From contig DATLUO010000257.1 of NCBI GenBank assembly GCA_035533075.1, positions 1 through 60,165 on the forward strand: a DNA stretch of 60,165 nt, read 5' to 3'. The position numbers and the translations under genes were made by a program. Of the stretch, positions 1 through 60,165 are shown one piece after another. Under the pieces are notes generated by a model, which saw only the letters and a list, made by a program, of their open reading frames with translations, searched no databases and was not told where the DNA came from. The first letter of the stretch is position 1; each line of letters starts with the position of its first letter. Origin of the DNA: Pirellulales bacterium (lineage in GTDB: Bacteria; Planctomycetota; Planctomycetia; Pirellulales; JAICIG01).

Positions 1-148
1 CTGGGGCAGAGCCTGGCCGCGTGGAGGCTGGCACTTCGTTCATCTCGGCGGCCAGGCGATGCCCCGGTTGGACGCACCGGGGCATCGCTTGGCCGCCACG
101 CGGTGGAAGGGCGCCGGCCGCTATCTGGCCAAGCTCTGCCCCAGCCAC
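1..148. repeat. Family B nested inverted repeat, copy 1
   Basis: Two inverted repeats lie one inside the other. The outer arms are CTGGGGCAGAGCCTGGCC (from base 1) and its near-complement GGCCAAGCTCTGCCCCAG (ending near 143). The inner arms are GGCCAGGCGATGCCCCGGT (50-68) and ACCGGGGCATCGCTTGGCC. The element runs off the left edge. Related copies are at 5228-5342 and 7343-7394. No coding sequence is recognised here. Confidence 0.75.
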
Positions 149-208
149 CGCTTCTCCTCGAGGCAAAATGTCTCATTCTCGGCCGCGTGAAGTATAACGC
201 CTCAAATC

Positions 209-247
209 GGTGGGCCGGCGCTCGCAAGCTCGCTGGTCCCACCCTAC
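209..247 (-). repeat. Family A 3'-end hairpin, copy 1
   Basis: On the minus strand this reads GTAGGGTGGGACC, then GCGAGCTTGCGAGCG, then GGCCCACC. The ends pair as GGTGGG with CCCACC. It starts 5 nt after the stop codon of the minus-strand gene ending at 253, in the same orientation relative to the gene as the copies after coaD, gspE and the MFS gene. It could act as an mRNA 3'-end hairpin. Confidence 0.75.
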
Positions 248-252
248 GACGG

Positions 253-2454
253 TTACTGCACTACCAACGCCCGTGCCAGTACCGAAGCGGGAACGCCCGA
301 AGGGGCCACCGCCAGCGCGTAGTCGGCAAACTGCACATTATAGTGCGATTGCGCCTCCAGAAAGGCCAGCGTCTCGCTCGATAGCCGACGCACCGCCGCG
401 ACGGCGTCGGACAGACGCCGCTCTCCCGCCTCGCATTCGGCCAGAACCGCGACACGGGCAGCGTCCGCCGCAATCACGGCATTGGCGTGGCCCTGCACGG
501 CTTCGTGCCGCTTTGGCAGCATGCCGACGAGTTGCCGCACGTAGGCGGCCTGCAAGAGCGTTGCCGGTTGGGCATCGAGCTTCAGCCGATAACCGCCGGC
601 GTGCGGCGACGTGACCGGCCAGGGCCAGGGGCGGTCCAGCGGCCGGCGCAGCAGCATCGCCAAATCGAACTGCGCGGCCAAGATGCCGGTCTTCGCTACG
701 TCCGCCGCCGCTGCCGCCGCAAGTTGCGCCGTGCGGAGCCGCAGCATCGCGTCCGCGGCGCCCGCATCTTCCCGCCGGCGAAGCGCGACCGGTTGCAGCG
801 CTCGCAACTGCTCGATTTCTTGGCTCAATGTCTGCCAGGCGGCGATTTGCTGCCGGCAGTGCCAATAGCTTGCCAGCAAGGCCCGCCAGTCGCCGGCCGG
901 CACGGCGCTAAGAGCGTCGGCCAGGCTGACGGCCGTGCCCTGCGACGGGTCTCGTGCTTCGTCCCAGTGCAGCGCGGCGGAAAGCTCCTGCGCACGCTTC
1001 AGCGACGATAGCTCGCTCAGACCGCCGTAAAGCCCCTGATCGGCCTCGGTGGGCAATGCATCGGTTGTCGAAGCGGTCGTCTCCGGCTGCTCCTCGCCCA
1101 CTCGCGACTCGACCGGTTCGACCCTGGGCGGCTTCGCGACGAAGTGCCTCTGGCCGGTTGGCCGCGGGCGGCTGGTGGAACTTGACGACGGAGTCGCCGC
1201 CCGCCGCGGGCGCCCGCTCTTCTGGCGGGGCGAATGGTTTACGTCGGGCGCCTGCTTCAACGCGGGGCTGGCCTCGTCGGGCAGGCGTCTCAGCGGCTGC
1301 GATTCGCGCGGCGGAGCCAGCGTCGGAACTCGCACCCTGGGGGTCGGCGGCGCGTCGATCGGCGATTCGAACGCCGCCTGCTTCACGCCCCGCCGCCGTT
1401 CGGCAAGTTCCTTTCTGTCGGACTTTTCTGCCGGCGCCGCCGGCGGCGGGCCGATCAAGACCCCCACCAGTTGCGCGCTGGTCAGGCCGGCGGGAACCAC
1501 GGTCAAGGCGTATTCGGCGATGTCGAGATTGTAGTCGCGGACCGCCGCCACGAAGGCCCACCGCTGTCGGCTGAGCTCGATCACGCTATCGACGACGGAG
1601 ACCAGGTCGAGTTGCCCGGCCAGGTAGGCCTCGGCTTCGGCATCGGCACTATCGGCCGCCGAAACGGCCGCGGCCGCACGCAGCTCGATCGAGCGGTGCA
1701 ACAAGGGCAGCGTGCGGTCGATCAGGTGCATCTTGGGCGGGGCGGAACGCGCATACCGCTCTTGAAAGAAGGTGCGATAGGCCCCGCTGTGCGGCAGGTC
1801 GGCGGCCAGTGGCAGCGGCTCGTTGGCCGGCAACCGCATGTGGTCGGCCAAAGCGTATTGCTGCGCCAGCACCGCCAGCTCCGCTTCGCGCACCCGTGCT
1901 TCGGCCGAGGCCATACGGGCTTCCAGCACCGGATGGCTGGCGTGCCGGCCGCTGGCGTCGGCCGGAGGCAGCAGTTGGCCCAGCCGCGAGGCTTCGTCGG
2001 CGGCAATCCGATACTCGCAGGCCGCGGCAAAGAGCTGCCAATAGGCGGGTATGACAAGTGCCCGTTGCTGCCGGTCGTGGATGCGCGAGAGCAGATCGAC
2101 CAGCGCGATCGGCTTGCCCTCCAGCGCCTTGTCTCCTTCGGCCAGCCACTGCAGCAAGGCGTCGGGCGAATTCTTTGGCGCCGGTGCTCCGGGATCGGCC
2201 GCGCCGCCGGCTTCAGCGGCTTCCTCGATCGCCGGTTCGAGCGTCGCGCCGTCGGCATCTTCCATGCTCGGCCCGTCGAGCGCGTCCCCGTCGAGGGCGT
2301 CGCCGTCGCGTGGATCGCCGTCGAGCGAGCTGTTTTCGTCGGCGGCTTCGAGGGGCGTGTCGAGCTCGGCCGCGCGGGCTTCGCGGTCTAAAGCGGCTGC
2401 GTCGGAGACCTGGCCGCACAGGGCGACGATCATCAATAGTGAGCTAATGTCCAT
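253..2454 (-). CDS. Exported protein with an internal duplication, function unknown
   Basis: I do not recognise a named family. The product is about 733 residues, beginning with a short hydrophobic segment (MDISSLLMIVALCGQVSDA) that could be a signal peptide. An acidic linker with DGDALDG repeats follows. Two alpha-helical halves then share the same plan. Both close with an Asp-Tyr-Ala-Leu motif: NLDIAEYALTVVPAGLTSAQ near residue 325 and NVQFADYALAVAPSGVPAS at the C-terminus. A proline- and basic-rich linker separates them. The long Ala/Arg-rich helices and paired layout recall TolC-type outer-membrane efflux proteins, but this is only a resemblance. I chose the ATG at 2454 because AAGGAG lies 8 nt upstream; another ATG lies 6 codons earlier. 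A family A hairpin follows the stop. Confidence 0.8.
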   Translation of the reverse strand: MDISSLLMIVALCGQVSDAAALDREARAAELDTPLEAADENSSLDGDPRDGDALDGDALDGPSMEDADGATLEPAIEEAAEAGGAADPGAPAPKNSPDALLQWLAEGDKALEGKPIALVDLLSRIHDRQQRALVIPAYWQLFAAACEYRIAADEASRLGQLLPPADASGRHASHPVLEARMASAEARVREAELAVLAQQYALADHMRLPANEPLPLAADLPHSGAYRTFFQERYARSAPPKMHLIDRTLPLLHRSIELRAAAAVSAADSADAEAEAYLAGQLDLVSVVDSVIELSRQRWAFVAAVRDYNLDIAEYALTVVPAGLTSAQLVGVLIGPPPAAPAEKSDRKELAERRRGVKQAAFESPIDAPPTPRVRVPTLAPPRESQPLRRLPDEASPALKQAPDVNHSPRQKSGRPRRAATPSSSSTSRPRPTGQRHFVAKPPRVEPVESRVGEEQPETTASTTDALPTEADQGLYGGLSELSSLKRAQELSAALHWDEARDPSQGTAVSLADALSAVPAGDWRALLASYWHCRQQIAAWQTLSQEIEQLRALQPVALRRREDAGAADAMLRLRTAQLAAAAAADVAKTGILAAQFDLAMLLRRPLDRPWPWPVTSPHAGGYRLKLDAQPATLLQAAYVRQLVGMLPKRHEAVQGHANAVIAADAARVAVLAECEAGERRLSDAVAAVRRLSSETLAFLEAQSHYNVQFADYALAVAPSGVPASVLARALVVQ

Positions 2455-2613
2455 CCTTGACGCTCCTTCCATGCGCCGTGCTTCTTGCTCTTTCGGCTGC
2501 TGAGGTAGAATATCAGGGAGCTAGCGTGACGCGCAGGCCGTTTTGAGTCAAACCCAATTCCGTGCCTCGGCGAGCGTAACCGGTTTCTGGCGGAGAAAGA
2601 GGTAGAGTAGAAA

Positions 2614-3174
2614 GTGACAGGCTGGCGAAATTGGTTGGCGTTTGCGGCGCTGCTGGCGCTGGTGTCGGCCTGTGCCCTGGCGGTCGGCGATGCCGCGACG
2701 CGCCCGGCGCGTTTGGTCGATCGGTTGGACCACGAGGCCCTTTTCCACTGGCTCTCGACGCGCGACCTGGGCCGGGAGTTGAGAACGACCAAGCTGCGTC
2801 TGGCGCGGCGTTTGGCGGAAGATTTTCGCCAGGGCTACGACTGGCAGTACGAGCTGGCCGAGCTCGATTCGGCCCACCGCGATCGGGCCATCGCCAACCT
2901 GCGCGAGCTGGTGCCCGTATGGCTGCTCGACCGGGCAGACCGCTACACGGCGCTGACCGAGCCGGAACGCACGGCCTTCGTCGACGAGCAGCTCGACGAC
3001 CTCCTCTATTGGCCCGTTTGGCAGCGTCGCGCGGCCGGGCAGTTGGCGGAGTTGCTGCCCCGCAATCCGGCCTTGGCCGTGCAGCAAATCGACGCCTGGA
3101 CCGACGGGCTGGAAACAGGTCAACGGCAGCGGATTCAGCAATTCACCGGCGCCCTCTATCTGCGCTGGCTGTAG
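2614..3174 (+). CDS. Small membrane-anchored or exported hypothetical protein
   Basis: The product is about 186 residues. It opens with one hydrophobic segment (residues 5-25, LAFAALLALVSACALAVGDA) that could be a signal peptide, possibly a lipoprotein signal because of its Ser-Ala-Cys. The rest is helical and rich in Arg, Glu and Leu, with no catalytic motif I can name. The start is a GTG at 2614 preceded by a purine-rich stretch (GAGAAAGAGG). It is divergent from the duplicated protein at 253-2454, with about 160 nt between them. It resembles anonymous planctomycete proteins of similar size; no function is assigned. Confidence 0.7.
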   Translation: MTGWRNWLAFAALLALVSACALAVGDAATRPARLVDRLDHEALFHWLSTRDLGRELRTTKLRLARRLAEDFRQGYDWQYELAELDSAHRDRAIANLRELVPVWLLDRADRYTALTEPERTAFVDEQLDDLLYWPVWQRRAAGQLAELLPRNPALAVQQIDAWTDGLETGQRQRIQQFTGALYLRWL

Positions 3175-3328
3175 CGCGGCTACCTGTTCATGCCCGGCGG
3201 CGCGTAGTCTTAAGCGGAATTCCGTCGCCGACCGAACGCATGGCATGATGGAATTCGCTTAGGTCGATCCATCGGGTGAGATACGCGGCCAATTAGCGAT
3301 GGTCGCCCCAGTCATTGCTTGGCGGCCG

Positions 3329-3583
3329 TCATTGCCGGCGCCAAAGATCCCATACGGTCACGAGCCGATCAGGCTCGTCGACATCATAAAGTGCTGCAAG
3401 GGGGGCGACGAGCGCGATGCGCGTGGCCCCGCCGCGCGACTCCCCGAATGAGAGCGGTTCGCGGGCCAGCGCGGCATCGATCGTGTCGGCGGCCGCGGCA
3501 ACATCGGCGCGGTCTGCGGCGCCGTTCCAAAGGCGCGCAAGCTCTTGTTCCGCGCCCGGCCGCCAGACCACGGTGAATTTCAT
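3329..3583 (-). CDS. ParE/RelE-superfamily toxin-like protein
   Basis: This 84-residue protein starts MKFTVVWRPGAEQELARLW and ends with a hydrophobic beta-hairpin (ALYDVDEPDRLVTVWDLWR). That is the compact pattern of the RelE/ParE toxin fold: an N-terminal strand, a helical hairpin with A-E-x-x-L-A-R-L-W, then a C-terminal sheet. Toxins of this class act as mRNA interferases or gyrase poisons; which applies here cannot be told from sequence. Its start codon overlaps the stop of the upstream gene (ATGA, 3580-3583), the usual sign of antitoxin-toxin translational coupling. Confidence 0.75.
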   Translation of the reverse strand: MKFTVVWRPGAEQELARLWNGAADRADVAAAADTIDAALAREPLSFGESRGGATRIALVAPLAALYDVDEPDRLVTVWDLWRRQ

Positions 3584-3825
3584 GTTCGCCCCAGATCGCG
3601 CCAGATCTCGGCGAGGGGCCGACCTTGGGTTTCCTGATGTCGGCGCCGGAGCTCTTCTTTGGAATGCGGGCTTTCTGCCGAAAGCGCGGCATAGAAGAGC
3701 TCATCGTAAAGCGACGAGGGGAGAAAGTGCCCGACTGTCTGTCCGGTTTCATCGCAGACCTCGACCGGCTCGTCGAGTCCGTTTAACTTCGATCGGAGAT
3801 CGGCATCGAGCGTCAGTCTGGTCAT
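3580..3825 (-). CDS. Antitoxin partner of the ParE/RelE-like toxin
   Basis: The product is about 81 residues, beginning MTRLTLDADLRSKL. It has an N-terminal beta/helix region (EPVEVCDETGQTVGHFLP), then a helical C-terminus rich in Glu and Arg (SKEELRRRHQETQG). That layout fits small antitoxins with an N-terminal DNA-binding or dimerisation part and a C-terminal toxin-binding tail. It precedes and overlaps the toxin by 4 nt. I chose the ATG at 3825 because AAAGG lies about 10 nt upstream; an in-frame ATG at 3891 would add 22 residues without clear structure. The antitoxin role is inferred from size, order and overlap. Confidence 0.7.
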   Translation of the reverse strand: MTRLTLDADLRSKLNGLDEPVEVCDETGQTVGHFLPSSLYDELFYAALSAESPHSKEELRRRHQETQGRPLAEIWRDLGRT

Positions 3826-4270
3826 GTTAGGGATACCTTTTGGGCATATTGAGCTACAGGTAAGCATATCCTGCCGCCCGTTGCCCGGCAACGCCGGGAA
3901 GAACGGCGTATCCGTGCTACGCGCTGCGAGTTGGGATCCCGCACCTGGGCCTTCCTCGGCCGGGCCGCCTGCCTCCTCACGAAGTCAGGTGCGGAGTCGC
4001 GCATCTTCGCGGTCGTGGTGCGTAAGCCACACTGACGGGGGGATCCGGTGCAACGTTGCACCCAAAGGCGCCGGCGAATCGCTTGTATAAGCGCACGTCG
4101 ATGCGTTGCCCTGATCGGCGGCAAACCCTTGCGCAGCAAGCGGTTCGGAAGGGCAAGCCGGTCCGCGGCCGTCGAATTGCCACAAGCGCACGAGCTTCGG
4201 GTGGCAACCATTGCCACCTCCGCGATAAGGCGACCCGCGCGGTCGGCCATCGGGCCATGAATAATCCGGG
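3826..4270. other. Intergenic stretch, no gene recognised
   Basis: This 445-nt stretch has several short overlapping open frames on both strands, none with a convincing start, ribosome site or known motif. It contains a perfect 16-bp palindrome, GGTGCAACGTTGCACC, at 4047-4062. That could be an operator for a dimeric regulator or chance. Confidence 0.45.
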
Positions 4271-5209
4271 CTAGCCCGCCGTCATGCCGCGTTCGGTGAT
4301 GGTGTACGGCACGATTTCATCGCTGCACGCGCTACCGCGATGTTTGGCGATGTAGAGGGCCTTGCTCAACTTGTTGCCCTCGCGGATCTTGCCCAGATAG
4401 ATGACCGTGTTGGCGTTCGACAAAACGTCGCCTTCATCGAGCTTGCGCGAAATCAACTCCTCCAGCATCGCTTCCGGCGAGGTGTAGAGCAGCAGGCAGG
4501 AGACTTGCCGGTAATCGTAGGCGTTCGCCTCCACTTGGCCGGCGTGTGCTCGATAACGCTCTCTCAGCAAGTCTCGGGCGACCCAGTCGTGGTCTTTCCG
4601 CAGGATCTGGTGGTAGACGTACTCGAACAGCTCGAATTGGATCGACTCGCTCGCGCGGTGCGCCGGTTCGATACCGTCGGCCACGACGCGCCTCGCACCA
4701 CGGAGGAAGTTGCCGTAGAAGAAGGCGATCGTCACGTTCAGCTTGCGGGCCAGCTCGGCTTGCCAGTCCTGCCAGGCTTCGAATTCAAGATCGCCGCGCG
4801 TCACGCGACGGCCGGCGTAGTCGAAGACGTGCAGGTAATCACCCAACGGACAAGCCAGGTCGAACAGCTCCCGGCTGCCGGGCACACGGTCGGTAGGGGC
4901 GGCCCTCAACTGCCAGCCGAACATCCGCCGGGCGTATTCGTCGTGGCTTTGCGCGTCGCCGCGGGCGCTCATGTCGAACACCAGGCCGGTGCGCCCCTCT
5001 TGCTCCTTGCCGGCACGGGCGAATTGGATCCCGAGCTGGGTTTTGCCGATGCCGGTGGCGCCGGAAACCACGGTCAAGGTGCCCGGCAACAGGCCGCCGC
5101 CCAGCAGCTCGTCCAGCCCTTCCACCCCCGTCGACAGCCGGCGGACGTCGTTCGTTCGATCGTTCACAGTTTCCGGAACCTTCTTTCGTTGGTTGTTGCG
5201 TAATAGCAC
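4271..5209 (-). CDS. KaiC/RadA-like RecA-superfamily ATPase
   Basis: The product is about 312 residues. The N-terminus carries the typical opening [20 protein letters not shown] followed by a Walker A motif GATGIGKT (about residues 51-58). A Walker B-like hydrophobic strand ends in VSCLLLYTS, and the C-terminal strands ([18 protein letters not shown]) match the KaiC/RadA core. Single-domain proteins of this class are ATP-driven switches in signalling, DNA repair or gas-vesicle/archaellum regulation; the substrate here is unknown. Start: a GTG at 5209 with GGAG 5 nt upstream. It stands alone, with a family B element directly upstream at 5228-5342. Confidence 0.82.
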
Positions 5210-5227
5210 GATTACTCCAAAACCAGC

Positions 5228-5342
5228 GGTGGCTGGGGCAGAGCCTAAGCGATGCCCCGGCGCGTCACAACCGGGGCATCGCCTGGCCGCATGGCCGATT
5301 CAGATGCCAGCCGTTTACTGGCCAGGCTCTGCCCCAGCCACC
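5228..5342. repeat. Family B nested inverted repeat, copy 2
   Basis: The outer arms are a perfect 18-bp inverted repeat, GGTGGCTGGGGCAGAGCC and its complement ending at 5342. The inner arms are GCGATGCCCCGG and CCGGGGCATCGC around a 10-nt loop. The element contains the stop codon and last eight codons (VAGAEPGQ) of the DUF255 gene on the minus strand. Confidence 0.85.
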
Positions 5343-7453
5343 TTTTGGATCCTGATCGCCGACCAGGACACAACCATCCGCGGCATGGCCGCCGGCGAGC
5401 GGTTCAGAAAGCGAGCGAATGCCGTGACGGTCTTCTCGGCCCGCAAGAGATCATCGGGCTTACCGAGCGCGCTGGCAAGGTAGGCTAAATTGCCGGCCGA
5501 TACGGAGTTGCCCGATGGCGTGGCCGAATCGATCGGGTCTTTCGGGCGGGCCAACAGGGTTTCGTGGTCGTCGGACGTGAAGAAGAAGCCGCCCGCACCG
5601 TCGTCCCAAAACAATCGCTGCTGGACCGCCGTCAACTCCGCCGCCGCGTCGAGCCACTTCTTTTCATCCGTCGCACGGTGCAGGGCCAACAGCCCGTCGA
5701 CGAAGAAGGCGTAGTCGTCGAGATAGGCATTCAGCTTCGCCTGGCCCGACGTGTAACTGTGCAGCAAGCGCCCTTCCGGCGTGCGGAGGTGTTGCAAGAC
5801 CGCGTCGGCGGCGCGACGGGCGGCCGCCAGGTAAGACTCGTTGCCAAACAACCGCCCGGCATCGGCAAAGCCGCGAATCATCAAGCCGTTCCAGCCCGTC
5901 AGAATCTTCGTGTCGGTCAAGGGCCGCTTTCGCCGGCCGCGCACGGCCAGCAGCTTTTTGCGGCTGGCTTCGAGACGCTGCTGAAACACGGCCAGCGGCA
6001 TTCGCTCGCGTTCGGCGGACTTTTCCAGGGGCCGGGCCAATTCGAGCACGTAGCGCTTCTCGAAGTTCGGCGGGCCGTCGACTCCGTAGACCGCCGCGAC
6101 CCGCTCGTATTCGGCCGGCTCCAAAACGTCTTTCGCTTCCTGCCGCTTCCAGACATAAAAGGCGCCCTCGTCGCCGTCTGTCTCGGCGTCGATGGCCGCG
6201 TAAAAGCCGCCGCAGGGATCGGTCATCTCCCGGCCGACGAAGGCCAAGATTTCTTCGGCGACCTGCCGGAAATCATCGCGCGCGGTCAACTGCCAGGCTT
6301 CGGCATAGAGGCTGGCGAGCTGCCCGTTGTCGTAGAGCATCTTCTCGAAGTGGGGAATGCGCCAAAAGCGGTCGGTGCTGTAGCGGTGAAAGCCGCCGCC
6401 CAGATGATCGCGGATGCCGCCCGCCGCCATTTTCTCCAGCGTGACGACCAGCATCGTCCGCGCGTCATCGTCGTTGGTCCGCCGAGCGTGGTCGAGCAAC
6501 AGCATCAGGTTCGATGGTTCGGGAAACTTGGGACGCCGCGGGTTTGCCGTGCTGTATCCAAAACCGCCGTGCTCGCCGTCGTACTGGTCGGCCAAAGCGG
6601 CGACGGCCGCCTGCACCACGCCGTCTTCCAACGCCTGCGGCGCCAGCGCCTGTTTGCCCAGCTCACGTCGCAAATAGTCGGCGAGCTGGTCGCCGACGGT
6701 CGTCAATTCGTCGGGCGCTTTTTGCCACCGCTCGGCGACCAGCGTCAGCAGGGTCAATAGTCCCGTGACTCGCTGCGCCGGTCCGGCGCCCGCCGCGGGG
6801 GCGATCTCCTTGTCGCGGGGCGGAAAATAAGTGCCGCCAAAAAACGGTTTGGCGTCGGGCGTCAGAAACATCGTCAGCGGCCATCCGCCCGGCCGGCCCA
6901 AGGCGTGCAGGGCCGCCATGTAAATCTCGTCAACGTCGGGCCGCTCTTCGCGGTCGACTTTGATGCACACGAAGTTCTTGTTCATGAAGTCCGCGATCTC
7001 GTCGTCCATAAACGACTCGCGCTCCATGACGTGGCACCAATAGCAACTCGAGTAACCGATCGACAGAAAGATCGGCTTCTTCTCGGTCTTGGCCCGGTCG
7101 AGGGCTTCGGCGCCCCAGGGATACCAGTCGACGGGATTGTGCGCGTGCAGCAGCAGATAGGGACTTGTCTCTTTCGCCAGGCGGTTTGCGCGGCGTTGGT
7201 TCTCGGATTTTGGCTCTTGGCCCGCGCCGATCGTGGCGAAGAGCACGGCCACCGCTGCCACAAGGCACCGCCGCCATCGCGGGGCGGACCTGCCTAGTGC
7301 TCTGTCAGTCGTTCCTCGATGGATCGACCGCGAAGCGACGGCGGTGGCGGGGGCAGAGCTTGGCCAGGACCGGCCAAGCTCTGCCCCAGCCACCCCCTGA
7401 CATCCATCAATCAACGAGTGACGGAGCACCACGATGTTTCGCTGACCGGGCAT
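5315..7453 (-). CDS. DUF255 thioredoxin-fold protein (YyaL/SPATA20 family)
   Basis: The product is about 712 residues. The conserved part opens with [19 protein letters not shown], then [20 protein letters not shown], a thioredoxin-like CxxC (CYWC), and [15 protein letters not shown]. An (alpha/alpha)6-barrel, cellobiose-epimerase-like region follows, with [14 protein letters not shown] and [10 protein letters not shown] motifs. Family members are widespread; their reaction is not settled. A signal-peptide-like segment ([20 protein letters not shown]) sits about 60 residues in, so export is likely but the start is uncertain: the 5' extension is partly encoded by a family B element (7343-7394). 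The ATG at 7453 lies 3 nt after the FHA gene's stop. The last eight residues come from another family B element. Confidence 0.87.
7343..7394. repeat. Family B inverted repeat, compact copy 3
   Basis: Here the two outer arms lie almost back to back: GGTGGCGGGGGCAGAGCTT and, after a few bases, AAGCTCTGCCCCAGCCACC. The inner palindrome seen in copies 1 and 2 is missing, so this is a short derivative. It lies inside the in-frame N-terminal extension of the DUF255 gene ([10 protein letters not shown] region), so that gene has a family B element at each end. Confidence 0.8.
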
Positions 7454-7456
7454 GGG

Positions 7457-8329
7457 CTAGTTGTCCAGGCCGAGCGAATTGAGGAAGTCGTCCAGCGCCG
7501 CATCGCCTCCGCTGTCCGCCGTTTTCGACGCCCCCGCCTCGGACCCGTTGATTTCGAGATTGTCCACCGGCTGCGCGGGAGCGGTCTTTTTTCGGACCGC
7601 TGCCTTCGGGGACGAAGCCGGCTTTTTCCGCGGCTTGGCGTCGGCCGACGCCGGCGGGTCGTCGGCCAATTGAAACGTGTCGTCGCCCTTGTCGCTTGTC
7701 GTTGCGGACGGCTCAACCGCGGGCCTGGAGGCGGGCTCCGCAACGGCCGCTCCTTCGTCTTTTTCCGATTCGTCCAGGAAGTTGAAGGTCGCATCGCTGG
7801 CCGGCTCCGCCTGCGGCTCCTCGCTGAGAAACCCGAACGCTTTAGCATGATCGTCGCTGGAATCGCCAACGTCGGACACTCCCGCCGGCTCGCTCGTGGC
7901 CGCGGCTGCCCGCGGCGCACGCGCCGCTGGCTCGTCTCTTTGCGACGACGTATCGACGATGGGCAAGGCTTCTTCCACTTCGTCCGGCGAAGCTGCCGTG
8001 GCACTCGGCCGATCGCCGTTCAGGTCGGGAAAATGGCCGTTGTGTTCATACTCGGCGCGAAAGGTCAAGGGGCCGATCGTCAGGGTCTCACCCGGCTTGA
8101 GCAGCGCCTCTTGCACGCGCTGGCCCTCGACCACGGTGCCGTTGAGCGAACCGTTGTCGCGGACCACCAGCGCGCCCTCCAGCTCGTAGATCAAGCAGTG
8201 ATGGCGGCTGACGGTGGCATGGGCCACGGTCAGATCCGCGTCACGCCCGCGACCGATCATGGAGGGCAGTTTTAGTTTGACTTCGGAGCGGTTCGCCTTT
8301 CCGCCCACGACCACCAACTTGGCTTCCAT
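7457..8329 (-). CDS. FHA-domain protein with an acidic disordered tail
   Basis: The product is about 290 residues. An FHA phosphothreonine-binding domain occupies residues 1-100, with the hallmark motifs IGRGRDADL, SRHHCLIY and NGSLNGTVVEGQRV. The remaining two thirds are low-complexity, rich in Ala, Ser, Asp, Glu and Pro, with Lys-rich patches, ending in FLNSLGLDN. Such a tail suits a scaffold whose partners dock at one end. I chose the ATG at 8329 (MEAKLVVV) because the FHA fold starts there. The frame remains open to 8410, and translation of that extension looks random. The DUF255 gene begins 3 nt after this stop, so the two are probably co-transcribed. Confidence 0.85.
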   Translation of the reverse strand: MEAKLVVVGGKANRSEVKLKLPSMIGRGRDADLTVAHATVSRHHCLIYELEGALVVRDNGSLNGTVVEGQRVQEALLKPGETLTIGPLTFRAEYEHNGHFPDLNGDRPSATAASPDEVEEALPIVDTSSQRDEPAARAPRAAAATSEPAGVSDVGDSSDDHAKAFGFLSEEPQAEPASDATFNFLDESEKDEGAAVAEPASRPAVEPSATTSDKGDDTFQLADDPPASADAKPRKKPASSPKAAVRKKTAPAQPVDNLEINGSEAGASKTADSGGDAALDDFLNSLGLDN

Positions 8330-8459
8330 CGCGTCTTCACCGTTTCCGCAGCATTGAGAGAGGACCGGCTGCCGCGGCGCGATGCGCAGCAAGCCAATGA
8401 CTTGGGCCACCAGACGTTACTATAGCCGGTAGCACGGCCCACGCAACCGAATTCACGAC

Positions 8460-9572
8460 TTGACCTTGCGACGGAGGGAACCGAAAAAAGAACCGTTGCC
8501 CAGTCACGTACCGGTCTTACGCCTCGTGAAAACGACCCCTCGGCTGCAAATTGGTCCCGTCACCGTCGATCCGCCGATTTTGCAGGCGCCGATGGCGGGC
8601 TTCACGAATTACGCCTATCGGCAGATCGTGCGCGAATTTGGCGGCGTCGGATTGCAGGCCACCGAGATGATCAGCGCCAAGGGGTTTTTGGCCCAGGAGG
8701 AGCGGCGGCAGGAACTGCCCGACCGGCTGTGGGGCGTCAAAGAGGAGCCCCGTCCGCTGGCGGTGCAGATTTGGGACAACGACCCGGCCATCTTGGCCGA
8801 AGTCGGAGCCAGGCTGGCCCACGAATTTCAAATCAGCGTGGTCGATCTCAATTTTGGCTGCCCGGTGAAGCAGGTGACGGTCGACGCCCATAGCGGCTCG
8901 TACCTGTTGCGCGACCCGGAGCGTGTCGGCCGGATCGTCGAGCGCGTGGTGGCGGCCTGCCGGCCAACCCCCGTCACGGCCAAGATCCGCCTCGGCTGCA
9001 CACGCGACAAGATCACCGCCCCGGCCGTCGCCCAGGCCGTGGAAGACGCGGGCGGGGCCGCCTTGACGGTCCACGGCCGTACCGCCCAGGACTTCTTTCA
9101 AGGCTCGGCCGATTGGGAAAACATCGCCGCTTTGAAGCAGCATCTCAGACGCATTCCGCTGATTGGCAACGGCGACCTCGACAGCCCGGAAAAAGTCGTG
9201 TTCGCTCTGACGCGCTACCCTGTGGACGGAGTGATGATCGCACGGGCGGCCCTCTCGCGGCCGTGGCTCTTCCGCCAGGCGGCCGCGGCGTTGGCCGGCC
9301 AGCCGGTGCCGCCCGATCTGGACCTGGCTGCCGAGCGAACGCTTTTGCTCTATCATTTCCGTCTGGTGGTGGCCCGCTTCGGCGCCGACAAGGGAACTCG
9401 CCTGATGCGCAAGTTCGCCTGTTGTTATGCCCAGGGCCGGCCGGGCGCGAGGGAATTTCGCACCTATGCCGCTCGCGTCAGCACGCCGGCCGAGCTTCAT
9501 CATGTCGTGGAGACGTACTTTCCGCGCGGCGAAGCGACCAGTTCAACGTCACCGGCTGGGCCGCGGCGGTGA
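8460..9572 (+). CDS. dusB: tRNA-dihydrouridine synthase, DusB type
   Basis: DusB-family flavoenzymes reduce uridines in the D-loop of tRNA using FMN and NADPH. The motifs are in order: LQAPMAGFTNYAYRQ (FMN-binding strand, about residues 41-55), NFGCPVKQV with the conserved cysteine near residue 134, KIRLGCT, LTVHGRTAQDF, IPLIGNGDLDSPEKV and VMIARAALSRPWLF. The length (about 370) fits. The start is unclear: a TTG at 8460 gives the longest frame, and a GTG at 8526 (MKTTPRLQIG) also works. The 3' end overlaps the convergent DUF3891 gene by 95 nt. Confidence 0.93.
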   Translation: MTLRRREPKKEPLPSHVPVLRLVKTTPRLQIGPVTVDPPILQAPMAGFTNYAYRQIVREFGGVGLQATEMISAKGFLAQEERRQELPDRLWGVKEEPRPLAVQIWDNDPAILAEVGARLAHEFQISVVDLNFGCPVKQVTVDAHSGSYLLRDPERVGRIVERVVAACRPTPVTAKIRLGCTRDKITAPAVAQAVEDAGGAALTVHGRTAQDFFQGSADWENIAALKQHLRRIPLIGNGDLDSPEKVVFALTRYPVDGVMIARAALSRPWLFRQAAAALAGQPVPPDLDLAAERTLLLYHFRLVVARFGADKGTRLMRKFACCYAQGRPGAREFRTYAARVSTPAELHHVVETYFPRGEATSSTSPAGPRR

Positions 9573-10299
9573 CGACGTCGCTGGGGTCTGCGTAGGGCCT
9601 GACGGCGATCGCGCGGCCGAGCGCCGCCACTTCCAATTCGTCTGTAAGGAAGGGCCAAGGCGAAACGGAGATCGCATACGGCCCGGTCGTGGGCCGCAAG
9701 GTCAACACCGGTCCGCCCGGCGGAGCGAACTCCTGCGGCTCCCGCCGTTCGGCGCAACAAAGCCAGAGACTGAGGGCGTCGAACATCTGCAGCCATGATA
9801 CGGCGCGATCGGCCGCCGCCCGGTCGGCCGAATCGCCCGCCGTTTTCTGCCACATCGCCAGCCATTTGTCTCGCTCGGCCTGTTGCTCGGTGAGAAAATC
9901 GTTTGCCAATGCCGTCGCCGTGGCATCCGACTTCCAGCGGCCCGAGAACCGCTCGAGCAACCGCGTGAAGTGGCCGCTGACCATGTATCCGGCCAGCGGG
10001 CCGATGCCGGCCGCCGCCCGAATCGACTCGCGCCAGATGGCCAGCGAATCGGTCAGCGCGGTCTCCGTAAAATCGAGCGGACGGCCGGTCTGGGCATCGA
10101 CTTTCGGCGCGATTTCCCAGGCGGCCCAGCCGTCGTCGTGATGGGCCACCGCCGCCACGATTCCTTCGCGCGGTGCAAGCCGGGCAAACGGTTCTTTTCC
10201 CCACGGTCCGGCCAGCGCGCCCGACAACCGGGCGTGCTCGACCTGAGAGATCAGCACCCATTGCTCCTCGCCTGTCGCCGTTTTCGATCGTCGTATCAT
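9478..10299 (-). CDS. DUF3891 family protein
   Basis: The product is about 273 residues, matching the DUF3891 pattern: an N-terminal VLISQVEHARLSGALA, a VAHHDDGWAAWE motif near residue 51, a central GPLAGYMVSGHFTRLLERF, and a C-terminal region ending VTLNWSLRR. The His-His-Asp-Asp cluster suggests an HD-like metal site, but family function is not established. The C-terminal residues overlap the end of dusB on the other strand and are probably not conserved. It is transcribed alone; the divergent DUF1559 gene starts about 200 nt away. Confidence 0.82.
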   Translation of the reverse strand: MIRRSKTATGEEQWVLISQVEHARLSGALAGPWGKEPFARLAPREGIVAAVAHHDDGWAAWEIAPKVDAQTGRPLDFTETALTDSLAIWRESIRAAAGIGPLAGYMVSGHFTRLLERFSGRWKSDATATALANDFLTEQQAERDKWLAMWQKTAGDSADRAAADRAVSWLQMFDALSLWLCCAERREPQEFAPPGGPVLTLRPTTGPYAISVSPWPFLTDELEVAALGRAIAVRPYADPSDVVTAAAQPVTLNWSLRRAESTSPRHDEARPAC

Positions 10300-10503
10300 G
10301 AATCACATCCTCGCAGCAATTCGCGCACCGTGCATCAGGTTTGCTAGCGGAAAACAAGCCAGTTTCTGCCTCGCTGTAAAAAGACCGCCCCAGTGAGTCA
10401 TGCCGTAGCCTTGCACCCGCGTCTGGCAAATTGCCCGGAAAGGCGTAAAATATCTGCCATTGTGCCGCAAGACCCACCGCCCAGTACACCCTTGACGACT
10501 GCC

Positions 10504-12996
10504 ATGACTTACTTTCGCACGCTGATCGCCCTCGCCGGCTGGCTCGTTTACGCCCAGGCAACTCTTGCTTCGCCGTTTTGTCTTCCGCCCGCACCCGCCG
10601 ATGCCGGCGTCCTGCGTGCCGCCCCGGAGGAATGTCTGTTCTACGTCGGCTGGAACGGCGCCGGCACGGCCGATGCCAAGAGCGAGAATCAGACCGAGCA
10701 ATTGCTCGCCGAAGAGGAGGTCAAGAACTTCGTGTCGAAGCTCGACAGCCAGGTGACGGCCCTGGTGCAGCAAGCGATGCGCGGCAATCCGGCAGCGGCG
10801 ATGTTCGCCGACGATGCGCCCGCACTCGTCAAGGCCGTGCTCACGCGACCAGCGGCACTCTATGTGTCGAAGGTGGCCGTCGGGCCGATGGGTCCCGACG
10901 TGCGTGCCGGGCTGGTGATTAACACGGGCGACATGAAGCCGACGTTTGCCAAGCTGGTGGGGCAACTCGAAGCCCTGGCCGCGGGCCAGTTGCCGCCCGG
11001 CATGAAGCTTGAAGAAACCAACGTCGGCGGGGCCGTGCTGCACCGCGCTCCGCTGCCACCAGGCCAGCCCGTCGTCGTGTGGGGATTCAAAGAAAGCTAT
11101 TTTCTCGTCAGCGTGGGGGCCGACGCGGGGCAAGAACTGGTCGGGCGACTCGCTTCGGGCTCGCCGCCCGGCTGGCTCAGCAACGTGCAGCAACAGGCGG
11201 GCATCGAACGTCCCGGCACAACCTGGTACGTCAATGTCGCCGGCATCTTGCAGGCCGCGCAGCCCTTGATGACCGATCCCAAAATCGCCGCCACGCTCGA
11301 CGCGCTGGGCATACAAAACGTCAACCACATCAGCAGCGTCAGCGGCTTCGATCGCCAGGGCATGGTGGGCAAGACGCGGGTGGCCACCGCGGGCGAGCCG
11401 AAGGGGTTGTTTGCCGCGGTGTCTGGCAAGGCGCTGACTGCGGCCGACTTGCGGCACGTGCCCAACGACGTGGCCTTTGCCGTTGTGGGCCGACTTGATC
11501 TGGACGACGTTTTGCGCCGCGTCTTGGAGGGGGTCGCCAAAGTCGATCCGGCGGCCCGCGCGGGAGCCGACAACGCCCTGAAAGCGGCCGATGCGCAGCT
11601 CGGTTTCAGCCTGTCCGGCGATCTCTTGCCAGCCCTGGGCGATGTGTGGTGCGCCTACGGCGCTCAGGCCGACGCGACGCCGGGCAAGAAGGCCCCGCAG
11701 GTGGGAAAGTTTACCATCACCGTGACCGTGCGCGACCGTAAGCGGCTCGACAAAAGCTACCCGCTGATCGTCAAACGATTGCAGCAAGAGGCGGAGAAAA
11801 GCGACGGCAAGTGGTCGGTGAAGCAGTCGAAGTTTCGCGGCCAGCAGGTGTATTACGTACCGCTCAAGCTGCCGCAGACCCAGGCCGCGCCGTTGCCCGT
11901 GCCGCTGAGCTTCGATGCGGCCAGCGGCGCGATCACGCCCTGTTGGTGCCTGACCGACGACCGTCTCGTGGTCAGTTCCACTCCGCAGGGCCTGAAAGAC
12001 TTTTTAACTCGCGACCCGAAGGCCGAATCGTTGGCAGCGCGCAGCGAACTGGCCGCGTCGTTGACGGGCAGCGACGGTCCTTCGGTGCTCACTTTTAACG
12101 ACACGGCAGCGGGCCTGCGAACGATGTATCCGGCATTACAAGCGTTGATTCCCGTGGCCTCGCTTGGCCTGGCCAGCCAGGGTCTCAACGTGCAGATTCC
12201 CCCGCTCCCTGCCTTGGCAACGCTGGAGCGTCACGCGCGGCCGTCGATTTTCTTCATGCGGCGTTCAGCCGCCGGCTTGCTGCTGGAAGACTATCAGACG
12301 GTGCCGGTTGTCAATTCGCGATCGCTGGCGACGACGGGCGTGGGCCTGGCACTGCTCTTGCCCGCCGTGCAGGCCGCGCGCGAGGCCGCGCGCCACACGC
12401 AGTCGAATAACAATCTGAAGCAGATCGGCCTGGCTATGCAGACCTATGCCGACGTCAACAAGGCGTTTCCGGCGGCGGCGAACTACGACAAGCAAGGGAA
12501 GGCTCTCTTGAGCTGGCGAGTCCATGTCTTGCCCTATATCGAGCAGCAGGAGCTTTATAAGAGTTTCAAGCTGGACGAACCGTGGGACAGCCCGAACAAC
12601 ATGGCCCTTATTGCGCGAATGCCGAGCGTCTACAGCAACCCGAACTTGCCGCAGGCGAATGAGGGCAAGACGAATTACCTGGCAGTGGTGGGCGAGAAGG
12701 CAATGATTCAACCGAAAAAAGCGACGACGTTCGCTGACATCAAAGACGGCACGAGCAATACCATCATGGTCGTCGAAGCCGCGGCCGATCGCGCGGTGAT
12801 TTGGACGAAGCCCGACGACTGGTCGCCCGACGCAAAGGACCCGATGGCCGGACTGCGCGGTCTGCGGCCGGGTATCATCCTGGTGGTCTTCGGCGACGGG
12901 CATTCCGACGCGATTCCGAATTCGACAGCGCCCAGTTCGTTTAAGGCGATGCTCACCCGCAACGCGGGCGACGTGGTCAATTCTGGCGGGAATTGA
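10504..12996 (+). CDS. Exported protein with a C-terminal DUF1559 (prepilin-like) domain
   Basis: The product is about 830 residues. It starts with a signal peptide (MTYFRTLIALAGWLVYAQAT). An N-terminal 600-residue region of mixed alpha/beta character contains ANVxFAVVGR-like strands, which I cannot assign. The last 220 residues are DUF1559: LLPAVQAAREAARHTQSNNN, LKQIGLAMQTYAD, ISWRVHVLPYIEQQELY-type text, and the closing FGDGHSDAI. DUF1559 usually follows a type IV pilin-like N-terminus; here it sits at the end of a large exported protein. I chose the ATG at 10504 because the signal peptide begins there, although the frame is open from 10393. The 3' end overlaps the RluA gene by 20 nt. Confidence 0.88.
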   Translation: MTYFRTLIALAGWLVYAQATLASPFCLPPAPADAGVLRAAPEECLFYVGWNGAGTADAKSENQTEQLLAEEEVKNFVSKLDSQVTALVQQAMRGNPAAAMFADDAPALVKAVLTRPAALYVSKVAVGPMGPDVRAGLVINTGDMKPTFAKLVGQLEALAAGQLPPGMKLEETNVGGAVLHRAPLPPGQPVVVWGFKESYFLVSVGADAGQELVGRLASGSPPGWLSNVQQQAGIERPGTTWYVNVAGILQAAQPLMTDPKIAATLDALGIQNVNHISSVSGFDRQGMVGKTRVATAGEPKGLFAAVSGKALTAADLRHVPNDVAFAVVGRLDLDDVLRRVLEGVAKVDPAARAGADNALKAADAQLGFSLSGDLLPALGDVWCAYGAQADATPGKKAPQVGKFTITVTVRDRKRLDKSYPLIVKRLQQEAEKSDGKWSVKQSKFRGQQVYYVPLKLPQTQAAPLPVPLSFDAASGAITPCWCLTDDRLVVSSTPQGLKDFLTRDPKAESLAARSELAASLTGSDGPSVLTFNDTAAGLRTMYPALQALIPVASLGLASQGLNVQIPPLPALATLERHARPSIFFMRRSAAGLLLEDYQTVPVVNSRSLATTGVGLALLLPAVQAAREAARHTQSNNNLKQIGLAMQTYADVNKAFPAAANYDKQGKALLSWRVHVLPYIEQQELYKSFKLDEPWDSPNNMALIARMPSVYSNPNLPQANEGKTNYLAVVGEKAMIQPKKATTFADIKDGTSNTIMVVEAAADRAVIWTKPDDWSPDAKDPMAGLRGLRPGIILVVFGDGHSDAIPNSTAPSSFKAMLTRNAGDVVNSGGN

Positions 12997-13741
12997 CTTT
13001 TGGCCGATGTTGGATGTCGGCGATCAAAACATCCCAGTCCGGAATACCGCAGTCGTTGCCATTTCGCCATGAGGGCAGCGGCGCCTCGACGGTGACGGGG
13101 TCGTTCGTTGCGGGATCGACGAACGACAGGCTTCGGGCGTGCAAGGCGATGGCCCGCAGCCGCTCGTTGGCGTGCTGCTCGCCGAATGCGACTGTGCTGC
13201 CGTAAAAAGCGTCGCCCAGCACTGGATGGCCGCGCGAGGATGCCTGAACGCGAATCTGGTGCGTGCGGCCGGTTTCCAGCTCGATCTCCAGCCACGAACC
13301 GTACGCGGTCTGGCCGAGCGTTCGATAATGAAGCACCGCGTGCTGCGCGTCGGGATGCTCGGCCGGCACGACCTCCGCCCGTGGATGGCCATAAACCTTG
13401 CGAAGATGGTCGGTCCAGGTTCCTTCGGGCGGCTGGACGCGGCCTTCGACGCAGGCCCAATAGAGCTTTTTGACCTGGCGGCGCTCGAACTGGCGTGAAA
13501 GCTTGAACGCCGCCCGACGCCGCGTGGCGAAGACGATCGCCCCCGACACCGGCCGGTCGAGCCGGTGTGGCACGCCGAGATAGATAAACTCACGCTCCGG
13601 GTTCTGCTCGGCCAGCCATGCCCGCAGACGTCGCTCGAGGCTGTCGAACTGGGCCGGCGCCTGCGTCGCCAGGCCGGCCCGCTTGTTGATGACGAGACAG
13701 GAGGCAGACTGGTGGAGGATGTCGATGGGCGCTGGTCCCAC
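12977..13741 (-). CDS. RluA-family pseudouridine synthase without S4 domain
   Basis: The product is about 254 residues. The catalytic motif PHRLDRPVSG (Asp near residue 62) marks the RluA/RsuA superfamily, with supporting ETGRTHQIRVQASSRGHPVLGD split across the C-terminal half and ALHARSLSFVDP. There is no N-terminal S4 RNA-binding domain, as in RluA and RluE-like enzymes; the RNA target cannot be read from sequence. The apparent start is a GTG at 13739-13741, embedded in a half copy of repeat family A (GTAGGGTGGGACCAGCG), so the true 5' end is less certain. It is convergent with, and overlaps, the DUF1559 gene. Confidence 0.9.
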   Translation of the reverse strand: MGPAPIDILHQSASCLVINKRAGLATQAPAQFDSLERRLRAWLAEQNPEREFIYLGVPHRLDRPVSGAIVFATRRRAAFKLSRQFERRQVKKLYWACVEGRVQPPEGTWTDHLRKVYGHPRAEVVPAEHPDAQHAVLHYRTLGQTAYGSWLEIELETGRTHQIRVQASSRGHPVLGDAFYGSTVAFGEQHANERLRAIALHARSLSFVDPATNDPVTVEAPLPSWRNGNDCGIPDWDVLIADIQHRPKVNSRQN

Positions 13742-13746
13742 CCTAC
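13731..13746 (-). repeat. Partial family A hairpin (half copy)
   Basis: The minus strand reads GTAGGGTGGGACCAGCG, the left half of family A, with the right half missing. It overlaps the proposed GTG start of the RluA-family gene. It may supply that start or mark loss of the native one. Confidence 0.6.
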
Positions 13747-13802
13747 GCGATTGTCGAAGTCATGGGTAAGAAGCGATCGCAACTTGCGGTATAACAGCGG
13801 AC

Positions 13803-14993
13803 ATGACAATGTTACCTCTGAACGATGACGCTTGGCGAGACTGGCGCGACGAGTGGTCGCTCGCCGAAGGAGTAACCTATCTCAACAACGGCTCGTTCGG
13901 CCCCACGCCACGGGCAGTGTCCGACGCGCGGCGGCAGTGGATGGAAGCGGTCGAGGCCGACCCGCAAGATTTCCTGTTGCGGCAGCTCGGTCCGCGGCTG
14001 GCCGAGGTCCGCCGGCGGCTGGGCGAGCTCGTCGGCACCGAGGGCGACAATCTCGCTCTGGTCGACAACGCCAGCGTGGCGATGAACATCGTCGCCGCCA
14101 GCGTCCGCCTGCAAGCCGGCGACGAAGTGCTGGCCAACGACCATGAGTACGGCGCCGTGCTGCGGCTCTGGCAACGCGCCTGCGATCGGGCAGGCGCCAA
14201 GCTGATCGTGCAGCCGCTGCCCGTGCCGATCGCCAGCGCCGACGAGGTGGTCGAGACGCTGTTTGCCGCGGCCGGCGCGCGAACCAAGCTGCTCGTCGTC
14301 AGCCATGTGACTTCGCCGACGGCCATCGTCTTGCCGGTCGAAGCCATCTGCCGCCGGGCACGCGAGCTTGGCCTCGCGACCTGCATCGACGGGCCGCACG
14401 CCATCGCCATGCTGGACGTCCAGCTCGACCGCCTCGACTGCGATTACTATACGGCGAGCTGTCACAAATGGCTCTGCGGGCCGCTGGGCACCGGCTTTCT
14501 TTACGTGCATCCGCGGCGGCAAGCGGCGGTCGAGCCGGCCCTGGTGAGCTGGGGGCGGACTTTGGAGGGCGACGTGGCAAGCTGGCGCGACGAATTCAAT
14601 TGGGTCGGCACGTGCGATCCTTCGGCCTATCTCGCCGTGCCGGCGGCCATCGACTTGCTGGCCCGCGCCGGCTTCGACTTCTTCCGGCGGCGCACCCACG
14701 CCCTGGCCGCTTACGCACGCGAAAGCTTCGCCGGCCGCCTGGGCAGCGAAGCGCTCGTGCCCGACAGTCCGCAATGGTACGGCTCGATGATTTCCTTGCG
14801 ATTGCCGGAAGGCGAGGCGGAGCCTTTGCAAAGGGCGTTATGGCAGCGCTACAAGATCGAGGTGCCGATCGTCTCCTGGCAAGGCTTGCGGCTGGTGCGT
14901 CCGTCGTGCCATCTTTATACGTGGCGGGAAGACATCGACCGCCTGGTGAACGCGGCGCAAGAGATTTTAGAGCACGGCAATTCAATGAAATGA
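13803..14993 (+). CDS. Aminotransferase class V, isopenicillin N epimerase-like
   Basis: The product is about 396 residues, a PLP enzyme of fold type I. YLNNGSFGPTPRAV near residue 25 is the typical opening of the isopenicillin N epimerase/cysteine desulfurase-like group. LVVSHVTSPTAIVLPV and CIDGPHAI form the PLP pocket. The Schiff-base lysine lies in SCHKWLCGPLGTGFLYV near residue 222. The substrate is not predictable; relatives include epimerases, kynureninase-like and desulfurase enzymes. It begins 61 nt from the divergent RluA gene and its stop overlaps the convergent DUF1080 gene by 12 nt. Confidence 0.9.
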   Translation: MTMLPLNDDAWRDWRDEWSLAEGVTYLNNGSFGPTPRAVSDARRQWMEAVEADPQDFLLRQLGPRLAEVRRRLGELVGTEGDNLALVDNASVAMNIVAASVRLQAGDEVLANDHEYGAVLRLWQRACDRAGAKLIVQPLPVPIASADEVVETLFAAAGARTKLLVVSHVTSPTAIVLPVEAICRRARELGLATCIDGPHAIAMLDVQLDRLDCDYYTASCHKWLCGPLGTGFLYVHPRRQAAVEPALVSWGRTLEGDVASWRDEFNWVGTCDPSAYLAVPAAIDLLARAGFDFFRRRTHALAAYARESFAGRLGSEALVPDSPQWYGSMISLRLPEGEAEPLQRALWQRYKIEVPIVSWQGLRLVRPSCHLYTWREDIDRLVNAAQEILEHGNSMK

Positions 14994-17411
14994 CCGAGCA
15001 AGTACATCCATATAAAACAACGCCAGCCGCTCACCCAGCGGTTGCCCTTCAGTGGCCCGAAGCTCGAACGATTTTTGAAACTGCGGCGGCGCGAGCAAAA
15101 AGAACCGCCACTGAAATCCGCCTTGACGGCCGCTCAGGCTGTGACGCTCGTTCGTCGCCTTCGGATCCATGCCAAACAGGGTCCGCCCGTCGGGCGAATG
15201 CCAGCCCGCGCGCGGCTGCCCGTCGATGATCAGCGAGTCAAACCCCGCAGCCAATTTGCCATACTGCGTCACCCATCCGATAAACCGGCCGCCGCCCGAT
15301 TGCCGGGCCCACACGCGGTCCGCCGCATCGCCGCCGGTCTCAAACACGCCGCGCAAGCGCCGCGCCAATCGCGGATCATCGTCGTCCGTCAGCGGCTGAT
15401 AGGAAACCGTCAGGCCGACGGGGTGTACCGGCCGGCGGCCGTGGTTGGCCAGCGACATCGTCAGCCGCGTGCGGTAGGGCATGGCCAGCATGTTCGTCCA
15501 ACCGTTGCGATTGAGCACGACGTAGTTCGGATAGTTGCCGCCCGACAGGCCGGGGAAAAAATATCGGGCCGGCGCCGCCAGGGCCGGCGCCGGTTCCTCG
15601 TCGACCGTCACTTCCAGCCACAGGTCGTCGTCGTTCAACAGCGAAGGCGCGGCGATCAGCTTGGTCCACCCGACGATGCCCGGCCCTTTCAAATCGACCA
15701 GCGTCGCCTGGCTTTTCTCGTCGATCTTCTGGCCGTCGTTGCCGGCGCGCGGCAAAGGATCGGCTTCGCGGTGCGTGCCCCAGCCAAGCTGCTCGTTGCG
15801 ATACGAAAGGGCCGGCAGCAGGCCGCGGGCCACGCACGAACGGCCGTCGACGAAGTCCTCCAACGGCACGTCGTCGGGGAAGATCACATAGTCGAACCGA
15901 TAGTCGGCCGGTTTGCCGCCCTGGATCGTCACCTTGAGCGATTTGCGATAGGGCAAATAGGTCAACAGCGGCTGCGTGTCCTGGCCCACCAGCGGAAGCC
16001 GTTCGTGCAACCGGTCGGCCGGGCATTCCAGCCGCGGCGTCGATTCGCCGTCGAAGTAAAACGCCAGCCGCCCCGATGGATTGCTCCGCGAGACGACCAC
16101 GACGGCCGCCGGGCCGACCAACTCGGCCAGCACCTGTTCGTCCTTGCCTTTGATGCTGGCTTCGACCGCGCCGGAACCGAGACCGTCGTCGATGGCCAGG
16201 CGTTCCGGGTTCATCAGCCGCTCCAGCACGAGTTGCGAACCGCTCGGCGGGCGGCGGGTCTGCCAGGCCGGCGGTCCCAGGCCATCGGGCGCTTCGAGTA
16301 CATAGAGATCGCGAAACTCCGTCCGTGCGCCGTGATCTTGCAGGCCGATCCAGCCTTTGAGGTTTCGCCGCCTTAGTTCGGGCAACTCGGCCGTGTTGGC
16401 GTGTTGCACCAGCACGCCGTTGACCCAGGCCGAGATCATATACCCTTCGGCCTTGACCAGCACGCGGTTCCACTCTTGCGAGCGGTCGGCGCGGGCCAGC
16501 GGCTCCAGGTTGCCGTAAATGGCCATCGTCGAGTGTCGCGTGAGCGGCGCGCCGCTCCGCTCGTCCAGCATCTGCAGTTCCATGCCGTCGCCGGAGGGCC
16601 AGCCGTCGCGGGCCGTGCGAATGCCGATGCCGGAATTGCCGCCCTTGGCCATTTTATATTCCAGCGAGAGCGTGAAGTTGGCGTACTCGTGCTCGGTGCG
16701 CAGATAGTTGCCGTTGTTGTTGACGCAGACGATGGCGTCGTCTTCGGGCTTCCACGAACCGAGATTGCCCGGCGTCCACCAGCCGGAAAGGTCTTTGCCG
16801 TTGTAGAGCGGCTTGCCGGCGGGCTCCGTGGCCTTCAAATCGGCCATCGAACCGCTGCCTTCGGCGACACTCATCTCCAGGGCGAAGCGGTCTTTGCCGA
16901 AAGAAAAACCGACGCCGGCCTTTTGCACAGCGCCGTCAGCGGCGTGCGTAATGGTGGTCAAGGTGACGTTGCCGCCTTTTCGCATCAGCGTCGCCTCGTG
17001 CCAGCCATCGGCCGACGGCCTGATGATAATCTGGCCGGTTTGCGATTTGCCGTCGGTACGGCCACCCACTTCCTTGCCCTCGGCGAGCGTAATGGTTACA
17101 GGGTGATCGCCGTCCGTACACCGCAGCAGTTTGATCGTCCATTTGCCGCTCTGCTCGACTTTCCAGCGAAAGCTCAACTCGACATCGTCCCAGCTCCAAC
17201 CGGAGACCAGTGGGGACGAATCTTTGCTGCCGTGCAGCACGCCCTCGGTCATGCGCCAACCTTTAGCCGGAGTCGGGCCATCGTCCCAGCCGACCAGCGA
17301 ATCGCGGTCGAAAAGGCTGACGGCGCGCGGTTCATCGGCCAGCGCCGGCATCGCCGCTGCGCAGGTTGCAAGAAAGACGACAGAGCAATTGTGCCAGAAC
17401 TTTCGGAACAT
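14982..17411 (-). CDS. Secreted protein with two DUF1080 domains and a C-terminal domain
   Basis: The product is about 809 residues. A signal peptide (FLATCAAAMPALADE) is followed by two concanavalin/LamG-like DUF1080 (3-keto-disaccharide hydrolase) units. The first starts at SLFDRDSLVGWDDG and the second at PLYNGKDLSGWW, with GNSGIGIRT and GWIGLQDHGARTEFRDLYV in the second. The C-terminal 400 residues (FFPGLSGGNYPNYVV, YRTRLTMSLANHG) look like a DUF2961-type beta domain, assigned only tentatively. DUF1080 proteins are abundant in planctomycetes and linked to glycan breakdown. I used the ATG at 17411; a TTG three codons upstream is possible. It is convergent with the aminotransferase. Confidence 0.87.
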   Translation of the reverse strand: MFRKFWHNCSVVFLATCAAAMPALADEPRAVSLFDRDSLVGWDDGPTPAKGWRMTEGVLHGSKDSSPLVSGWSWDDVELSFRWKVEQSGKWTIKLLRCTDGDHPVTITLAEGKEVGGRTDGKSQTGQIIIRPSADGWHEATLMRKGGNVTLTTITHAADGAVQKAGVGFSFGKDRFALEMSVAEGSGSMADLKATEPAGKPLYNGKDLSGWWTPGNLGSWKPEDDAIVCVNNNGNYLRTEHEYANFTLSLEYKMAKGGNSGIGIRTARDGWPSGDGMELQMLDERSGAPLTRHSTMAIYGNLEPLARADRSQEWNRVLVKAEGYMISAWVNGVLVQHANTAELPELRRRNLKGWIGLQDHGARTEFRDLYVLEAPDGLGPPAWQTRRPPSGSQLVLERLMNPERLAIDDGLGSGAVEASIKGKDEQVLAELVGPAAVVVVSRSNPSGRLAFYFDGESTPRLECPADRLHERLPLVGQDTQPLLTYLPYRKSLKVTIQGGKPADYRFDYVIFPDDVPLEDFVDGRSCVARGLLPALSYRNEQLGWGTHREADPLPRAGNDGQKIDEKSQATLVDLKGPGIVGWTKLIAAPSLLNDDDLWLEVTVDEEPAPALAAPARYFFPGLSGGNYPNYVVLNRNGWTNMLAMPYRTRLTMSLANHGRRPVHPVGLTVSYQPLTDDDDPRLARRLRGVFETGGDAADRVWARQSGGGRFIGWVTQYGKLAAGFDSLIIDGQPRAGWHSPDGRTLFGMDPKATNERHSLSGRQGGFQWRFFLLAPPQFQKSFELRATEGQPLGERLALFYMDVLARSFH

Positions 17412-17500
17412 GGTGTTCAACTTAAATGACGGTCTGGGCTGAGAAAATCACGGTCCCGGTTTCCTGCGCTTTTGCCGGTCGTTCGCGAGAGAAAGGATCT

Positions 17501-17543
17501 GTAGGGTGGGCCGGCGCTCGCAAGCTCGCTGGTCCCACCCTAC
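17501..17543 (-). repeat. Family A 3'-end hairpin, copy with both full ends
   Basis: This copy has the complete ends GTAGGGTGGG and CCCACCCTAC, giving a 10-bp terminal stem around the GCTCGCAAGCTCGC core. It lies 17 nt downstream of the phosphatase gene's stop on the minus strand, in the standard orientation. Confidence 0.8.
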
Positions 17544-17559
17544 CTTTCGAGAAAAGCAG

Positions 17560-20040
17560 TCAATCGTCGTCATCCTCCTCCCCGCGGGCAATGACGAACG
17601 ATGCCCGCACCGGCGGAGGCATGCGCGAATCGGCCCCGCGCACGCTGCGCCAAATAATCTCGTTCAGCAGAATGTCGTCGGCCGCATCCTCGCGGCTGAA
17701 GTCGAGCCGGGCCGATTGCTCGACGCCCCATCCCGTGCCCGCGTTGCGGGCCTGCAAGTCGACCCCGGCCGGACGGTGCTGGTACGGCGACAGATCGGGC
17801 CTGGCCTGAAACGAGGCATACATCGGCCGGGCGGCGGCGTCGAACTGGCTCATCGGCTTCAGCCCCAGTATCAACTCCATCGTCCGCAACATGCTGGATG
17901 TCGAATACATGCTCGAATCGACCGCGCGCCGCTTGCAGTAGGGACTGATTGCCAGTGCCACAGTGCGGTGGGCATCGACGTGGTCGGAGCCGTTTTGAGC
18001 ATCGTCTTCGACCACGAAGATCGCCGTGTCTTTCCAGAACTTGCTCTTGCTCACCGCTTCGACCAACTGGCCCAGGGCCAGATCGTTGTCGGCCACCATC
18101 GCCGTCGGCGTGGGCTTGCCTTTGCTCTGGCCGTAGGTGTGATCGTTGGGCAGCCGGAGCACGATGAACTGCGGCATCTCGCCGGCCTGCTCGAAGCCGT
18201 GCAATTCCTCGATGAAACGGTCGGCCCGTTTCACGTCGGGATAGTCGAGGTCGTAACTGCGGAATTGCGGGTCGAAGTGCCCCTCCAGCGCCGGCAACGT
18301 GGCCACCGCTGGATCGCCCTTCTTCTCGCCTTCATCGATGAACTCGCCGTAGCTGCGATAGCTCACGCCCGCCTCGCGGCATCGGTCCCAAATATAGCCG
18401 CCGGCCGGCATGGCGATCTCGAAATGGCCTTCGCTCGGATACTTCAGCTTTTTCTGGCCGCCCCGATAGACCAAGGGCCAGGTCTTTTCGACGAAGTCGG
18501 TGGCGTAGGCGGCCATGCTCCACTCATGCCCGTCGGCGCTCACTTCGCTCTCGACGTAAAAGTTGTCGAGCAGCACGAACTCGCGGGCCAGGGCGTGATG
18601 ATTCGGCGTTACCTCTTCGCCGAACAGGCAGAGGTTCGGGTCGCCGTTGCCTTCGGGCATGTCGCCAAACACCTGATCGTAGGTGCGGTTCTCTTTGACG
18701 ATATAGATGCAATGCCGGATGGGCGTCTTTCCGCCCTGCGTGGCCGGAATAGGATGATTCGGCTCGCCCGGCTCGGCAACCGGCGAAAAGTCCGACTTGA
18801 GCGGACTGGCGCGATAGGCGGCTTCGCTATAGCGGGCCATGTCGTCGGGCGAGGGACTGTCGATCGCGCTCAGCGTGCCGCGGAACAAACCGCCGATATA
18901 CTGCCGCACCGTGGCGGGCGGGTCGCGGTGCGGGTTCGGTCCCTGCACGTTGGCGTGCGACATCAGCCCCTTGCCGTTGGCCACGTAGATCTTGTTGTCG
19001 CGCCCGAACCGCACCGAGGTTGGATACCAGCCGACCGGAATAAAGCCCATCGAGCGGCTCTCGCCCGGCTCGCTGACGTTGAACACGGCCAGGTTGTTGT
19101 TGTCGGCGTTGGCCACGAACAGCACCTTGCCGTCGGGCGACAGGGCCAGGCTGTTGGGCGTGCTGCCGTTGGGCGCTTTGGGATAGAGCGCACTGGAAAT
19201 GGTCTCGGTCGCATGGCCGGTTTTCGTTTCGAGCACGCTGACGGTGTTGGAATTGGCGCAGGCCACGAACAGCCGTTCGCCGTCGGGCGACAGCGCCATC
19301 TCCGTCGGATGAGCCGCGGTGGCCCAGGTGTCGTCGACTTCCATCGCCTCGAGATCGACGACCGCCACGGCCGCTTTTCCCCACAGACTCACGAACAGCC
19401 GCTTGCCGTCCGGCGTGGGCAGCGCCGTATACGGATAGCTGTCTTCGCCGAGTTCCAGCCATTGAGTTCGGCCTGGCTCGTCGAGCGGCACGGCGGCCAG
19501 CGCGTGCCCCCACGCGCCGCAGACATAGAGCGTATCGTCGTCGGAGTTGATGGCCAGCCCGGCCGGGACAAAGGTTTTGCCGTCCTGGGCCACGCGAAGC
19601 TGGCGATGATCGCTCAGGTAGCCGTCGGACACGGCGAACGCATGCACGACCTCGTTTTCGCCGCCGCTGGCGAAGATGCGTTTGCCGTCGCGGTCGAAAC
19701 AAAGGCCGTAAAACGCCTGCGGCAAGTTGACGCGCGAGACGACGGTTTGATGTTTCAGATCGACGATCACGATTTCATGGTCGCCGTAGCCCGCGTGCAG
19801 CACGGCGGCGAGCGGCTCTTTGGGGTGCAGCGCGATCTGCACCGGAAAGTCGCCCAGCTTGATTTGCTTGCCCGTCGGCTTGAGCGACCATTGGTTCGGG
19901 AGCAAAACCGTGCCTTTTTCGCTCATGCCCGGCAGCCGGCGCAGCTCGTGCCGAGGGACGGCCGGCTGCTGCGCCTGCGCGGCAACGGCAAGGCAGGACA
20001 CAAGAAGTACGCACAGACCGGGACGCGGGCGATGAATCAC
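17560..20040 (-). CDS. Secreted YncE beta-propeller / alkaline-phosphatase-fold protein
   Basis: The product is about 826 residues. A signal peptide (LCVLLVSCLAVAAQAQ) leads into a seven-bladed YncE/YVTN-type propeller with repeating blades such as SPDGERLFVACANSNTVSV and SPDGKVLFVANADNNNLAV (about residues 40-400). The C-terminal half is an alkaline-phosphatase-superfamily phosphoesterase: HCIYIVKENRTYDQVFGDMP, VEDDAQNGSDHVDAHRTVAL and LRLPNDHTYGQSKGKP carry the metal-binding His and Asp residues. Proteins of this build are described as bifunctional YncE/alkaline phosphatase family. I chose the GTG at 20040 (MIHRPRPG) since the signal peptide starts there and GAGAG lies upstream; an upstream ATG at 20097 gives a random leader. 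Confidence 0.9.
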   Translation of the reverse strand: MIHRPRPGLCVLLVSCLAVAAQAQQPAVPRHELRRLPGMSEKGTVLLPNQWSLKPTGKQIKLGDFPVQIALHPKEPLAAVLHAGYGDHEIVIVDLKHQTVVSRVNLPQAFYGLCFDRDGKRIFASGGENEVVHAFAVSDGYLSDHRQLRVAQDGKTFVPAGLAINSDDDTLYVCGAWGHALAAVPLDEPGRTQWLELGEDSYPYTALPTPDGKRLFVSLWGKAAVAVVDLEAMEVDDTWATAAHPTEMALSPDGERLFVACANSNTVSVLETKTGHATETISSALYPKAPNGSTPNSLALSPDGKVLFVANADNNNLAVFNVSEPGESRSMGFIPVGWYPTSVRFGRDNKIYVANGKGLMSHANVQGPNPHRDPPATVRQYIGGLFRGTLSAIDSPSPDDMARYSEAAYRASPLKSDFSPVAEPGEPNHPIPATQGGKTPIRHCIYIVKENRTYDQVFGDMPEGNGDPNLCLFGEEVTPNHHALAREFVLLDNFYVESEVSADGHEWSMAAYATDFVEKTWPLVYRGGQKKLKYPSEGHFEIAMPAGGYIWDRCREAGVSYRSYGEFIDEGEKKGDPAVATLPALEGHFDPQFRSYDLDYPDVKRADRFIEELHGFEQAGEMPQFIVLRLPNDHTYGQSKGKPTPTAMVADNDLALGQLVEAVSKSKFWKDTAIFVVEDDAQNGSDHVDAHRTVALAISPYCKRRAVDSSMYSTSSMLRTMELILGLKPMSQFDAAARPMYASFQARPDLSPYQHRPAGVDLQARNAGTGWGVEQSARLDFSREDAADDILLNEIIWRSVRGADSRMPPPVRASFVIARGEEDDDD

Positions 20041-20158
20041 AGCGGTTCTCTCACGATGCGGGGGCATGGGGTGCGTTGCCAGCCAACGGCACGGCAACGA
20101 TCGTGTGGACGATTATAGTCCGGCGTTAGCGAGGGAGCGAGGTGCCGGCTAAGCAGGA

Positions 20159-20218
20159 GGAGGATGGCGTTCCTAGGCCGTCACTGCACGACTTGACGGG
20201 CTGGGAAGCCCATCCTCC
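20159..20218. repeat. 60-bp inverted-repeat element
   Basis: Two 25-nt arms flank a 10-nt loop. The left arm begins GGAGGATGGCGTTCCTAGG and the right arm ends GGGAAGCCCATCCTCC; the arms match at about 21 of 25 positions. It provides the last codons and stop of the truncated HTH gene, so it looks like an inserted MITE-like element. Confidence 0.7.
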
Positions 20219-20369
20219 GACAGCCGCTCCGGCGCTGTTTGGCCCCCTGCTGCGTGACACCGAACTCGGCGGCGAGGTGTTCTTGGGTTCCTTCTTCGAG
20301 GATGTGCCGTTCGTAGAGTTGGCAATCGCGGTCTTTCGGCGGACCGCCGCGCACTTTGCGGAGGGACAT
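20181..20369 (-). pseudogene. Truncated small helix-turn-helix protein
   Basis: The frame encodes 62 residues starting MSLRKVRGGPPKDRDCQL, with a helix-turn-helix-like segment TQEHLAAEFGVTQQGAKQR at about residues 28-46. After that the sequence turns into CRRMGFPARQVVQ, which is encoded by the inverted-repeat element at 20159-20218, so the normal C-terminus appears lost. Small HTH proteins of this kind (sigma-like or transposase-type recognition helices) are common in planctomycetes. No partner gene is adjacent. It may be non-functional. Confidence 0.5.
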
Positions 20370-20420
20370 GGGGGTGGAGATGGGGGGATTTTGGATTTTG
20401 GATTGGGTTGCGCGAGCGAC

Positions 20421-20459
20421 GTAAGGTGGGGCCAGCGAGCTTGCGAGCGCCGGCCCACC
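20421..20459 (+). repeat. Family A hairpin, stand-alone copy
   Basis: The plus strand reads GTAAGGTGGGGCCAGCGAGC, then TTGCGAGCGCCGGCCCACC. Unlike most copies it is not next to the end of a recognisable plus-strand gene. It is followed by a TCTTGGGGTC-type tandem motif (about 20478-20515). Confidence 0.7.
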
Positions 20460-21089
20460 GTGATCGGCGCTGTTTGGGTCTTCGGTCTTGGGTCTTGGGG
20501 TCTTGGGGTCTTAGTTGTAGAAATGCTTGTGAAGAAATGAAAAGGTGCGCGCGGATTTTGGATCGCAAGCCGCGACGCCTCCATGACTTGCGGCAACGGC
20601 GGAACGCATCAAAGTTGGTTTATAAAAGTATTTCTCGCGCTCCTCCTTCACGCTGGTTTTCGCACATCTCTCATCCTCTCCTGCAACTGGCTTGCGATGT
20701 TTCTGTTTTGCGCCGGTCTCCGCCGACCGCAGATCAGACATGGAGCCGGCTTCAGCCGGTTTTTGGGCCGTTTGCCACCAGCTTTAGCTGGTGGTGCCGA
20801 AATACTATTCCCTGGCTAGCCGACTTTAGCCGGGCTTCTCGGTCCTGGATTTAGCCGTTGCCAACACGACACCTTCAGGGGTAAAGCTTCGCCGAACCCG
20901 TTCCCATTTTCACACTAACCCGAAGCGCCGCCTAGGCGGGCTGGAAGACGCGGAATCTGCGGGAAGTTCGTCGCGCCGTCGTCGATTAGAAACCAACGTC
21001 AATAACCGCCGGGCAAGCCGGCGGCATGTCGTATTCGCCATCCTTCCTGGCGCAACAAAACCGAGGCTCTTTCAGGGAGGGCCAAGGAA
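20460..21089. other. Gene-poor stretch with hairpin repeats
   Basis: No convincing gene is seen. Near 20745-20850 there are three short stem-loops of one style: GCCGGCTTCAGCCGG, CCACCAGCTTTAGCTGGTGG, and TAGCCGACTTTAGCCGGGC. At 20881-20930 there is one copy of repeat family E. At about 21013-21030 a GCCGGGCAAGCCGGC hairpin follows. Phrases such as GCAACTGGCTTGCGATG (20684 onwards) recur in degenerate form at 52.6-53.1 kb. Confidence 0.55.
20881..20930 (+). repeat. Family E repeat, copy 1
   Basis: The sequence begins GTAAAGCTTCGCCGAACCCG and ends TAACCCGAAGCGCCG. A nearly identical copy occurs in the opposite orientation at 41702-41750 and a more divergent one at 41611-41674, about 20 kb away. 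Confidence 0.8.
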
Positions 21090-21710
21090 ATGTTCAAGGA
21101 CGAGGCTGCCGAACGTCAGCGTTCGCGGCAATTCGGCCGCCGCGAAGCAAACCCTCCTAGTGAGGTAATCGAGGGGCAAAAACCCCGCATTTCCACGGTC
21201 GGTGTAAATTTACACCGACCGGAGCGGTCGAACTCGCAGGCGGCGCGAATGTTCAATGTTTCCGAAAAGTCGGTGGCTTTTGCCACGCGGGTCTTGGCCT
21301 CCGGCCACGAGCAAGTGATCGCCGCGGTGGAAGGCGGCTGTGTCTCGGTCTCCGACGCGGCGGCGATCGTCAAGCTGCTCAAGCCGCGGCAGCGAGAGCT
21401 GCTAGAGCTGGTCCATTCGGGCAAGGCCCGCACGTTGCGAGCGGCGGCGAAACTGAAGAAACCCAAAACTGTGCCGGCGGCCGTGTTGCGCAGCAATCCG
21501 CGCGATCCGCAGGTGATGCGCGGCAAGGTCCGCCGCGCGTATAGTTGTTTCATGGACGACTACGAGGCGTTCCGCGGCTATGTCGAGATGGCGGCCGACG
21601 GTTGCGGCGGCGACAACGCCTTCATCACGCGTGCCCGCGAATGCCTGGCCGCCGCCCAGGCCGCCATGTACGACTGCCTGCAGCACTACGGCCGCGCGAA
21701 AGGCGCGTAA
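21090..21710 (+). CDS. ParB-like DNA-binding (HTH) protein
   Basis: The product is about 206 residues. The core NSQAARMFNVSEKSVAFATR is a ParB/KorB-type helix-turn-helix (about residues 50-70), followed by VLASGHEQVIAAVEGGCVSV and SDAAAIVKL, the typical second helix bundle of ParB-family and phage/plasmid partition-like proteins. The N-terminal ParB nuclease-like domain is absent, so this is a short form. AAGGAA lies just upstream of the ATG. A perfect 26-bp palindrome lies inside the gene (21196-21221). Two decayed segments related to residues 30-45 occur near 52.9 and 53.3 kb. A parA partner is not present. Function in partition is therefore doubtful; a role as a mobile-element or regulatory protein is equally possible. 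Confidence 0.7.
   Translation: MFKDEAAERQRSRQFGRREANPPSEVIEGQKPRISTVGVNLHRPERSNSQAARMFNVSEKSVAFATRVLASGHEQVIAAVEGGCVSVSDAAAIVKLLKPRQRELLELVHSGKARTLRAAAKLKKPKTVPAAVLRSNPRDPQVMRGKVRRAYSCFMDDYEAFRGYVEMAADGCGGDNAFITRARECLAAAQAAMYDCLQHYGRAKGA
21196..21221. repeat. Perfect 26-bp palindrome inside the ParB-like gene
   Basis: The left arm is CGGTCGGTGTAAA and the right arm is its exact complement TTTACACCGACCG, centred on AAATTT. Homologous positions near 52.9 kb and 53.3 kb are also palindromic though their arm sequences differ. It could be a binding site for the protein it encodes. Confidence 0.85.
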
Positions 21711-21925
21711 GGTGGACCGGCGCCGCTGATTGATTGACGTTGCAACGCACGCGCAATGAAATGACAATGGATCCGCATAAAGGCTTGGCTGCCGCGCGTT
21801 TGACGCCTCGCCGCGTGAAGCCATCAACAAGGAGGTTGAAATGAAAACAGGGAGTAGTGTGGATAAATCGCTTGAGGAACAGAGTCCACAAGCTTCCGAA
21901 CCCAACATTTGAGGGGCAGCACATC

Positions 21926-22165
21926 ATGGCGGCGCCGACGACACTAACCGAACTTGTGGAGCGGTTCGAGCGGAACCGCCCGTCGTATCAGGCTACGGCC
22001 TACAACGAGACGCAGCTCCGCCGCGAGTTTTTAGACCCCTTCTTCAAGGCCCTCGGTTGGGACGTCGACAACGAACGCGGCCACGCCGAAGCCTATAAAG
22101 ACGTCATCCACGAAGACGCCATCAAGGTCAGAAAAAGGGTCAGAACGATTTTGAAATCGTTCTGA
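21926..22165 (+). pseudogene. N-terminal stump of a restriction-modification protein
   Basis: From the ATG at 21926 (GAGGGG upstream) the product reads TELVERFERNRPSYQATAYN, then ETQLRREFLDPFFKALGWDV and YKDVIHEDAIKV. This is the characteristic start of type IIG/Eco57I-like methyltransferase-endonucleases and related restriction enzymes, whose next segment would carry the nuclease motif. Here, after about 68 codons, the frame runs straight into a terminator-like palindrome (22132-22173) and stops at 22165. Full-length relatives are many hundreds of residues, so this is a remnant. It is convergent with the Nudix-SLOG operon. Confidence 0.7.
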
Positions 22166-22173
22166 CCCTTTTT
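22132..22173. terminator. Bidirectional terminator-like palindrome
   Basis: The arms are perfect 20-mers, AAAAAGGGTCAGAACGATTT and its complement, with a 2-nt loop. A-rich and T-rich ends give a U-tract on both strands, as in a bidirectional intrinsic terminator. It lies between the plus-strand restriction remnant and the end of the minus-strand Nudix-SLOG gene (stop at 22203). It could also be a mobile palindromic element that truncated the restriction gene. Confidence 0.75.
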
Positions 22174-22202
22174 TTGACCAAACTGTTACCCCCAATTTGT
22201 TG

Positions 22203-23204
22203 TTAAATTCGGCTCTGCCGGCGCACTGGTACAATCTCGATCTGCAACGGCGGGCCGGAGGCGGTGGCATGCCGGGCATATTGCACGATCTCGCCAGTGC
22301 CACCTCGTTTGCTGTTGACTTCGCCGTCCCACAGGGCGATAAGCAAGTCGCAGCGATTGACGACGTGTCGGCCAACCGCTTCATACATTTCGTTGCGCTC
22401 CGGCCCGTAAACGGCGACAGCTTGACTGGAATGTCCTCCGAGCGGCAGCGAGTACCACTCGGCCGCACGGTGGAGGAATTGTTCGAACTCCGCGGCTGAT
22501 TCGCCGGTGAAGTCGTGCCGATAAAGCTTGAGCGGCAACGGAAGGGGAGAAATCAGCCGATACCCACGGGCCAGCGCCTGCTGCCCGAAGAGTTGATCGG
22601 CGCCGGCCGCCAAGGGCGACAGGGCTTCGATCGCCCGTCCGCCCGCCTCGCGTTCGGCTTTCTCGAAAACCGCGCTCAACTTGCGCGAGATCGCTGCTCG
22701 GTCGTCGCTCCGCAAATCGCGATGGCCGCTGACGCCGATCGCATAAACATCGGGTTTCCGCGCGACCGGCAGCCGGCCCGTCTTGCCGAGAAGCAATGAC
22801 ATCGTGGGGCTGATCGCGCGGCCGTCGTGCATGGCTTCGGCCGAAATTTCCTCACTTCCAAGCCAGGCGTTTTCGGGCCGTTGCTCGATGCGGCACAGCT
22901 CGTCGCCGTTCAGTTCGACGTCGAACAGCTCCATGGTGTACGCCGTCTCGGCGCCTGCACGCCGCGATGTGGCGACGTAGTGGAGCCGTGCGGTCGGGTC
23001 ATCGGCCATCGCCAAGCCGCCGGGTGCGACGCCCAACTCCTCGCCGATCTCGCGCACCAGGCAGTCGCGAAACGTCTCGTCCGCATACCTGTGCCCCCCG
23101 ACGAAATGAAACGCGGCCCATTCGGGATTCCACTGGGCCAGGTACTCGGTTTCACCTGTGCGGCGGCGCGTGATGAGGGCCAGCGCGGCAAGCGACGTTC
23201 TCAT
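22203..23204 (-). CDS. Nudix hydrolase fused to a SLOG-like nucleotide-sensing domain
   Basis: The product is about 333 residues. Residues 1-135 form a Nudix domain with a complete box: GGHRYADETF followed by RDCLVREIGEELGV fits G-x5-E-x7-REUXEEXGU. Nudix enzymes hydrolyse nucleoside diphosphate-linked compounds. Residues 150-333 start VYAIGVSGHRDLRSDDRAAI, and include LSPLAAGADQLFGQQALARG, then CDLLIALWDGEVNSKRGGTG. This Rossmann-like pattern (GHRDL, AxGADQ, DLLIAxWDG, GGTxE) is that of SLOG/LOG-DprA-type domains, which bind nucleotides or related ligands in conflict systems. It is the last gene of a three-gene leftward operon (9-nt gap after the kinase gene). The fusion is unusual; biochemical role is inferred. 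Confidence 0.85.
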   Translation of the reverse strand: MRTSLAALALITRRRTGETEYLAQWNPEWAAFHFVGGHRYADETFRDCLVREIGEELGVAPGGLAMADDPTARLHYVATSRRAGAETAYTMELFDVELNGDELCRIEQRPENAWLGSEEISAEAMHDGRAISPTMSLLLGKTGRLPVARKPDVYAIGVSGHRDLRSDDRAAISRKLSAVFEKAEREAGGRAIEALSPLAAGADQLFGQQALARGYRLISPLPLPLKLYRHDFTGESAAEFEQFLHRAAEWYSLPLGGHSSQAVAVYGPERNEMYEAVGRHVVNRCDLLIALWDGEVNSKRGGTGEIVQYARHATASGPPLQIEIVPVRRQSRI

Positions 23205-23213
23205 GTTGACCCC

Positions 23214-25580
23214 TTAATCTGGTCTGTCAGTGACCATGATCCGACCCAGAATCGGCGTGAGGGCACCGCGAAATTCGCTGCGTTCGAATAGGCGGAGCGT
23301 CTCCTCGACTTTGTTGCCGAGGGCCTTCCAAAGCCGACAGAGCTGTTTGTAGGTGCTGTTGGCCATGCCTCCCCGGCCGGGACTGAGCTCGGCCAGGGCG
23401 TCACGGTAAAATCGCTCACCGATGGAACAATCGCTTAAGATCAAACAAGCTTCACCCTCGCTGGCAAAGACCCAAAAGCGGTCGTTCCGCGCGATATCGG
23501 TCATCCTTCGGCATATTTCGCCGACCTGTTCCGCGTAAGCTGTGGCTTTCGCCGACTCGCAATTGAGCAGCGCGAGCGTCGCGGCGTTGATCCCGGTATA
23601 ATAATCCTTTGTGGCAACGAAGGCTTCTTCGTAGACCATCAATGCTTGGGCGTACATCTGCGCCGCAGTCGTCTTGGCCAAATCGGCAAATTCGCAGTTC
23701 GAGCCTTCCCAACGCCTGTCGCCGGCATCTTTGAACAGTCGTCCGATTCGACCCAGCGTTTCGAAATCGCCGAAGTCCCGCGCGGTGTCACGGAGCTTTT
23801 CCAGCACGGGCTCGGCAAGCGAGGCGAACCCGCACTCGATTTCCAGCAGTACACCTTCGGCGATGAGAGGTATGGCATGGGCCGCGTCTTCACGAATCGT
23901 GACCCTGCTCGCCACACGGGATGAGTCCGCTTCGACCTTGAAAACGGTGTCTTCGATAACGGCCCGGCCCGCTTCGTAGTCCTTCGCCTTCCAGTGGCGA
24001 TGCGCGACGGCCAAGGGGATTCGATAGCTCGGCACGCCGCCTTGGTTGCCGTAGACTTGGAGGCACTCCTGCAGCATGCCCGCTGACCTCGGCATCCGCG
24101 CGGCGGCGACGCCCGCGGCAATGAGGGCATGTTCCGCCGCCGGCTGCTCGTAATTCCAGCGAACATTCAGCAGACCATAGACCACCAAAGCCCAGTACAA
24201 CTCATCGCGCCACTTGTCGCAGCGTTGGTTATGTTCAAAGCCCAACCACAGTGCGGCTTCCTTGCGAATTCGCAGCACGATGGAGGTCAGCGCATCGAGC
24301 TTCTTGATGCCGGTCCGATATACCTTGGGCAGCCTGGAAAGCGTCTCGATTTGCTCGCGGGAGTTGAGACGGCAAGTCAGCTCGTGCAGCCACTCCTCGA
24401 AGGCGAGAAACATGAACATGCGTTGGGCGCGCTCCGCCTCCAGGCTGGGAAGCGAGGGGCCTGGAGTCGGCAGAAACGCCCGCTGCCCCAGCAATCGCGC
24501 TCGCACGCGGCCATCGGACAGAATGCCGGACAGCAGCCGGACCTTGAGCTCGGTCTCGAGTTTGGCGAAGTCCCAGGCCAGCACATTCCGCGGCCGCATT
24601 TCTTCATAATCGAACACGGCGGGATATTCGACCTCGCCGCGCCGGACTCCCACCAGGACGTTTCGGCCGTGCAGGTCGCCGTGCGAGCGGCCTACGAGTG
24701 AATCGGGAAGGTGGTGCTGATGGTCCGGCTCCATCATCCATTCGACGAAGTCAACCGGATCCAGGTACCGCGCCGGTTCGAGGGCCAGGTCGGCGTCGGG
24801 CTTATCGCTGCCGCAGATCAGCCAGACCGCGTCCCGGCGCATCTGGCGGCGGCCGAAATCGGACTTCCACAGCGACAAAACCGGTGCGGCGCTTTGCCCC
24901 ATCCGCAACCGCGCGCGGTAGAATTCGGCGGTCGCTTCCAGACCCGCGGTCGCACCCGGAAAAAACCAGCGGCCCAAATCGGTGAAGACCTGCGAGATGG
25001 CACGCTCCACGGAAAGTGGGTCAGGACGGTCATCGCGCACCGCCCACTCCGCCGCGGTTTCCAACGTCTCGGGGCGGCCGTTTTCGCTGTTCAAGCCGAA
25101 CAGCGTGTACGCATCGCGGTAGAGCACGGCCGCGCGGTCGCCCTCCAGCCCCGCCACGAGGCGCACGGGCGACAGAATGCGGCTGGCGACCTGCCGATCG
25201 TGCGAACAGGCCCGCCAGCCCTCGAAATCCGGCTCAACTTTGCTCCGTTGCCCGACCTTGACGACGTGCGTTTCGTAAGAGCCTGCGTATTTGACCTCGA
25301 TGCCCAAAACGACTTTTTGTCGAAAGTCGGATGAGTAGCCGGTGAAGCAGCGAGATACCAGAATCCGTTCCGGCGGATGTTCGGTCGCCGCTCCCGGTCC
25401 TGCTGCAACATCGTTTGCGACCGAGGGCCGGCCCGCACTTTGCCCGGTGGAATCGGCCGTGGGGCACGTACCCGGCGGAGCGAAGATCACGACCAACTCG
25501 CGTGCCAGCCGCGCGCGGAGCTCGGCGGACAGCGACCCGCTCACGCTGGCGGTAAAATCGACGTGGCAGTCATGAATCAC
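23214..25580 (-). CDS. APH-fold kinase-like protein with C-terminal TRAFs-binding/TPR repeats
   Basis: The product is about 788 residues. An N-lobe strand with lysine (ETHVVKVG, near residue 106) and the catalytic block GRSHGDLHGRNVLVG (near 298) with AVFDYEEM (near 323) mark an aminoglycoside-phosphotransferase/choline-kinase-type kinase. The first 40 residues (IHDCHVDFTASVSGSLSAEL) may be a separate small domain. The C-terminal 350 residues are helical. They contain YYTGINAATLALLNCESAKA, ICRRMTDIA and an EACLILSDCSIGERFYRDAL repeat, matching the TRAFs-binding (DUF4071) TPR-like module seen in bacterial conflict proteins. The GTG at 25580 has GGAAGGTG 5 nt upstream; an ATG at 25658 would overlap the previous gene by 10 nt. 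Target of phosphorylation is unknown. Confidence 0.83.
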   Translation of the reverse strand: MIHDCHVDFTASVSGSLSAELRARLARELVVIFAPPGTCPTADSTGQSAGRPSVANDVAAGPGAATEHPPERILVSRCFTGYSSDFRQKVVLGIEVKYAGSYETHVVKVGQRSKVEPDFEGWRACSHDRQVASRILSPVRLVAGLEGDRAAVLYRDAYTLFGLNSENGRPETLETAAEWAVRDDRPDPLSVERAISQVFTDLGRWFFPGATAGLEATAEFYRARLRMGQSAAPVLSLWKSDFGRRQMRRDAVWLICGSDKPDADLALEPARYLDPVDFVEWMMEPDHQHHLPDSLVGRSHGDLHGRNVLVGVRRGEVEYPAVFDYEEMRPRNVLAWDFAKLETELKVRLLSGILSDGRVRARLLGQRAFLPTPGPSLPSLEAERAQRMFMFLAFEEWLHELTCRLNSREQIETLSRLPKVYRTGIKKLDALTSIVLRIRKEAALWLGFEHNQRCDKWRDELYWALVVYGLLNVRWNYEQPAAEHALIAAGVAAARMPRSAGMLQECLQVYGNQGGVPSYRIPLAVAHRHWKAKDYEAGRAVIEDTVFKVEADSSRVASRVTIREDAAHAIPLIAEGVLLEIECGFASLAEPVLEKLRDTARDFGDFETLGRIGRLFKDAGDRRWEGSNCEFADLAKTTAAQMYAQALMVYEEAFVATKDYYTGINAATLALLNCESAKATAYAEQVGEICRRMTDIARNDRFWVFASEGEACLILSDCSIGERFYRDALAELSPGRGGMANSTYKQLCRLWKALGNKVEETLRLFERSEFRGALTPILGRIMVTDRPD

Positions 25581-25648
25581 GACATCACCTTCCCTTTGTC
25601 GCGCCTTTGCGCCGCGGAGAACGACAACGCGGAAAACGTGCCGGCTAA

Positions 25649-26515
25649 CTATTCGCAATCACCGGCCGCCGCCAGCACGTGCGGCCCCAAGTCCCCCACC
25701 GTCGGCGTCAAACCGTGTGTCAATAGGTTCTGCAATTCGCTTTCGGGCACCCAGCGCCAGGGCATGCCGAAGGCTTTGACCTTGGCTTCCAAGGCATTGC
25801 CCGACGCCCGCAGGTCAACGCCGGGCAAGGACACCTTGCACAGGTAAAAATGATAGTCGCGGTCCACTTGGTATCGCTGGCTGAACTGACGCAGCTCGGC
25901 TTCACTCTCAAGTGTGGACTGCACCCGTCCGTCGTAACCGGTGTCGTCGCGCAATGCCCTCTCGGCGGCTTGTTCGGGCAGTTCTTCGAATCGTGGGCGG
26001 GCGGCGGGAAAGAAAACGTCGCCGTAGCCGGCGTTGGGCACCACCAGAAACTCGCGGCCCACGGGGCCACGGCGGCAAACGATCGCCACGGCCGCCCGCT
26101 GAACGTAGGAAGGATCCACCAGCGCTCGGGCGATCTCTTTGGCCGACCATGAAACGGTGGGCGACGTCAACAAATCTGGCAGGGACAGAAAGTGATAGGC
26201 GCCGGCCGGATCGGCCGAAGGCAGTGGACGGCCAAGCTCGACCTCAAAGACGTGATATCGGTAGTAGGTCGGTTCGCTTGTGCCGTCCGAGGTGTCATAG
26301 GCCGCGACCACCATCAATGGCTGCTTGACGCGCGGCGCCACGGGCGGGCCGTGGTCGAGGAACGCTTGCACGGCCACGTCTTCCAGCTTTTCGCCCGGCC
26401 GCGGCTTCCGCATTGGAAACGTGTCGGCGCTCCAGCGGTCGTTATAGGAAACGAAAAACCATCCGGCTTGATTGTGTGTCACGGCAACGACGACGCTAAC
26501 GGCCCGCAACGACAT
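25649..26515 (-). CDS. Tandem Nudix-like protein (degenerate Nudix boxes)
   Basis: The product is about 288 residues, first in the leftward operon. Two repeats of similar layout are visible. The first runs AVSVVVAVTHNQAGWFFVSY, then FPMRKPRPGEKLEDVAVQAF. The second runs RAAVAIVCRRGPVGREFLVV, then FFPAARPRFEELPEQAAERA, LRDDTGYDG. The spacing matches Nudix domains, but the REUXEEXGU box is degraded in both (AVQAFLDHGP; AERALRDDTGY), so catalysis is doubtful and a ligand-binding role is possible. The ATG at 26515 has AAGGAG 6 nt upstream and is preferred to the ATG at 26548. Its partners encode an APH-type kinase and a Nudix-SLOG fusion. It is divergent from the Ser/Thr kinase operon. Confidence 0.8.
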   Translation of the reverse strand: MSLRAVSVVVAVTHNQAGWFFVSYNDRWSADTFPMRKPRPGEKLEDVAVQAFLDHGPPVAPRVKQPLMVVAAYDTSDGTSEPTYYRYHVFEVELGRPLPSADPAGAYHFLSLPDLLTSPTVSWSAKEIARALVDPSYVQRAAVAIVCRRGPVGREFLVVPNAGYGDVFFPAARPRFEELPEQAAERALRDDTGYDGRVQSTLESEAELRQFSQRYQVDRDYHFYLCKVSLPGVDLRASGNALEAKVKAFGMPWRWVPESELQNLLTHGLTPTVGDLGPHVLAAAGDCE

Positions 26516-26727
26516 GGCTGGCTCCTTGGCTCTGGGAAATTCGTTCATCTGCTAGCTTACCGGGGTGCCCCATCAACTGCCAACGGATTTCGTTGATTTT
26601 GGGTATCATCCACGTTTCGGCCTCCGGGGCGGCTGCCGGCGTAGCATGCGGAAGTGTTGCGCAAAGGCAAGAAGAACCCGCCGCGGAGGCCCGCCCGGTT
26701 GAAGGCGAAAAAAATAACCGCGACGAT

Positions 26728-26756
26728 TTGCAATTGGCCTTGCGTCCCCTTAGACT
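26728..26756 (+). promoter_or_regulatory. Candidate sigma-70-type promoter for the kinase/FHA operon
   Basis: TTGCAA and TAGACT are separated by exactly 17 bp, about 95 nt upstream of the kinase ATG at 26851. It lies in the 335-nt space (26516-26850) between two divergent operons. No second convincing promoter for the leftward operon was identified by eye, and the rest of the space shows no gene. Confidence 0.35.
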
Positions 26757-26850
26757 AGGGGCATTCGTAAGCGGGGGTGAAAGCCGGTTCCACGTCGGGC
26801 CGCGGGCGGCCTGTCGGACTTCTGTCCTTTTGCGAAAAGGTGATGGTGCC

Positions 26851-29430
26851 ATGTCGATCGCGGCAGCGTACTGGGTAGGAACAACGCTCTCCGGCGGACG
26901 TTATCGGATTATCGCCAAGCTGGGCGAAGGCGGGATGGGCGTCGTGTACCGCGCCTGGGATGAGAATATCGCCAACGACGTGGTGGTCAAGGCGCCGCGG
27001 CGGTCGATGATGGACGACCCCGGCTTTGCGGCCCGCTTCAAAGGCGAGATGCGGTCGCTCATCGACTTGCCGCACCCGCACATCGTCAAACTTTCCGATA
27101 TGGGCGAGCACGACGGCCTGCCGTTCGCGGTAATGCAGTTCTTGCCCGGCGGCAGCCTGGAAGACCGGGCCTACGACCGCGAAGGCAAGCCGCGACCGAT
27201 GCCGGTGTCGAGCCTGTCGGGCTGGCTGCCCCACGTCGCCAAAGCGCTGCAGTTCATGCACGGCAAGAACTTTATCCATCGAGACGTCAAGCCGGGCAAC
27301 ATCCTCTTCGATGCCCAAGGAAACGCCTACCTCAGCGATTTCGGGGCATACAAGGCGCTGGCCGGCGGCGAGGCCGCGGCCAAGGCGCACACCGGCACCG
27401 GAATGGTGCTGGGCACGCCGCACTACATGGCCCCCGAACTGGCCAGGGGCGAAGAGGTCGACGGTCGCATCGACCAGTATGCGCTGGCCGTCACGGTCTA
27501 CGAAGTGCTCAGCGGACAGAAGCCGTTCGACGGTCCCAACGGGCTGGCCATCATGTTTCAACACGTGAACCAGGCGGCGCCGCCGCTGGACTCCGTAGCG
27601 CCAGGCATTCCACGGGTCTTGGCCGAGGCCGTGTTGCGCGGCATGGACAAAGACCCCGGCAACCGCTTCAAGTCCTGCACCGCGTTTGCCGGCGCCGCGC
27701 TGGCGGGTCTGAGCGGCGCCACGGCACCGCCGCGGCCCGCCGGTGGCACCGCGGCGTTTACGCCCATTCCCGTATCCGGGGCAGCCGCTGGACCCAAACC
27801 GGCGCCGGTTCCGTTGCCGGTTTCGAGTCCCAACAAGGGAACGCAGCAGACGTTGCGTCCGGCCGTGAAAACGGCGGTCATGGCGGCGGCGCCCGTGCCC
27901 CTTGCGCCGGCACCGGCGGCACCCATTCCCGTTGCGGCAGGCGAAAGACCGCCGCCCGCCACTAGAACTAGACGAAGCAGGCAAAAGAACCCGGCCCTCG
28001 ATTGGCTGAAAAGCCCCGTGGGAATTTCGGTGAGCGTGGCGGGCGGCTTGGTACTCGTGGTGGTTTTGGGCATCGTTATGTCCAGCGGTGACAAGGCTGG
28101 CAAGCCGGTGCCCCCGAAGCCTCCGAAGATCGTAAATGACCCTGTAAAGCCGAAGCCCGATCCCGATCGGTCTACGACGCCTGTGGTGACGGACTCGTAC
28201 GACCCAGGGGCAGAGGCGAATCTGAAGAAAGCGATCAGTGACTGGAACGCGCTGGCGAACGAGATCGAAGCCGAACTGCCCCTCCCGCCGGCAAGCCTCG
28301 TCAATGCGAGGACGTACAACTCGCTGGCAGACCTGCAGACGGCCGCGGACAAAGCCGACGGCCAGCGCAATTCCCTCGGCTCGGACTGGCGCATTGACAA
28401 GCTGGAAAACACGGCGGTCAAGTTCGAGGACGATCTGGCGAGTCTCCAGAACGTGTCCATCAAGTCGCAAACGGCCGAAGACGCACTGAAGGTGTTGGCG
28501 CGCGATGTCGCCGCGCTCAAGAATCGCATGGCTAAGATCAAGGACCAGTTGTCAACCTCGATCGCGCAAAGCCCAGAGGTGCAAGCCAAGCTGGCCTCGC
28601 TCCGGGAATCGGAACGTAAAAAAAATGGCAACGGAAATGATCCCGTCCCGCCTCCGCCGCCTCGACCCGACTACACACCGCCTGGTCCGACTACGCAGTG
28701 GGTCGCGTCGATTTCGCTGCCCGGTGGCGGATCGCTGGCGCCGGGCGATTTGAATTTGAATGACGTCCAGCTCACGAAGTACGACAAAGGGATGTCCCCG
28801 AAGGCCTATGCGTTCAAGAACGAAAAGTCGCCCAAAGGCGGATTGCTGGTGCATGCGAGCTTTAGCGCGAATACGGGACAATCGCTCAACCTCGACGGCT
28901 GGACCATCTGTCGCTACGAGAACGGCTCGCCCAAGCTCGTGGCTCAATTCGAGGAGAATGACCGGAGTGGTCCCTTGCGGTATTGGGAGTCAAACAAGCT
29001 GCGGTTATACGCGGAGTACAAGAACGACAAGCTACACGGGCTGGCCTGCTACCTCAACAATAACGGTGCGCCGCTCGTGGCGCTGAACTATTCGGGCAAT
29101 CGGCTTAGGAACAAGTACCTGGTCGATTATAAAAACGGCACGCCGCAGGCCGTAGCGGTCGACGGCACGGATGCCGGGCTGGACCAACAGTTCGCCGGCT
29201 ATGCGCAGCAATTCCAGGATATGGCCGCGGACATCAAGCAGAAAGAGATCGAGTTTAAAGCTGCGCTCCGAGACGCTTACGAAAAGCTGCAGAAGCAGGC
29301 GGTTGCGCAGCAAAACAAGACGCGGCGCCAGCGCGACAAGCTCAATGAGGCGAAGGCCCGAGCGGCAAACAATGCCGCCGCGGCCCGTACCATCAGCGCC
29401 ATCGCCATCGGCACCGGGGCGGGGTTCTGA
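26851..29430 (+). CDS. Transmembrane Ser/Thr protein kinase with MORN-like C-terminal part
   Basis: The product is about 859 residues. The Hanks-type kinase domain (about 18-285) carries LGEGGMGVVYRAWD, the lysine in VVVKAP, HRDVKPGNILFD (near 143), LSDFGAYK, and GTPHYMAPELARG. All catalytic residues are present. A Pro/Ala linker and one TM segment (about 391-410, VSVAGGLVLVVVLGIVM) follow. The C-terminal half has coiled coil, then repeats of the style CRYENGSPKLVAQFEEND and YAEYKNDKLHGLACYLNNNG (MORN/YwqK-like, near 680-760), and a final coiled coil. The ATG at 26851 has AAAAGG upstream; the frame is open to 26593 with no sensible protein. It heads an operon with FHA genes, whose domains bind phosphothreonine. 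That makes it the likely kinase of the relay. Confidence 0.9.
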   Translation: MSIAAAYWVGTTLSGGRYRIIAKLGEGGMGVVYRAWDENIANDVVVKAPRRSMMDDPGFAARFKGEMRSLIDLPHPHIVKLSDMGEHDGLPFAVMQFLPGGSLEDRAYDREGKPRPMPVSSLSGWLPHVAKALQFMHGKNFIHRDVKPGNILFDAQGNAYLSDFGAYKALAGGEAAAKAHTGTGMVLGTPHYMAPELARGEEVDGRIDQYALAVTVYEVLSGQKPFDGPNGLAIMFQHVNQAAPPLDSVAPGIPRVLAEAVLRGMDKDPGNRFKSCTAFAGAALAGLSGATAPPRPAGGTAAFTPIPVSGAAAGPKPAPVPLPVSSPNKGTQQTLRPAVKTAVMAAAPVPLAPAPAAPIPVAAGERPPPATRTRRSRQKNPALDWLKSPVGISVSVAGGLVLVVVLGIVMSSGDKAGKPVPPKPPKIVNDPVKPKPDPDRSTTPVVTDSYDPGAEANLKKAISDWNALANEIEAELPLPPASLVNARTYNSLADLQTAADKADGQRNSLGSDWRIDKLENTAVKFEDDLASLQNVSIKSQTAEDALKVLARDVAALKNRMAKIKDQLSTSIAQSPEVQAKLASLRESERKKNGNGNDPVPPPPPRPDYTPPGPTTQWVASISLPGGGSLAPGDLNLNDVQLTKYDKGMSPKAYAFKNEKSPKGGLLVHASFSANTGQSLNLDGWTICRYENGSPKLVAQFEENDRSGPLRYWESNKLRLYAEYKNDKLHGLACYLNNNGAPLVALNYSGNRLRNKYLVDYKNGTPQAVAVDGTDAGLDQQFAGYAQQFQDMAADIKQKEIEFKAALRDAYEKLQKQAVAQQNKTRRQRDKLNEAKARAANNAAAARTISAIAIGTGAGF

Positions 29431-29441
29431 GGAGTCGGCCG

Positions 29442-30410
29442 ATGAGCACTTGTCCCTACTGTCAGCATTCACAGGTACCGGCCGGCGCCACAGCTTGCCC
29501 AAGGTGCAATACGCTGCTCGATCCGGCGGTGAATCAGAGCACGCCGGCCGGCACGCGCCAGGAATCGGCGGCCGACCTCAACCGCTGGATTGCGGCCGCG
29601 CGCGCGGCCGAACCGCCGCCGGAGGTGAAGATCATCCAACGCGAACCGGCCGCGCGCGCGCCGGCACCTCCGTCCGCAGCCACCGAGAACGACGGGTCGC
29701 AGCCGTTTCGACCGACGTTGCGGCCGCCGATGTTGGTGCTGTGCGTCGTCGATCAGGGACGCGACGGCGGCGAATTTCGGCGGATCCGCGGCGACCGGGC
29801 CGTCATCGGCCGCGCCGAGGGCGACCTGGTGATTTCGCACGATCCGGGCATCTCCGGCCAGCATGCCGAGCTGGTGCGCCTGGAGAGCGGCGGCCGCTTG
29901 CGCTGGTGGTTGCAAGACCTGCAAAGCCGCAACGGCACGTTTGCCCGTTGCAACGAGGCCCCGCTGGAGCACGAACAAGAGTTTATGGTCGGCATGCGAC
30001 GGTTTCGCTTCGAGATGGCCGGCGCGGCCCCGGCGGAGCCGGCGGAGCCGGCGACGCCGCCCGGACCGGCCCGCATCACGACCCAGGGATGGCAGACGGT
30101 GACGCCGGCCGATCTCTCGCGGCTTGCTCCCTCGCTGGTCGAGCTGACGCCGACGGGCACCGGCACGCGCACGCCCTTGGCGGCCGCCGAACACTGGATC
30201 GGCAGCGACGCGGAGTGTACGGTCGTGGTCGCCGACGATCCTTTTGTGGGTCGGCGGCACGCCAAGATCGTTCGTACGCCGCAAGGCCGCTGGCGGATCG
30301 AAGACGGCCCTTCGCGCAACGGCACGTGGCTGCGCGTCCGCAGAATTCCGATCGATACGACGGCCGAGTTTCAGATGGGCGAGCAGCGCTTCGCGGTCAA
30401 GGTGTGTTGA
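29442..30410 (+). CDS. Zinc-ribbon protein with two FHA domains
   Basis: The product is about 322 residues. A four-cysteine zinc ribbon opens it (CPYC at 4-7, CPRC at 19-22). After a Pro/Ala linker come two FHA domains. The first (about 85-185) has VIGRAEGDLVISHDPGISGQ, then HAELVRLE and QSRNGTFARC. The second (about 235-320) has WIGSDAECTVVVADDPFVG, then RRHAKIVR and GPSRNGTWLRVR. Both keep the Arg, Ser/Gly-x-x-His and Asn-Gly residues for phosphothreonine binding. It lies 11 nt after the kinase gene and 2 nt before the next FHA gene, so the three are surely co-transcribed. A scaffold or adaptor role is inferred. Confidence 0.9.
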   Translation: MSTCPYCQHSQVPAGATACPRCNTLLDPAVNQSTPAGTRQESAADLNRWIAAARAAEPPPEVKIIQREPAARAPAPPSAATENDGSQPFRPTLRPPMLVLCVVDQGRDGGEFRRIRGDRAVIGRAEGDLVISHDPGISGQHAELVRLESGGRLRWWLQDLQSRNGTFARCNEAPLEHEQEFMVGMRRFRFEMAGAAPAEPAEPATPPGPARITTQGWQTVTPADLSRLAPSLVELTPTGTGTRTPLAAAEHWIGSDAECTVVVADDPFVGRRHAKIVRTPQGRWRIEDGPSRNGTWLRVRRIPIDTTAEFQMGEQRFAVKVC

Positions 30411-30412
30411 AT

Positions 30413-31822
30413 ATGAAGATTCGCCTGCGCGTCCGCCCATCGCCGACCGAGTCGTTCGACTGGGAACACCCCGGTCCGCGGATCCGCATCGGCAAGGAAG
30501 ACTGCCAACTTGCTTTTCGGGAAGAAGGCAACGTTTCCCGCCGCCACGCGGAGATCGAGCTGTCGTCCACGGGCGCCGTGCTGCGCGACATCGGCTCAAA
30601 GAACGGCACCTACATCAACGGAGCTCCTGTGGCCGGCGCCGCGATGTTGTCGGTGGGCGACGAGGTCAGCCTCGGCATGGGAGGCCCGCGTCTGAAGGTG
30701 TTGTCGATCGAACTGGCTGCGGTCGCAGAAACGGCGCGCACCGGGCCGGTATCCACCTCGCTGGACCCGCCCAGCTCGCCGCCGTCGGCCGCGGCCGACC
30801 CCTCGTCGGCGCCGCGGCCAACGACCTTGCCGGGCGTGCGTGTGCTGCGTGCGGAATTGAAGGACGAGAAGCAGCGAAAACGGATGGCACTTGGCGCGGT
30901 GGCGCTGGCGGCGTGCGCGGCGCTGCTGATTGCGGGCACGATTGTTTGGCTGCGCACCGGAAAAAAGTCGGAGGCACCGGATGCGACGGAAGCAGCGGAG
31001 GCCGATACCATCGACGAGCCGCTTGCCGTGACCGAACCGCCCGCCCCTTCGCCGCCCGCCTCCGCGACGTCTACCCCTTCGCCGCCCGCCGTCCCGTCGC
31101 CTCCGGCCAAGCCGATCGAAGAAGCCGTGAAGCCCTTCGAGGCCGCGGTTGTCTGGCTCGGCTTCGAGTTGGACGACGCGCAGTTCGTCTATGCGACGGC
31201 GTGGGCCCTCGGTCCGGAGGCCATCGTGACCAGCGGCGAAACGGCGCATAATCTTCAATTCATCGTGGAGAAGTCGCGTTCGACCGACCACGGCCCGGCC
31301 CGGATCATCGCACGCGATGCCCGCGGCACGGTCGGCGTCAAGGAGTTCCGAATTCACCCCGCCTACTCCGCCTCGCACGCCGAAAACGACGTCGACATCT
31401 CGCAAAAAGCGGCCCATAACATCGCGGTGGGAATCCTCGAGGCGGCCTTGCCGCAGAACTGTTCGCTGGCCTCCGACGCGGAGATCGACGGTCTGAACGT
31501 CCATTCTCCGCTACTGGTGGTTGGATTTGCCAACGACGCCGGCACGAAGGAGCCGTTTGACAAGATCAAGGGCCATGTCCGCCTGGAGCGCAAGACGGCC
31601 CGCGTCAGCTCGAGCGATCCGCCGGGGGCCGAACAGCCCCGGAGCTACCGCTTGACGGTGGGGGGTGCCGAGTCGCTCGCCGGTCCGCTGGAAAACCTCG
31701 CCGGGGCGCCGGTGTTCAACGAACATGGGCACGTGGTGGGCGTGTTGGCCATTTTGGGAAATTCGATTCGCATGAGCTCGGTGCGAAATAACCGTGGGTG
31801 GATCAAGGAGAGCGTTCCATGA
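30413..31822 (+). CDS. FHA-TM protein with a trypsin-like domain lacking the triad
   Basis: The product is about 469 residues. An FHA domain (1-100) has EEGNVSRRHAEIELS and SKNGTYINGAPV. A TM segment is near 156-183 (ALGAVALAACAALLIAGTIVW). A Pro/Thr/Ser linker and a trypsin/HtrA-like beta-barrel (about 245-469) follow. The family pattern TSGHV becomes AIVTSGETAHNL (His to Glu), YDLAV becomes HNIAVGIL (Asp to Asn), and GSPV/GNSGGP becomes LAGAPVFNEHGHVVGVL (Ser to Ala). So it appears to be a pseudo-protease with a sensing or binding role outside the membrane. The start is the ATG at 30413, 2 nt after the previous stop. Its FHA N-terminus is closely similar to that of the STAND protein. Confidence 0.85.
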   Translation: MKIRLRVRPSPTESFDWEHPGPRIRIGKEDCQLAFREEGNVSRRHAEIELSSTGAVLRDIGSKNGTYINGAPVAGAAMLSVGDEVSLGMGGPRLKVLSIELAAVAETARTGPVSTSLDPPSSPPSAAADPSSAPRPTTLPGVRVLRAELKDEKQRKRMALGAVALAACAALLIAGTIVWLRTGKKSEAPDATEAAEADTIDEPLAVTEPPAPSPPASATSTPSPPAVPSPPAKPIEEAVKPFEAAVVWLGFELDDAQFVYATAWALGPEAIVTSGETAHNLQFIVEKSRSTDHGPARIIARDARGTVGVKEFRIHPAYSASHAENDVDISQKAAHNIAVGILEAALPQNCSLASDAEIDGLNVHSPLLVVGFANDAGTKEPFDKIKGHVRLERKTARVSSSDPPGAEQPRSYRLTVGGAESLAGPLENLAGAPVFNEHGHVVGVLAILGNSIRMSSVRNNRGWIKESVP

Positions 31823-33120
31823 GCAGGCAGCGTCGCGAATCTTGGTGCCGTTTCGGCCTCCGCATGGTGCTGGTGCATTACCGTCTTTCGGCGCCAGGGG
31901 CGCGGTTCGTTGCGCTGGTCGCCTTTCTGGCGATCGCCTTCCGGCCGGCCGATTGCCACTCGCGAGATCCGGTGGCCGATTTCGACGCGGCGATCCAGGC
32001 CCTCGTCAACCTCGAGGAGCAACGTCGCAAGGACACGGCCGAGGAGCTCGAGCGGATGCGCAAAGGGTTGGCGGAGCTAGGTTCGCGCGTCCACACCATG
32101 CGCCAGTGGACCCAGCTCAACTTCGATCTCGACAAACAGGGGAAGATACCGCGCCCCAAAACGGTGTCGAAGTATTTGCAGGGGCTCGAACATCGCAAGG
32201 AAACCACCGCCTACGCCCTGCTGCAGTTCCGCGACCAGTCGCGCGGCGCTGTCAAGTCGGGCCGCGCGCAGAATTTCTTTCTGGATGAATGCGGACCGGC
32301 CGCCTTCGAAATGTTGTATTGCCGCAGCCTCAGCCGCGACCAGTCGCGGCAGGGCGACGCCGACGACTTCGAGCGGGAGGTGCTCAGCGGGATGACCACC
32401 AACTACAAGCTCGACGCCAACATCATCCGCCATATCCGCTATCGCCGCGGCCTGACGGGATCCAAGCTTACCGGCCGGCTCAACGAAAAGCCGCTCGATC
32501 TGGACCACCTCAATTCCGTGCTGCGCCAGGCCGCGTTCAAGAACCAGGTCGACCGCATCGCCTCGTGGCGAGACCGGGCTTTGGCCGAGCTGGAGAAGGG
32601 CCAGCCGGTCTCGCCCGATACCGCAGGGAAGCTGATGGACGCGGTTCAGACCCTGTTGGACGAAATCCGCGCCGAGAAGAAAAAACAGGCCAAGTTCGGG
32701 TTCAACGCCATGCGGCCCTATCTGCAGGCCGAGCGGCAGATGTTCGCCGTCTACGAAGGCGCCGCGCGCTTGATCGAAGCGAACGAGGCGGCCGACGTGG
32801 TGGTCGAAGAATTCAAGTCGGGCACGATCTGCGAGCTGTTGGCCTACATGCAACGCAACAACTTGCACTTCGACGCCGCCGACGACAACGGCGACGTGGC
32901 CTACAACACGCTCTATACCTTGCTCTCGAAGTTCTATCTCGACCTTCGCGCGTTGCAGCAGGCGGTCGCCGATTCGGAGCAATCCTACGTGGGAATGGCC
33001 CAGCGAGAACGCCAGATCGCCGACGTGAAGTTGGGCCGCTCGGTCAGTGGCGCCAGGGGTGATCTGTGGGGCAAGACGCTGGACGGCATTCAGGGCGCCA
33101 TCGAAGCAGACAACCCCTAG
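31819..33120 (+). CDS. Exported alpha-helical protein, unknown
   Basis: The product is about 433 residues with a signal peptide or membrane anchor near residues 28-45 (FVALVAFLAIAFRPADC). It contains long charged helices (LEEQRRKDTAEELERMRKGL and EIRAEKKKQAKFGF), without recognisable motifs. ATGA overlaps the upstream stop, and AAGGAG lies 8 nt before the ATG, so it is translationally coupled to the FHA/pseudo-protease. A plausible role is an extracytoplasmic partner of that protein or of the kinase's outer domain. I cannot assign a family. Confidence 0.8.
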   Translation: MSRQRRESWCRFGLRMVLVHYRLSAPGARFVALVAFLAIAFRPADCHSRDPVADFDAAIQALVNLEEQRRKDTAEELERMRKGLAELGSRVHTMRQWTQLNFDLDKQGKIPRPKTVSKYLQGLEHRKETTAYALLQFRDQSRGAVKSGRAQNFFLDECGPAAFEMLYCRSLSRDQSRQGDADDFEREVLSGMTTNYKLDANIIRHIRYRRGLTGSKLTGRLNEKPLDLDHLNSVLRQAAFKNQVDRIASWRDRALAELEKGQPVSPDTAGKLMDAVQTLLDEIRAEKKKQAKFGFNAMRPYLQAERQMFAVYEGAARLIEANEAADVVVEEFKSGTICELLAYMQRNNLHFDAADDNGDVAYNTLYTLLSKFYLDLRALQQAVADSEQSYVGMAQRERQIADVKLGRSVSGARGDLWGKTLDGIQGAIEADNP

Positions 33121-33137
33121 CAGGATACCGGCCGGCC

Positions 33138-36100
33138 GTGAGAATCCGCCTTCTCGTTCGTCCGTCGCCTGCCGAGGCCTTCGAGTGGGAGCATCCGGGG
33201 CCGCGCATTCGCATCGGCCGCGGCGACGACTGCCAACTCATCTTTCGCGGCGAACCGGCTGACAGCGTTTCCAAGGGGCACGCCCAGGTCGATCTCTCCC
33301 CCTCCGGCGCCCAGTTGACCGACCTCCGCTCGCGCAACGGCACGTTCGTCAACGGCGCGCCGTTGGTGGGCGCCACGCGGCTCGCCGTGGGCGACCATAT
33401 TTATCTGGGCCGCGCCGGACCCCGGCTGGAAGTGCTCTGGCTCGATCTCGCCGCTATGGCCACGGCCTCCACGGCCTCCACGGCGTTCCGGCGTCGGGCG
33501 CCTGATGGCGAAGACTACGCCGGACCCGCTCCGATTCTGGCCTCGGCCGCGCCCGCCGAGCGCACCCTGAAGGTGTTCATCGCCTCGCCGGGCGACGTGA
33601 AACTCGAGCGCGAAACCGCCGGTAAGGTTTTGCAGAACCTGGCCAATGCCTACTCCGGCGTTTGTCAGATCGAGTCGGTCATGTGGGAAGACTACCCCAT
33701 GGCCGCCACCGACACATTTCAGGCCCAAATCCCGCGCCCTTCGCAGTTCGATATCTTCGTCTGCGTCCTGTGGTCGCGACTGGGAACCGTGCTGCATGAA
33801 TCACATCGCCGCGCCGATGGCTCGCGTTATGAGTCGGGCACCGAATTCGAATATGAAGACGCGCTTGAGGCCTGGCGACGGCGGAAGGTGCCCGACATCT
33901 TCGTTTACCGCAAGCGAGCCGAGTCGTTCATTTCGAAGACCGACGTCCGCCGCGCCCGCGAAGAGCTCGACCAGCAGGAAAAGGTCGAAGCGTTCTTCGA
34001 AAAGCACTTTCGGGCGGCCGACGGCTCGTTCAAAGGCGCTTACAGCGAGTTCAGCGACGCGGGCGACTTCGAAGATCGCCTCAAGGCGCATCTGAATGCC
34101 GTGGTGACTCGTCACATTCAGAAGCTCGGCCTCGCCGACCACGAGGTACAAAATGCGCGGCGCGTGACCTGGCAGGGCGCTCCGTATCGCGGCCTGGAGG
34201 TCTTCGATTTCGAGCATAAAGACATCTTCTTCGGGCGGACGCGGGCCATCAGCGCGGTGATCGGCGCCTGGCAGAAGCAGGCGGCCGAAGGACGGCCCTT
34301 CCTGCTGGTGGTCGGCGCCAGCGGAAGCGGCAAATCGTCGCTGGTGCGGGCCGGCGTGCTGCCCATGCTCGCTCGGCCGGGCGTGGTGTCGGGCGTGGCC
34401 GCTTGGCGCCGCGCCGTGTTTCGCCCCAGCGCTGCCGGCGGCAATTTGTGGTTGGGGCTCGCCCAGGCCTTGCTCGCCACGGAGGCCCTGCCCGAACTCC
34501 GTCAGCGCGGCTGCCACGACCCCCGTCTCGCCCAGTTGTTGAGAGAAGTGCCCGTCAAGGCGCTCGAAGAAATTGGCCGGACGTTGGCTGCGGCGAACTC
34601 GCCCGCCAACGGTCAACCGGGGCGGCAATCGAACCTGGTTCTGCTGCTGGATCAGTTGGAAGAGGCGTTCACGCTGGCCGACGTGACGGCCGGCGATCGA
34701 ACGGCTTTTTTCCGGGTCGTCGAGCTGATGACGCGGGCCGGCGTGTGGGTGATCGCCACCGTGCGGAGCGATTTCTATCACCGTTGCCTGGAGGTGCCCG
34801 AGCTGGTGCGGCTGAAGGCGACCGACGGACAAATCGACTTGCAGCCTCCCACGGCCGGCGAGATCGCCGCCATGATCCGCGATCCGGCGCTGGCCGCCGG
34901 TTTGCACTTCGAGCGCAAGCGGCAGACCGACGAAGGCCTCGACGACACGCTGGCCCACGCCGCCGCCGCCAATCCCGACAGCTTGCCGCTACTGGAGTTC
35001 ACGTTGGGTGAGTTGTTCAAGCGGCGGAGCGGCAACCTGCTGACCTTGGCTGCTTATCACGACCTGGGCGGCCTGGAGGGCGCTTTGGCCAAGCGTGCCG
35101 GCGAAGTTTTCGGGCAGCTTTCGCCTGAGGTTCAAGCCGAGTTGCCCCGGCTGTTCCGGCAGCTTGTCTCGCTTGCCGCAGGCGCCGACGCGCCGCCCAC
35201 GCGGCGACCGGCGCCGGTGGTAGGTTTGACCGCTACGGCACCGCTGCAAACGCTGTTTGAGATGTTTGTCGAAGCCCGTTTGATTGCCACGCACAACGCG
35301 GCCGACGGCACGGCGGTGGCGGAGGTCACTCACGAGGCGCTGCTCACCCGCTGGCAGCCGCTGCGCGACTGGCTGGCCGCCGACAAGGAGTTATTGCAGA
35401 TTCACGGGCGGGTGGCGGCCGCCGCCCGCGAATGGGAGCAGCACCGCCGCTCGCGCGAGTGGCTGCTCGACGGCGGGCTGCCGCTGGAAGAAGCCAAGCA
35501 GTTGTACGGCGCCGGATTCGACTTGAGCGACAGCGAAGCCTGGTTCATCGCCAGTTCCATGCGCCGCGCGCGGCGGGCCAAGCGCGTCAGGCAGGCCGCC
35601 GTCTCCACCATGGGCGTGCTCGTGCTCGCTTCGTCGTTCCTTTTGGCGGTGGCCCGGAAACAAAGTCGCGAAGCGGTCCAGGCGCGGAAGGAGTCGGACA
35701 CCGTGAAGGGCGCTTACGAAGCGGCTGCGCGCCCCGTCGCGGCAGAGGACATTCGGCACCTGCCAATGCTGGCAGATTACGAGAGCCGGGCCAGCATTTT
35801 CTTGGAGGCCCAAAGGCAGCTCGACGAGAAAATGCCGGATGATCCCACGGTCAAGCCGGCATTGGCCGAGACCTGCTTAGTGATGGGCATGATCCGTTCA
35901 TGGATCGGTCCGTATCAGTCGGCGGAAGAGAACTTGAAGGAGGCCGCAAAGCGGTACGCGGAGCTTGCACGGACTCATCGTGGAGAGCTGCGGTACCGGC
36001 TGGGAGAATGCCGTGCGTTGCTGGAGATCGGCTGGCTTTATTTCGACGATAACCGCCCTTCGGCCGCACGTAAACAATATCAAGAGGCCCTACAACGCTT

Positions 36101-38498
36101 GGAGCGAGAGCACGCGCGAGCGAAAGACAACGCTGATATTTGCTACGAGTTGGCGGTCTGTCTGGTGCGGCTGGGAGGTTGTTTGCCCGATGACACTGCC
36201 CCCGCGAAGCGCAAGGAACTGGCCGGCCGCGCCGCCGACCTGTTTGAGTCGCTGATCGAAAACCACTACCGCGAGGCCGATTCGCGCGCCGGCCTGTCGG
36301 TGGCCAAGTATCGCCTTCTGTGGGCGGGATTCGATGGCAAAGACCAGCAGGCCCTGCTGGCCGGCCTGGCCGAGATCGCCGCACTTGACGAGCGGGCCAG
36401 GAAGGTCAGGCCGGAATCTCCTTATCTGAACAGCTTCTCGGTGTTCACCGCTCACGACAAGGCCGACAGCCTGGTGAAGTTGGGAAGGTATCAAGAAGCC
36501 CTGACCGAGCGGAACAAGGCGGTGGCGCAAGCGAGTGCCATCGTCAAGCAGTCGCCGAACGTGCCCCGCTACGGCGGCGCGTGGGCGTATGCCCTCAAGG
36601 AACGCGGCCGCGACCTATGGCGGCTTGGTTCTGAGCGCGCGAAGGACGCACAAGCCGCGTTCGACGAGGCCGCCCGCGCGATCGATGGCTACGTCGATCG
36701 GTTCCCGGACCGCGCCCACGTGGCTGCCCAGTGCATCGACTTTCACAACGCGCTCGCCGATTTTTACGAATTCGGTCCCAAACCACAGGGCGAATTGCAG
36801 GCGGGCCAAGACCTGCTGTATGTCCTGAACCAGACCAGCGATCGCGGCCGCCCAATGGCCCGGTCGTTTAAAGACCACCGCGCCGTCCAGATCAATTTCG
36901 CCAAAACGCTTGCGTCGCGCGGACGCTGCCATAGCCAAGGCGGCCGATACGAAGACGCGCTGCCCTCGCTGATCGAATGTGAGACGGTCTACCGCGAACG
37001 CATCCTGACGCACGGCGAATCGACCGATGACGACTTTGAAGCGTATCTGGCCCAGTTGCAAGCGGCCGCGGCCTGCGCCGGTTCGCTGGGAAAGGGCGAC
37101 GACGTCGTGCGGCTGGGAGCGTTGGCCCTGCAAGTCCGCAAACGCTGCACCACTCCCGCACGTGTCGACAATCTGTGCAACATCCTCAGCGAGACGGCAA
37201 AGGCCCACCGCCGGGCGAAACGTTACGATCAGGCGATCGAGGCATTGCAGCAAGCCGTCGAGATTGGCCGCCCAATGTTGGACAAGAATCCCTGGCACTG
37301 GTACCTGGCGACCAATCTGGGTGTCGCCTATCAGGGACTCGCCGACCTCTGGCGTGAGCTCAATGATCATCGCCAGGATGTGCTCGCCAACCGCGAGTAC
37401 CTGAAGCTCATCGTCGGGCCGCGCTATGGAGCCAAAATCGACGACGACCCTGCTTCCGACCGTCCCGGCGATAAGGCCGAAGCCGACCGGCTGCGCGCGC
37501 TCATCGAAAACGCCACTGCCAGCGGCATGAAGCGGTTTACCGTGCCCTGCGATTTTGACGGCATCAAACAGCCCTTCTATTTCTACATCACCAACGTGCC
37601 GCCGCCGACGCACCCGCTCGAAGAGCAGGCCCGTTGGCTCAAGGAAGAACGGGGCGGCACCATTCCCAAGGAAGTCATGGATTCGTTTGCAAAGTTGCAA
37701 ACGATTGCACACGAGAACAATGTTTCGTTCGTCGATTTGTGCGTCTATGCGCTGGGGAGCGCCTCGACAGCGTCGGGCGGCGTCCCGGAGTTCGAGATCG
37801 ACAACCTCAAGGCGCTAGACAAGGACCCAAGCACTCCAGAAGAGAGCCAACCAAAACTGGCCAGCGCGAAGGCGGCGCTCGACGGCGCGCCCAACGACCG
37901 TACCGCCTTGCTTGCGGCCGCCGAGGCGTACGACGAATACGGCCAACGGTGCTTGAGGGCAAACCGGATTCGCGAGAGCGCCACGGCACTAAGCGAATCG
38001 GCCCGCGCGCGGGAACAGCTCACCAACCTCGAGTCGACACAGACCGTTCATCGCACTTCTCTGGCCGCCGCCCTGGTTTGGAAGGGCAAAGCTCACGTGC
38101 TGCTCAGGGAATATGATGTCGCTTACAACTGCTTCCTGCGCAATCTTGATCTGCTGGAGCAAATCGAAGGCGGCCAGCCCGACGAAGCACAGCGGGCGGC
38201 CGTCGCCACGGGCCAGCGGGTGCTCGGGGAGTTGGCACAACGCCGCGGCGACGCTCCCGCGGCCGTCCATTGGTACGCGCGGGGCGTCACCGGCGGCAAC
38301 CGGCCGGCAGCGGTGCAGATGGTCAAGCTCCTGCAGAGCGATCCGAAATTCGAAACAACGCTGATCGACCTGCTGCCGTCGGACCTGCGGCGCATTTACG
38401 ACCGCGTCAAACAACGAGACAAGCCCGCCAACGCGGACGAATTTGCCACCAAGTTCGCCGACCAGGTCGAGGTGGCCCAGAGAGAATTCGTTCCGTGA
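33138..38498 (+). CDS. FHA-DUF4062-STAND NTPase-TM-TPR signalling protein
   Basis: The product is about 1786 residues. Domains in order: FHA (1-105, DLRSRNGTFVNGAPL); DUF4062 (about 143-250, TLKVFIASPGDVKLERETAG), a module found at the N-terminus of STAND-type proteins; a nSTAND1-type NTPase (about 355-760) opening YRGLEVFDFEHKDIFFGRTR, with Walker A GASGSGKSSLVRAGVLPML near 392 and Walker B LVLLLDQLEEAF near 501; a TM segment near 823-840 (STMGVLVLASSFLLAVA); then TPR-rich helices to about 1420 and again from about 1570. A non-TPR insert (KRFTVPCDFDGIKQPFYFYI) lies near 1470. STAND NTPases with sensor repeats typically oligomerise on ligand binding and activate an effector. The GTG at 33138 gives the FHA start. 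It ends the rightward operon, 57 nt from the convergent ABC gene. Confidence 0.88.
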   Translation: MRIRLLVRPSPAEAFEWEHPGPRIRIGRGDDCQLIFRGEPADSVSKGHAQVDLSPSGAQLTDLRSRNGTFVNGAPLVGATRLAVGDHIYLGRAGPRLEVLWLDLAAMATASTASTAFRRRAPDGEDYAGPAPILASAAPAERTLKVFIASPGDVKLERETAGKVLQNLANAYSGVCQIESVMWEDYPMAATDTFQAQIPRPSQFDIFVCVLWSRLGTVLHESHRRADGSRYESGTEFEYEDALEAWRRRKVPDIFVYRKRAESFISKTDVRRAREELDQQEKVEAFFEKHFRAADGSFKGAYSEFSDAGDFEDRLKAHLNAVVTRHIQKLGLADHEVQNARRVTWQGAPYRGLEVFDFEHKDIFFGRTRAISAVIGAWQKQAAEGRPFLLVVGASGSGKSSLVRAGVLPMLARPGVVSGVAAWRRAVFRPSAAGGNLWLGLAQALLATEALPELRQRGCHDPRLAQLLREVPVKALEEIGRTLAAANSPANGQPGRQSNLVLLLDQLEEAFTLADVTAGDRTAFFRVVELMTRAGVWVIATVRSDFYHRCLEVPELVRLKATDGQIDLQPPTAGEIAAMIRDPALAAGLHFERKRQTDEGLDDTLAHAAAANPDSLPLLEFTLGELFKRRSGNLLTLAAYHDLGGLEGALAKRAGEVFGQLSPEVQAELPRLFRQLVSLAAGADAPPTRRPAPVVGLTATAPLQTLFEMFVEARLIATHNAADGTAVAEVTHEALLTRWQPLRDWLAADKELLQIHGRVAAAAREWEQHRRSREWLLDGGLPLEEAKQLYGAGFDLSDSEAWFIASSMRRARRAKRVRQAAVSTMGVLVLASSFLLAVARKQSREAVQARKESDTVKGAYEAAARPVAAEDIRHLPMLADYESRASIFLEAQRQLDEKMPDDPTVKPALAETCLVMGMIRSWIGPYQSAEENLKEAAKRYAELARTHRGELRYRLGECRALLEIGWLYFDDNRPSAARKQYQEALQRLEREHARAKDNADICYELAVCLVRLGGCLPDDTAPAKRKELAGRAADLFESLIENHYREADSRAGLSVAKYRLLWAGFDGKDQQALLAGLAEIAALDERARKVRPESPYLNSFSVFTAHDKADSLVKLGRYQEALTERNKAVAQASAIVKQSPNVPRYGGAWAYALKERGRDLWRLGSERAKDAQAAFDEAARAIDGYVDRFPDRAHVAAQCIDFHNALADFYEFGPKPQGELQAGQDLLYVLNQTSDRGRPMARSFKDHRAVQINFAKTLASRGRCHSQGGRYEDALPSLIECETVYRERILTHGESTDDDFEAYLAQLQAAAACAGSLGKGDDVVRLGALALQVRKRCTTPARVDNLCNILSETAKAHRRAKRYDQAIEALQQAVEIGRPMLDKNPWHWYLATNLGVAYQGLADLWRELNDHRQDVLANREYLKLIVGPRYGAKIDDDPASDRPGDKAEADRLRALIENATASGMKRFTVPCDFDGIKQPFYFYITNVPPPTHPLEEQARWLKEERGGTIPKEVMDSFAKLQTIAHENNVSFVDLCVYALGSASTASGGVPEFEIDNLKALDKDPSTPEESQPKLASAKAALDGAPNDRTALLAAAEAYDEYGQRCLRANRIRESATALSESARAREQLTNLESTQTVHRTSLAAALVWKGKAHVLLREYDVAYNCFLRNLDLLEQIEGGQPDEAQRAAVATGQRVLGELAQRRGDAPAAVHWYARGVTGGNRPAAVQMVKLLQSDPKFETTLIDLLPSDLRRIYDRVKQRDKPANADEFATKFADQVEVAQREFVP

Positions 38499-38555
38499 AG
38501 ATGTCTCCGCTAGGTCACCTTTCACTCTGCGAAAGGCGTCCCAGGGGTGGATCGT

Positions 38556-41171
38556 TCAACGATTGCGTCGCCCACGGATGTCGCGCATCCGCAGAATCCG
38601 GAAGATCGCCGCCGCCAAGAAAACCAGCGTCGCCATCAATGCAAAGATCACCCTCTTGACTCCAAACCGGCGCCCGGTGGGAAAGTAGTCCTCCGCCCAG
38701 TCGCGCGTCTCCAGGGCGGGAAGGGCCGTCGCTGCTCCCGCCACCGGCGGCGGAAATGGACTCCGCGCTTTGTTCTCCAACAACAACAGACCCTCGAAGC
38801 CCCAGCGCGAAGGCATGGCCAGCGCCGCCATGCGGACTGTAGCCGGCATCTTGTGTACCGGCAGCATCAGTCCGCCGAGAATGACCATCGGTAACAGCAC
38901 GATGGGAAGCAGGGCGATGGCGACTTCCGTGGTCTTCGCCGTCGCCGACAGCGCCAGCCCGATGGCGACCCCCACCAGCGACAAGAGCAAGACTAGAGCG
39001 AACATCGCGGCCAGTGCGCCTTGCAGTTTGCAGCCCCAGGCGACCAGGCCCAGGAGGATCACGCACTGCACGACACAAAGCCCGGCCAGCACGGTAAACT
39101 TCGCGGCGAGGTACGATCCGATGGATAAACCGACCATCCGCTCGCGGCGATAGATCGCCGCTTCGCCGACGATGTCGCGGACCGCATTCGAACAGCCGAA
39201 CCAGAGGGCCGACAAGACCAGCAGAAAAAGCGTGACTGACAACGATTGCGAGGTCGCCAGCGGCGCCGCGTCGGCTTCCTTGCCGGTGACCTGGCCGCCG
39301 AACACCAGGGCGATCAGCGCGCCGACGATGGGGGCCTGAGCCAGCAAAGTCAGCGTGTTCCAACGGTCGGCCGCCTTGATGACCAGTCCGCGCAGAGTCA
39401 ACGTAACCCACTGCGAGAACACGAAGCCCTTGGTGGACCGCCGGGGCGCGCCGAGCTCGCCGGCGCTGGCCTGCTGGCCGGCCCGCGACTCGATGTACTC
39501 ACGATGATAAGCCGACCCGCGGTAACGTTGCAGACACTGCGCGAAGCCGTGCTTCTTGCAGCCCTCTTTGTAGCCTTCTTCCACCGCTTCCGGAGGCGCG
39601 TCGCTGCCGCGCCGGAGGTTCGCAACGCCGTCGGGATTGAAGAACTCGACGGCGTTCGGATAGGCCGGACCGTAATAAACGACGTTGCCGGGGCCGTTCT
39701 GCTCCTGGTCGCGGGCCACGAATACCAGGTTGTCCAGCAGCCGGAACACTTCCAGGCTGGGCTGATGGATCGTCAGCAGGATCGTTTTGCCGCTGTCCGC
39801 GAGCTTGCGCAACATCCGCATCACGACCAGCGTATCGCCCGACGACAACCCCGACGTCGGCTCGTCGAGGAACAGCAGCGACGGATCGGTGAGAAGTTCC
39901 ATCGCCAGGTTGGCCCGTTTTCGCTGGCCGCCGCTGATGCCTTTCTTCGTTTCCGGCGAGCCGATCTGCACGTGCTCGGTGCCTTTCAGACCGAGTTCTT
40001 CGAGCACCTTCGCGATGCGCGAGTCGATGTCTGGCCCGGAATAGTCGCCAGGCAAGCGGAGCTTGGCCGTATAGTAGAGCGCCTGGTACACCGTCAGCTC
40101 GCGGTGAACGATGTCGTCTTGCGGAACATAGCCGATCGTCGCGCTGAATTGGTCGTAGTTCGCATAGAGGTCGTTGCCGTTCACCAGCACGCTGCCGGCG
40201 CCGGGCCGCGTGTAGCCGTTGAGCGCGGTCATCAACGTCGTTTTGCCGGCCCCGCTGGGGCCCATCAGGCCCACGAATTCCGTTGGAAAGATAGTCAACG
40301 ACACGCCCTCCAGCAGATTTCGCCCCGGCACGGCCACGCCGACGTCGCGCGCCTCCAACGTGACGTTGCCGCGATAGTCCCGCTTTTCGAGTTTGCCGTC
40401 GTCGGTCAACTGAAACAGGCAGTTGCCGAAGCCGATGCGGTCCCGTGGGCGGACGGGCGTCGGCCCCTTGATCCGCCGGCCGTTCAGAAACGTGCCGTTC
40501 TCCGAGCCGAGGTCTTCGATCCAATAGCCCTCGGCCCCGCGCGCCAGGCGAGCGTGCCGGCGCGAGACGAGCGGGTTGTCGAGCACCTGATCGCACGAGG
40601 CGTCGCGTCCAAATACGATGCTGGAGGTGATGGCGCTGACGGCCTGCGTCGGTTTTTGCCCCAGCACCAGCGGACCGGACAGCAGCCGGTGCGCCGGCAC
40701 TCGCAGCGAGCCGAAGTAGACGATGTCGGTCGGCGACAGAGGCGTCTTTGTGACGATCGGGTCCGGGCCGCCGATCCTCGTGCCATTGCTGGAATGGAGG
40801 TCTTCCAGCGTGATCTGTCCGCCGTCGATGACCACCTGGGCGTGGTGGGCGGAGACCATGGGATAATCGAGAACCACGTCGTTGTCGTCGGCCCGGCCAA
40901 TGCGGACGATGCGCCGCTCGGCGGGCGACGGTTGCGGCCAGGGCAAGCGAAGCTCGTGCCCCAGCGTGATCGTGTCGCCGGGCCCGACCTTGACGGGCAA
41001 GCCGATCCGAACGCCATTGACGTAGGTGCCGTTGGTCGAGCCGAGGTCTTCAAGCATGAAGCCATCGGGCAAGCGCGTCAACTGGCAGTGCCGCGACGAG
41101 ACCGCCGGATGATTGACGAGGATGTCGCAGCTTGGGTCTCGCCCAAAGCTCCACCGACTGTATGCGCCCAT
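38556..41171 (-). CDS. Triple-FHA ABC transporter (ABCG-like half transporter)
   Basis: The product is about 871 residues. Three FHA domains open it: RDPSCDILVNHPAVSSRHCQ, then ADDNDVVLDYPMVSAHHAQV, then RDASCDQVLDNPLVSRRHAR, each with an SxNGT motif. The ABC ATPase (about 285-500) has Walker A GPSGAGKTT, signature ISGGQRKRANLAMELL, and Walker B LLFLDEPTSGLSSGD. The C-terminal third is an ABC-2/ABCG-type membrane domain with about six TM segments. Substrate unknown. Similar FHA-ABC proteins occur in cyanobacteria and planctomycetes. It faces the kinase/FHA operon, so phosphothreonine control by the same kinase is plausible but inferred. Confidence 0.9.
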   Translation of the reverse strand: MGAYSRWSFGRDPSCDILVNHPAVSSRHCQLTRLPDGFMLEDLGSTNGTYVNGVRIGLPVKVGPGDTITLGHELRLPWPQPSPAERRIVRIGRADDNDVVLDYPMVSAHHAQVVIDGGQITLEDLHSSNGTRIGGPDPIVTKTPLSPTDIVYFGSLRVPAHRLLSGPLVLGQKPTQAVSAITSSIVFGRDASCDQVLDNPLVSRRHARLARGAEGYWIEDLGSENGTFLNGRRIKGPTPVRPRDRIGFGNCLFQLTDDGKLEKRDYRGNVTLEARDVGVAVPGRNLLEGVSLTIFPTEFVGLMGPSGAGKTTLMTALNGYTRPGAGSVLVNGNDLYANYDQFSATIGYVPQDDIVHRELTVYQALYYTAKLRLPGDYSGPDIDSRIAKVLEELGLKGTEHVQIGSPETKKGISGGQRKRANLAMELLTDPSLLFLDEPTSGLSSGDTLVVMRMLRKLADSGKTILLTIHQPSLEVFRLLDNLVFVARDQEQNGPGNVVYYGPAYPNAVEFFNPDGVANLRRGSDAPPEAVEEGYKEGCKKHGFAQCLQRYRGSAYHREYIESRAGQQASAGELGAPRRSTKGFVFSQWVTLTLRGLVIKAADRWNTLTLLAQAPIVGALIALVFGGQVTGKEADAAPLATSQSLSVTLFLLVLSALWFGCSNAVRDIVGEAAIYRRERMVGLSIGSYLAAKFTVLAGLCVVQCVILLGLVAWGCKLQGALAAMFALVLLLSLVGVAIGLALSATAKTTEVAIALLPIVLLPMVILGGLMLPVHKMPATVRMAALAMPSRWGFEGLLLLENKARSPFPPPVAGAATALPALETRDWAEDYFPTGRRFGVKRVIFALMATLVFLAAAIFRILRMRDIRGRRNR

Positions 41172-41610
41172 CTTGCAGGTTCTTTCCCTGAAGCGTCAAA
41201 CGAAAAGGCCCACCTTCCGGCCGACGGCCGTTGCGGATTGGTTCGAGGCCGCAAGTCTAAGTTATCGTAAAGCCGCGGGGGCGGGTGTTGCAATCCGGCT
41301 CCAACGGCTGTCCGTATGCTGAAAGTCGAAACTGGCAATCGCCGCTGCCCCGTTACGCCGGCCGGGTGGCGCTGGTCGGTTGACGTCGCGTTGCCTCATT
41401 GGCCGGCCGCTTCGTGTCTAGGAATCTGCGGCGGATTCGCGGAACCTTCGGGCGGTTGACCGCGACAAGAGGCATCCACTCGTGCGTCACCGCTTTGCGG
41501 CGCTTCGGCAACCTGCATCGGTTTCATCGACCAATCACCAGCCCAGGCTCGGCTTCAGCCACCACCGGCGGATACCCCCGCGCGGCGCCGAGACGAGAAG
41601 TCCGCGGGCG

Positions 41611-41750
41611 ATGTAAAGCATCGCCGAACCCGGTACGCAGGTGCCGTACACCAACCCGAAGCGCTAGCGAGGAACGTGAAAAAGGCGACAAAACCTCGCT
41701 TGCGCTTCGGGTTAGTGTGAAATGGGAACGGGTTCGGCGAAGCTTTACCG
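41611..41750. repeat. Mirrored pair of family E repeats
   Basis: One copy runs rightward (41611-41674: GTAAAGCATCGCCGAACCC to AACCCGAAGCGCTAGCGAGG). A second runs leftward (41693-41750: CCTCGCTTGCGCTTCGGGTT to GGTTCGGCGAAGCTTTACC). They form a long imperfect inverted repeat with about 20 nt between. The leftward copy matches 20881-20930 almost base for base. Confidence 0.8.
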
Positions 41751-41826
41751 GGCGATGCCTGTAACCTATTGCGGTGACACGGTTTACGGCGATGCCGGCG
41801 CGCGGGTACACTCCCACGCAGACACG

Positions 41827-41874
41827 GCGCGCAAAACAAAAGCGACACGCGCATGTCGCTTTTGTGTTGCGCGC
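41827..41874. repeat. Long hairpin 1 with ACAAAAGCG stem
   Basis: The arms GCGCGCAA-A-ACAAAAGCGACA and TGTCGCTTTTGT-G-TTGCGCGC pair over about 20 of 21 positions around a 6-nt loop (CGCGCA). The stem end ACAAAAGCG is shared with the palindrome at 41914-41943. Confidence 0.8.
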
Positions 41875-41913
41875 GCGGCCCGTCTTGGTCCTCGGCCTTT
41901 GAGACGGCCCAAA

Positions 41914-41943
41914 ACAAAAGCGCCGCGCGCGCGGCGCTTTTGT
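41914..41943. repeat. Perfect 30-nt palindrome with ACAAAAGCG stem
   Basis: The arm ACAAAAGCGCCGCGC and its complement GCGCGGCGCTTTTGT make a perfect 30-nt palindrome. Together with the hairpin 40 nt to the left it forms a tandem pair with the same outer stem. It could act as a terminator for the remnant at 42068 or as an unknown structured element. Confidence 0.8.
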
Positions 41944-42067
41944 CGCGCACACACGGCCGGTTGCGCGCGAGCGTCTCGACGCTCCAACCGCGTCATTCGT
42001 TGCTTGGCGGCGCGGGGCCGACGCGACAGGCGCGTCGCGTGCGCGCGCAGACGCTGTTGGCAACACC

Positions 42068-42250
42068 CTACCTCGCGATGGGCACGTGGCGCTTGGCGGT
42101 CAGGTGCTGCGCTTGTCGTTCGGGCATATAGCCCAGGCTGCCGTTGATGCCAACGTCTTGGTTCAAATACCGCCGAAGGTTCACGCCGGGAGCGGGCGAG
42201 ACGTAGGCCGACACGCGGCCTGCGGCGTCGACCAGCGCGAACTCCGGCAA
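42068..42250 (-). pseudogene. C-terminal remnant of a planctomycete hypothetical protein
   Basis: The frame (about 60 residues, TTG start) reads ALVDAAGRVSAYVSPAPGVN, then LRRYLNQDVGINGSLGYMPE and QAQHLTAKRHVPI. This resembles the end of longer exported planctomycete proteins with a small beta-barrel (SH3-like) domain. No ribosome site is visible and no upstream continuation exists: the fhcA stop is 8 nt before it. It is probably a leftover fragment, or a very small gene co-transcribed with fhcA. Confidence 0.45.
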
Positions 42251-42258
42251 CCGCGGAT

Positions 42259-43917
42259 CTATTGGTGATCCACCTGCTCCGCCGCTTCGAGATAGTCGAA
42301 CGTCACCGGGTAGTTGCGGAAGCGGACCGAATAATACCGCTCGAACCAGGCGGCAATGTCGGCTTCGATGCCGGCATCGTATTCGGGCGCCACGTGCAAC
42401 GTCTTGCCGTGGACCGGCTGGCGGATTTCCCCCTGCTCGACGATGATCTGCCCGGCCTTGATGACATAGCGCGGCAACTCGAACATCGTTTCTTGGTTGT
42501 CGTCGGGCGTGTAGAGAGTCACGTCGGCGTCGGCGCCCGGACCAAGATGGCCTTTGGTCTTCAGACCCAGAATTCGGGCGGGGGCGGCGCGGGTGATCGT
42601 GCAGATCTCGCTCAACGAATACTCGCGGTCAAGATCGGCAAGCCGGCTCCGCTCGCGCACGGCCGGGTGGACCGTCTTCAGCACGTCTTGCCGATAGCTG
42701 CGGTCCATCAGCAGCCGTACGATCTGCGGATAGGCCAGAAACGAGCTGCCGTTGGGGTGATCCGTGCTCATCGCCAGCTTCCAGGGGTCTTTCACCATCA
42801 GATACCATTCCAGGCCGATGGCCCATTGCAGGGCGTGGACCAGGCTCTTGTTGCGATATTCGATCGGTGCGATGCCGCAGCCAGACTCCAACTCGGTGTC
42901 GGCGCTGAACCACTTGGTTTTGTAAATGTTGCTGAGGTAATAGCCCAGCGGGCCGTCGCCGGTCATGCTCGTGGTGGGGCCGAAGAGCACCTGCCCGACA
43001 TCGACCGTGATGTTGGCGTGCTCGTTCACGTAGTCCACCAGCGGCTGCACCTTGGAGTTGAACGTGTTTTCGTCTTCGTCGCCGCCGCCGTAGCTGTGAA
43101 ATTGAATGTGCGTCAGATGGCCGCGGCGGCCCTCCAGGGCGCGCATGGTTTCCAGCGTCGTTCGCCAGTTGCCCGGCAGGCCCAACTGGTTGGAGTGAAT
43201 GTGTACGGAGTGAGGCAGACGCAGCTCGTCGGCGGCCTGGGCCAGGCCGGCGATGATCTCGCGCGGCGTCACGTCGAAGGCGGCCACGTTGTCGTCGAGA
43301 CTTCGGACGTCGCCGGCCGGCCTGGTCTTCCAGACTTCGACGCCGCCGGGGTTCACCAGCTTGGGCGCAAAGCCTTTGGCCGACGACAACAGCCAGGCGA
43401 CGAACGCCCGCAACTTTTCCGGCTGCTTTTGAGCGAGACACCGCATCACGTAGTGATTGTTGCCCATCAGCACATAAAAGCCCTTGTCGATGCAGGGCGT
43501 GTCGGCGAATTCTTCGTGGGCATGTCGGGCGGCCAGCGGCGGAATGGCGGCATCGAAGGCGGTCGTGTAGCCCAGCCCGGCGTATTTGTAACCGGTGGCG
43601 AAGGTGCTGGGCACGCTGCCCATCGTGCCGCTGTGCGTGCGGTCGGTGCGGTGGACCTGCGGACCGCGGCGCTTTTCTTCCGGCCGCATCTTGCGCGCCA
43701 GGTTGACCTTGGGCCCGGCGATATGACAGTGCATGTCGATGCCGCCCGGCATGACCACCAGCCCGGTGGCATCCAGCGTCCGGTCGGGCGTGTGGGCGGG
43801 GTCGTCGGGCGGCTCCACGATCTTGCCGTCGGCGATCCACAAATCGCGGACTTCCCCGCCGACGCCGTTGATCGGATCGTAGACGGTGCCGTCGGAGATC
43901 TTGAGTTGGTAGGGCAT
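42259..43917 (-). CDS. fhcA: Formyltransferase/hydrolase complex subunit A (formylmethanofuran dehydrogenase A-like)
   Basis: The product is about 552 residues of the amidohydrolase superfamily. It opens YQLKISDGTVYDPINGVGGE, then LVVMPGGIDMHCHIAGPKVN with the HxH metal motif, followed by LARKMRPEEKRRG. Later come NNHYVMRCLAQKQPEKLRAF, SVHIHSNQLGLPGNW and MSTDHPNGSSF. These are signatures of FmdA/FhcA, which handles formyl groups on methanofuran or its analogue in the tetrahydromethanopterin C1 pathway. Planctomycetes are known to carry this pathway. The usual partners (fhcB, fhcC, fhcD) are not in the window, so this copy is orphaned here. Length is normal. It is divergent from the MFS transporter. 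Confidence 0.9.
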   Translation of the reverse strand: MPYQLKISDGTVYDPINGVGGEVRDLWIADGKIVEPPDDPAHTPDRTLDATGLVVMPGGIDMHCHIAGPKVNLARKMRPEEKRRGPQVHRTDRTHSGTMGSVPSTFATGYKYAGLGYTTAFDAAIPPLAARHAHEEFADTPCIDKGFYVLMGNNHYVMRCLAQKQPEKLRAFVAWLLSSAKGFAPKLVNPGGVEVWKTRPAGDVRSLDDNVAAFDVTPREIIAGLAQAADELRLPHSVHIHSNQLGLPGNWRTTLETMRALEGRRGHLTHIQFHSYGGGDEDENTFNSKVQPLVDYVNEHANITVDVGQVLFGPTTSMTGDGPLGYYLSNIYKTKWFSADTELESGCGIAPIEYRNKSLVHALQWAIGLEWYLMVKDPWKLAMSTDHPNGSSFLAYPQIVRLLMDRSYRQDVLKTVHPAVRERSRLADLDREYSLSEICTITRAAPARILGLKTKGHLGPGADADVTLYTPDDNQETMFELPRYVIKAGQIIVEQGEIRQPVHGKTLHVAPEYDAGIEADIAAWFERYYSVRFRNYPVTFDYLEAAEQVDHQ

Positions 43918-44111
43918 GATTTGGGGAGAGACGGAGGGAGGGAATGATGCAAGGATAGTTCGCGCCGCGACGACGTTCCCGGAGCGCCAAAAGCAAAGCG
44001 GATCGTTCGCCGGATGTCAAGGACGGCAACTCAGACTGCCTACCGCACTCGGCACTTTTTCCGTAAGCTGGGCGACGTTGCCACGATCCCCCTCAACAAC
44101 CAAAGGTCCTG

Positions 44112-45440
44112 ATGTCCGAAGCTCCTCGCAAAGGCTCGTTGCTGGTTATCTTTCTGACGGTCTTCATCGACTTGCTGGGGTTTGGCATCGTGCTGCCGTT
44201 GCTGCCGATCTACGGCGAGGATTTTGCGCTGCAGTACGATTTGACCGATCAGCAGGTCGGTTGGCTCATCGGACTTTTGATGTCGAGCTTCTCGGCGATG
44301 CAGTTTTTGTTCCTGCCGGTGTGGGGACGGCTGTCCGATCGCTTCGGCCGACGCCCGATCATTCTCATCGGCCTGACCGCCTCGACCGTGTTTTACGGCA
44401 TGTTCGGGCTGGCGGCGCTTTATCACAGTCTGCTGGGCCTGTTTCTCACGCGCATCGGCGCCGGCATCGCCGGAGCCACCATCTCGACGGCCCAGGCTTA
44501 CATCGCCGACACCACGACCAAAGAGAAGCGGGCGAAAGGCATGGCACTCATCGGGGCCGCGTTTGCGCTGGGCTTCACGCTCGGCCCGATGATCGGGGCC
44601 GGGTCGCTGTTCCTCGGCCGGCAGGTGGCCGAAAGCCCTTGGCCTGGGTTTGTGGCGTCGCTGATGTCGGCCTTTGCACTCCTGCTGGCGTTCGTCAAGT
44701 TGCCCGAATCGATGCAGCCGGAGAGCGGCGTGACGGCCCAGCGGAAGCTGTTCGACCGCTCCGCGTTGCGGGCCGCGCTGGCCATCCCCTCCGTGGGCCT
44801 GCTGCTGTTGACTTCGGCGCTGGCCGTCTTTTCGTTCGCCAACTTCGAATCGACGTTGTCGGTGCAGATCGACCACCTGGCGATGAACTCGACGAAGGCC
44901 GACGCGCCGCTGTTGGGCTGGCTGTCGGACAAGATCAAAGATTCGGGATACGAGCGGCAGGAAGACGTGGCGATCATCGTCGTCTGCGCGGCCTTTGCGT
45001 ACCTCGGCCTCATTCTCACGTTGGCCCAGGGCTTTTTGGTGCGGCGGCTGGCCGACCGGCTGAGCGAAGGCGCGATGGCCGTGCTCGGCGGACTGTCGGC
45101 ACTGGCCGGTTTCGCGCTGCTGGCCGTGGCGACGTTGCGTGGCAGCTTTGAGTTGTTGGTGGGGGCCATGGCCGTGGAGGTGGTCGGCTTTGCGCTGGTG
45201 AACCCCTCGCTTCAATCACTGATCTCGCGGCGCAGCGACCCGAACCAGCAGGGCGGCATTTTGGGACTGGCCCAGAGTGCCACCTCGCTGGCCCGCATTC
45301 TCGGGCCGGTCTTTGGCCTGCGGCTGTTCAAGCAGTCGCCCGAATATCCTTATTACGGCGCCGCTGGGCTGATGGTGCTGGCCTTACTGTTGATCGTGGT
45401 CTCCGTGCGATCGGGACGCGATTTTGGGCACCAGGAGTAG
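44112..45440 (+). CDS. MFS transporter, DHA1/TetA-like
   Basis: The product is about 442 residues with 12 predicted TM segments. The loop 2-3 signature LSDRFGRRPIILIGL and motif C-like LGFTLGPMIGAG in TM5 mark a drug:H+ antiporter-1/TetA-like exporter. An unusually long loop between TM7 and TM8 (DHLAMNSTKADAPLLGWLSD, then KIKDSGYERQED) is present. AAAGG lies 5 nt before the ATG. The TAG stop forms part of a family A hairpin. It stands alone, with a divergent fhcA upstream and a convergent membrane gene downstream. Substrate unknown. Confidence 0.9.
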   Translation: MSEAPRKGSLLVIFLTVFIDLLGFGIVLPLLPIYGEDFALQYDLTDQQVGWLIGLLMSSFSAMQFLFLPVWGRLSDRFGRRPIILIGLTASTVFYGMFGLAALYHSLLGLFLTRIGAGIAGATISTAQAYIADTTTKEKRAKGMALIGAAFALGFTLGPMIGAGSLFLGRQVAESPWPGFVASLMSAFALLLAFVKLPESMQPESGVTAQRKLFDRSALRAALAIPSVGLLLLTSALAVFSFANFESTLSVQIDHLAMNSTKADAPLLGWLSDKIKDSGYERQEDVAIIVVCAAFAYLGLILTLAQGFLVRRLADRLSEGAMAVLGGLSALAGFALLAVATLRGSFELLVGAMAVEVVGFALVNPSLQSLISRRSDPNQQGGILGLAQSATSLARILGPVFGLRLFKQSPEYPYYGAAGLMVLALLLIVVSVRSGRDFGHQE

Positions 45441-45476
45441 GGTGGGACCAGCGAGCTTGCGAGCGCCGGCCCGCCA
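45437..45476 (+). repeat. Family A 3'-end hairpin containing the MFS stop codon
   Basis: GTAGGGTGGGACC starts at 45437; its TAG at 45438-45440 is the MFS stop. The right half ends GCCGGCCCGCCA, so the terminal stem has one mismatch. Confidence 0.8.
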
Positions 45477-45539
45477 GTTCAGGGTTCAGGGTTCAGGGTT
45501 CAGGGTTCAGGCGTCAGCCTGTTTGTCCTGACGCCTGAA
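45477..45539. repeat. GTTCAGG tandem array and 12-bp hairpin
   Basis: Five tandem GTTCAGG units (45477-45511) run into a perfect stem, TTCAGGCGTCAG and CTGACGCCTGAA, with a 10-nt loop (45506-45539). This lies between two convergent genes and could end transcription from both sides. GGCGTCAGGCGTCAGG recurs near 59381. Confidence 0.7.
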
Positions 45540-45555
45540 ACCTGACGCCTCGAAT

Positions 45556-46305
45556 CTACGTCTCCGACGTATCCGACCGCACCTGCACCTGCAGCGCGCC
45601 CAGCATCCGCGTGATCGCTTCTTCTTTGCGCTCGATGAAGGGCACATTGTCGAGAATGATCGCGCGGCGCTCCTCGCTCGGCTGCAAAATCAGCCGGCCC
45701 GATCGCAACAGCAGATACTCGAAAACGTCGTTGATCTCTTTGTCGATGCGCAAGTGCGGCGACGGAAAGCGTTCGAGGTTGCTCAAGATGCCGTGGTGGT
45801 GCAACAACTCGTTGGGCCGCACCTCCCAATAGTCGAAGTGGACCATCACGTAGGCCACCAAAAAGATCAACGCCAGGATGCCGGCAATCGACCAGTAGAA
45901 CGTGGCATTGGCCTCCGGCTTGAACTTCTTGAAGGTCCCCGTGACCGTCGGCAGCATCTCCGGACGATATTCGAACAACAGCACCAGCCCCATCACCACC
46001 GCGGCCGCAAAAAAGAACAGCGTCAGCGACGTGGTGCGAGGAAAGTCGAAGGCCAGCACCACCAGATTGACCGCCAGGATGCCGAGAAACACCGTCGACA
46101 TCATCACCGAGGTGGTGTTGCTGCCGTCGAGTGCCCGCGACGTGAAGCTCAGATAAGTCCCGGCCACCATCGCCATCAACCACGCCGGATACAAGAAGAT
46201 GACCTTGGGATAGGAAATCAGCACGATTCGCTCCGGAACTCTGGAGAGCGTGGCCTTGGCCAGGGAGGGACTGCTGATCGGGGCGTCGTCGGTCGTGTCG
46301 CTCAT
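45556..46305 (-). CDS. Membrane protein with C-terminal soluble domain, flotillin partner
   Basis: The product is about 249 residues. Four hydrophobic segments are visible: [53 protein letters not shown], and [21 protein letters not shown]-terminal soluble domain of about 100 residues follows ([40 protein letters not shown]). Its start codon overlaps the floA stop (ATGA), so it is translationally coupled to the flotillin-like protein and probably acts with it in membrane organisation. I know no function for the family. Confidence 0.82.
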
Positions 46306-47324
46306 GACGGCGCTCCATTGCCGTGCGGTGCGCCCTGCGTGAGAAACGTCCCCTGGCGGAAGGCCGATGCCATGGCCATCGGCACCTCGGCCTCGGCCAG
46401 CACCACGCGGGCCCGGTTCTCGGCCGTGCGGGCCTTCATCTCCTGCTCGCGGGCAATCGCCACCGCCCGCCGCCCTTCGGCCCGCGCGCGGGCCACCCGC
46501 GTATCGGCCTCGGCCTGATCCACCTGCAGCCGCGCGCCGATGTTCTCGCCCACCTCGATGTCGGCAATGTCGATGGAGACGATCTCGAACGCCGTCTGGG
46601 CATCGAGGCCGCGGGCCAGTACCGCCTTGGAGATCATGTCGGGCTTTTCCATGACGATGAAATGGTCGTCGGCCGAGCCGATCGCCGTGATGATCCCTTC
46701 GCCCACGCGCGCGATGACCGTCTCTTCGGTCGCCCCGCCGATGAGCTGCCTGATGTTCGTGCGGACGGTGACACGGGCACGCACGCGCAGCTCCACGCCG
46801 TTCTTGGCGATGGCGCTGAGGGTGGCTTTTTTCGACCTCTGGGGGTCGGGGCAGTCGATCACCTTGGGGCTGACGCTGGTCTGCACGGCTTCCAGCACGT
46901 CGCGTCCGGCAAGGTCGATGGCCGCCGCCCGGTCGAAGTCGAGGTCGATATCGGCGCGGTGGGCGGCGATGATCGCCCGGATGACGCCCGGCACGTTGCC
47001 GCCGGCCAGATAGTGGGCCTCCAGGCGGCGCGTGGTGATGCCGGTCGTGGGGTCGCTGCCGATGCCCGCCTGCATGGCCATGATCTTCGACTGCACAATC
47101 ACGCGGGCATTGACCTGCCGCAGGCTCATGCCGACCAGGCTCAGCATGCTGACCCGCGCATTCGACATATAGGCCTGGAACCAGATGTTGCCGTAGAGCA
47201 TCAGCATGACGCCGAAGGCGATGATGATGCCGATCAGGACGACGATGGCCAGGCCCCAGATGAGACGCGTCTCCAATGCCTGAAGATCGGCCTGAGCGAA
47301 CAGAATAGCCAGGTTCTGGAACAT
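46302..47324 (-). CDS. floA: Flotillin-like protein FloA
   Basis: The product is about 340 residues. An N-terminal membrane segment ([21 protein letters not shown]) is followed by [20 protein letters not shown] and the SPFH-like region with [22 protein letters not shown]-terminal Ala/Glu/Arg-rich coiled coil includes [20 protein letters not shown]. This matches FloA (YqfA family), which forms functional membrane microdomains. The start is the ATG at 47324 ([10 protein letters not shown]); an extended frame to 47396 overlaps mnmA's end region and looks random. It lies 26 nt after mnmA and overlaps the downstream membrane gene. Confidence 0.93.
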
Positions 47325-47350
47325 AATAGCTCTTCGTTGAAAACCGTGAA

Positions 47351-48502
47351 TTATTCGATCCAGCCGCCGCCTAAAACGCGGTCGCCGGCGTAACACACCA
47401 CCGCCTGACCCGGCGCGACGCCGGCACGCGGCTCGCGCAATTGCACGTGCATCCGCCCATCGCCAAGCAACGAAACCGTTGCGGGCGTGGTGGTGCTACG
47501 ATAACGGATCTTCACGTCACACTCCAGTGGCTGCCGCGGCGGATCGACCAGCCAGTTGGCTTGCATCGCGGTCAGTTCCGAGCGGAGCAGTTCCTCTTGC
47601 CGGCCGATCACCACGCGGCGAGTGTCCGCCTCCAGCCTCACGACATACCGCGGTTCGCCGAATGCCAGGCCCAGTCCTTTTCGCTGGCCGATGGTGAACT
47701 GCTCGATCCCTTCGTGCCGGCCGACCACTTCGCCGCCGGTGGTCACGATCTCGCCCGACAAGTCGCCCCGGCCCTGGCGTGTACGCACAAAACGGGCGTA
47801 GTCGCCGTCGGGAACGAAGCAAATCTCCTGGCTGTCTTTTTTCTCGGCCACGCGCAGGCCAAGCTGGCGGGCGATGTCGCGGATTTGCTCTTTGCGATAG
47901 CCGCCCACGGGAAACATCACGCGCGGCAAGACGCCGCGGTCGATGCCGAACAGCACGTAAGACTGGTCTTTCGATTCGTCGATGCCGCGACGCAGCGCGG
48001 GCGGCTCTCCGGCACGGCCGCTCGGCTCGAGCCGGGCGTAATGTCCGGTGGCAATCCACTCGGCGCCGACGCTCTCGGCATAGTCGCGGAGCTTGCCGAA
48101 CTTGAGCCAGTTGTTGCACATCACGCAAGGGTTGGGCGTGCGGCCGGCCGTATACTCATGCGTGAAGTAGTCCATGATCCGCCCGAATTCCGCGGCGAAA
48201 TCGACGGCGTAAAACGGAATATCGAGGCGGTCGGCCACACGGCGCGCGTCGGCCGCGTCGCTGGCGCTGCAACATCCTTGCTTATGGCCGGGAGAGACAA
48301 TCTGTAGGGAACGGACTCCGTGCCGTTCCGCCGATAGGGAAGGCACTCCGCCGTGATCGGCATCGCCGGTGGCACACGAAGCCGGAGAGCTTGCTCCATG
48401 ACGCATGAACAAGCCGATGACTTCGTGGCCCGCCGCGCGCAGCAGATGCGCCGAGACACTGCTGTCGACGCCGCCGGACATTGCTAAGACGACTCTGGCC
48501 AC
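47351..48502 (-). CDS. mnmA: tRNA 2-thiouridylase MnmA, with repeat-derived insert
   Basis: MnmA thiolates U34 of certain tRNAs using ATP and a sulfur relay. The P-loop [15 protein letters not shown] lies at residues 7-21. The catalytic pair is seen in [13 protein letters not shown] (near 126) and [15 protein letters not shown]. The C-terminal barrel ends [20 protein letters not shown]. Between VIGLFMRHG and [20 protein letters not shown] lies a segment of about 35 residues, part of which ([11 protein letters not shown]) is encoded by a family C repeat (48298-48333). Because the reading frame is kept and the core motifs are intact, the enzyme is probably active. Start: a GTG at 48502; the frame is open to 48622 but the extra residues come from a family A repeat. 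Confidence 0.93.
48298..48333 (-). repeat. Family C repeat inside mnmA
   Basis: A 36-nt stretch, starting CAATCTGTAGGGAACGG and ending TGCCGTTCCGCCG on the plus strand, is identical to 59398-59433 upstream of gspG. It contains the inverted repeat GGAACGG/CCGTTCC. It is read in frame by mnmA on the minus strand. Confidence 0.85.
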
Positions 48503-48557
48503 GACTTTAGTGTAGTGCGGCGCGACCCGGCCCACCATCCACTCGCCGGCTTTTTCC

Positions 48558-48600
48558 GTAGGGTGGGCCGGCGCTCGCAAGCTCGCTGGACCCACCCTAC
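48558..48600 (-). repeat. Family A 3'-end hairpin after coaD
   Basis: Both complete ends (GTAGGGTGGG and CCCACCCTAC) are present. It starts 2 nt after the coaD stop on the minus strand, in the standard gene-to-hairpin orientation. Confidence 0.85.
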
Positions 48601-48602
48601 GC

Positions 48603-49127
48603 TCAACCGTCACTCCCGTCACCCTGGTGCGGAACTCGGCGGCGCAGCTCTTCGATCACTTCGTGCGGCACGAAATGGGCCAGTTCTTCGTCGCGGGCCA
48701 GGGGGGCGATCTGTTTGATCAACGTGCTGGAGACGTGTGCGAACTCCTTGTCGGCCATCAGCACCACGGTTTCGATGCCTGGATCGAGCTGGCGGTTGGC
48801 CAGCATCATCGTCAGCTCGGCTTCCAGATCGGTGAGCGGCCGCACCCCGCGGATCATGACGCGGGCGCCGCAGCGGCGGACAAAATTGACCGCCAGACCG
48901 GAAAACTTGCACACTTCGACGTTGTCGAAGCGGTGCGTGACGCGCTTCACCAGGGCCATCCGCTCATCGGGCGTGAACATCGGGTCTTTGCCGGCGTTGA
49001 CGCCGATGCCCACGATCAGCTTATCGACCAGCGAACTGGCCCGTTCGATAATGTTGATGTGCCCCAGCGTGATGGGGTCGAACGAGCCGGTGTAGACGGC
49101 GGTGCGCGAATTGCGTTTTGGTTCCAT
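48603..49127 (-). CDS. coaD: Phosphopantetheine adenylyltransferase
   Basis: CoaD makes dephospho-CoA from 4'-phosphopantetheine and ATP in the cytoplasm. The motif TGSFDPITLGHINIIERA carries the nucleotidyltransferase T/HxGH signature near residue 20. FSGLAVNFVRRCGARVMIRG, then RPLTDLEAE and ADKEFAHVSSTLIKQIA are the other conserved blocks. The length (about 174) is slightly long because of a C-terminal extension (RRRVPHQGDGSDG). The ATG at 49127 (MEPKRNSRTAVYTGSF) is preferred over 49160. It precedes mnmA with a family A hairpin between them. Confidence 0.95.
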   Translation of the reverse strand: MEPKRNSRTAVYTGSFDPITLGHINIIERASSLVDKLIVGIGVNAGKDPMFTPDERMALVKRVTHRFDNVEVCKFSGLAVNFVRRCGARVMIRGVRPLTDLEAELTMMLANRQLDPGIETVVLMADKEFAHVSSTLIKQIAPLARDEELAHFVPHEVIEELRRRVPHQGDGSDG

Positions 49128-49291
49128 CGTTATGCCTCGATGTGCGATACGGCCTGCCAATCACCATTCATGCGATTTGCGAAACCGTCGCCTCATCGTG
49201 GCAGTTTACCATGATTGCCGCGCACAAAAAACCTCGCCCAGAGCCGCTGGGTAAACAAGGATCTCCGAGGTAACTTATAAAAGGAGGCCCT

Positions 49292-49489
49292 ATGAAGTAC
49301 AAGGTTGCTTTGCACCACTCCGATGAAGGGATTAGCGTGTCCGTGCCCGCGCTGCCTGGCTGCTGGTCTGAGGGCGACACCGAAGAAGAAGCGATCGACA
49401 ATATCTGTGACGCCATTCGCGAATACCTCGCGGCACTCGAGGATCGCGTCAGTGACGCCGACTTACGCGAAATCGAAGTGGCCCTATAA
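49292..49489 (+). CDS. hicB: HicB-family antitoxin
   Basis: The product is about 65 residues: MKYKVALHHSDEGISVSVPA, LPGCWSEGDTEEEAIDNICD, then AIREYLAAL. This is the short HicB fold (a degenerate RNase H-like domain) with the LPGCWSxGDTxEEAxxN signature. It normally neutralises the HicA mRNA interferase. A strong AAAGGAGG ribosome site lies upstream. There is no extra C-terminal DNA-binding domain. The toxin gene that follows is broken (49492-49612), so this antitoxin appears to be orphaned. Confidence 0.88.
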   Translation: MKYKVALHHSDEGISVSVPALPGCWSEGDTEEEAIDNICDAIREYLAALEDRVSDADLREIEVAL

Positions 49490-49491
49490 CC

Positions 49492-49612
49492 GTGCCACGC
49501 ATTCCTGGCATCAACCACCTGGACGCGTCACAATCCAATAAAGCCGTTTACGATGGGCGGCATTGTTCAAGACGCTGGCTTAACCGTCGACGAATTTCGC
49601 AAGTTGCTCTAA
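49492..49612 (+). pseudogene. hicA: hicA toxin remnant with internal deletion
   Basis: A GTG 2 nt after the hicB stop begins PRIPGINHLDA, the usual HicA N-terminus. After 12 codons the frame changes and the C-terminal HicA end appears: RHNPIKPFTMGGIVQDAGLT, then VDEFRKLL and a stop at 49610-49612. An intact HicA of about 75 residues would have some 35 more codons between, including the catalytic His region. So the toxin has an internal deletion plus frameshift and cannot be functional. Confidence 0.75.
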
Positions 49613-49639
49613 TGCTTAGATGCAACGCTCGCGCCGTTT

Positions 49640-52045
49640 CTACTTCGACTCCTCCCCCTCACCGTCGTTGATGCGGTTGGCGGGCATCTCGACCTTCGCC
49701 CAGAAGGGATGTTTCCGGTCGGCACGCGTGCGGGCGTCTTCCAGCATCACCCGCAGGCTCGGTTCGACGCCGGGACCCGTCAGCCGCGCTCGCCCGCCGT
49801 TGACCATGATCGAAAGCTTGTGCCGGAAGTCGATCAGCTCCGGGCTGAGCCACACGGTCGTCTTGTGGGCGCCGGTCTTGACCACCAGGCCGTTGTTGGC
49901 GTTGGCCTCGGCCGTGGTCTGCGCGGGGCGGGCGCCCTTTTTTGGCCATTCTTCGGGATCGACCATCGTCTTGTCGGCAAAATCAGTCAGCTCCAGCCAC
50001 CAGAAATAATTGTCCCAGGGACGCATGCTCTTGGTGACAAACGATTTCGGGAAAAAGTCGCGCTGGCAGCGGTTCATCCACTCGAACAGCCGCTGAATCT
50101 CGTCCGAAAAATGCTCGTGGCCGCGGCCCTGAAACTCGACCACCGTCGCGTTGTAGCCGCGGTTCAGATAGCGGTCGATGTCGGTGGCGTTGGCCTTGCG
50201 CTTGTCGCCGTCGAGCTCGCCCGACACCAGGTAAAAGGGCACGAGCTTCATGTTGTCCCAGAGCAAGCTGATGTATTTGTCGGCGCGGGCCACGACGGGC
50301 ATGACGCCGGCCCACAGGTCGGGGTGCGATAAGGCGAGGTCCCAGGCCGCGTCGCCCCCCATCGAGTGCCCGCTGATGAACACGTGGTCGGTGTCGATGG
50401 AAAACCGCCGGCAGGCGTCGCGCAGCGAGTTGAGCACGGCGCCATGCTCGGCGGCCGAAAAGCCGTACTCCACCTGCCCGGTGTTCGACCAGGCCGGGGC
50501 CACCACAATGTACCCAAATCGCGTGGCCTGACCCAACCGCTGACCGTTCGGCCCCACGGCCCCGGCCCACCAATCAATCTGCTGCCGCGGCGTGCTGCCG
50601 GCGCCGTTCAGCGTCACCACCGTGGGATAAATGCGGTGCGGATCGTATTCCGGCGGCAACTGCACGTAATAGGTCACGGGCCCTTCGCCCGGCAGGCCGT
50701 TGACCGAGAGTTCGTAGAATCCCGGCGGGCCTTCCTCGGGCGTCTTGGTCTCGACCGGCGGCAGCATATAGCGCAACAGCTTTGCGACCAGTTCGGGCGT
50801 GGCCCCTTCTTGGGCCGTCAAGTCGGCGAGAATCTGGTCCCGCTTGACCTTCGTCGGCTCGGCCAGATATTGCCTCACCAGATTGCGAACGTCGAACAAC
50901 GACAGTGCCACGGGCAGCTTTCGCAAAGCGTCGTCCGTGCCGACCAGCCAGCCGCTGAGAGCCAGCGAGAGCTTTTCCTGGTCGCTCAAGGCCGGGTCGG
51001 CCAAGAACTGGCGGAAGGCCGCCATCCGGCCCAGCGTGTGGATGTTCAGCTCTTTCTTGATTTCGCCGACGATCGGTTGGGCCTTGCCTTGCTCGGGGGC
51101 GGCGACTTTTCCCAGCGTCTGATCGACCTGTTGCAAAAGTTCGGTATAGCGGCCGAACTCGGTGTGGTATTCGTCGAGCGACTGCCGGACGGCCTGCAGC
51201 GTCTCGCCGGCGATGCCTTCGTTGGGAAAATTCTCCAGCAGGTTGATGGCCAGCTTGTGCTGCCCGGCGTTCGTGCGCACGTCGATTTCCGAGAGCGCCT
51301 TTCGCGCGAAAGCCTGCCGCAAGTCGCGCAGGGCGCCTTCGAAGCGCTGTTTCGAGCCGGGAAACGCCTGGATGACCAGATTCAGTTCCGCCTGCGCGTC
51401 CTGATAGCGCTCGCCTTGCAGAAAGAGCTGCACGAGCCGCAGCCGATCTTCGATTTTGTCCGGATCGATTTGCCGGGCGATGATCTGCCGCAAAACGTCG
51501 GGCGGAATCGAGCTGGTGGCCATCCGCATGTCCCAGATGAAGTTCTTGCCTTCCATCTTGTGGATCGCTTCCACCTTGGTCCACAAGGGAGTGATCTTGG
51601 TGATGCCCTGGATGACGTTGATCTTTCCCTGGTTGGTGTTCATGGCGTAGATGCGGCGGCCGAACTCGTCGAACGGGTCGATTCTCAGCGGCGGGCCAAG
51701 CTGCGTCACCCGCCCGCCCGAATCGGCGACGTGTTGGCGAATGTTGAACGACACCATGGGCGTCACTTCGGCCTCGAGGGTGCTCTGCACCAGCTTTTTC
51801 GGCAGAAAGATGCGGCGCAAGTAGTCGTCGCAGAGCAAGATGAGCTGCACTTTGGGTGCGCCGTTCAGCGGGACGTTGAGGGCATCCTCGCCGAAGCTGC
51901 CGACGACGACAAAACGGCCCTCATAGGTCCGGCCGTCTTTCATCACCACTTTGGACGCCCAAAGCGGCCGATCGGCCAGGCCCACCAGCACGAGCCAAGC
52001 GACGGACAAGCACCACCCGCCGTGCCACACACTCTGCTTCGACAT
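49640..52045 (-). CDS. Secreted alpha/beta-hydrolase (esterase-like) protein
   Basis: The product is about 801 residues. A signal peptide (SVAWLVLVGLADRPLWASK) is followed by a 450-residue region (KDGRTYEGRFVVVGSFGEDA; helical repeats). The alpha/beta-hydrolase domain comes next: TYYVQLPPEYDPHRIYPTVV, the nucleophile elbow ISGHSMGGDAAWDLALSHPD (Ser near residue 562) and the probable catalytic His in GRGHEHFSDE. The last part includes VWLSPELIDFRHKL. It resembles secreted PHB-depolymerase/feruloyl-esterase-like enzymes; substrate unknown. The ATG at 52045 (MSKQSVWHGG) has GAGG 6 nt upstream. It stands alone. Confidence 0.88.
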   Translation of the reverse strand: MSKQSVWHGGWCLSVAWLVLVGLADRPLWASKVVMKDGRTYEGRFVVVGSFGEDALNVPLNGAPKVQLILLCDDYLRRIFLPKKLVQSTLEAEVTPMVSFNIRQHVADSGGRVTQLGPPLRIDPFDEFGRRIYAMNTNQGKINVIQGITKITPLWTKVEAIHKMEGKNFIWDMRMATSSIPPDVLRQIIARQIDPDKIEDRLRLVQLFLQGERYQDAQAELNLVIQAFPGSKQRFEGALRDLRQAFARKALSEIDVRTNAGQHKLAINLLENFPNEGIAGETLQAVRQSLDEYHTEFGRYTELLQQVDQTLGKVAAPEQGKAQPIVGEIKKELNIHTLGRMAAFRQFLADPALSDQEKLSLALSGWLVGTDDALRKLPVALSLFDVRNLVRQYLAEPTKVKRDQILADLTAQEGATPELVAKLLRYMLPPVETKTPEEGPPGFYELSVNGLPGEGPVTYYVQLPPEYDPHRIYPTVVTLNGAGSTPRQQIDWWAGAVGPNGQRLGQATRFGYIVVAPAWSNTGQVEYGFSAAEHGAVLNSLRDACRRFSIDTDHVFISGHSMGGDAAWDLALSHPDLWAGVMPVVARADKYISLLWDNMKLVPFYLVSGELDGDKRKANATDIDRYLNRGYNATVVEFQGRGHEHFSDEIQRLFEWMNRCQRDFFPKSFVTKSMRPWDNYFWWLELTDFADKTMVDPEEWPKKGARPAQTTAEANANNGLVVKTGAHKTTVWLSPELIDFRHKLSIMVNGGRARLTGPGVEPSLRVMLEDARTRADRKHPFWAKVEMPANRINDGEGEESK

Positions 52046-52909
52046 GAAAAGCCTCACACTCTTGGCGCGCGTTAGGACGCCGGAGGGAGCGAATGCCGGC
52101 GTTCGGACAATATGAGTTCCATTGTCGCGCGCCGCCGGCATAAGTCAAACTGATTTGGACCGGCACACGCGCGGCCGCGATTCAGGGAGGGGTGGGCGCC
52201 GTTCCCACCCCACCGGAAGAGGGGACCGCGCCAAAGTGCTTGCACTTGCGGAAAACAAAGGGGCGTCCGTGGCTCTCTTGCCTCGTAAGTGCTTGCCCAC
52301 AACGAGACTTGCGTCGTCCCGCGCCCGCGGCCAAAAAACGCGGACGCAACCACCAATTTGGGGCCACACCGCAAGTGCCACCACTTTTCGTTCGAATTGC
52401 CAAAGACCAATCACAACTGACCACTAACCGCTGCCCACTGACCACTAACCACGAACCACTCTCTCTTTTCCCCGCTATCAGGTAATACGCCGGGCGCGTG
52501 CCGCATATTCCACCGACGAAAAAATTTCGCCGGCTGTTCGCGGCGTCGACTGCCGGCCACGGACGAGGAGTTCTCATTCGGCCTTCTTCGTCGTTTCCCC
52601 TGATTCTACTCGCCAACTGGCTTGGCCTGTTTCGCGAGTCCCGGCGCGCCGGGATAGGCATCACGCTCCGCCGTGATGGAACCTCCCGCGCACGGATCCT
52701 GGCATAAGAACTACCGGGCAAGGTCGCTCATCCATCATCTTGCGCTGTAATTGGCTTGCACTGCCGCGTTGAAACTCATCCCTCATCGCTCGTCAGCGAG
52801 TCAGTTGTTGATAATTTGAGCACCAAAAAAGCATTATGCGTACACATTAAGCAGCCAGCCCGAAAGCAGTACCGTTGGGTGGTTCACTGTCAAAAACCTC
52901 GGGTTTTAT

Positions 52910-52935
52910 CGGTGTGGGCAAATTTGCCCACACCG
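52910..52935. repeat. Perfect 26-bp palindrome, second member
   Basis: The left arm is CGGTGTGGGCAAA and the right arm is its exact complement TTTGCCCACACCG. It aligns codon for codon with the palindrome in the ParB-like gene (21196-21221), but both arms differ, so the symmetry has been kept by paired changes. Confidence 0.8.
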
Positions 52936-53278
52936 TGCGCGTCCGGGCGGCATTCGGCGGTCGCGCTAGGCCGCTGCTCATTCTTAGGCACGGCTGACAC
53001 TCGCCATCCTTTGTTCTATCTCGCGACTGGCTTGGGTTGGATCGGTTGCAGGCGTCCGCCTGCGTGGCTCCCTGTGTTCTACCGCGCCGTTGGCTTGGGA
53101 CCGGATCTTTTTCGACTTCTCACCGCAGCTCGCCGAACGCCGGCGGGCTGCTTCGCCGCACGGGCAAAAGTATTGCTCAAAGAACAGGCAGCCAGGTGAC
53201 CACTATGCACACCATTTGAGCAGCCGCCAAAAAACCCATCTGTCAGGTTAACCGATTGGCAAAAACGCCGTGTTTCAT

Positions 53279-53304
53279 CGGCGTCCGCAAATTTGCGCAA
53301 GCCG
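53279..53304. repeat. Imperfect 26-bp palindrome, third member
   Basis: It reads CGGCGTCCGCAAA, then TTTGCGCAAGCCG. The outer CGGC/GCCG and inner GCAAA/TTTGC pair fully, with two mismatches in the middle. It occupies the same place in the ParB-like remnant as the other two. Confidence 0.65.
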
Positions 53305-53775
53305 ATCGGCACCGGCGGCCGCGCGTCGCGCCTGCTCAATTCTTAGGCACGGCTGACACTCTGCCAACCACCAACCACCAACCACCAATCACTAACCACC
53401 AACCATGAAACCATTTTCTCTTTCCCGCTAACAGCAATACGGGCGGCAGCGCCGATAAATTTCAAGAAAACTGGGCCACGGTCGTCAGGCATCGGGCCGC
53501 GCTGGACGTTCCGGTGTGCCGCCTAAAAGTTAGACGCCGGTTGTGGGTCAAAAGTTCCGCGGAGCGTCATCAACTTTTCACTTGGGGGGCGGAAAGGTGC
53601 TATTGACAGGCTGAGGTTGCCTCCGCTATTTCTCGTTCCCCATTCTGGGTGCCGTCCCGGCCGCTCGTTCACGTCCATCCGGGTAGCACCACGGTTCGAG
53701 TCGGCGCGGCGGGCAAGGGCCGCGCACCAGTCCGGCCAGTTCCACGATTCCCCTCCGCCCTTAGGGCAGCAGGCG

Positions 53776-55098
53776 ATGGCGCACGTCCGTAAGCAGCGAA
53801 TCGGTCGCGAGGCGATGGAAACCGGACTGCGCGCCGTCATGACTTTAACCGCGATCGTCGCCGCGCTTGCCGGCCTCGCTCGGGCGGACGAGGCCGGCGA
53901 CAAAGAACGCCTCGCCAAACCGCGGCAGCAAGCGCTCCCAAGCACCGCCGCCGGGTTGCCGACTGCGGGCTCCCCGCGGGGCGATACCGCCGTGCAACAG
54001 AGCACTCGGCCGGCCGCCCCTGCATCTCAGCCGGCACGCGCAGCGGACGGCATGGTCGCGCTCAACTTCCCCACCGAAATCGAGGTCCGCGGGCTGGTCG
54101 ATTACGTCAGCCAGCGGGTCGGCGTGAAAATCCTCTACGACGAACAGATCGCCAACAAGAAGATCAACATCCGCGGGCCCGGCGAAGTCCCGGTCAGCTC
54201 CTTGCTGGGCCTGCTGGAAAGCGCCCTGAAGATGAAAGGCATGGCGCTGGAGGATGCCGATGTGCCCGGCTGGAAACGCATCGTGACGACGGCGAAACTG
54301 CCGCTGATCGCCCACAACGAGCAGGATGCCGAAGCGGCCATCGCGAAATACGGCGCGGGCACGGCCGTCACTCAGGCCTTTCTCCTGAAGCACGCCGATC
54401 CGCAACAGGTCGATACCGTCATCAAGCCGTTTTTGACCCAGCCCGGCGCCAACAGCGTGGCGATCAAGGACCCCAGCGTGCTCATCGTGACCGATTACGC
54501 CGCCAACATCCTGAAAGTCACCAAGCTTGTGAATTTACTGGACCAGCCCAAGCCGGACGTCGTTTTGGAATTCTTGCCGGTCAAAAATATGGAGGCCGCC
54601 GCGCTCGGCCAGCAGTTGTCGGGCCTGTTCACGGCACGCGCGAAAGCCGCGGGAACGAATAGAGGCGGGGCATCGGGCGTGGAAATCACGAGTGATGCGC
54701 GCACGAATCAATTGCTGCTTGTCGGCACGCGGCCGCAGGTGGATGAGGTGATCGCGCTGGCAAGGGCGCTCGACGTGCCTTTGGGCGTATCGACCCAGGT
54801 CTACGCATTGCGCTATGCCTCGGCCGAACGCGTCGAGCGGCTGGCCAAGGAATTGATCGATCCGATCGACGCCAAACGGCTATTCCGGTCGGCGGTCGAC
54901 AACGACGGCAATCTGCTCATCATCACGGGCACGCCGCGAATTCACGAGCAAGTCGCCGCCATCCACCGCAAGCTCGACGTGCCGGGCCGGAAAGCCGGTG
55001 GCGGACTGGTGAAGTTCTACAAGCTGAAGAACGTCAAAGCCACCGAACCTCCTACGGACTCAGCAAGGTCGATCCGGTCAGCGGCGCTCTTTCGGTGA
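53776..55098 (+). pseudogene. gspD: Secretin GspD, N-terminal part (gene interrupted)
   Basis: This half encodes a signal peptide (LTAIVAALAGLARADE) and periplasmic N-domains of a type II secretion secretin: NFPTEIEVRGLVDYVSQRVG (N0), the N1-type VTQAFLLKHADPQQVDTVIK, and a later LRYASAERVERLAKELIDPI. It then reads VKFYKLKNVKATE and changes frame. In typical planctomycete homologues about 100 residues follow (rest of N3 and the first secretin strands) before a SYGLSxVDP motif. Here that motif appears immediately in another frame, so a deletion with frameshift has cut the gene. The start could be the ATG at 53776 or 53815. Confidence 0.75.
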
Positions 55099-55748
55099 TT
55101 CCCGGCACTGGATTCAACGGCGCGGTGATCGATCCAAACTCCGCGGAGGCCGTCCTCAAATCGCTCTCCAGCCATAGCCGGGCGAAAGTCCTCTCGGCGC
55201 CGCGCATCCTGGTCAACGACAACGCGACCGGCGTGCTCTCCAGCGTCTCGGAGGTTCCCTACACCAGCGTCAACGCCTCACAAACGGTCGCCACCACCAG
55301 CTTCGCAGGCTTCGCCAAAGCGGGCACGACCATCGACGTGACGCCGCACATCGGCGAAGGAGACCACGTGCAATTGGAATATACGGTGACGCTCAACAGT
55401 TTCACCGGTTCCGGGGCGAGCGGCGTTCCCCCTCCGCGGCAAACCGATCAGGTCGAGAGCAAAGTCGTGGTGCCGGACGGGCACACGATCATCGTCGGTG
55501 GTCTGAACCGGCGCAACCCGTCGAAGAGTACGAGCGGACTGGCCTACCTCTCCGACGTGCCGATCATCGGCGCCTTGTTCAGCAATCGCAGCAAGAGCCA
55601 GCAGAGCACGTCGATGTTCGTCTTTCTGCGGCCGATCATTTTGCGAGACGACAAGTTCCAAGACTTGAAGTATCTGTCGGAGGCGGACCTGGGGCACGCG
55701 CAAATCCACGGCGATTATCCCCATAGCGAGCCGATGCTGATGCATTAG
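55095..55748 (+). pseudogene. gspD: Secretin GspD, C-terminal part
   Basis: This half carries the secretin core: VIDPNSAEAVLKSLSSHSRA, KVLSAPRILVNDNATGVLSS, TSFAGFAKAGTTIDVTPHIG, VVVPDGHTIIVGGLNRRNPS and LSDVPIIGALFSNRS. These are the conserved gate and beta-barrel motifs of the outer-membrane channel. In-frame sequence (SYGLSKVDPVSGALSVIPGT) continues upstream of the ATG at 55095, overlapping the end of the first half, which shows both belong to one ancestral gene. Without the missing middle the channel is probably not made, unless the deletion is an assembly error. Confidence 0.75.
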
Positions 55749-55751
55749 CGC

Positions 55752-55865
55752 GGTCAGTGGTGAGTGGTGAGTGGTGAGTGGTGAGTGGTGAGTGGTGAGT
55801 GGTCAGTGGTTGGGGGTTGGGGGTTGGGGTTGGGGGTTGGGGTTGGGGGTTGGGGGTTGGGGGTT
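55752..55865 (+). repeat. TGGTGAG array followed by G-rich TTGGGGG array
   Basis: Seven-base TGGTGAG units (about 55752-55800) pass into TTGGGGG/TTGGGG units (about 55810-55865). The plus strand has many runs of four or five G spaced by TT, suited to G-quadruplex formation. It lies between the gspD stop and gspE. Confidence 0.85.
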
Positions 55866-55965
55866 GCCGTAGCACCGAAGGTGCGCGATTCGAAAGCCCA
55901 GGGTGGAACCCTGGGTTTCGGGAAACACAAATCGTCGTAGCCCTGAAAGGGCGTCATTCCTGAAG
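55866..55965. repeat. Family D repeat, copy 1
   Basis: Starts CCGTAGCACCGAAGGTGCG, contains the stem CCCAGGGT-GGA-ACCCTGGG, and ends GTAGCCCTGAAAGGGCGTCA. A close relative is at 57850-57955 and a partial one at 58080-58142. It ends just before gspE. Confidence 0.8.
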
Positions 55966-55981
55966 CGGTGGCAAACAATCA

Positions 55982-57697
55982 ATGTCAGCCATAACGGACC
56001 TGACCATCCGCGACACCCCAGCCAACGACTGGCTCGCCGCCCTGCGCGAGCTGGCGCCCGACGTGGCGGCGGCGCCATCGCCCGATGCCGCCATCGCGCC
56101 CTTGGCCTGGGCGGCCGCGCTCGGCATCGACGCCACTTGCCAATGCCGGGCCGCCTCGCGGGCTTTCGACATCCCGTTTCTGGAGGACTTGTCGGCTCAC
56201 CCGCCCTCCGCCCTCTTTGTGGAACGAATCCCCATCGACTTCGCCAGACAACACGAATTGATCGGCGTGGCGTTGCCCGACGACCGGCTCGGCCTGGCCC
56301 TTGGCTCGCTCGCATCGTGGCGGCAGGCCGACGTCGTCTCTCGCTACCTGGACCGCACGATCGAACCGATGTTTGCCCCGGCGGACCACATTCGCGCCGC
56401 GATCAATAGCGGCTATCAGCAGCGCGAAGGTCAGGCCCAGGCCCTGATCGACGCCTTGGACCAGGACGACGTTCTCGCCGAGGTGGCCCAACTCGAAGGC
56501 CGCGAAGACCTGCTCGACGTGTCGGGCCGAGCGCCGGTGATCAAGCTCGTCAACCTGATGCTCTTCGAGGCGGTCAAGGGCCGGGCGTCGGACGTTCACG
56601 TTCAGCCTTACGAAAACCGGCTCGTCGTGCGGATGCGGATCGACGGCGTGTTGTGCGACGCCTTCGACGTGGCCAAGGGGCTGCAAGAGGAAGTCATCAG
56701 CCGCATCAAGGTGCTGGGCAAGATGAACATCGCCGAAAAGCGGTTGCCGCAAGACGGCCGATCGACCGTGCAAGTAGGCGACCGCATGATCGACTTGCGG
56801 ATCGCCTCGCTCCCCACGAGTTTCGGCGAGCGGGTCGTCATTCGGCTGCTCGACAAGACGTCGCGGTTACAGACGCTTGAGACGCTGGGCATGGGAGCAA
56901 ATGCCTTCGCGCGCTTTCGCGAATTGATCGGCTTGGAGCACGGGCTGATTCTGGTGACCGGCCCGACCGGCAGCGGCAAGAGCACGACCCTTTACGCGGC
57001 GCTACAGGAAATCGACGCCAAAGAGCATAACGTCGTCACGCTGGAAGACCCGATCGAGTACCAGCTCGACGGCGTGAGCCAAACGCAGATCAGCGACAAA
57101 AAAGGGATGACGTTCGCCGCCGGGTTGCGCAGCGTGCTGCGGCAAGACCCCGACATCATCATGGTCGGCGAAATCCGCGACGAGGAGACGGCGGTCATGG
57201 CGATCCAATCGGCCCTGACCGGGCACCTCGTGTTCTCCACGCTGCACACGAACGACGCGGCCAGCGCCGTCACGCGCCTGCTGGATCTGGGCATTGAATC
57301 GTACCTGGTGGCCAGCTCGCTAATCGCGGTATTGGCGCAGCGGTTGGTGAGGCGGATTTGCCCGAACTGCGCGGCGGGGTTTGTGCCGTCCGACGATGAG
57401 CTGAAGCGGCTGGGTCTGACGCGCGGGGCGCTCCGCGACGGCACTCTCCAGCGCGGCGCGGGCTGCGCGGAATGCCGGCAAACGGGTTTTCGCGGCCGGG
57501 TCGGCATTTTCGAACTTCTGGTGACGGACGACGCGGTGCGCGCGCAAATCCAGAGTCAGGCCAATGCCTCACAGATCCGCGACGCGGCGGTCGCGCGCGG
57601 AATGCGGCTCTTGCGCGATGATGGCGTGGAGAAGATCATTGCGGGCCTGACCAGTATTGACGAAGTGGTCCGCATCACGATGCGCACGAATTTGTAG
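55982..57697 (+). CDS. gspE: Type II secretion / pilus assembly ATPase GspE
   Basis: The product is about 571 residues. After an N-terminal domain (1-170), the motor has GPTGSGKSTTLYAALQEI (Walker A near 327), the Asp box EHNVVTLEDPIEYQLDGVSQ, the Walker B RQDPDIIMVGEIRDEETAVM and the His box HLVFSTLHTNDAASAVTRL. A tetracysteine zinc motif is present (CPNC near 460, CAEC near 495). GspE hydrolyses ATP at the inner membrane to drive pseudopilus assembly. It is followed by gspF and gspG. The TAG stop is part of a family A hairpin. With gspD broken, the motor may serve another secretin or a pilus. Confidence 0.94.
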   Translation: MSAITDLTIRDTPANDWLAALRELAPDVAAAPSPDAAIAPLAWAAALGIDATCQCRAASRAFDIPFLEDLSAHPPSALFVERIPIDFARQHELIGVALPDDRLGLALGSLASWRQADVVSRYLDRTIEPMFAPADHIRAAINSGYQQREGQAQALIDALDQDDVLAEVAQLEGREDLLDVSGRAPVIKLVNLMLFEAVKGRASDVHVQPYENRLVVRMRIDGVLCDAFDVAKGLQEEVISRIKVLGKMNIAEKRLPQDGRSTVQVGDRMIDLRIASLPTSFGERVVIRLLDKTSRLQTLETLGMGANAFARFRELIGLEHGLILVTGPTGSGKSTTLYAALQEIDAKEHNVVTLEDPIEYQLDGVSQTQISDKKGMTFAAGLRSVLRQDPDIIMVGEIRDEETAVMAIQSALTGHLVFSTLHTNDAASAVTRLLDLGIESYLVASSLIAVLAQRLVRRICPNCAAGFVPSDDELKRLGLTRGALRDGTLQRGAGCAECRQTGFRGRVGIFELLVTDDAVRAQIQSQANASQIRDAAVARGMRLLRDDGVEKIIAGLTSIDEVVRITMRTNL

Positions 57698-57732
57698 GGT
57701 GGGACCAGCGAGCTTGCGAGCGCCGGCCCACC
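57694..57732 (+). repeat. Family A 3'-end hairpin containing the gspE stop codon
   Basis: GTAGGGTGGGACC begins at 57694 and its TAG (57695-57697) is the gspE stop. The right half ends GCCGGCCCACC. Confidence 0.85.
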
Positions 57733-58162
57733 ATTGGCGAGGGAGGGCTTGGGGTTTGGGATTTGGGGTTTCCCGGCGTGCCGGGATTCGGGGTTCAGGG
57801 TTCAGGAAAGGAACACGTTACGCTAATGGACGCAACCCAAAGGCCGAAGGCCGTAGCACCGAAGGTGCGTGATTCGAAAGCCCAGGGTGCAGCGCAGCGG
57901 AACCCTGGGTTTTCGGCCGGCCGAACAAGCGTAGCGCTGAAAGGGCGTCACTCCCCGTCCGCGCCACACCACATCGAGACCTCGCCCTTTGGGAGAGGCC
58001 GGGTGAGGGCAAAACATCGTGCGCGTCGCGGGTCGCACGGGGAATCGCGCCCCGTTGGGGCTAGCCATTTTATTGGTTTCGATAACCCAGGGTTCCGCTG
58101 CGCTGCACCCTGGGCTATCGAATTCGACCCCTTCGGGGTCGGGAGAGGCGGCCAGCACTGAC
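57698..58162. other. Repeat-filled spacer between gspE and gspF
   Basis: This 465-nt spacer contains the rest of a family A hairpin, a family D repeat (57850-57955), a TTTGGGAGAGGCCGGGTGAG phrase near 57989 (related to 59499 and 59554), and a partial family D copy in reverse (58080-58142). No gene is recognised. A frame in phase with gspF is open from 58019 but is repeat sequence. Confidence 0.6.
57850..57955. repeat. Family D repeat, copy 2
   Basis: It shares GTAGCACCGAAGGTGCG, GATTCGAAAGCCCAGGGT, ACCCTGGGTTT and GTAGCGCTGAAAGGGCGTCA with copy 1; it has an extra GCAGCGCAGCGG in the loop. A reversed partial copy (AACCCAGGGTTCCGCTGCG) lies at 58083 onwards. Confidence 0.8.
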
Positions 58163-59365
58163 ATGCCCGTCTTCTCCTATCAAGCCATCGCCGCCGACAA
58201 AAAAACCACCCGCGGCACCGTCACCGCCGACGGGGCGAAACAGGCGCGCGACCAGTTGCGCCGCCGCGGTTTGCTCGTCCAAACGATCCAACAAACCGCC
58301 GTCGCCGAGCGCCGCGCCTTCACCCTTCCCTGGTCGCGCCGCTTCGGATCCAAGGTCACCTCGACCATCCGCGAGCTGGCGACCCTGCTGGGCGTGGGCA
58401 TCCCCGTCACCGACGCCCTCGACACGCTCGCCCAGCAGCAGCGCGGCGCCTACCGCACGGCGCTCTTGATCCTTCGCGATCGCGTCGCCGCCGGAGCATC
58501 CCTGGCCGAAGCGATGGCCGAACAACCGGACGTCTTCGACCCGCTCTGCATCCGCATGGTCGAGGTGGGCGAGAATTCCGGCACGCTGGAGGCCGTTTTG
58601 GAGCAACTTGCCGGCTTCAAAGAACGGGCATCGGAACTGAAAGACCGCGTGCTCACCGCCCTGCTTTACCCGGCGATCGTCTTCGCGGTCAGCCTGGCCG
58701 TCAGCCTCTTCCTGATGATCGTCGTGGTGCCGATGCTGCTCACGAACTTGCTGGAAGCGGGCCGGAAGCTGCCCTGGCCGACGCGCGTTCTCAAAGCGAT
58801 GAGCGATCTGCTCGTCGAGCGCGGCTGGATACCGGCGGCCCTCCTTGCCGCCGGCGCTTGCGCCATGGTCGTGTGTCTGCGGACGTCGGGCGGCCGCCGC
58901 ACCTGGCACCGCTTCCTGCTGCGCCTGCCGCTCATCGGCTCGATGGCGCGCAAGCAAACGATCGCCCGGATCGCGCTGGTCCTTTCGACCTTGATTCGCA
59001 GCGGCATCGTCTACCTTAAGGCGGTCGAAATCGTGGTTCGATCGACGTCGAACGTCGTATTTCGCGAGGCGCTGGAGCAGAGCGCCAAGGAGGTCGGCGC
59101 GGGCATCGAGATCAGCACGTCATTGGAACGCACCGGCGTCTTTCCGCCGCTGGTGGTCCACATCTTCTCCGTCGGGCAGCAATCGGGCCGATTGGAAGAG
59201 ATGCTCGAGCGGCTGGCGACGGATTACGACCGCCAGGTGGCGAGCAGTTCCGCCCGCTTGGCTTCGGCACTCGAACCGCTCTTGATCCTCACGCTCGCCG
59301 TGTTTGTCGGATTCATTTTGTTCGCAACCCTTTTGCCCATCTTGGAGGCTGGAAATGTACTTTAA
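58163..59365 (+). CDS. gspF: Type II secretion inner-membrane platform protein GspF
   Basis: The product is about 400 residues. VFSYQAIAADKKTTRGTVTA is the usual GspF start. Two T2SSF domains follow, one with IRELATLLGVGIPVTDALDT and MVEVGENSGTLEAVLEQLAG, the other with RIALVLSTLIRSGIVYLKAV and SVGQQSGRLEEMLERLATDY. Membrane segments lie near 170-195, 215-235 and 373-395. GspF couples the GspE motor to the pseudopilus. The ATG at 58163 is preferred; the frame is open from 58019 but upstream sequence is repeat-derived. Confidence 0.94.
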   Translation: MPVFSYQAIAADKKTTRGTVTADGAKQARDQLRRRGLLVQTIQQTAVAERRAFTLPWSRRFGSKVTSTIRELATLLGVGIPVTDALDTLAQQQRGAYRTALLILRDRVAAGASLAEAMAEQPDVFDPLCIRMVEVGENSGTLEAVLEQLAGFKERASELKDRVLTALLYPAIVFAVSLAVSLFLMIVVVPMLLTNLLEAGRKLPWPTRVLKAMSDLLVERGWIPAALLAAGACAMVVCLRTSGGRRTWHRFLLRLPLIGSMARKQTIARIALVLSTLIRSGIVYLKAVEIVVRSTSNVVFREALEQSAKEVGAGIEISTSLERTGVFPPLVVHIFSVGQQSGRLEEMLERLATDYDRQVASSSARLASALEPLLILTLAVFVGFILFATLLPILEAGNVL

Positions 59366-59576
59366 TAGGCGACGGGCATCAGGCGTCAGGCGTCAGGCAA
59401 TCTGTAGGGAACGGACTCCGTGCCGTTCCGCCGTCTGTAGGGAACGCCCTCGGTGGCGTTCCGCAGTGGGGGTGAGGGCCTCATTGGCCTTCCTCTCCTT
59501 CCGGGAGAGGCTACGTGAGGGCCGCGTATGTCTCCCTCTCCCTCCGGGAGAGGGCTGGGGTGAGGGCCGTCTGTTT
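59366..59576. other. Repeat cluster between gspF and gspG
   Basis: It contains CAGGCGTCAGGCGTCAGG, the family C repeat (59398-59433) with a related half unit (CTGTAGGGAACGCCCTCGG, 59434-59463), and two copies of a GGGAGAGG-type repeat (59499-59519 and 59540-59572, TCCCTCCGGGAGAGGGCTGG). No gene is seen. Confidence 0.65.
59398..59463 (+). repeat. Family C repeat upstream of gspG
   Basis: The first 36 nt are identical to the copy inside mnmA (48298-48333). A second diverged unit follows with the inverted repeat GGAACGCC/GGCGTTCC. Confidence 0.85.
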
Positions 59577-60165
59577 TTGGATTTGCCGAACCCTGAACCG
59601 GGGCGCCCCCTGGGCCCCCTGAACCCTCGCCCCGCCTTCACCCTCGTCGAGCTGATGGTCGTGATCGTCCTCATCGGCCTCCTGGCCGGCGCGGTCTCCC
59701 TCGGCGTTCGCGGTTACCTCATCACGGGCAAGCAGAACATCGCCAAAATGGAGATCGCCAAAATCGGCCAGGCGCTGGAAACATTCTACACGGCTTACGA
59801 CCGCTTCCCCGGCAACGACGAGGGCCTGCAGGCCCTGGTGCAGCCCAGCGACAAATTCGCCGACGGCATCCTGAACAAGACGCCGCGCGACCCCTGGGGC
59901 CACGCCTATCAGTACAACCAGCCCGGCCATTCCGGCCCCTACGACATCGTCTCTTACGGCGCCGACGGGCATGAAGGCGGCGAAGGCGCCGACCGCGACA
60001 TCACGAACGAAGACGGTCAGGTCAGCAGCAATTCCCGGCGAGCATGCCTTGCGGAGCCGATGGCCGACCCACGGCCCTCCACGCGCGCGACTTGGTTGCA
60101 CTCGTACGATAAGATAGTCGATCCAGCGAAAGCAAGTAGACTCGCAAACGTGACGACCAACCGTT
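59577..60165 (+). CDS. gspG: Major pseudopilin GspG (partial, runs off the window)
   Basis: The prepilin motif PAFTLVELMVVIVLIGLLAG starts near 59632, with Ala rather than Gly at the cleavage position. ISKMEIAKIGQALETF-like text follows, then YDRFPGNDEGLQALVQPSDK, NKTPRDPWGHAYQYNQPG and YDIVSYGADGHEGGEGADRD, the GspG calcium-binding C-terminus. After ITNEDG the frame stays open to the window edge (VSSNSRRACLAEPMADPRPS and beyond), which is longer than normal and lacks the usual early stop. Start unclear: no ATG or GTG lies in frame nearby; TTG at 59577 or 59583 is possible. The leader is proline-rich and repeat-like. Confidence 0.82.
   Translation, partial: MDLPNPEPGRPLGPLNPRPAFTLVELMVVIVLIGLLAGAVSLGVRGYLITGKQNIAKMEIAKIGQALETFYTAYDRFPGNDEGLQALVQPSDKFADGILNKTPRDPWGHAYQYNQPGHSGPYDIVSYGADGHEGGEGADRDITNEDGQVSSNSRRACLAEPMADPRPSTRATWLHSYDKIVDPAKASRLANVTTNR

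Follow-up and report, generated by a model that had tools for sequence, protein, structure and literature searches.

A dead Nudix domain followed by a live one forms the recurrent core of the three-gene operon (genes A, B and C) that we analysed in a 60,165-nucleotide stretch of a Pirellulales genome, referred to here as the window, and the kinase with a TPR-S region that accompanies the pair in this operon is one of several partners. We read the operon as a sporadic host module in which an NAD/ADP-ribose-type signal would be sensed by the SLOG, TPR-S and dead Nudix parts, the kinase would act and the live Nudix domain would erase the signal, a reading to which we assign a probability of about 0.5. 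Such a module is probably one of biological conflict directed against invaders, and phages may be among its targets.

The genome of the window (G000, a planctomycete) comprises 8.5 Mb in 296 contigs. An ORF check placed the genes in the order A-B-C on the minus strand from 26515 to 22203, in agreement with the three tightly packed minus-strand genes described in an earlier note on this DNA. Gene A (25649..26515, minus strand) encodes 288 residues from ATG 26515, which is preceded by an AAGGAG ribosome-binding site. The open frame of gene B runs from 25658 to 23214 on the minus strand and yields 814 residues from TTG 25658; judged by the position of a GGGAAGG ribosome-binding site, the start is more likely GTG 25580 (gene B, 23214..25580), and residues 1-28 of the 814-residue form have a pLDDT below 50 in the AF2 model. 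Gene C (22203..23204, minus strand, 333 residues) starts at ATG 23204, 9 bp past the stop of gene B and behind AAGGGG. Since 68 bp separate the end of gene A from the likely GTG of gene B and only 9 bp separate B from C, transcription of the three genes together is plausible. Promoter and terminator scans of the locus remained at shuffle background, and an Rfam search of the locus gave no match.

Gene A consists of two catalytically degenerate Nudix domains in tandem, as had been proposed. The Pfam NUDIX model matched the second half alone (E 3e-5, residues 140-263), within the second pseudo-Nudix domain A2 (residues 133-288; 25652..26119, minus strand). The first domain, A1 (residues 1-132; 26120..26515, minus strand), was assigned as a degenerate Nudix domain because its family profile matched the profile of C-type live Nudix domains with an hhalign probability of 96.9, and members of this family adjoin active Nudix domains elsewhere. 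In a motif scan, the strict Nudix box, defined by the pattern GX5EX7REUXEEXGU, was missing from both halves; gene A is thus a Nudix homologue by profile only and lacks the catalytic box. Outside the window, a profile search found A2 only in the triple-Nudix proteins of loci L035 and L036.

Gene B joins an APH-fold kinase to a TPR-S region. Pfam assigned TCAD9 (3e-23, with matches at 24201-24788 and 24945-25313) and TPR-S (PF20308; 1.5e-9, 38.8 bits vs a cut-off of 27.6) to the protein, and the AF2 model had a pLDDT of 83. The kinase region covers residues about 91-490 (24189..25388, minus strand). In a structure search, the N-terminal part of the model matched APH-type and sugar kinases at Z 12-14, including aminoglycoside, maltose and methylthioribose kinases, and the VVKVG, HGDLHGRN and FDYEE motifs named in the earlier note are present, the last as VFDYEE. 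The protein therefore has the N-lobe Lys, the HGDxHxxN loop, the metal-binding Asp and the fold of the APH/choline kinase superfamily, and HGDLH-x-[RQ]N is kept in 10 of 10 TCAD9 kinases compared. The TPR-S region (residues 491-814; 23217..24188, minus strand) resembles the ASK1 central regulatory region (CRR), with ASK1 CRR structure 5ulm as the best structural match of the C-terminus (Z 14.7, 252 residues aligned over 288-812). The C-terminus had been described as TRAFs-binding/TPR repeats; the TPR repeat region stood, and the TRAFs-binding name did not, since the Pfam model MAP3K_TRAF_bd reached only 0.035 and TPR-S, with its ASK1 CRR fold, fits better. Gene B was missing in all 39 nearest relatives searched, and a plasmid search with it gave no match. 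Weak TCAD9 matches occurred in half of all genomes, resembled ordinary APH kinases and were disregarded. The phylum sample contained additional loci positive for TCAD9 (L097-L116), most of them without a match to the Nudix, TPR-S or SLOG profiles of this analysis, so TCAD9 alone is not diagnostic of the module.

Gene C encodes an active-type Nudix hydrolase (residues 1-146; 22767..23204, minus strand) fused to a YpsA-like SLOG domain (residues 152-328; 22221..22751, minus strand), and both the complete Nudix box and the SLOG-like domain anticipated by the earlier note are present. The Pfam NUDIX match (3e-8) lay above the cut-off, and the strict box, at about residues 37-56, is intact (GHRYADETFRDCLVREIGEE). 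In the AlphaFold model of the protein (mean pLDDT 86), the Nudix domain matched Nudix hydrolase structures at Z about 14, so that box and fold together identify it as a Nudix hydrolase. Among solved proteins, its best relatives are MutT/Nudix proteins of a generic kind, and the substrate is not readable from the sequence. The C-terminal domain, whose modelling as anything other than SLOG had been named as grounds for giving up the proposal, has B. subtilis YpsA (2nx2) as its best structural match (Z 16.8, 158 residues aligned, rmsd 2.9), with DprA also among the Foldseek matches, and its motifs G.TGHR, GAD and GGT in the alignment place it in the YpsA clade of the SLOG superfamily. In other loci, homologues of this SLOG domain form fusions with SLATT. 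A plasmid search with gene C returned SLOG matches only and no Nudix. These SLOG relatives are on plasmids from other phyla. One, on the conjugative plasmid p4 of Rhizobium binae (L143, 3632-6001), belongs to a TIR - caspase - SLOG (DUF1273) - TIR operon, which likely serves in TIR/caspase defence and has SLOG as an additional gene, and another, on a Caballeronia plasmid, lies near TIR and TPR-cyclase genes.

We searched 298 planctomycete genomes of one class first with gene C and in a second round with a profile built on its Nudix domain. The profile scores were sharply separated: 15 places exceeded 180 bits, and those of the second group did not rise above about 100 bits. A peptide-pattern search of genome contigs for close relatives found one locus, on contig G435:C359. 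The 15 places, this locus (L001) and a broken copy in G229 constitute the clade-1 set (n=17); the counts that follow rest on draft genomes, and some of the loci (L034, L037, L129) run up against contig ends. Apart from L032, every clade-1 locus has the strict Nudix box intact in its C-type domain, and no A1 or A2 domain has it. Eleven of the 17 loci have an A1-type dead Nudix domain, either upstream of the live gene and on its strand or within one chain with the live domain, and in the ten besides the window, the spacing between A1 and the live domain ranges from an overlap to a 96-bp gap, or the two are fused. Only in the window, among the loci that carry A1, does gene B stand between the dead and the live Nudix. 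Because the A1 profile matched only 11 of the 298 genomes and 10 of 156 genera, A1 is not simply common. The converse count, that 9/12 A1 genes adjoin a live Nudix domain, was dropped as a test since the A1 profile had been built from adjacent genes, and linkage was used in one direction only, from the Nudix domain to its neighbours.

At least six further loci (L001, L035, L040, L043, L044 and L047) combine a dead Nudix, a live Nudix and a TCAD9/TPR-S kinase, and the homologues are thus not scattered apart from one another, the outcome that the earlier note had said would refute its proposal of the trio as a system. The co-occurrence of the three component types was borne out in this way, and the exact trio as the conserved unit was not: the pair also occurs without the kinase (L034, L036 and L037), and apart from the window, SLOG fused to a clade-1 Nudix domain was observed in G145 alone. 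The G145 protein is the closest full-length homologue of gene C (44% identity over 329 residues). Directly after this Nudix-SLOG homologue come a TIR gene and, next, the gene of a membrane protein that matches TrkA_N and RyR (L032:9563-12522); the two genes could encode a ligand-gated channel or a module for transport.

A gene with a Pfam TPR-S match lies within about 5 kb of the Nudix domain in 11 of the 17 clade-1 loci. This Pfam model is independent of our analysis and finds 2-5 TPR-S genes per genome in most clade-1 genomes; under uniform placement, the linkage would arise by chance with a probability of about 2e-19, a figure that ignores relatedness and gives an order of magnitude only. 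TPR-S, TIR, DUF4062, RyR or SLOG partners were found in 14 of the 17 loci, the exceptions being L036, L038 and L042, and the nine control loci of the neighbouring Nudix clade contained no A1, TCAD9, TPR-S, TIR, DUF4062, RyR or SLOG gene. The live Nudix domain is fused to TIR-NB-ARC-TPR in L034 and L041, to DUF4062-STAND-TPR in L043 and to the TCAD9 kinase in L039 and L044. A kinase-TPR-S protein, or a kinase beside TPR-S, is present in L001, L035, L039, L040, L043, L044, L047 and L050. In L037 a TPR-S-cyclase has an N-terminal RyR domain, in L040 a TPR-S protein has a C-terminal RyR match, and the TPR-S-cyclases of L037, L039 and L044 have a SLOG match between TPR-S and cyclase. Separate TIR genes adjoin L032, L037 and L130, and separate RyR genes adjoin L039, L043, L044, L130 and L131. 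The tree of the Nudix domains, with 3 of its 17 inner branches well supported, was too short to resolve exchange of partners.

Several loci showed further features. In L131 (8390-9449), a dead Nudix gene has an RyR gene alone beside it as a minimal pair, and no live Nudix was found there. At L054 (8373-8943), a clade-1 Nudix gene that adjoins a TPR-S-cyclase gene is split in two frames and represents a decaying copy or an assembly error. The live Nudix gene of L042 (7466-8134) overlaps that of a 222-residue membrane protein; this protein, which carries a CxxC motif at its N-terminus and matches no Pfam family significantly, is possibly a membrane effector. A phage search with the clade-1 Nudix of L001 gave no match, and the Nudix profile gave two weak matches (33% over 52 residues) on viral contigs.

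We recognised no known defence island around the window. PADLOC gave no match to A or B and a weak, generic match of 30 residues of the Nudix box of C to PDC-S07. Neither Pfam on the flanking genes nor phmmer detected a TIR domain in the window. The genome has four TIR matches, on other contigs, and at L147 (G000:C252, 6080-7073, minus strand), two overlapping TIR genes lie beside ORFs of 242, 463 and 746 residues without Pfam matches, possibly a TIR defence operon and a source of the signal. The RyR search of the genome gave no match, and its control was silent as well. Upstream of the operon and on the opposite strand (26593-30410, plus strand), a divergent Ser/Thr protein kinase gene (945-residue ORF) is followed by an FHA-domain gene. 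The kinase gene matched PADLOC PD-T4-6, a possible sign of a defence island that we set aside, as Ser/Thr kinases are frequent in planctomycetes. Just downstream of gene C, a 102-residue ORF (21857-22165, plus strand), the end part of which matches HSDR_N (E 9e-5), is apparently a truncated gene of a type I restriction R subunit.

Bacteria are known to possess enzymes for the synthesis and the reading of NAD-derived immune nucleotides; to our knowledge, how the host itself limits or ends such a signal has been little studied. TPR-S is reportedly predicted by Burroughs and Aravind (2020, J Bacteriol) to read NAD-derived signals. We take the ligand to be NAD-derived because the partners of the Nudix pair are TIR, DUF4062, RyR, SLOG and TPR-S domains. 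Sensing of cADPR has been described for YpsA-like SLOGs, and cleavage of ADPR for Nudix enzymes (PMC9503650); DUF4062 proteins belong with the TIR-like NADases (PMC13174449), and phage proteins with RyR domains either cleave 2'/3'cADPR or bind it (PMC13232231). In the proposed module, the SLOG domain of C, TPR-S of B and the dead Nudix pair of A would be ligand sensors or scaffolds; A would sense or scaffold without erasing, and C would sense as well as erase. Binding of the ligand would release or assemble the APH-fold kinase of B, which may phosphorylate a small molecule or another component, and the live Nudix of C would hydrolyse the nucleotide and thereby set a threshold and end the response. 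The sporadic spread, with B missing in the 39 nearest relatives and A1 in only 10 of 156 genera, suits an accessory conflict module. Against this reading of the module, we count that the operon in the window has no signal-generating NADase of its own, that the solved relatives of C are too generic to point to a substrate, that three clade-1 loci are without an NAD-type partner, that PADLOC recognised neither A nor B and in C only a generic Nudix, and that no known defence island was recognised nearby.

It is unlikely, though worth weighing, that the nucleotide is not derived from NAD and that C is a diadenosine-polyphosphate or MutT-type housecleaning Nudix, in a module for an alarmone or damaged-nucleotide stress response with a kinase output. 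The closest solved sequences and folds of C do include MutT, Ap4A and NTP pyrophosphohydrolases, and in the alignment an aromatic residue lies about 17 positions past the Nudix box (LEYxAxS), which we presume to resemble the tyrosine reported for ApnA hydrolases. Nevertheless, the recurrent fusions with, and proximity to, TIR, DUF4062, RyR and SLOG domains suit NAD-derived ligands better, and the nine loci of the neighbouring Nudix clade are without such linkage. We consider it quite unlikely that the Nudix domain of C is instead a toxic effector, which once released would deplete NAD(H), CoA or another essential nucleotide and lead to abortive infection, with A as an inactive paralogue serving as antidote or inhibitor. 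The strict pairing of dead and live Nudix, the dead one first and the genes overlapping or nearly so, would agree with this, as would the position of the live Nudix at the N-terminus of STAND fusion proteins, which is typical of effectors; however, a TIR or DUF4062 NADase already occupies the effector slot of the fusions and would make the Nudix redundant. That the kinase is the main enzyme, a phosphotransferase for antibiotic-like small molecules with the Nudix proteins as accessory nucleotide recyclers, is very improbable, for although its fold, motifs and structural matches are those of APH-type kinases, it carries the ASK1-like TPR-S C-terminus, is linked to TIR, RyR and cyclase genes and is absent from three loci with the Nudix pair.

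Within the preferred reading of an NAD/ADP-ribose signalling module, we tentatively suggest that the Nudix pair may be an undescribed, exchangeable host cassette, a reader and eraser of NAD-derived immune nucleotides. Different partners, namely NLR-like proteins with TIR or DUF4062, RyR-TPR-S-cyclases and ASK1-like kinases, might take it up to adjust and terminate the alarm; in the version found in the window, the eraser would be extended by a SLOG sensor, and a kinase would serve as output. A live Nudix domain of the host, in most loci accompanied by a dead homologue and repeatedly located beside or within proteins with TIR, DUF4062, RyR, SLOG or TPR-S domains, offers a concrete candidate for the step that limits or ends the signal. 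According to a 2026 RyDEP preprint, no enzyme that degrades 2'cADPR or 3'cADPR was known before the phage RyR proteins (PMC13232231).

TPR-S, TCAD9, SLOG and RyR are already known as parts of conflict systems. In the literature examined, a scope outside which Burroughs and Aravind 2020 falls, we found no description of a recurring dead/live Nudix core or of a kinase and TPR-S in one chain. By linkage, the operon resembles TPR-S (PF20308) systems, as B has TPR-S and the related loci have RyR-TPR-S-cyclase, TIR and SLOG partners. TCAD9, named in PMC10910872, derives from the vWA-MoxR ternary conflict systems (PMC7159879), the description of which also includes active APH-type kinases and Nudix domains among the effectors (PMC7159879). 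The operon shares the TCAD9 domain of B with these systems, whereas the flanking genes scanned with Pfam include neither a vWA nor a MoxR gene, which sets it apart from them. The YpsA-type SLOG of C and the TIR genes adjoining the related loci recall Thoeris and other TIR-SLOG (cADPR) defence. Thoeris combines a TIR protein, ThsB, with a SLOG- or Macro-bearing ThsA in one operon, whereas the operon in the window is without TIR, SIR2, caspase or membrane effector and thus lies outside Thoeris. DUF4062 behind the live Nudix in the L043 fusion is a likeness to Swarozyc, the DUF4062 TIR-like NADases (PMC13174449), while no DUF4062 gene was found at the window locus. ASK1 (MAP3K5) likewise combines a kinase with a TPR/central regulatory region fold, but the kinase of B is APH-fold and N-terminal and not a Ser/Thr kinase. 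TRPM2 combines the SLOG-fold MHR1/2 with NUDT9H for ADPR, and NUDT9H hydrolyses ADPR in invertebrates and is inactive in vertebrates (PMC13143021, PMC7555694). A SLOG-fold sensor thus stands with a Nudix domain in both cases, with active and inactive Nudix versions known, and in TRPM2 one ligand, ADPR, is involved; the window locus has no channel, and the likeness would be one of working and not of membership. In these terms, the locus may be seen as a bacterial counterpart of both the SLOG and Nudix logic of TRPM2 and the kinase and TPR logic of ASK1.
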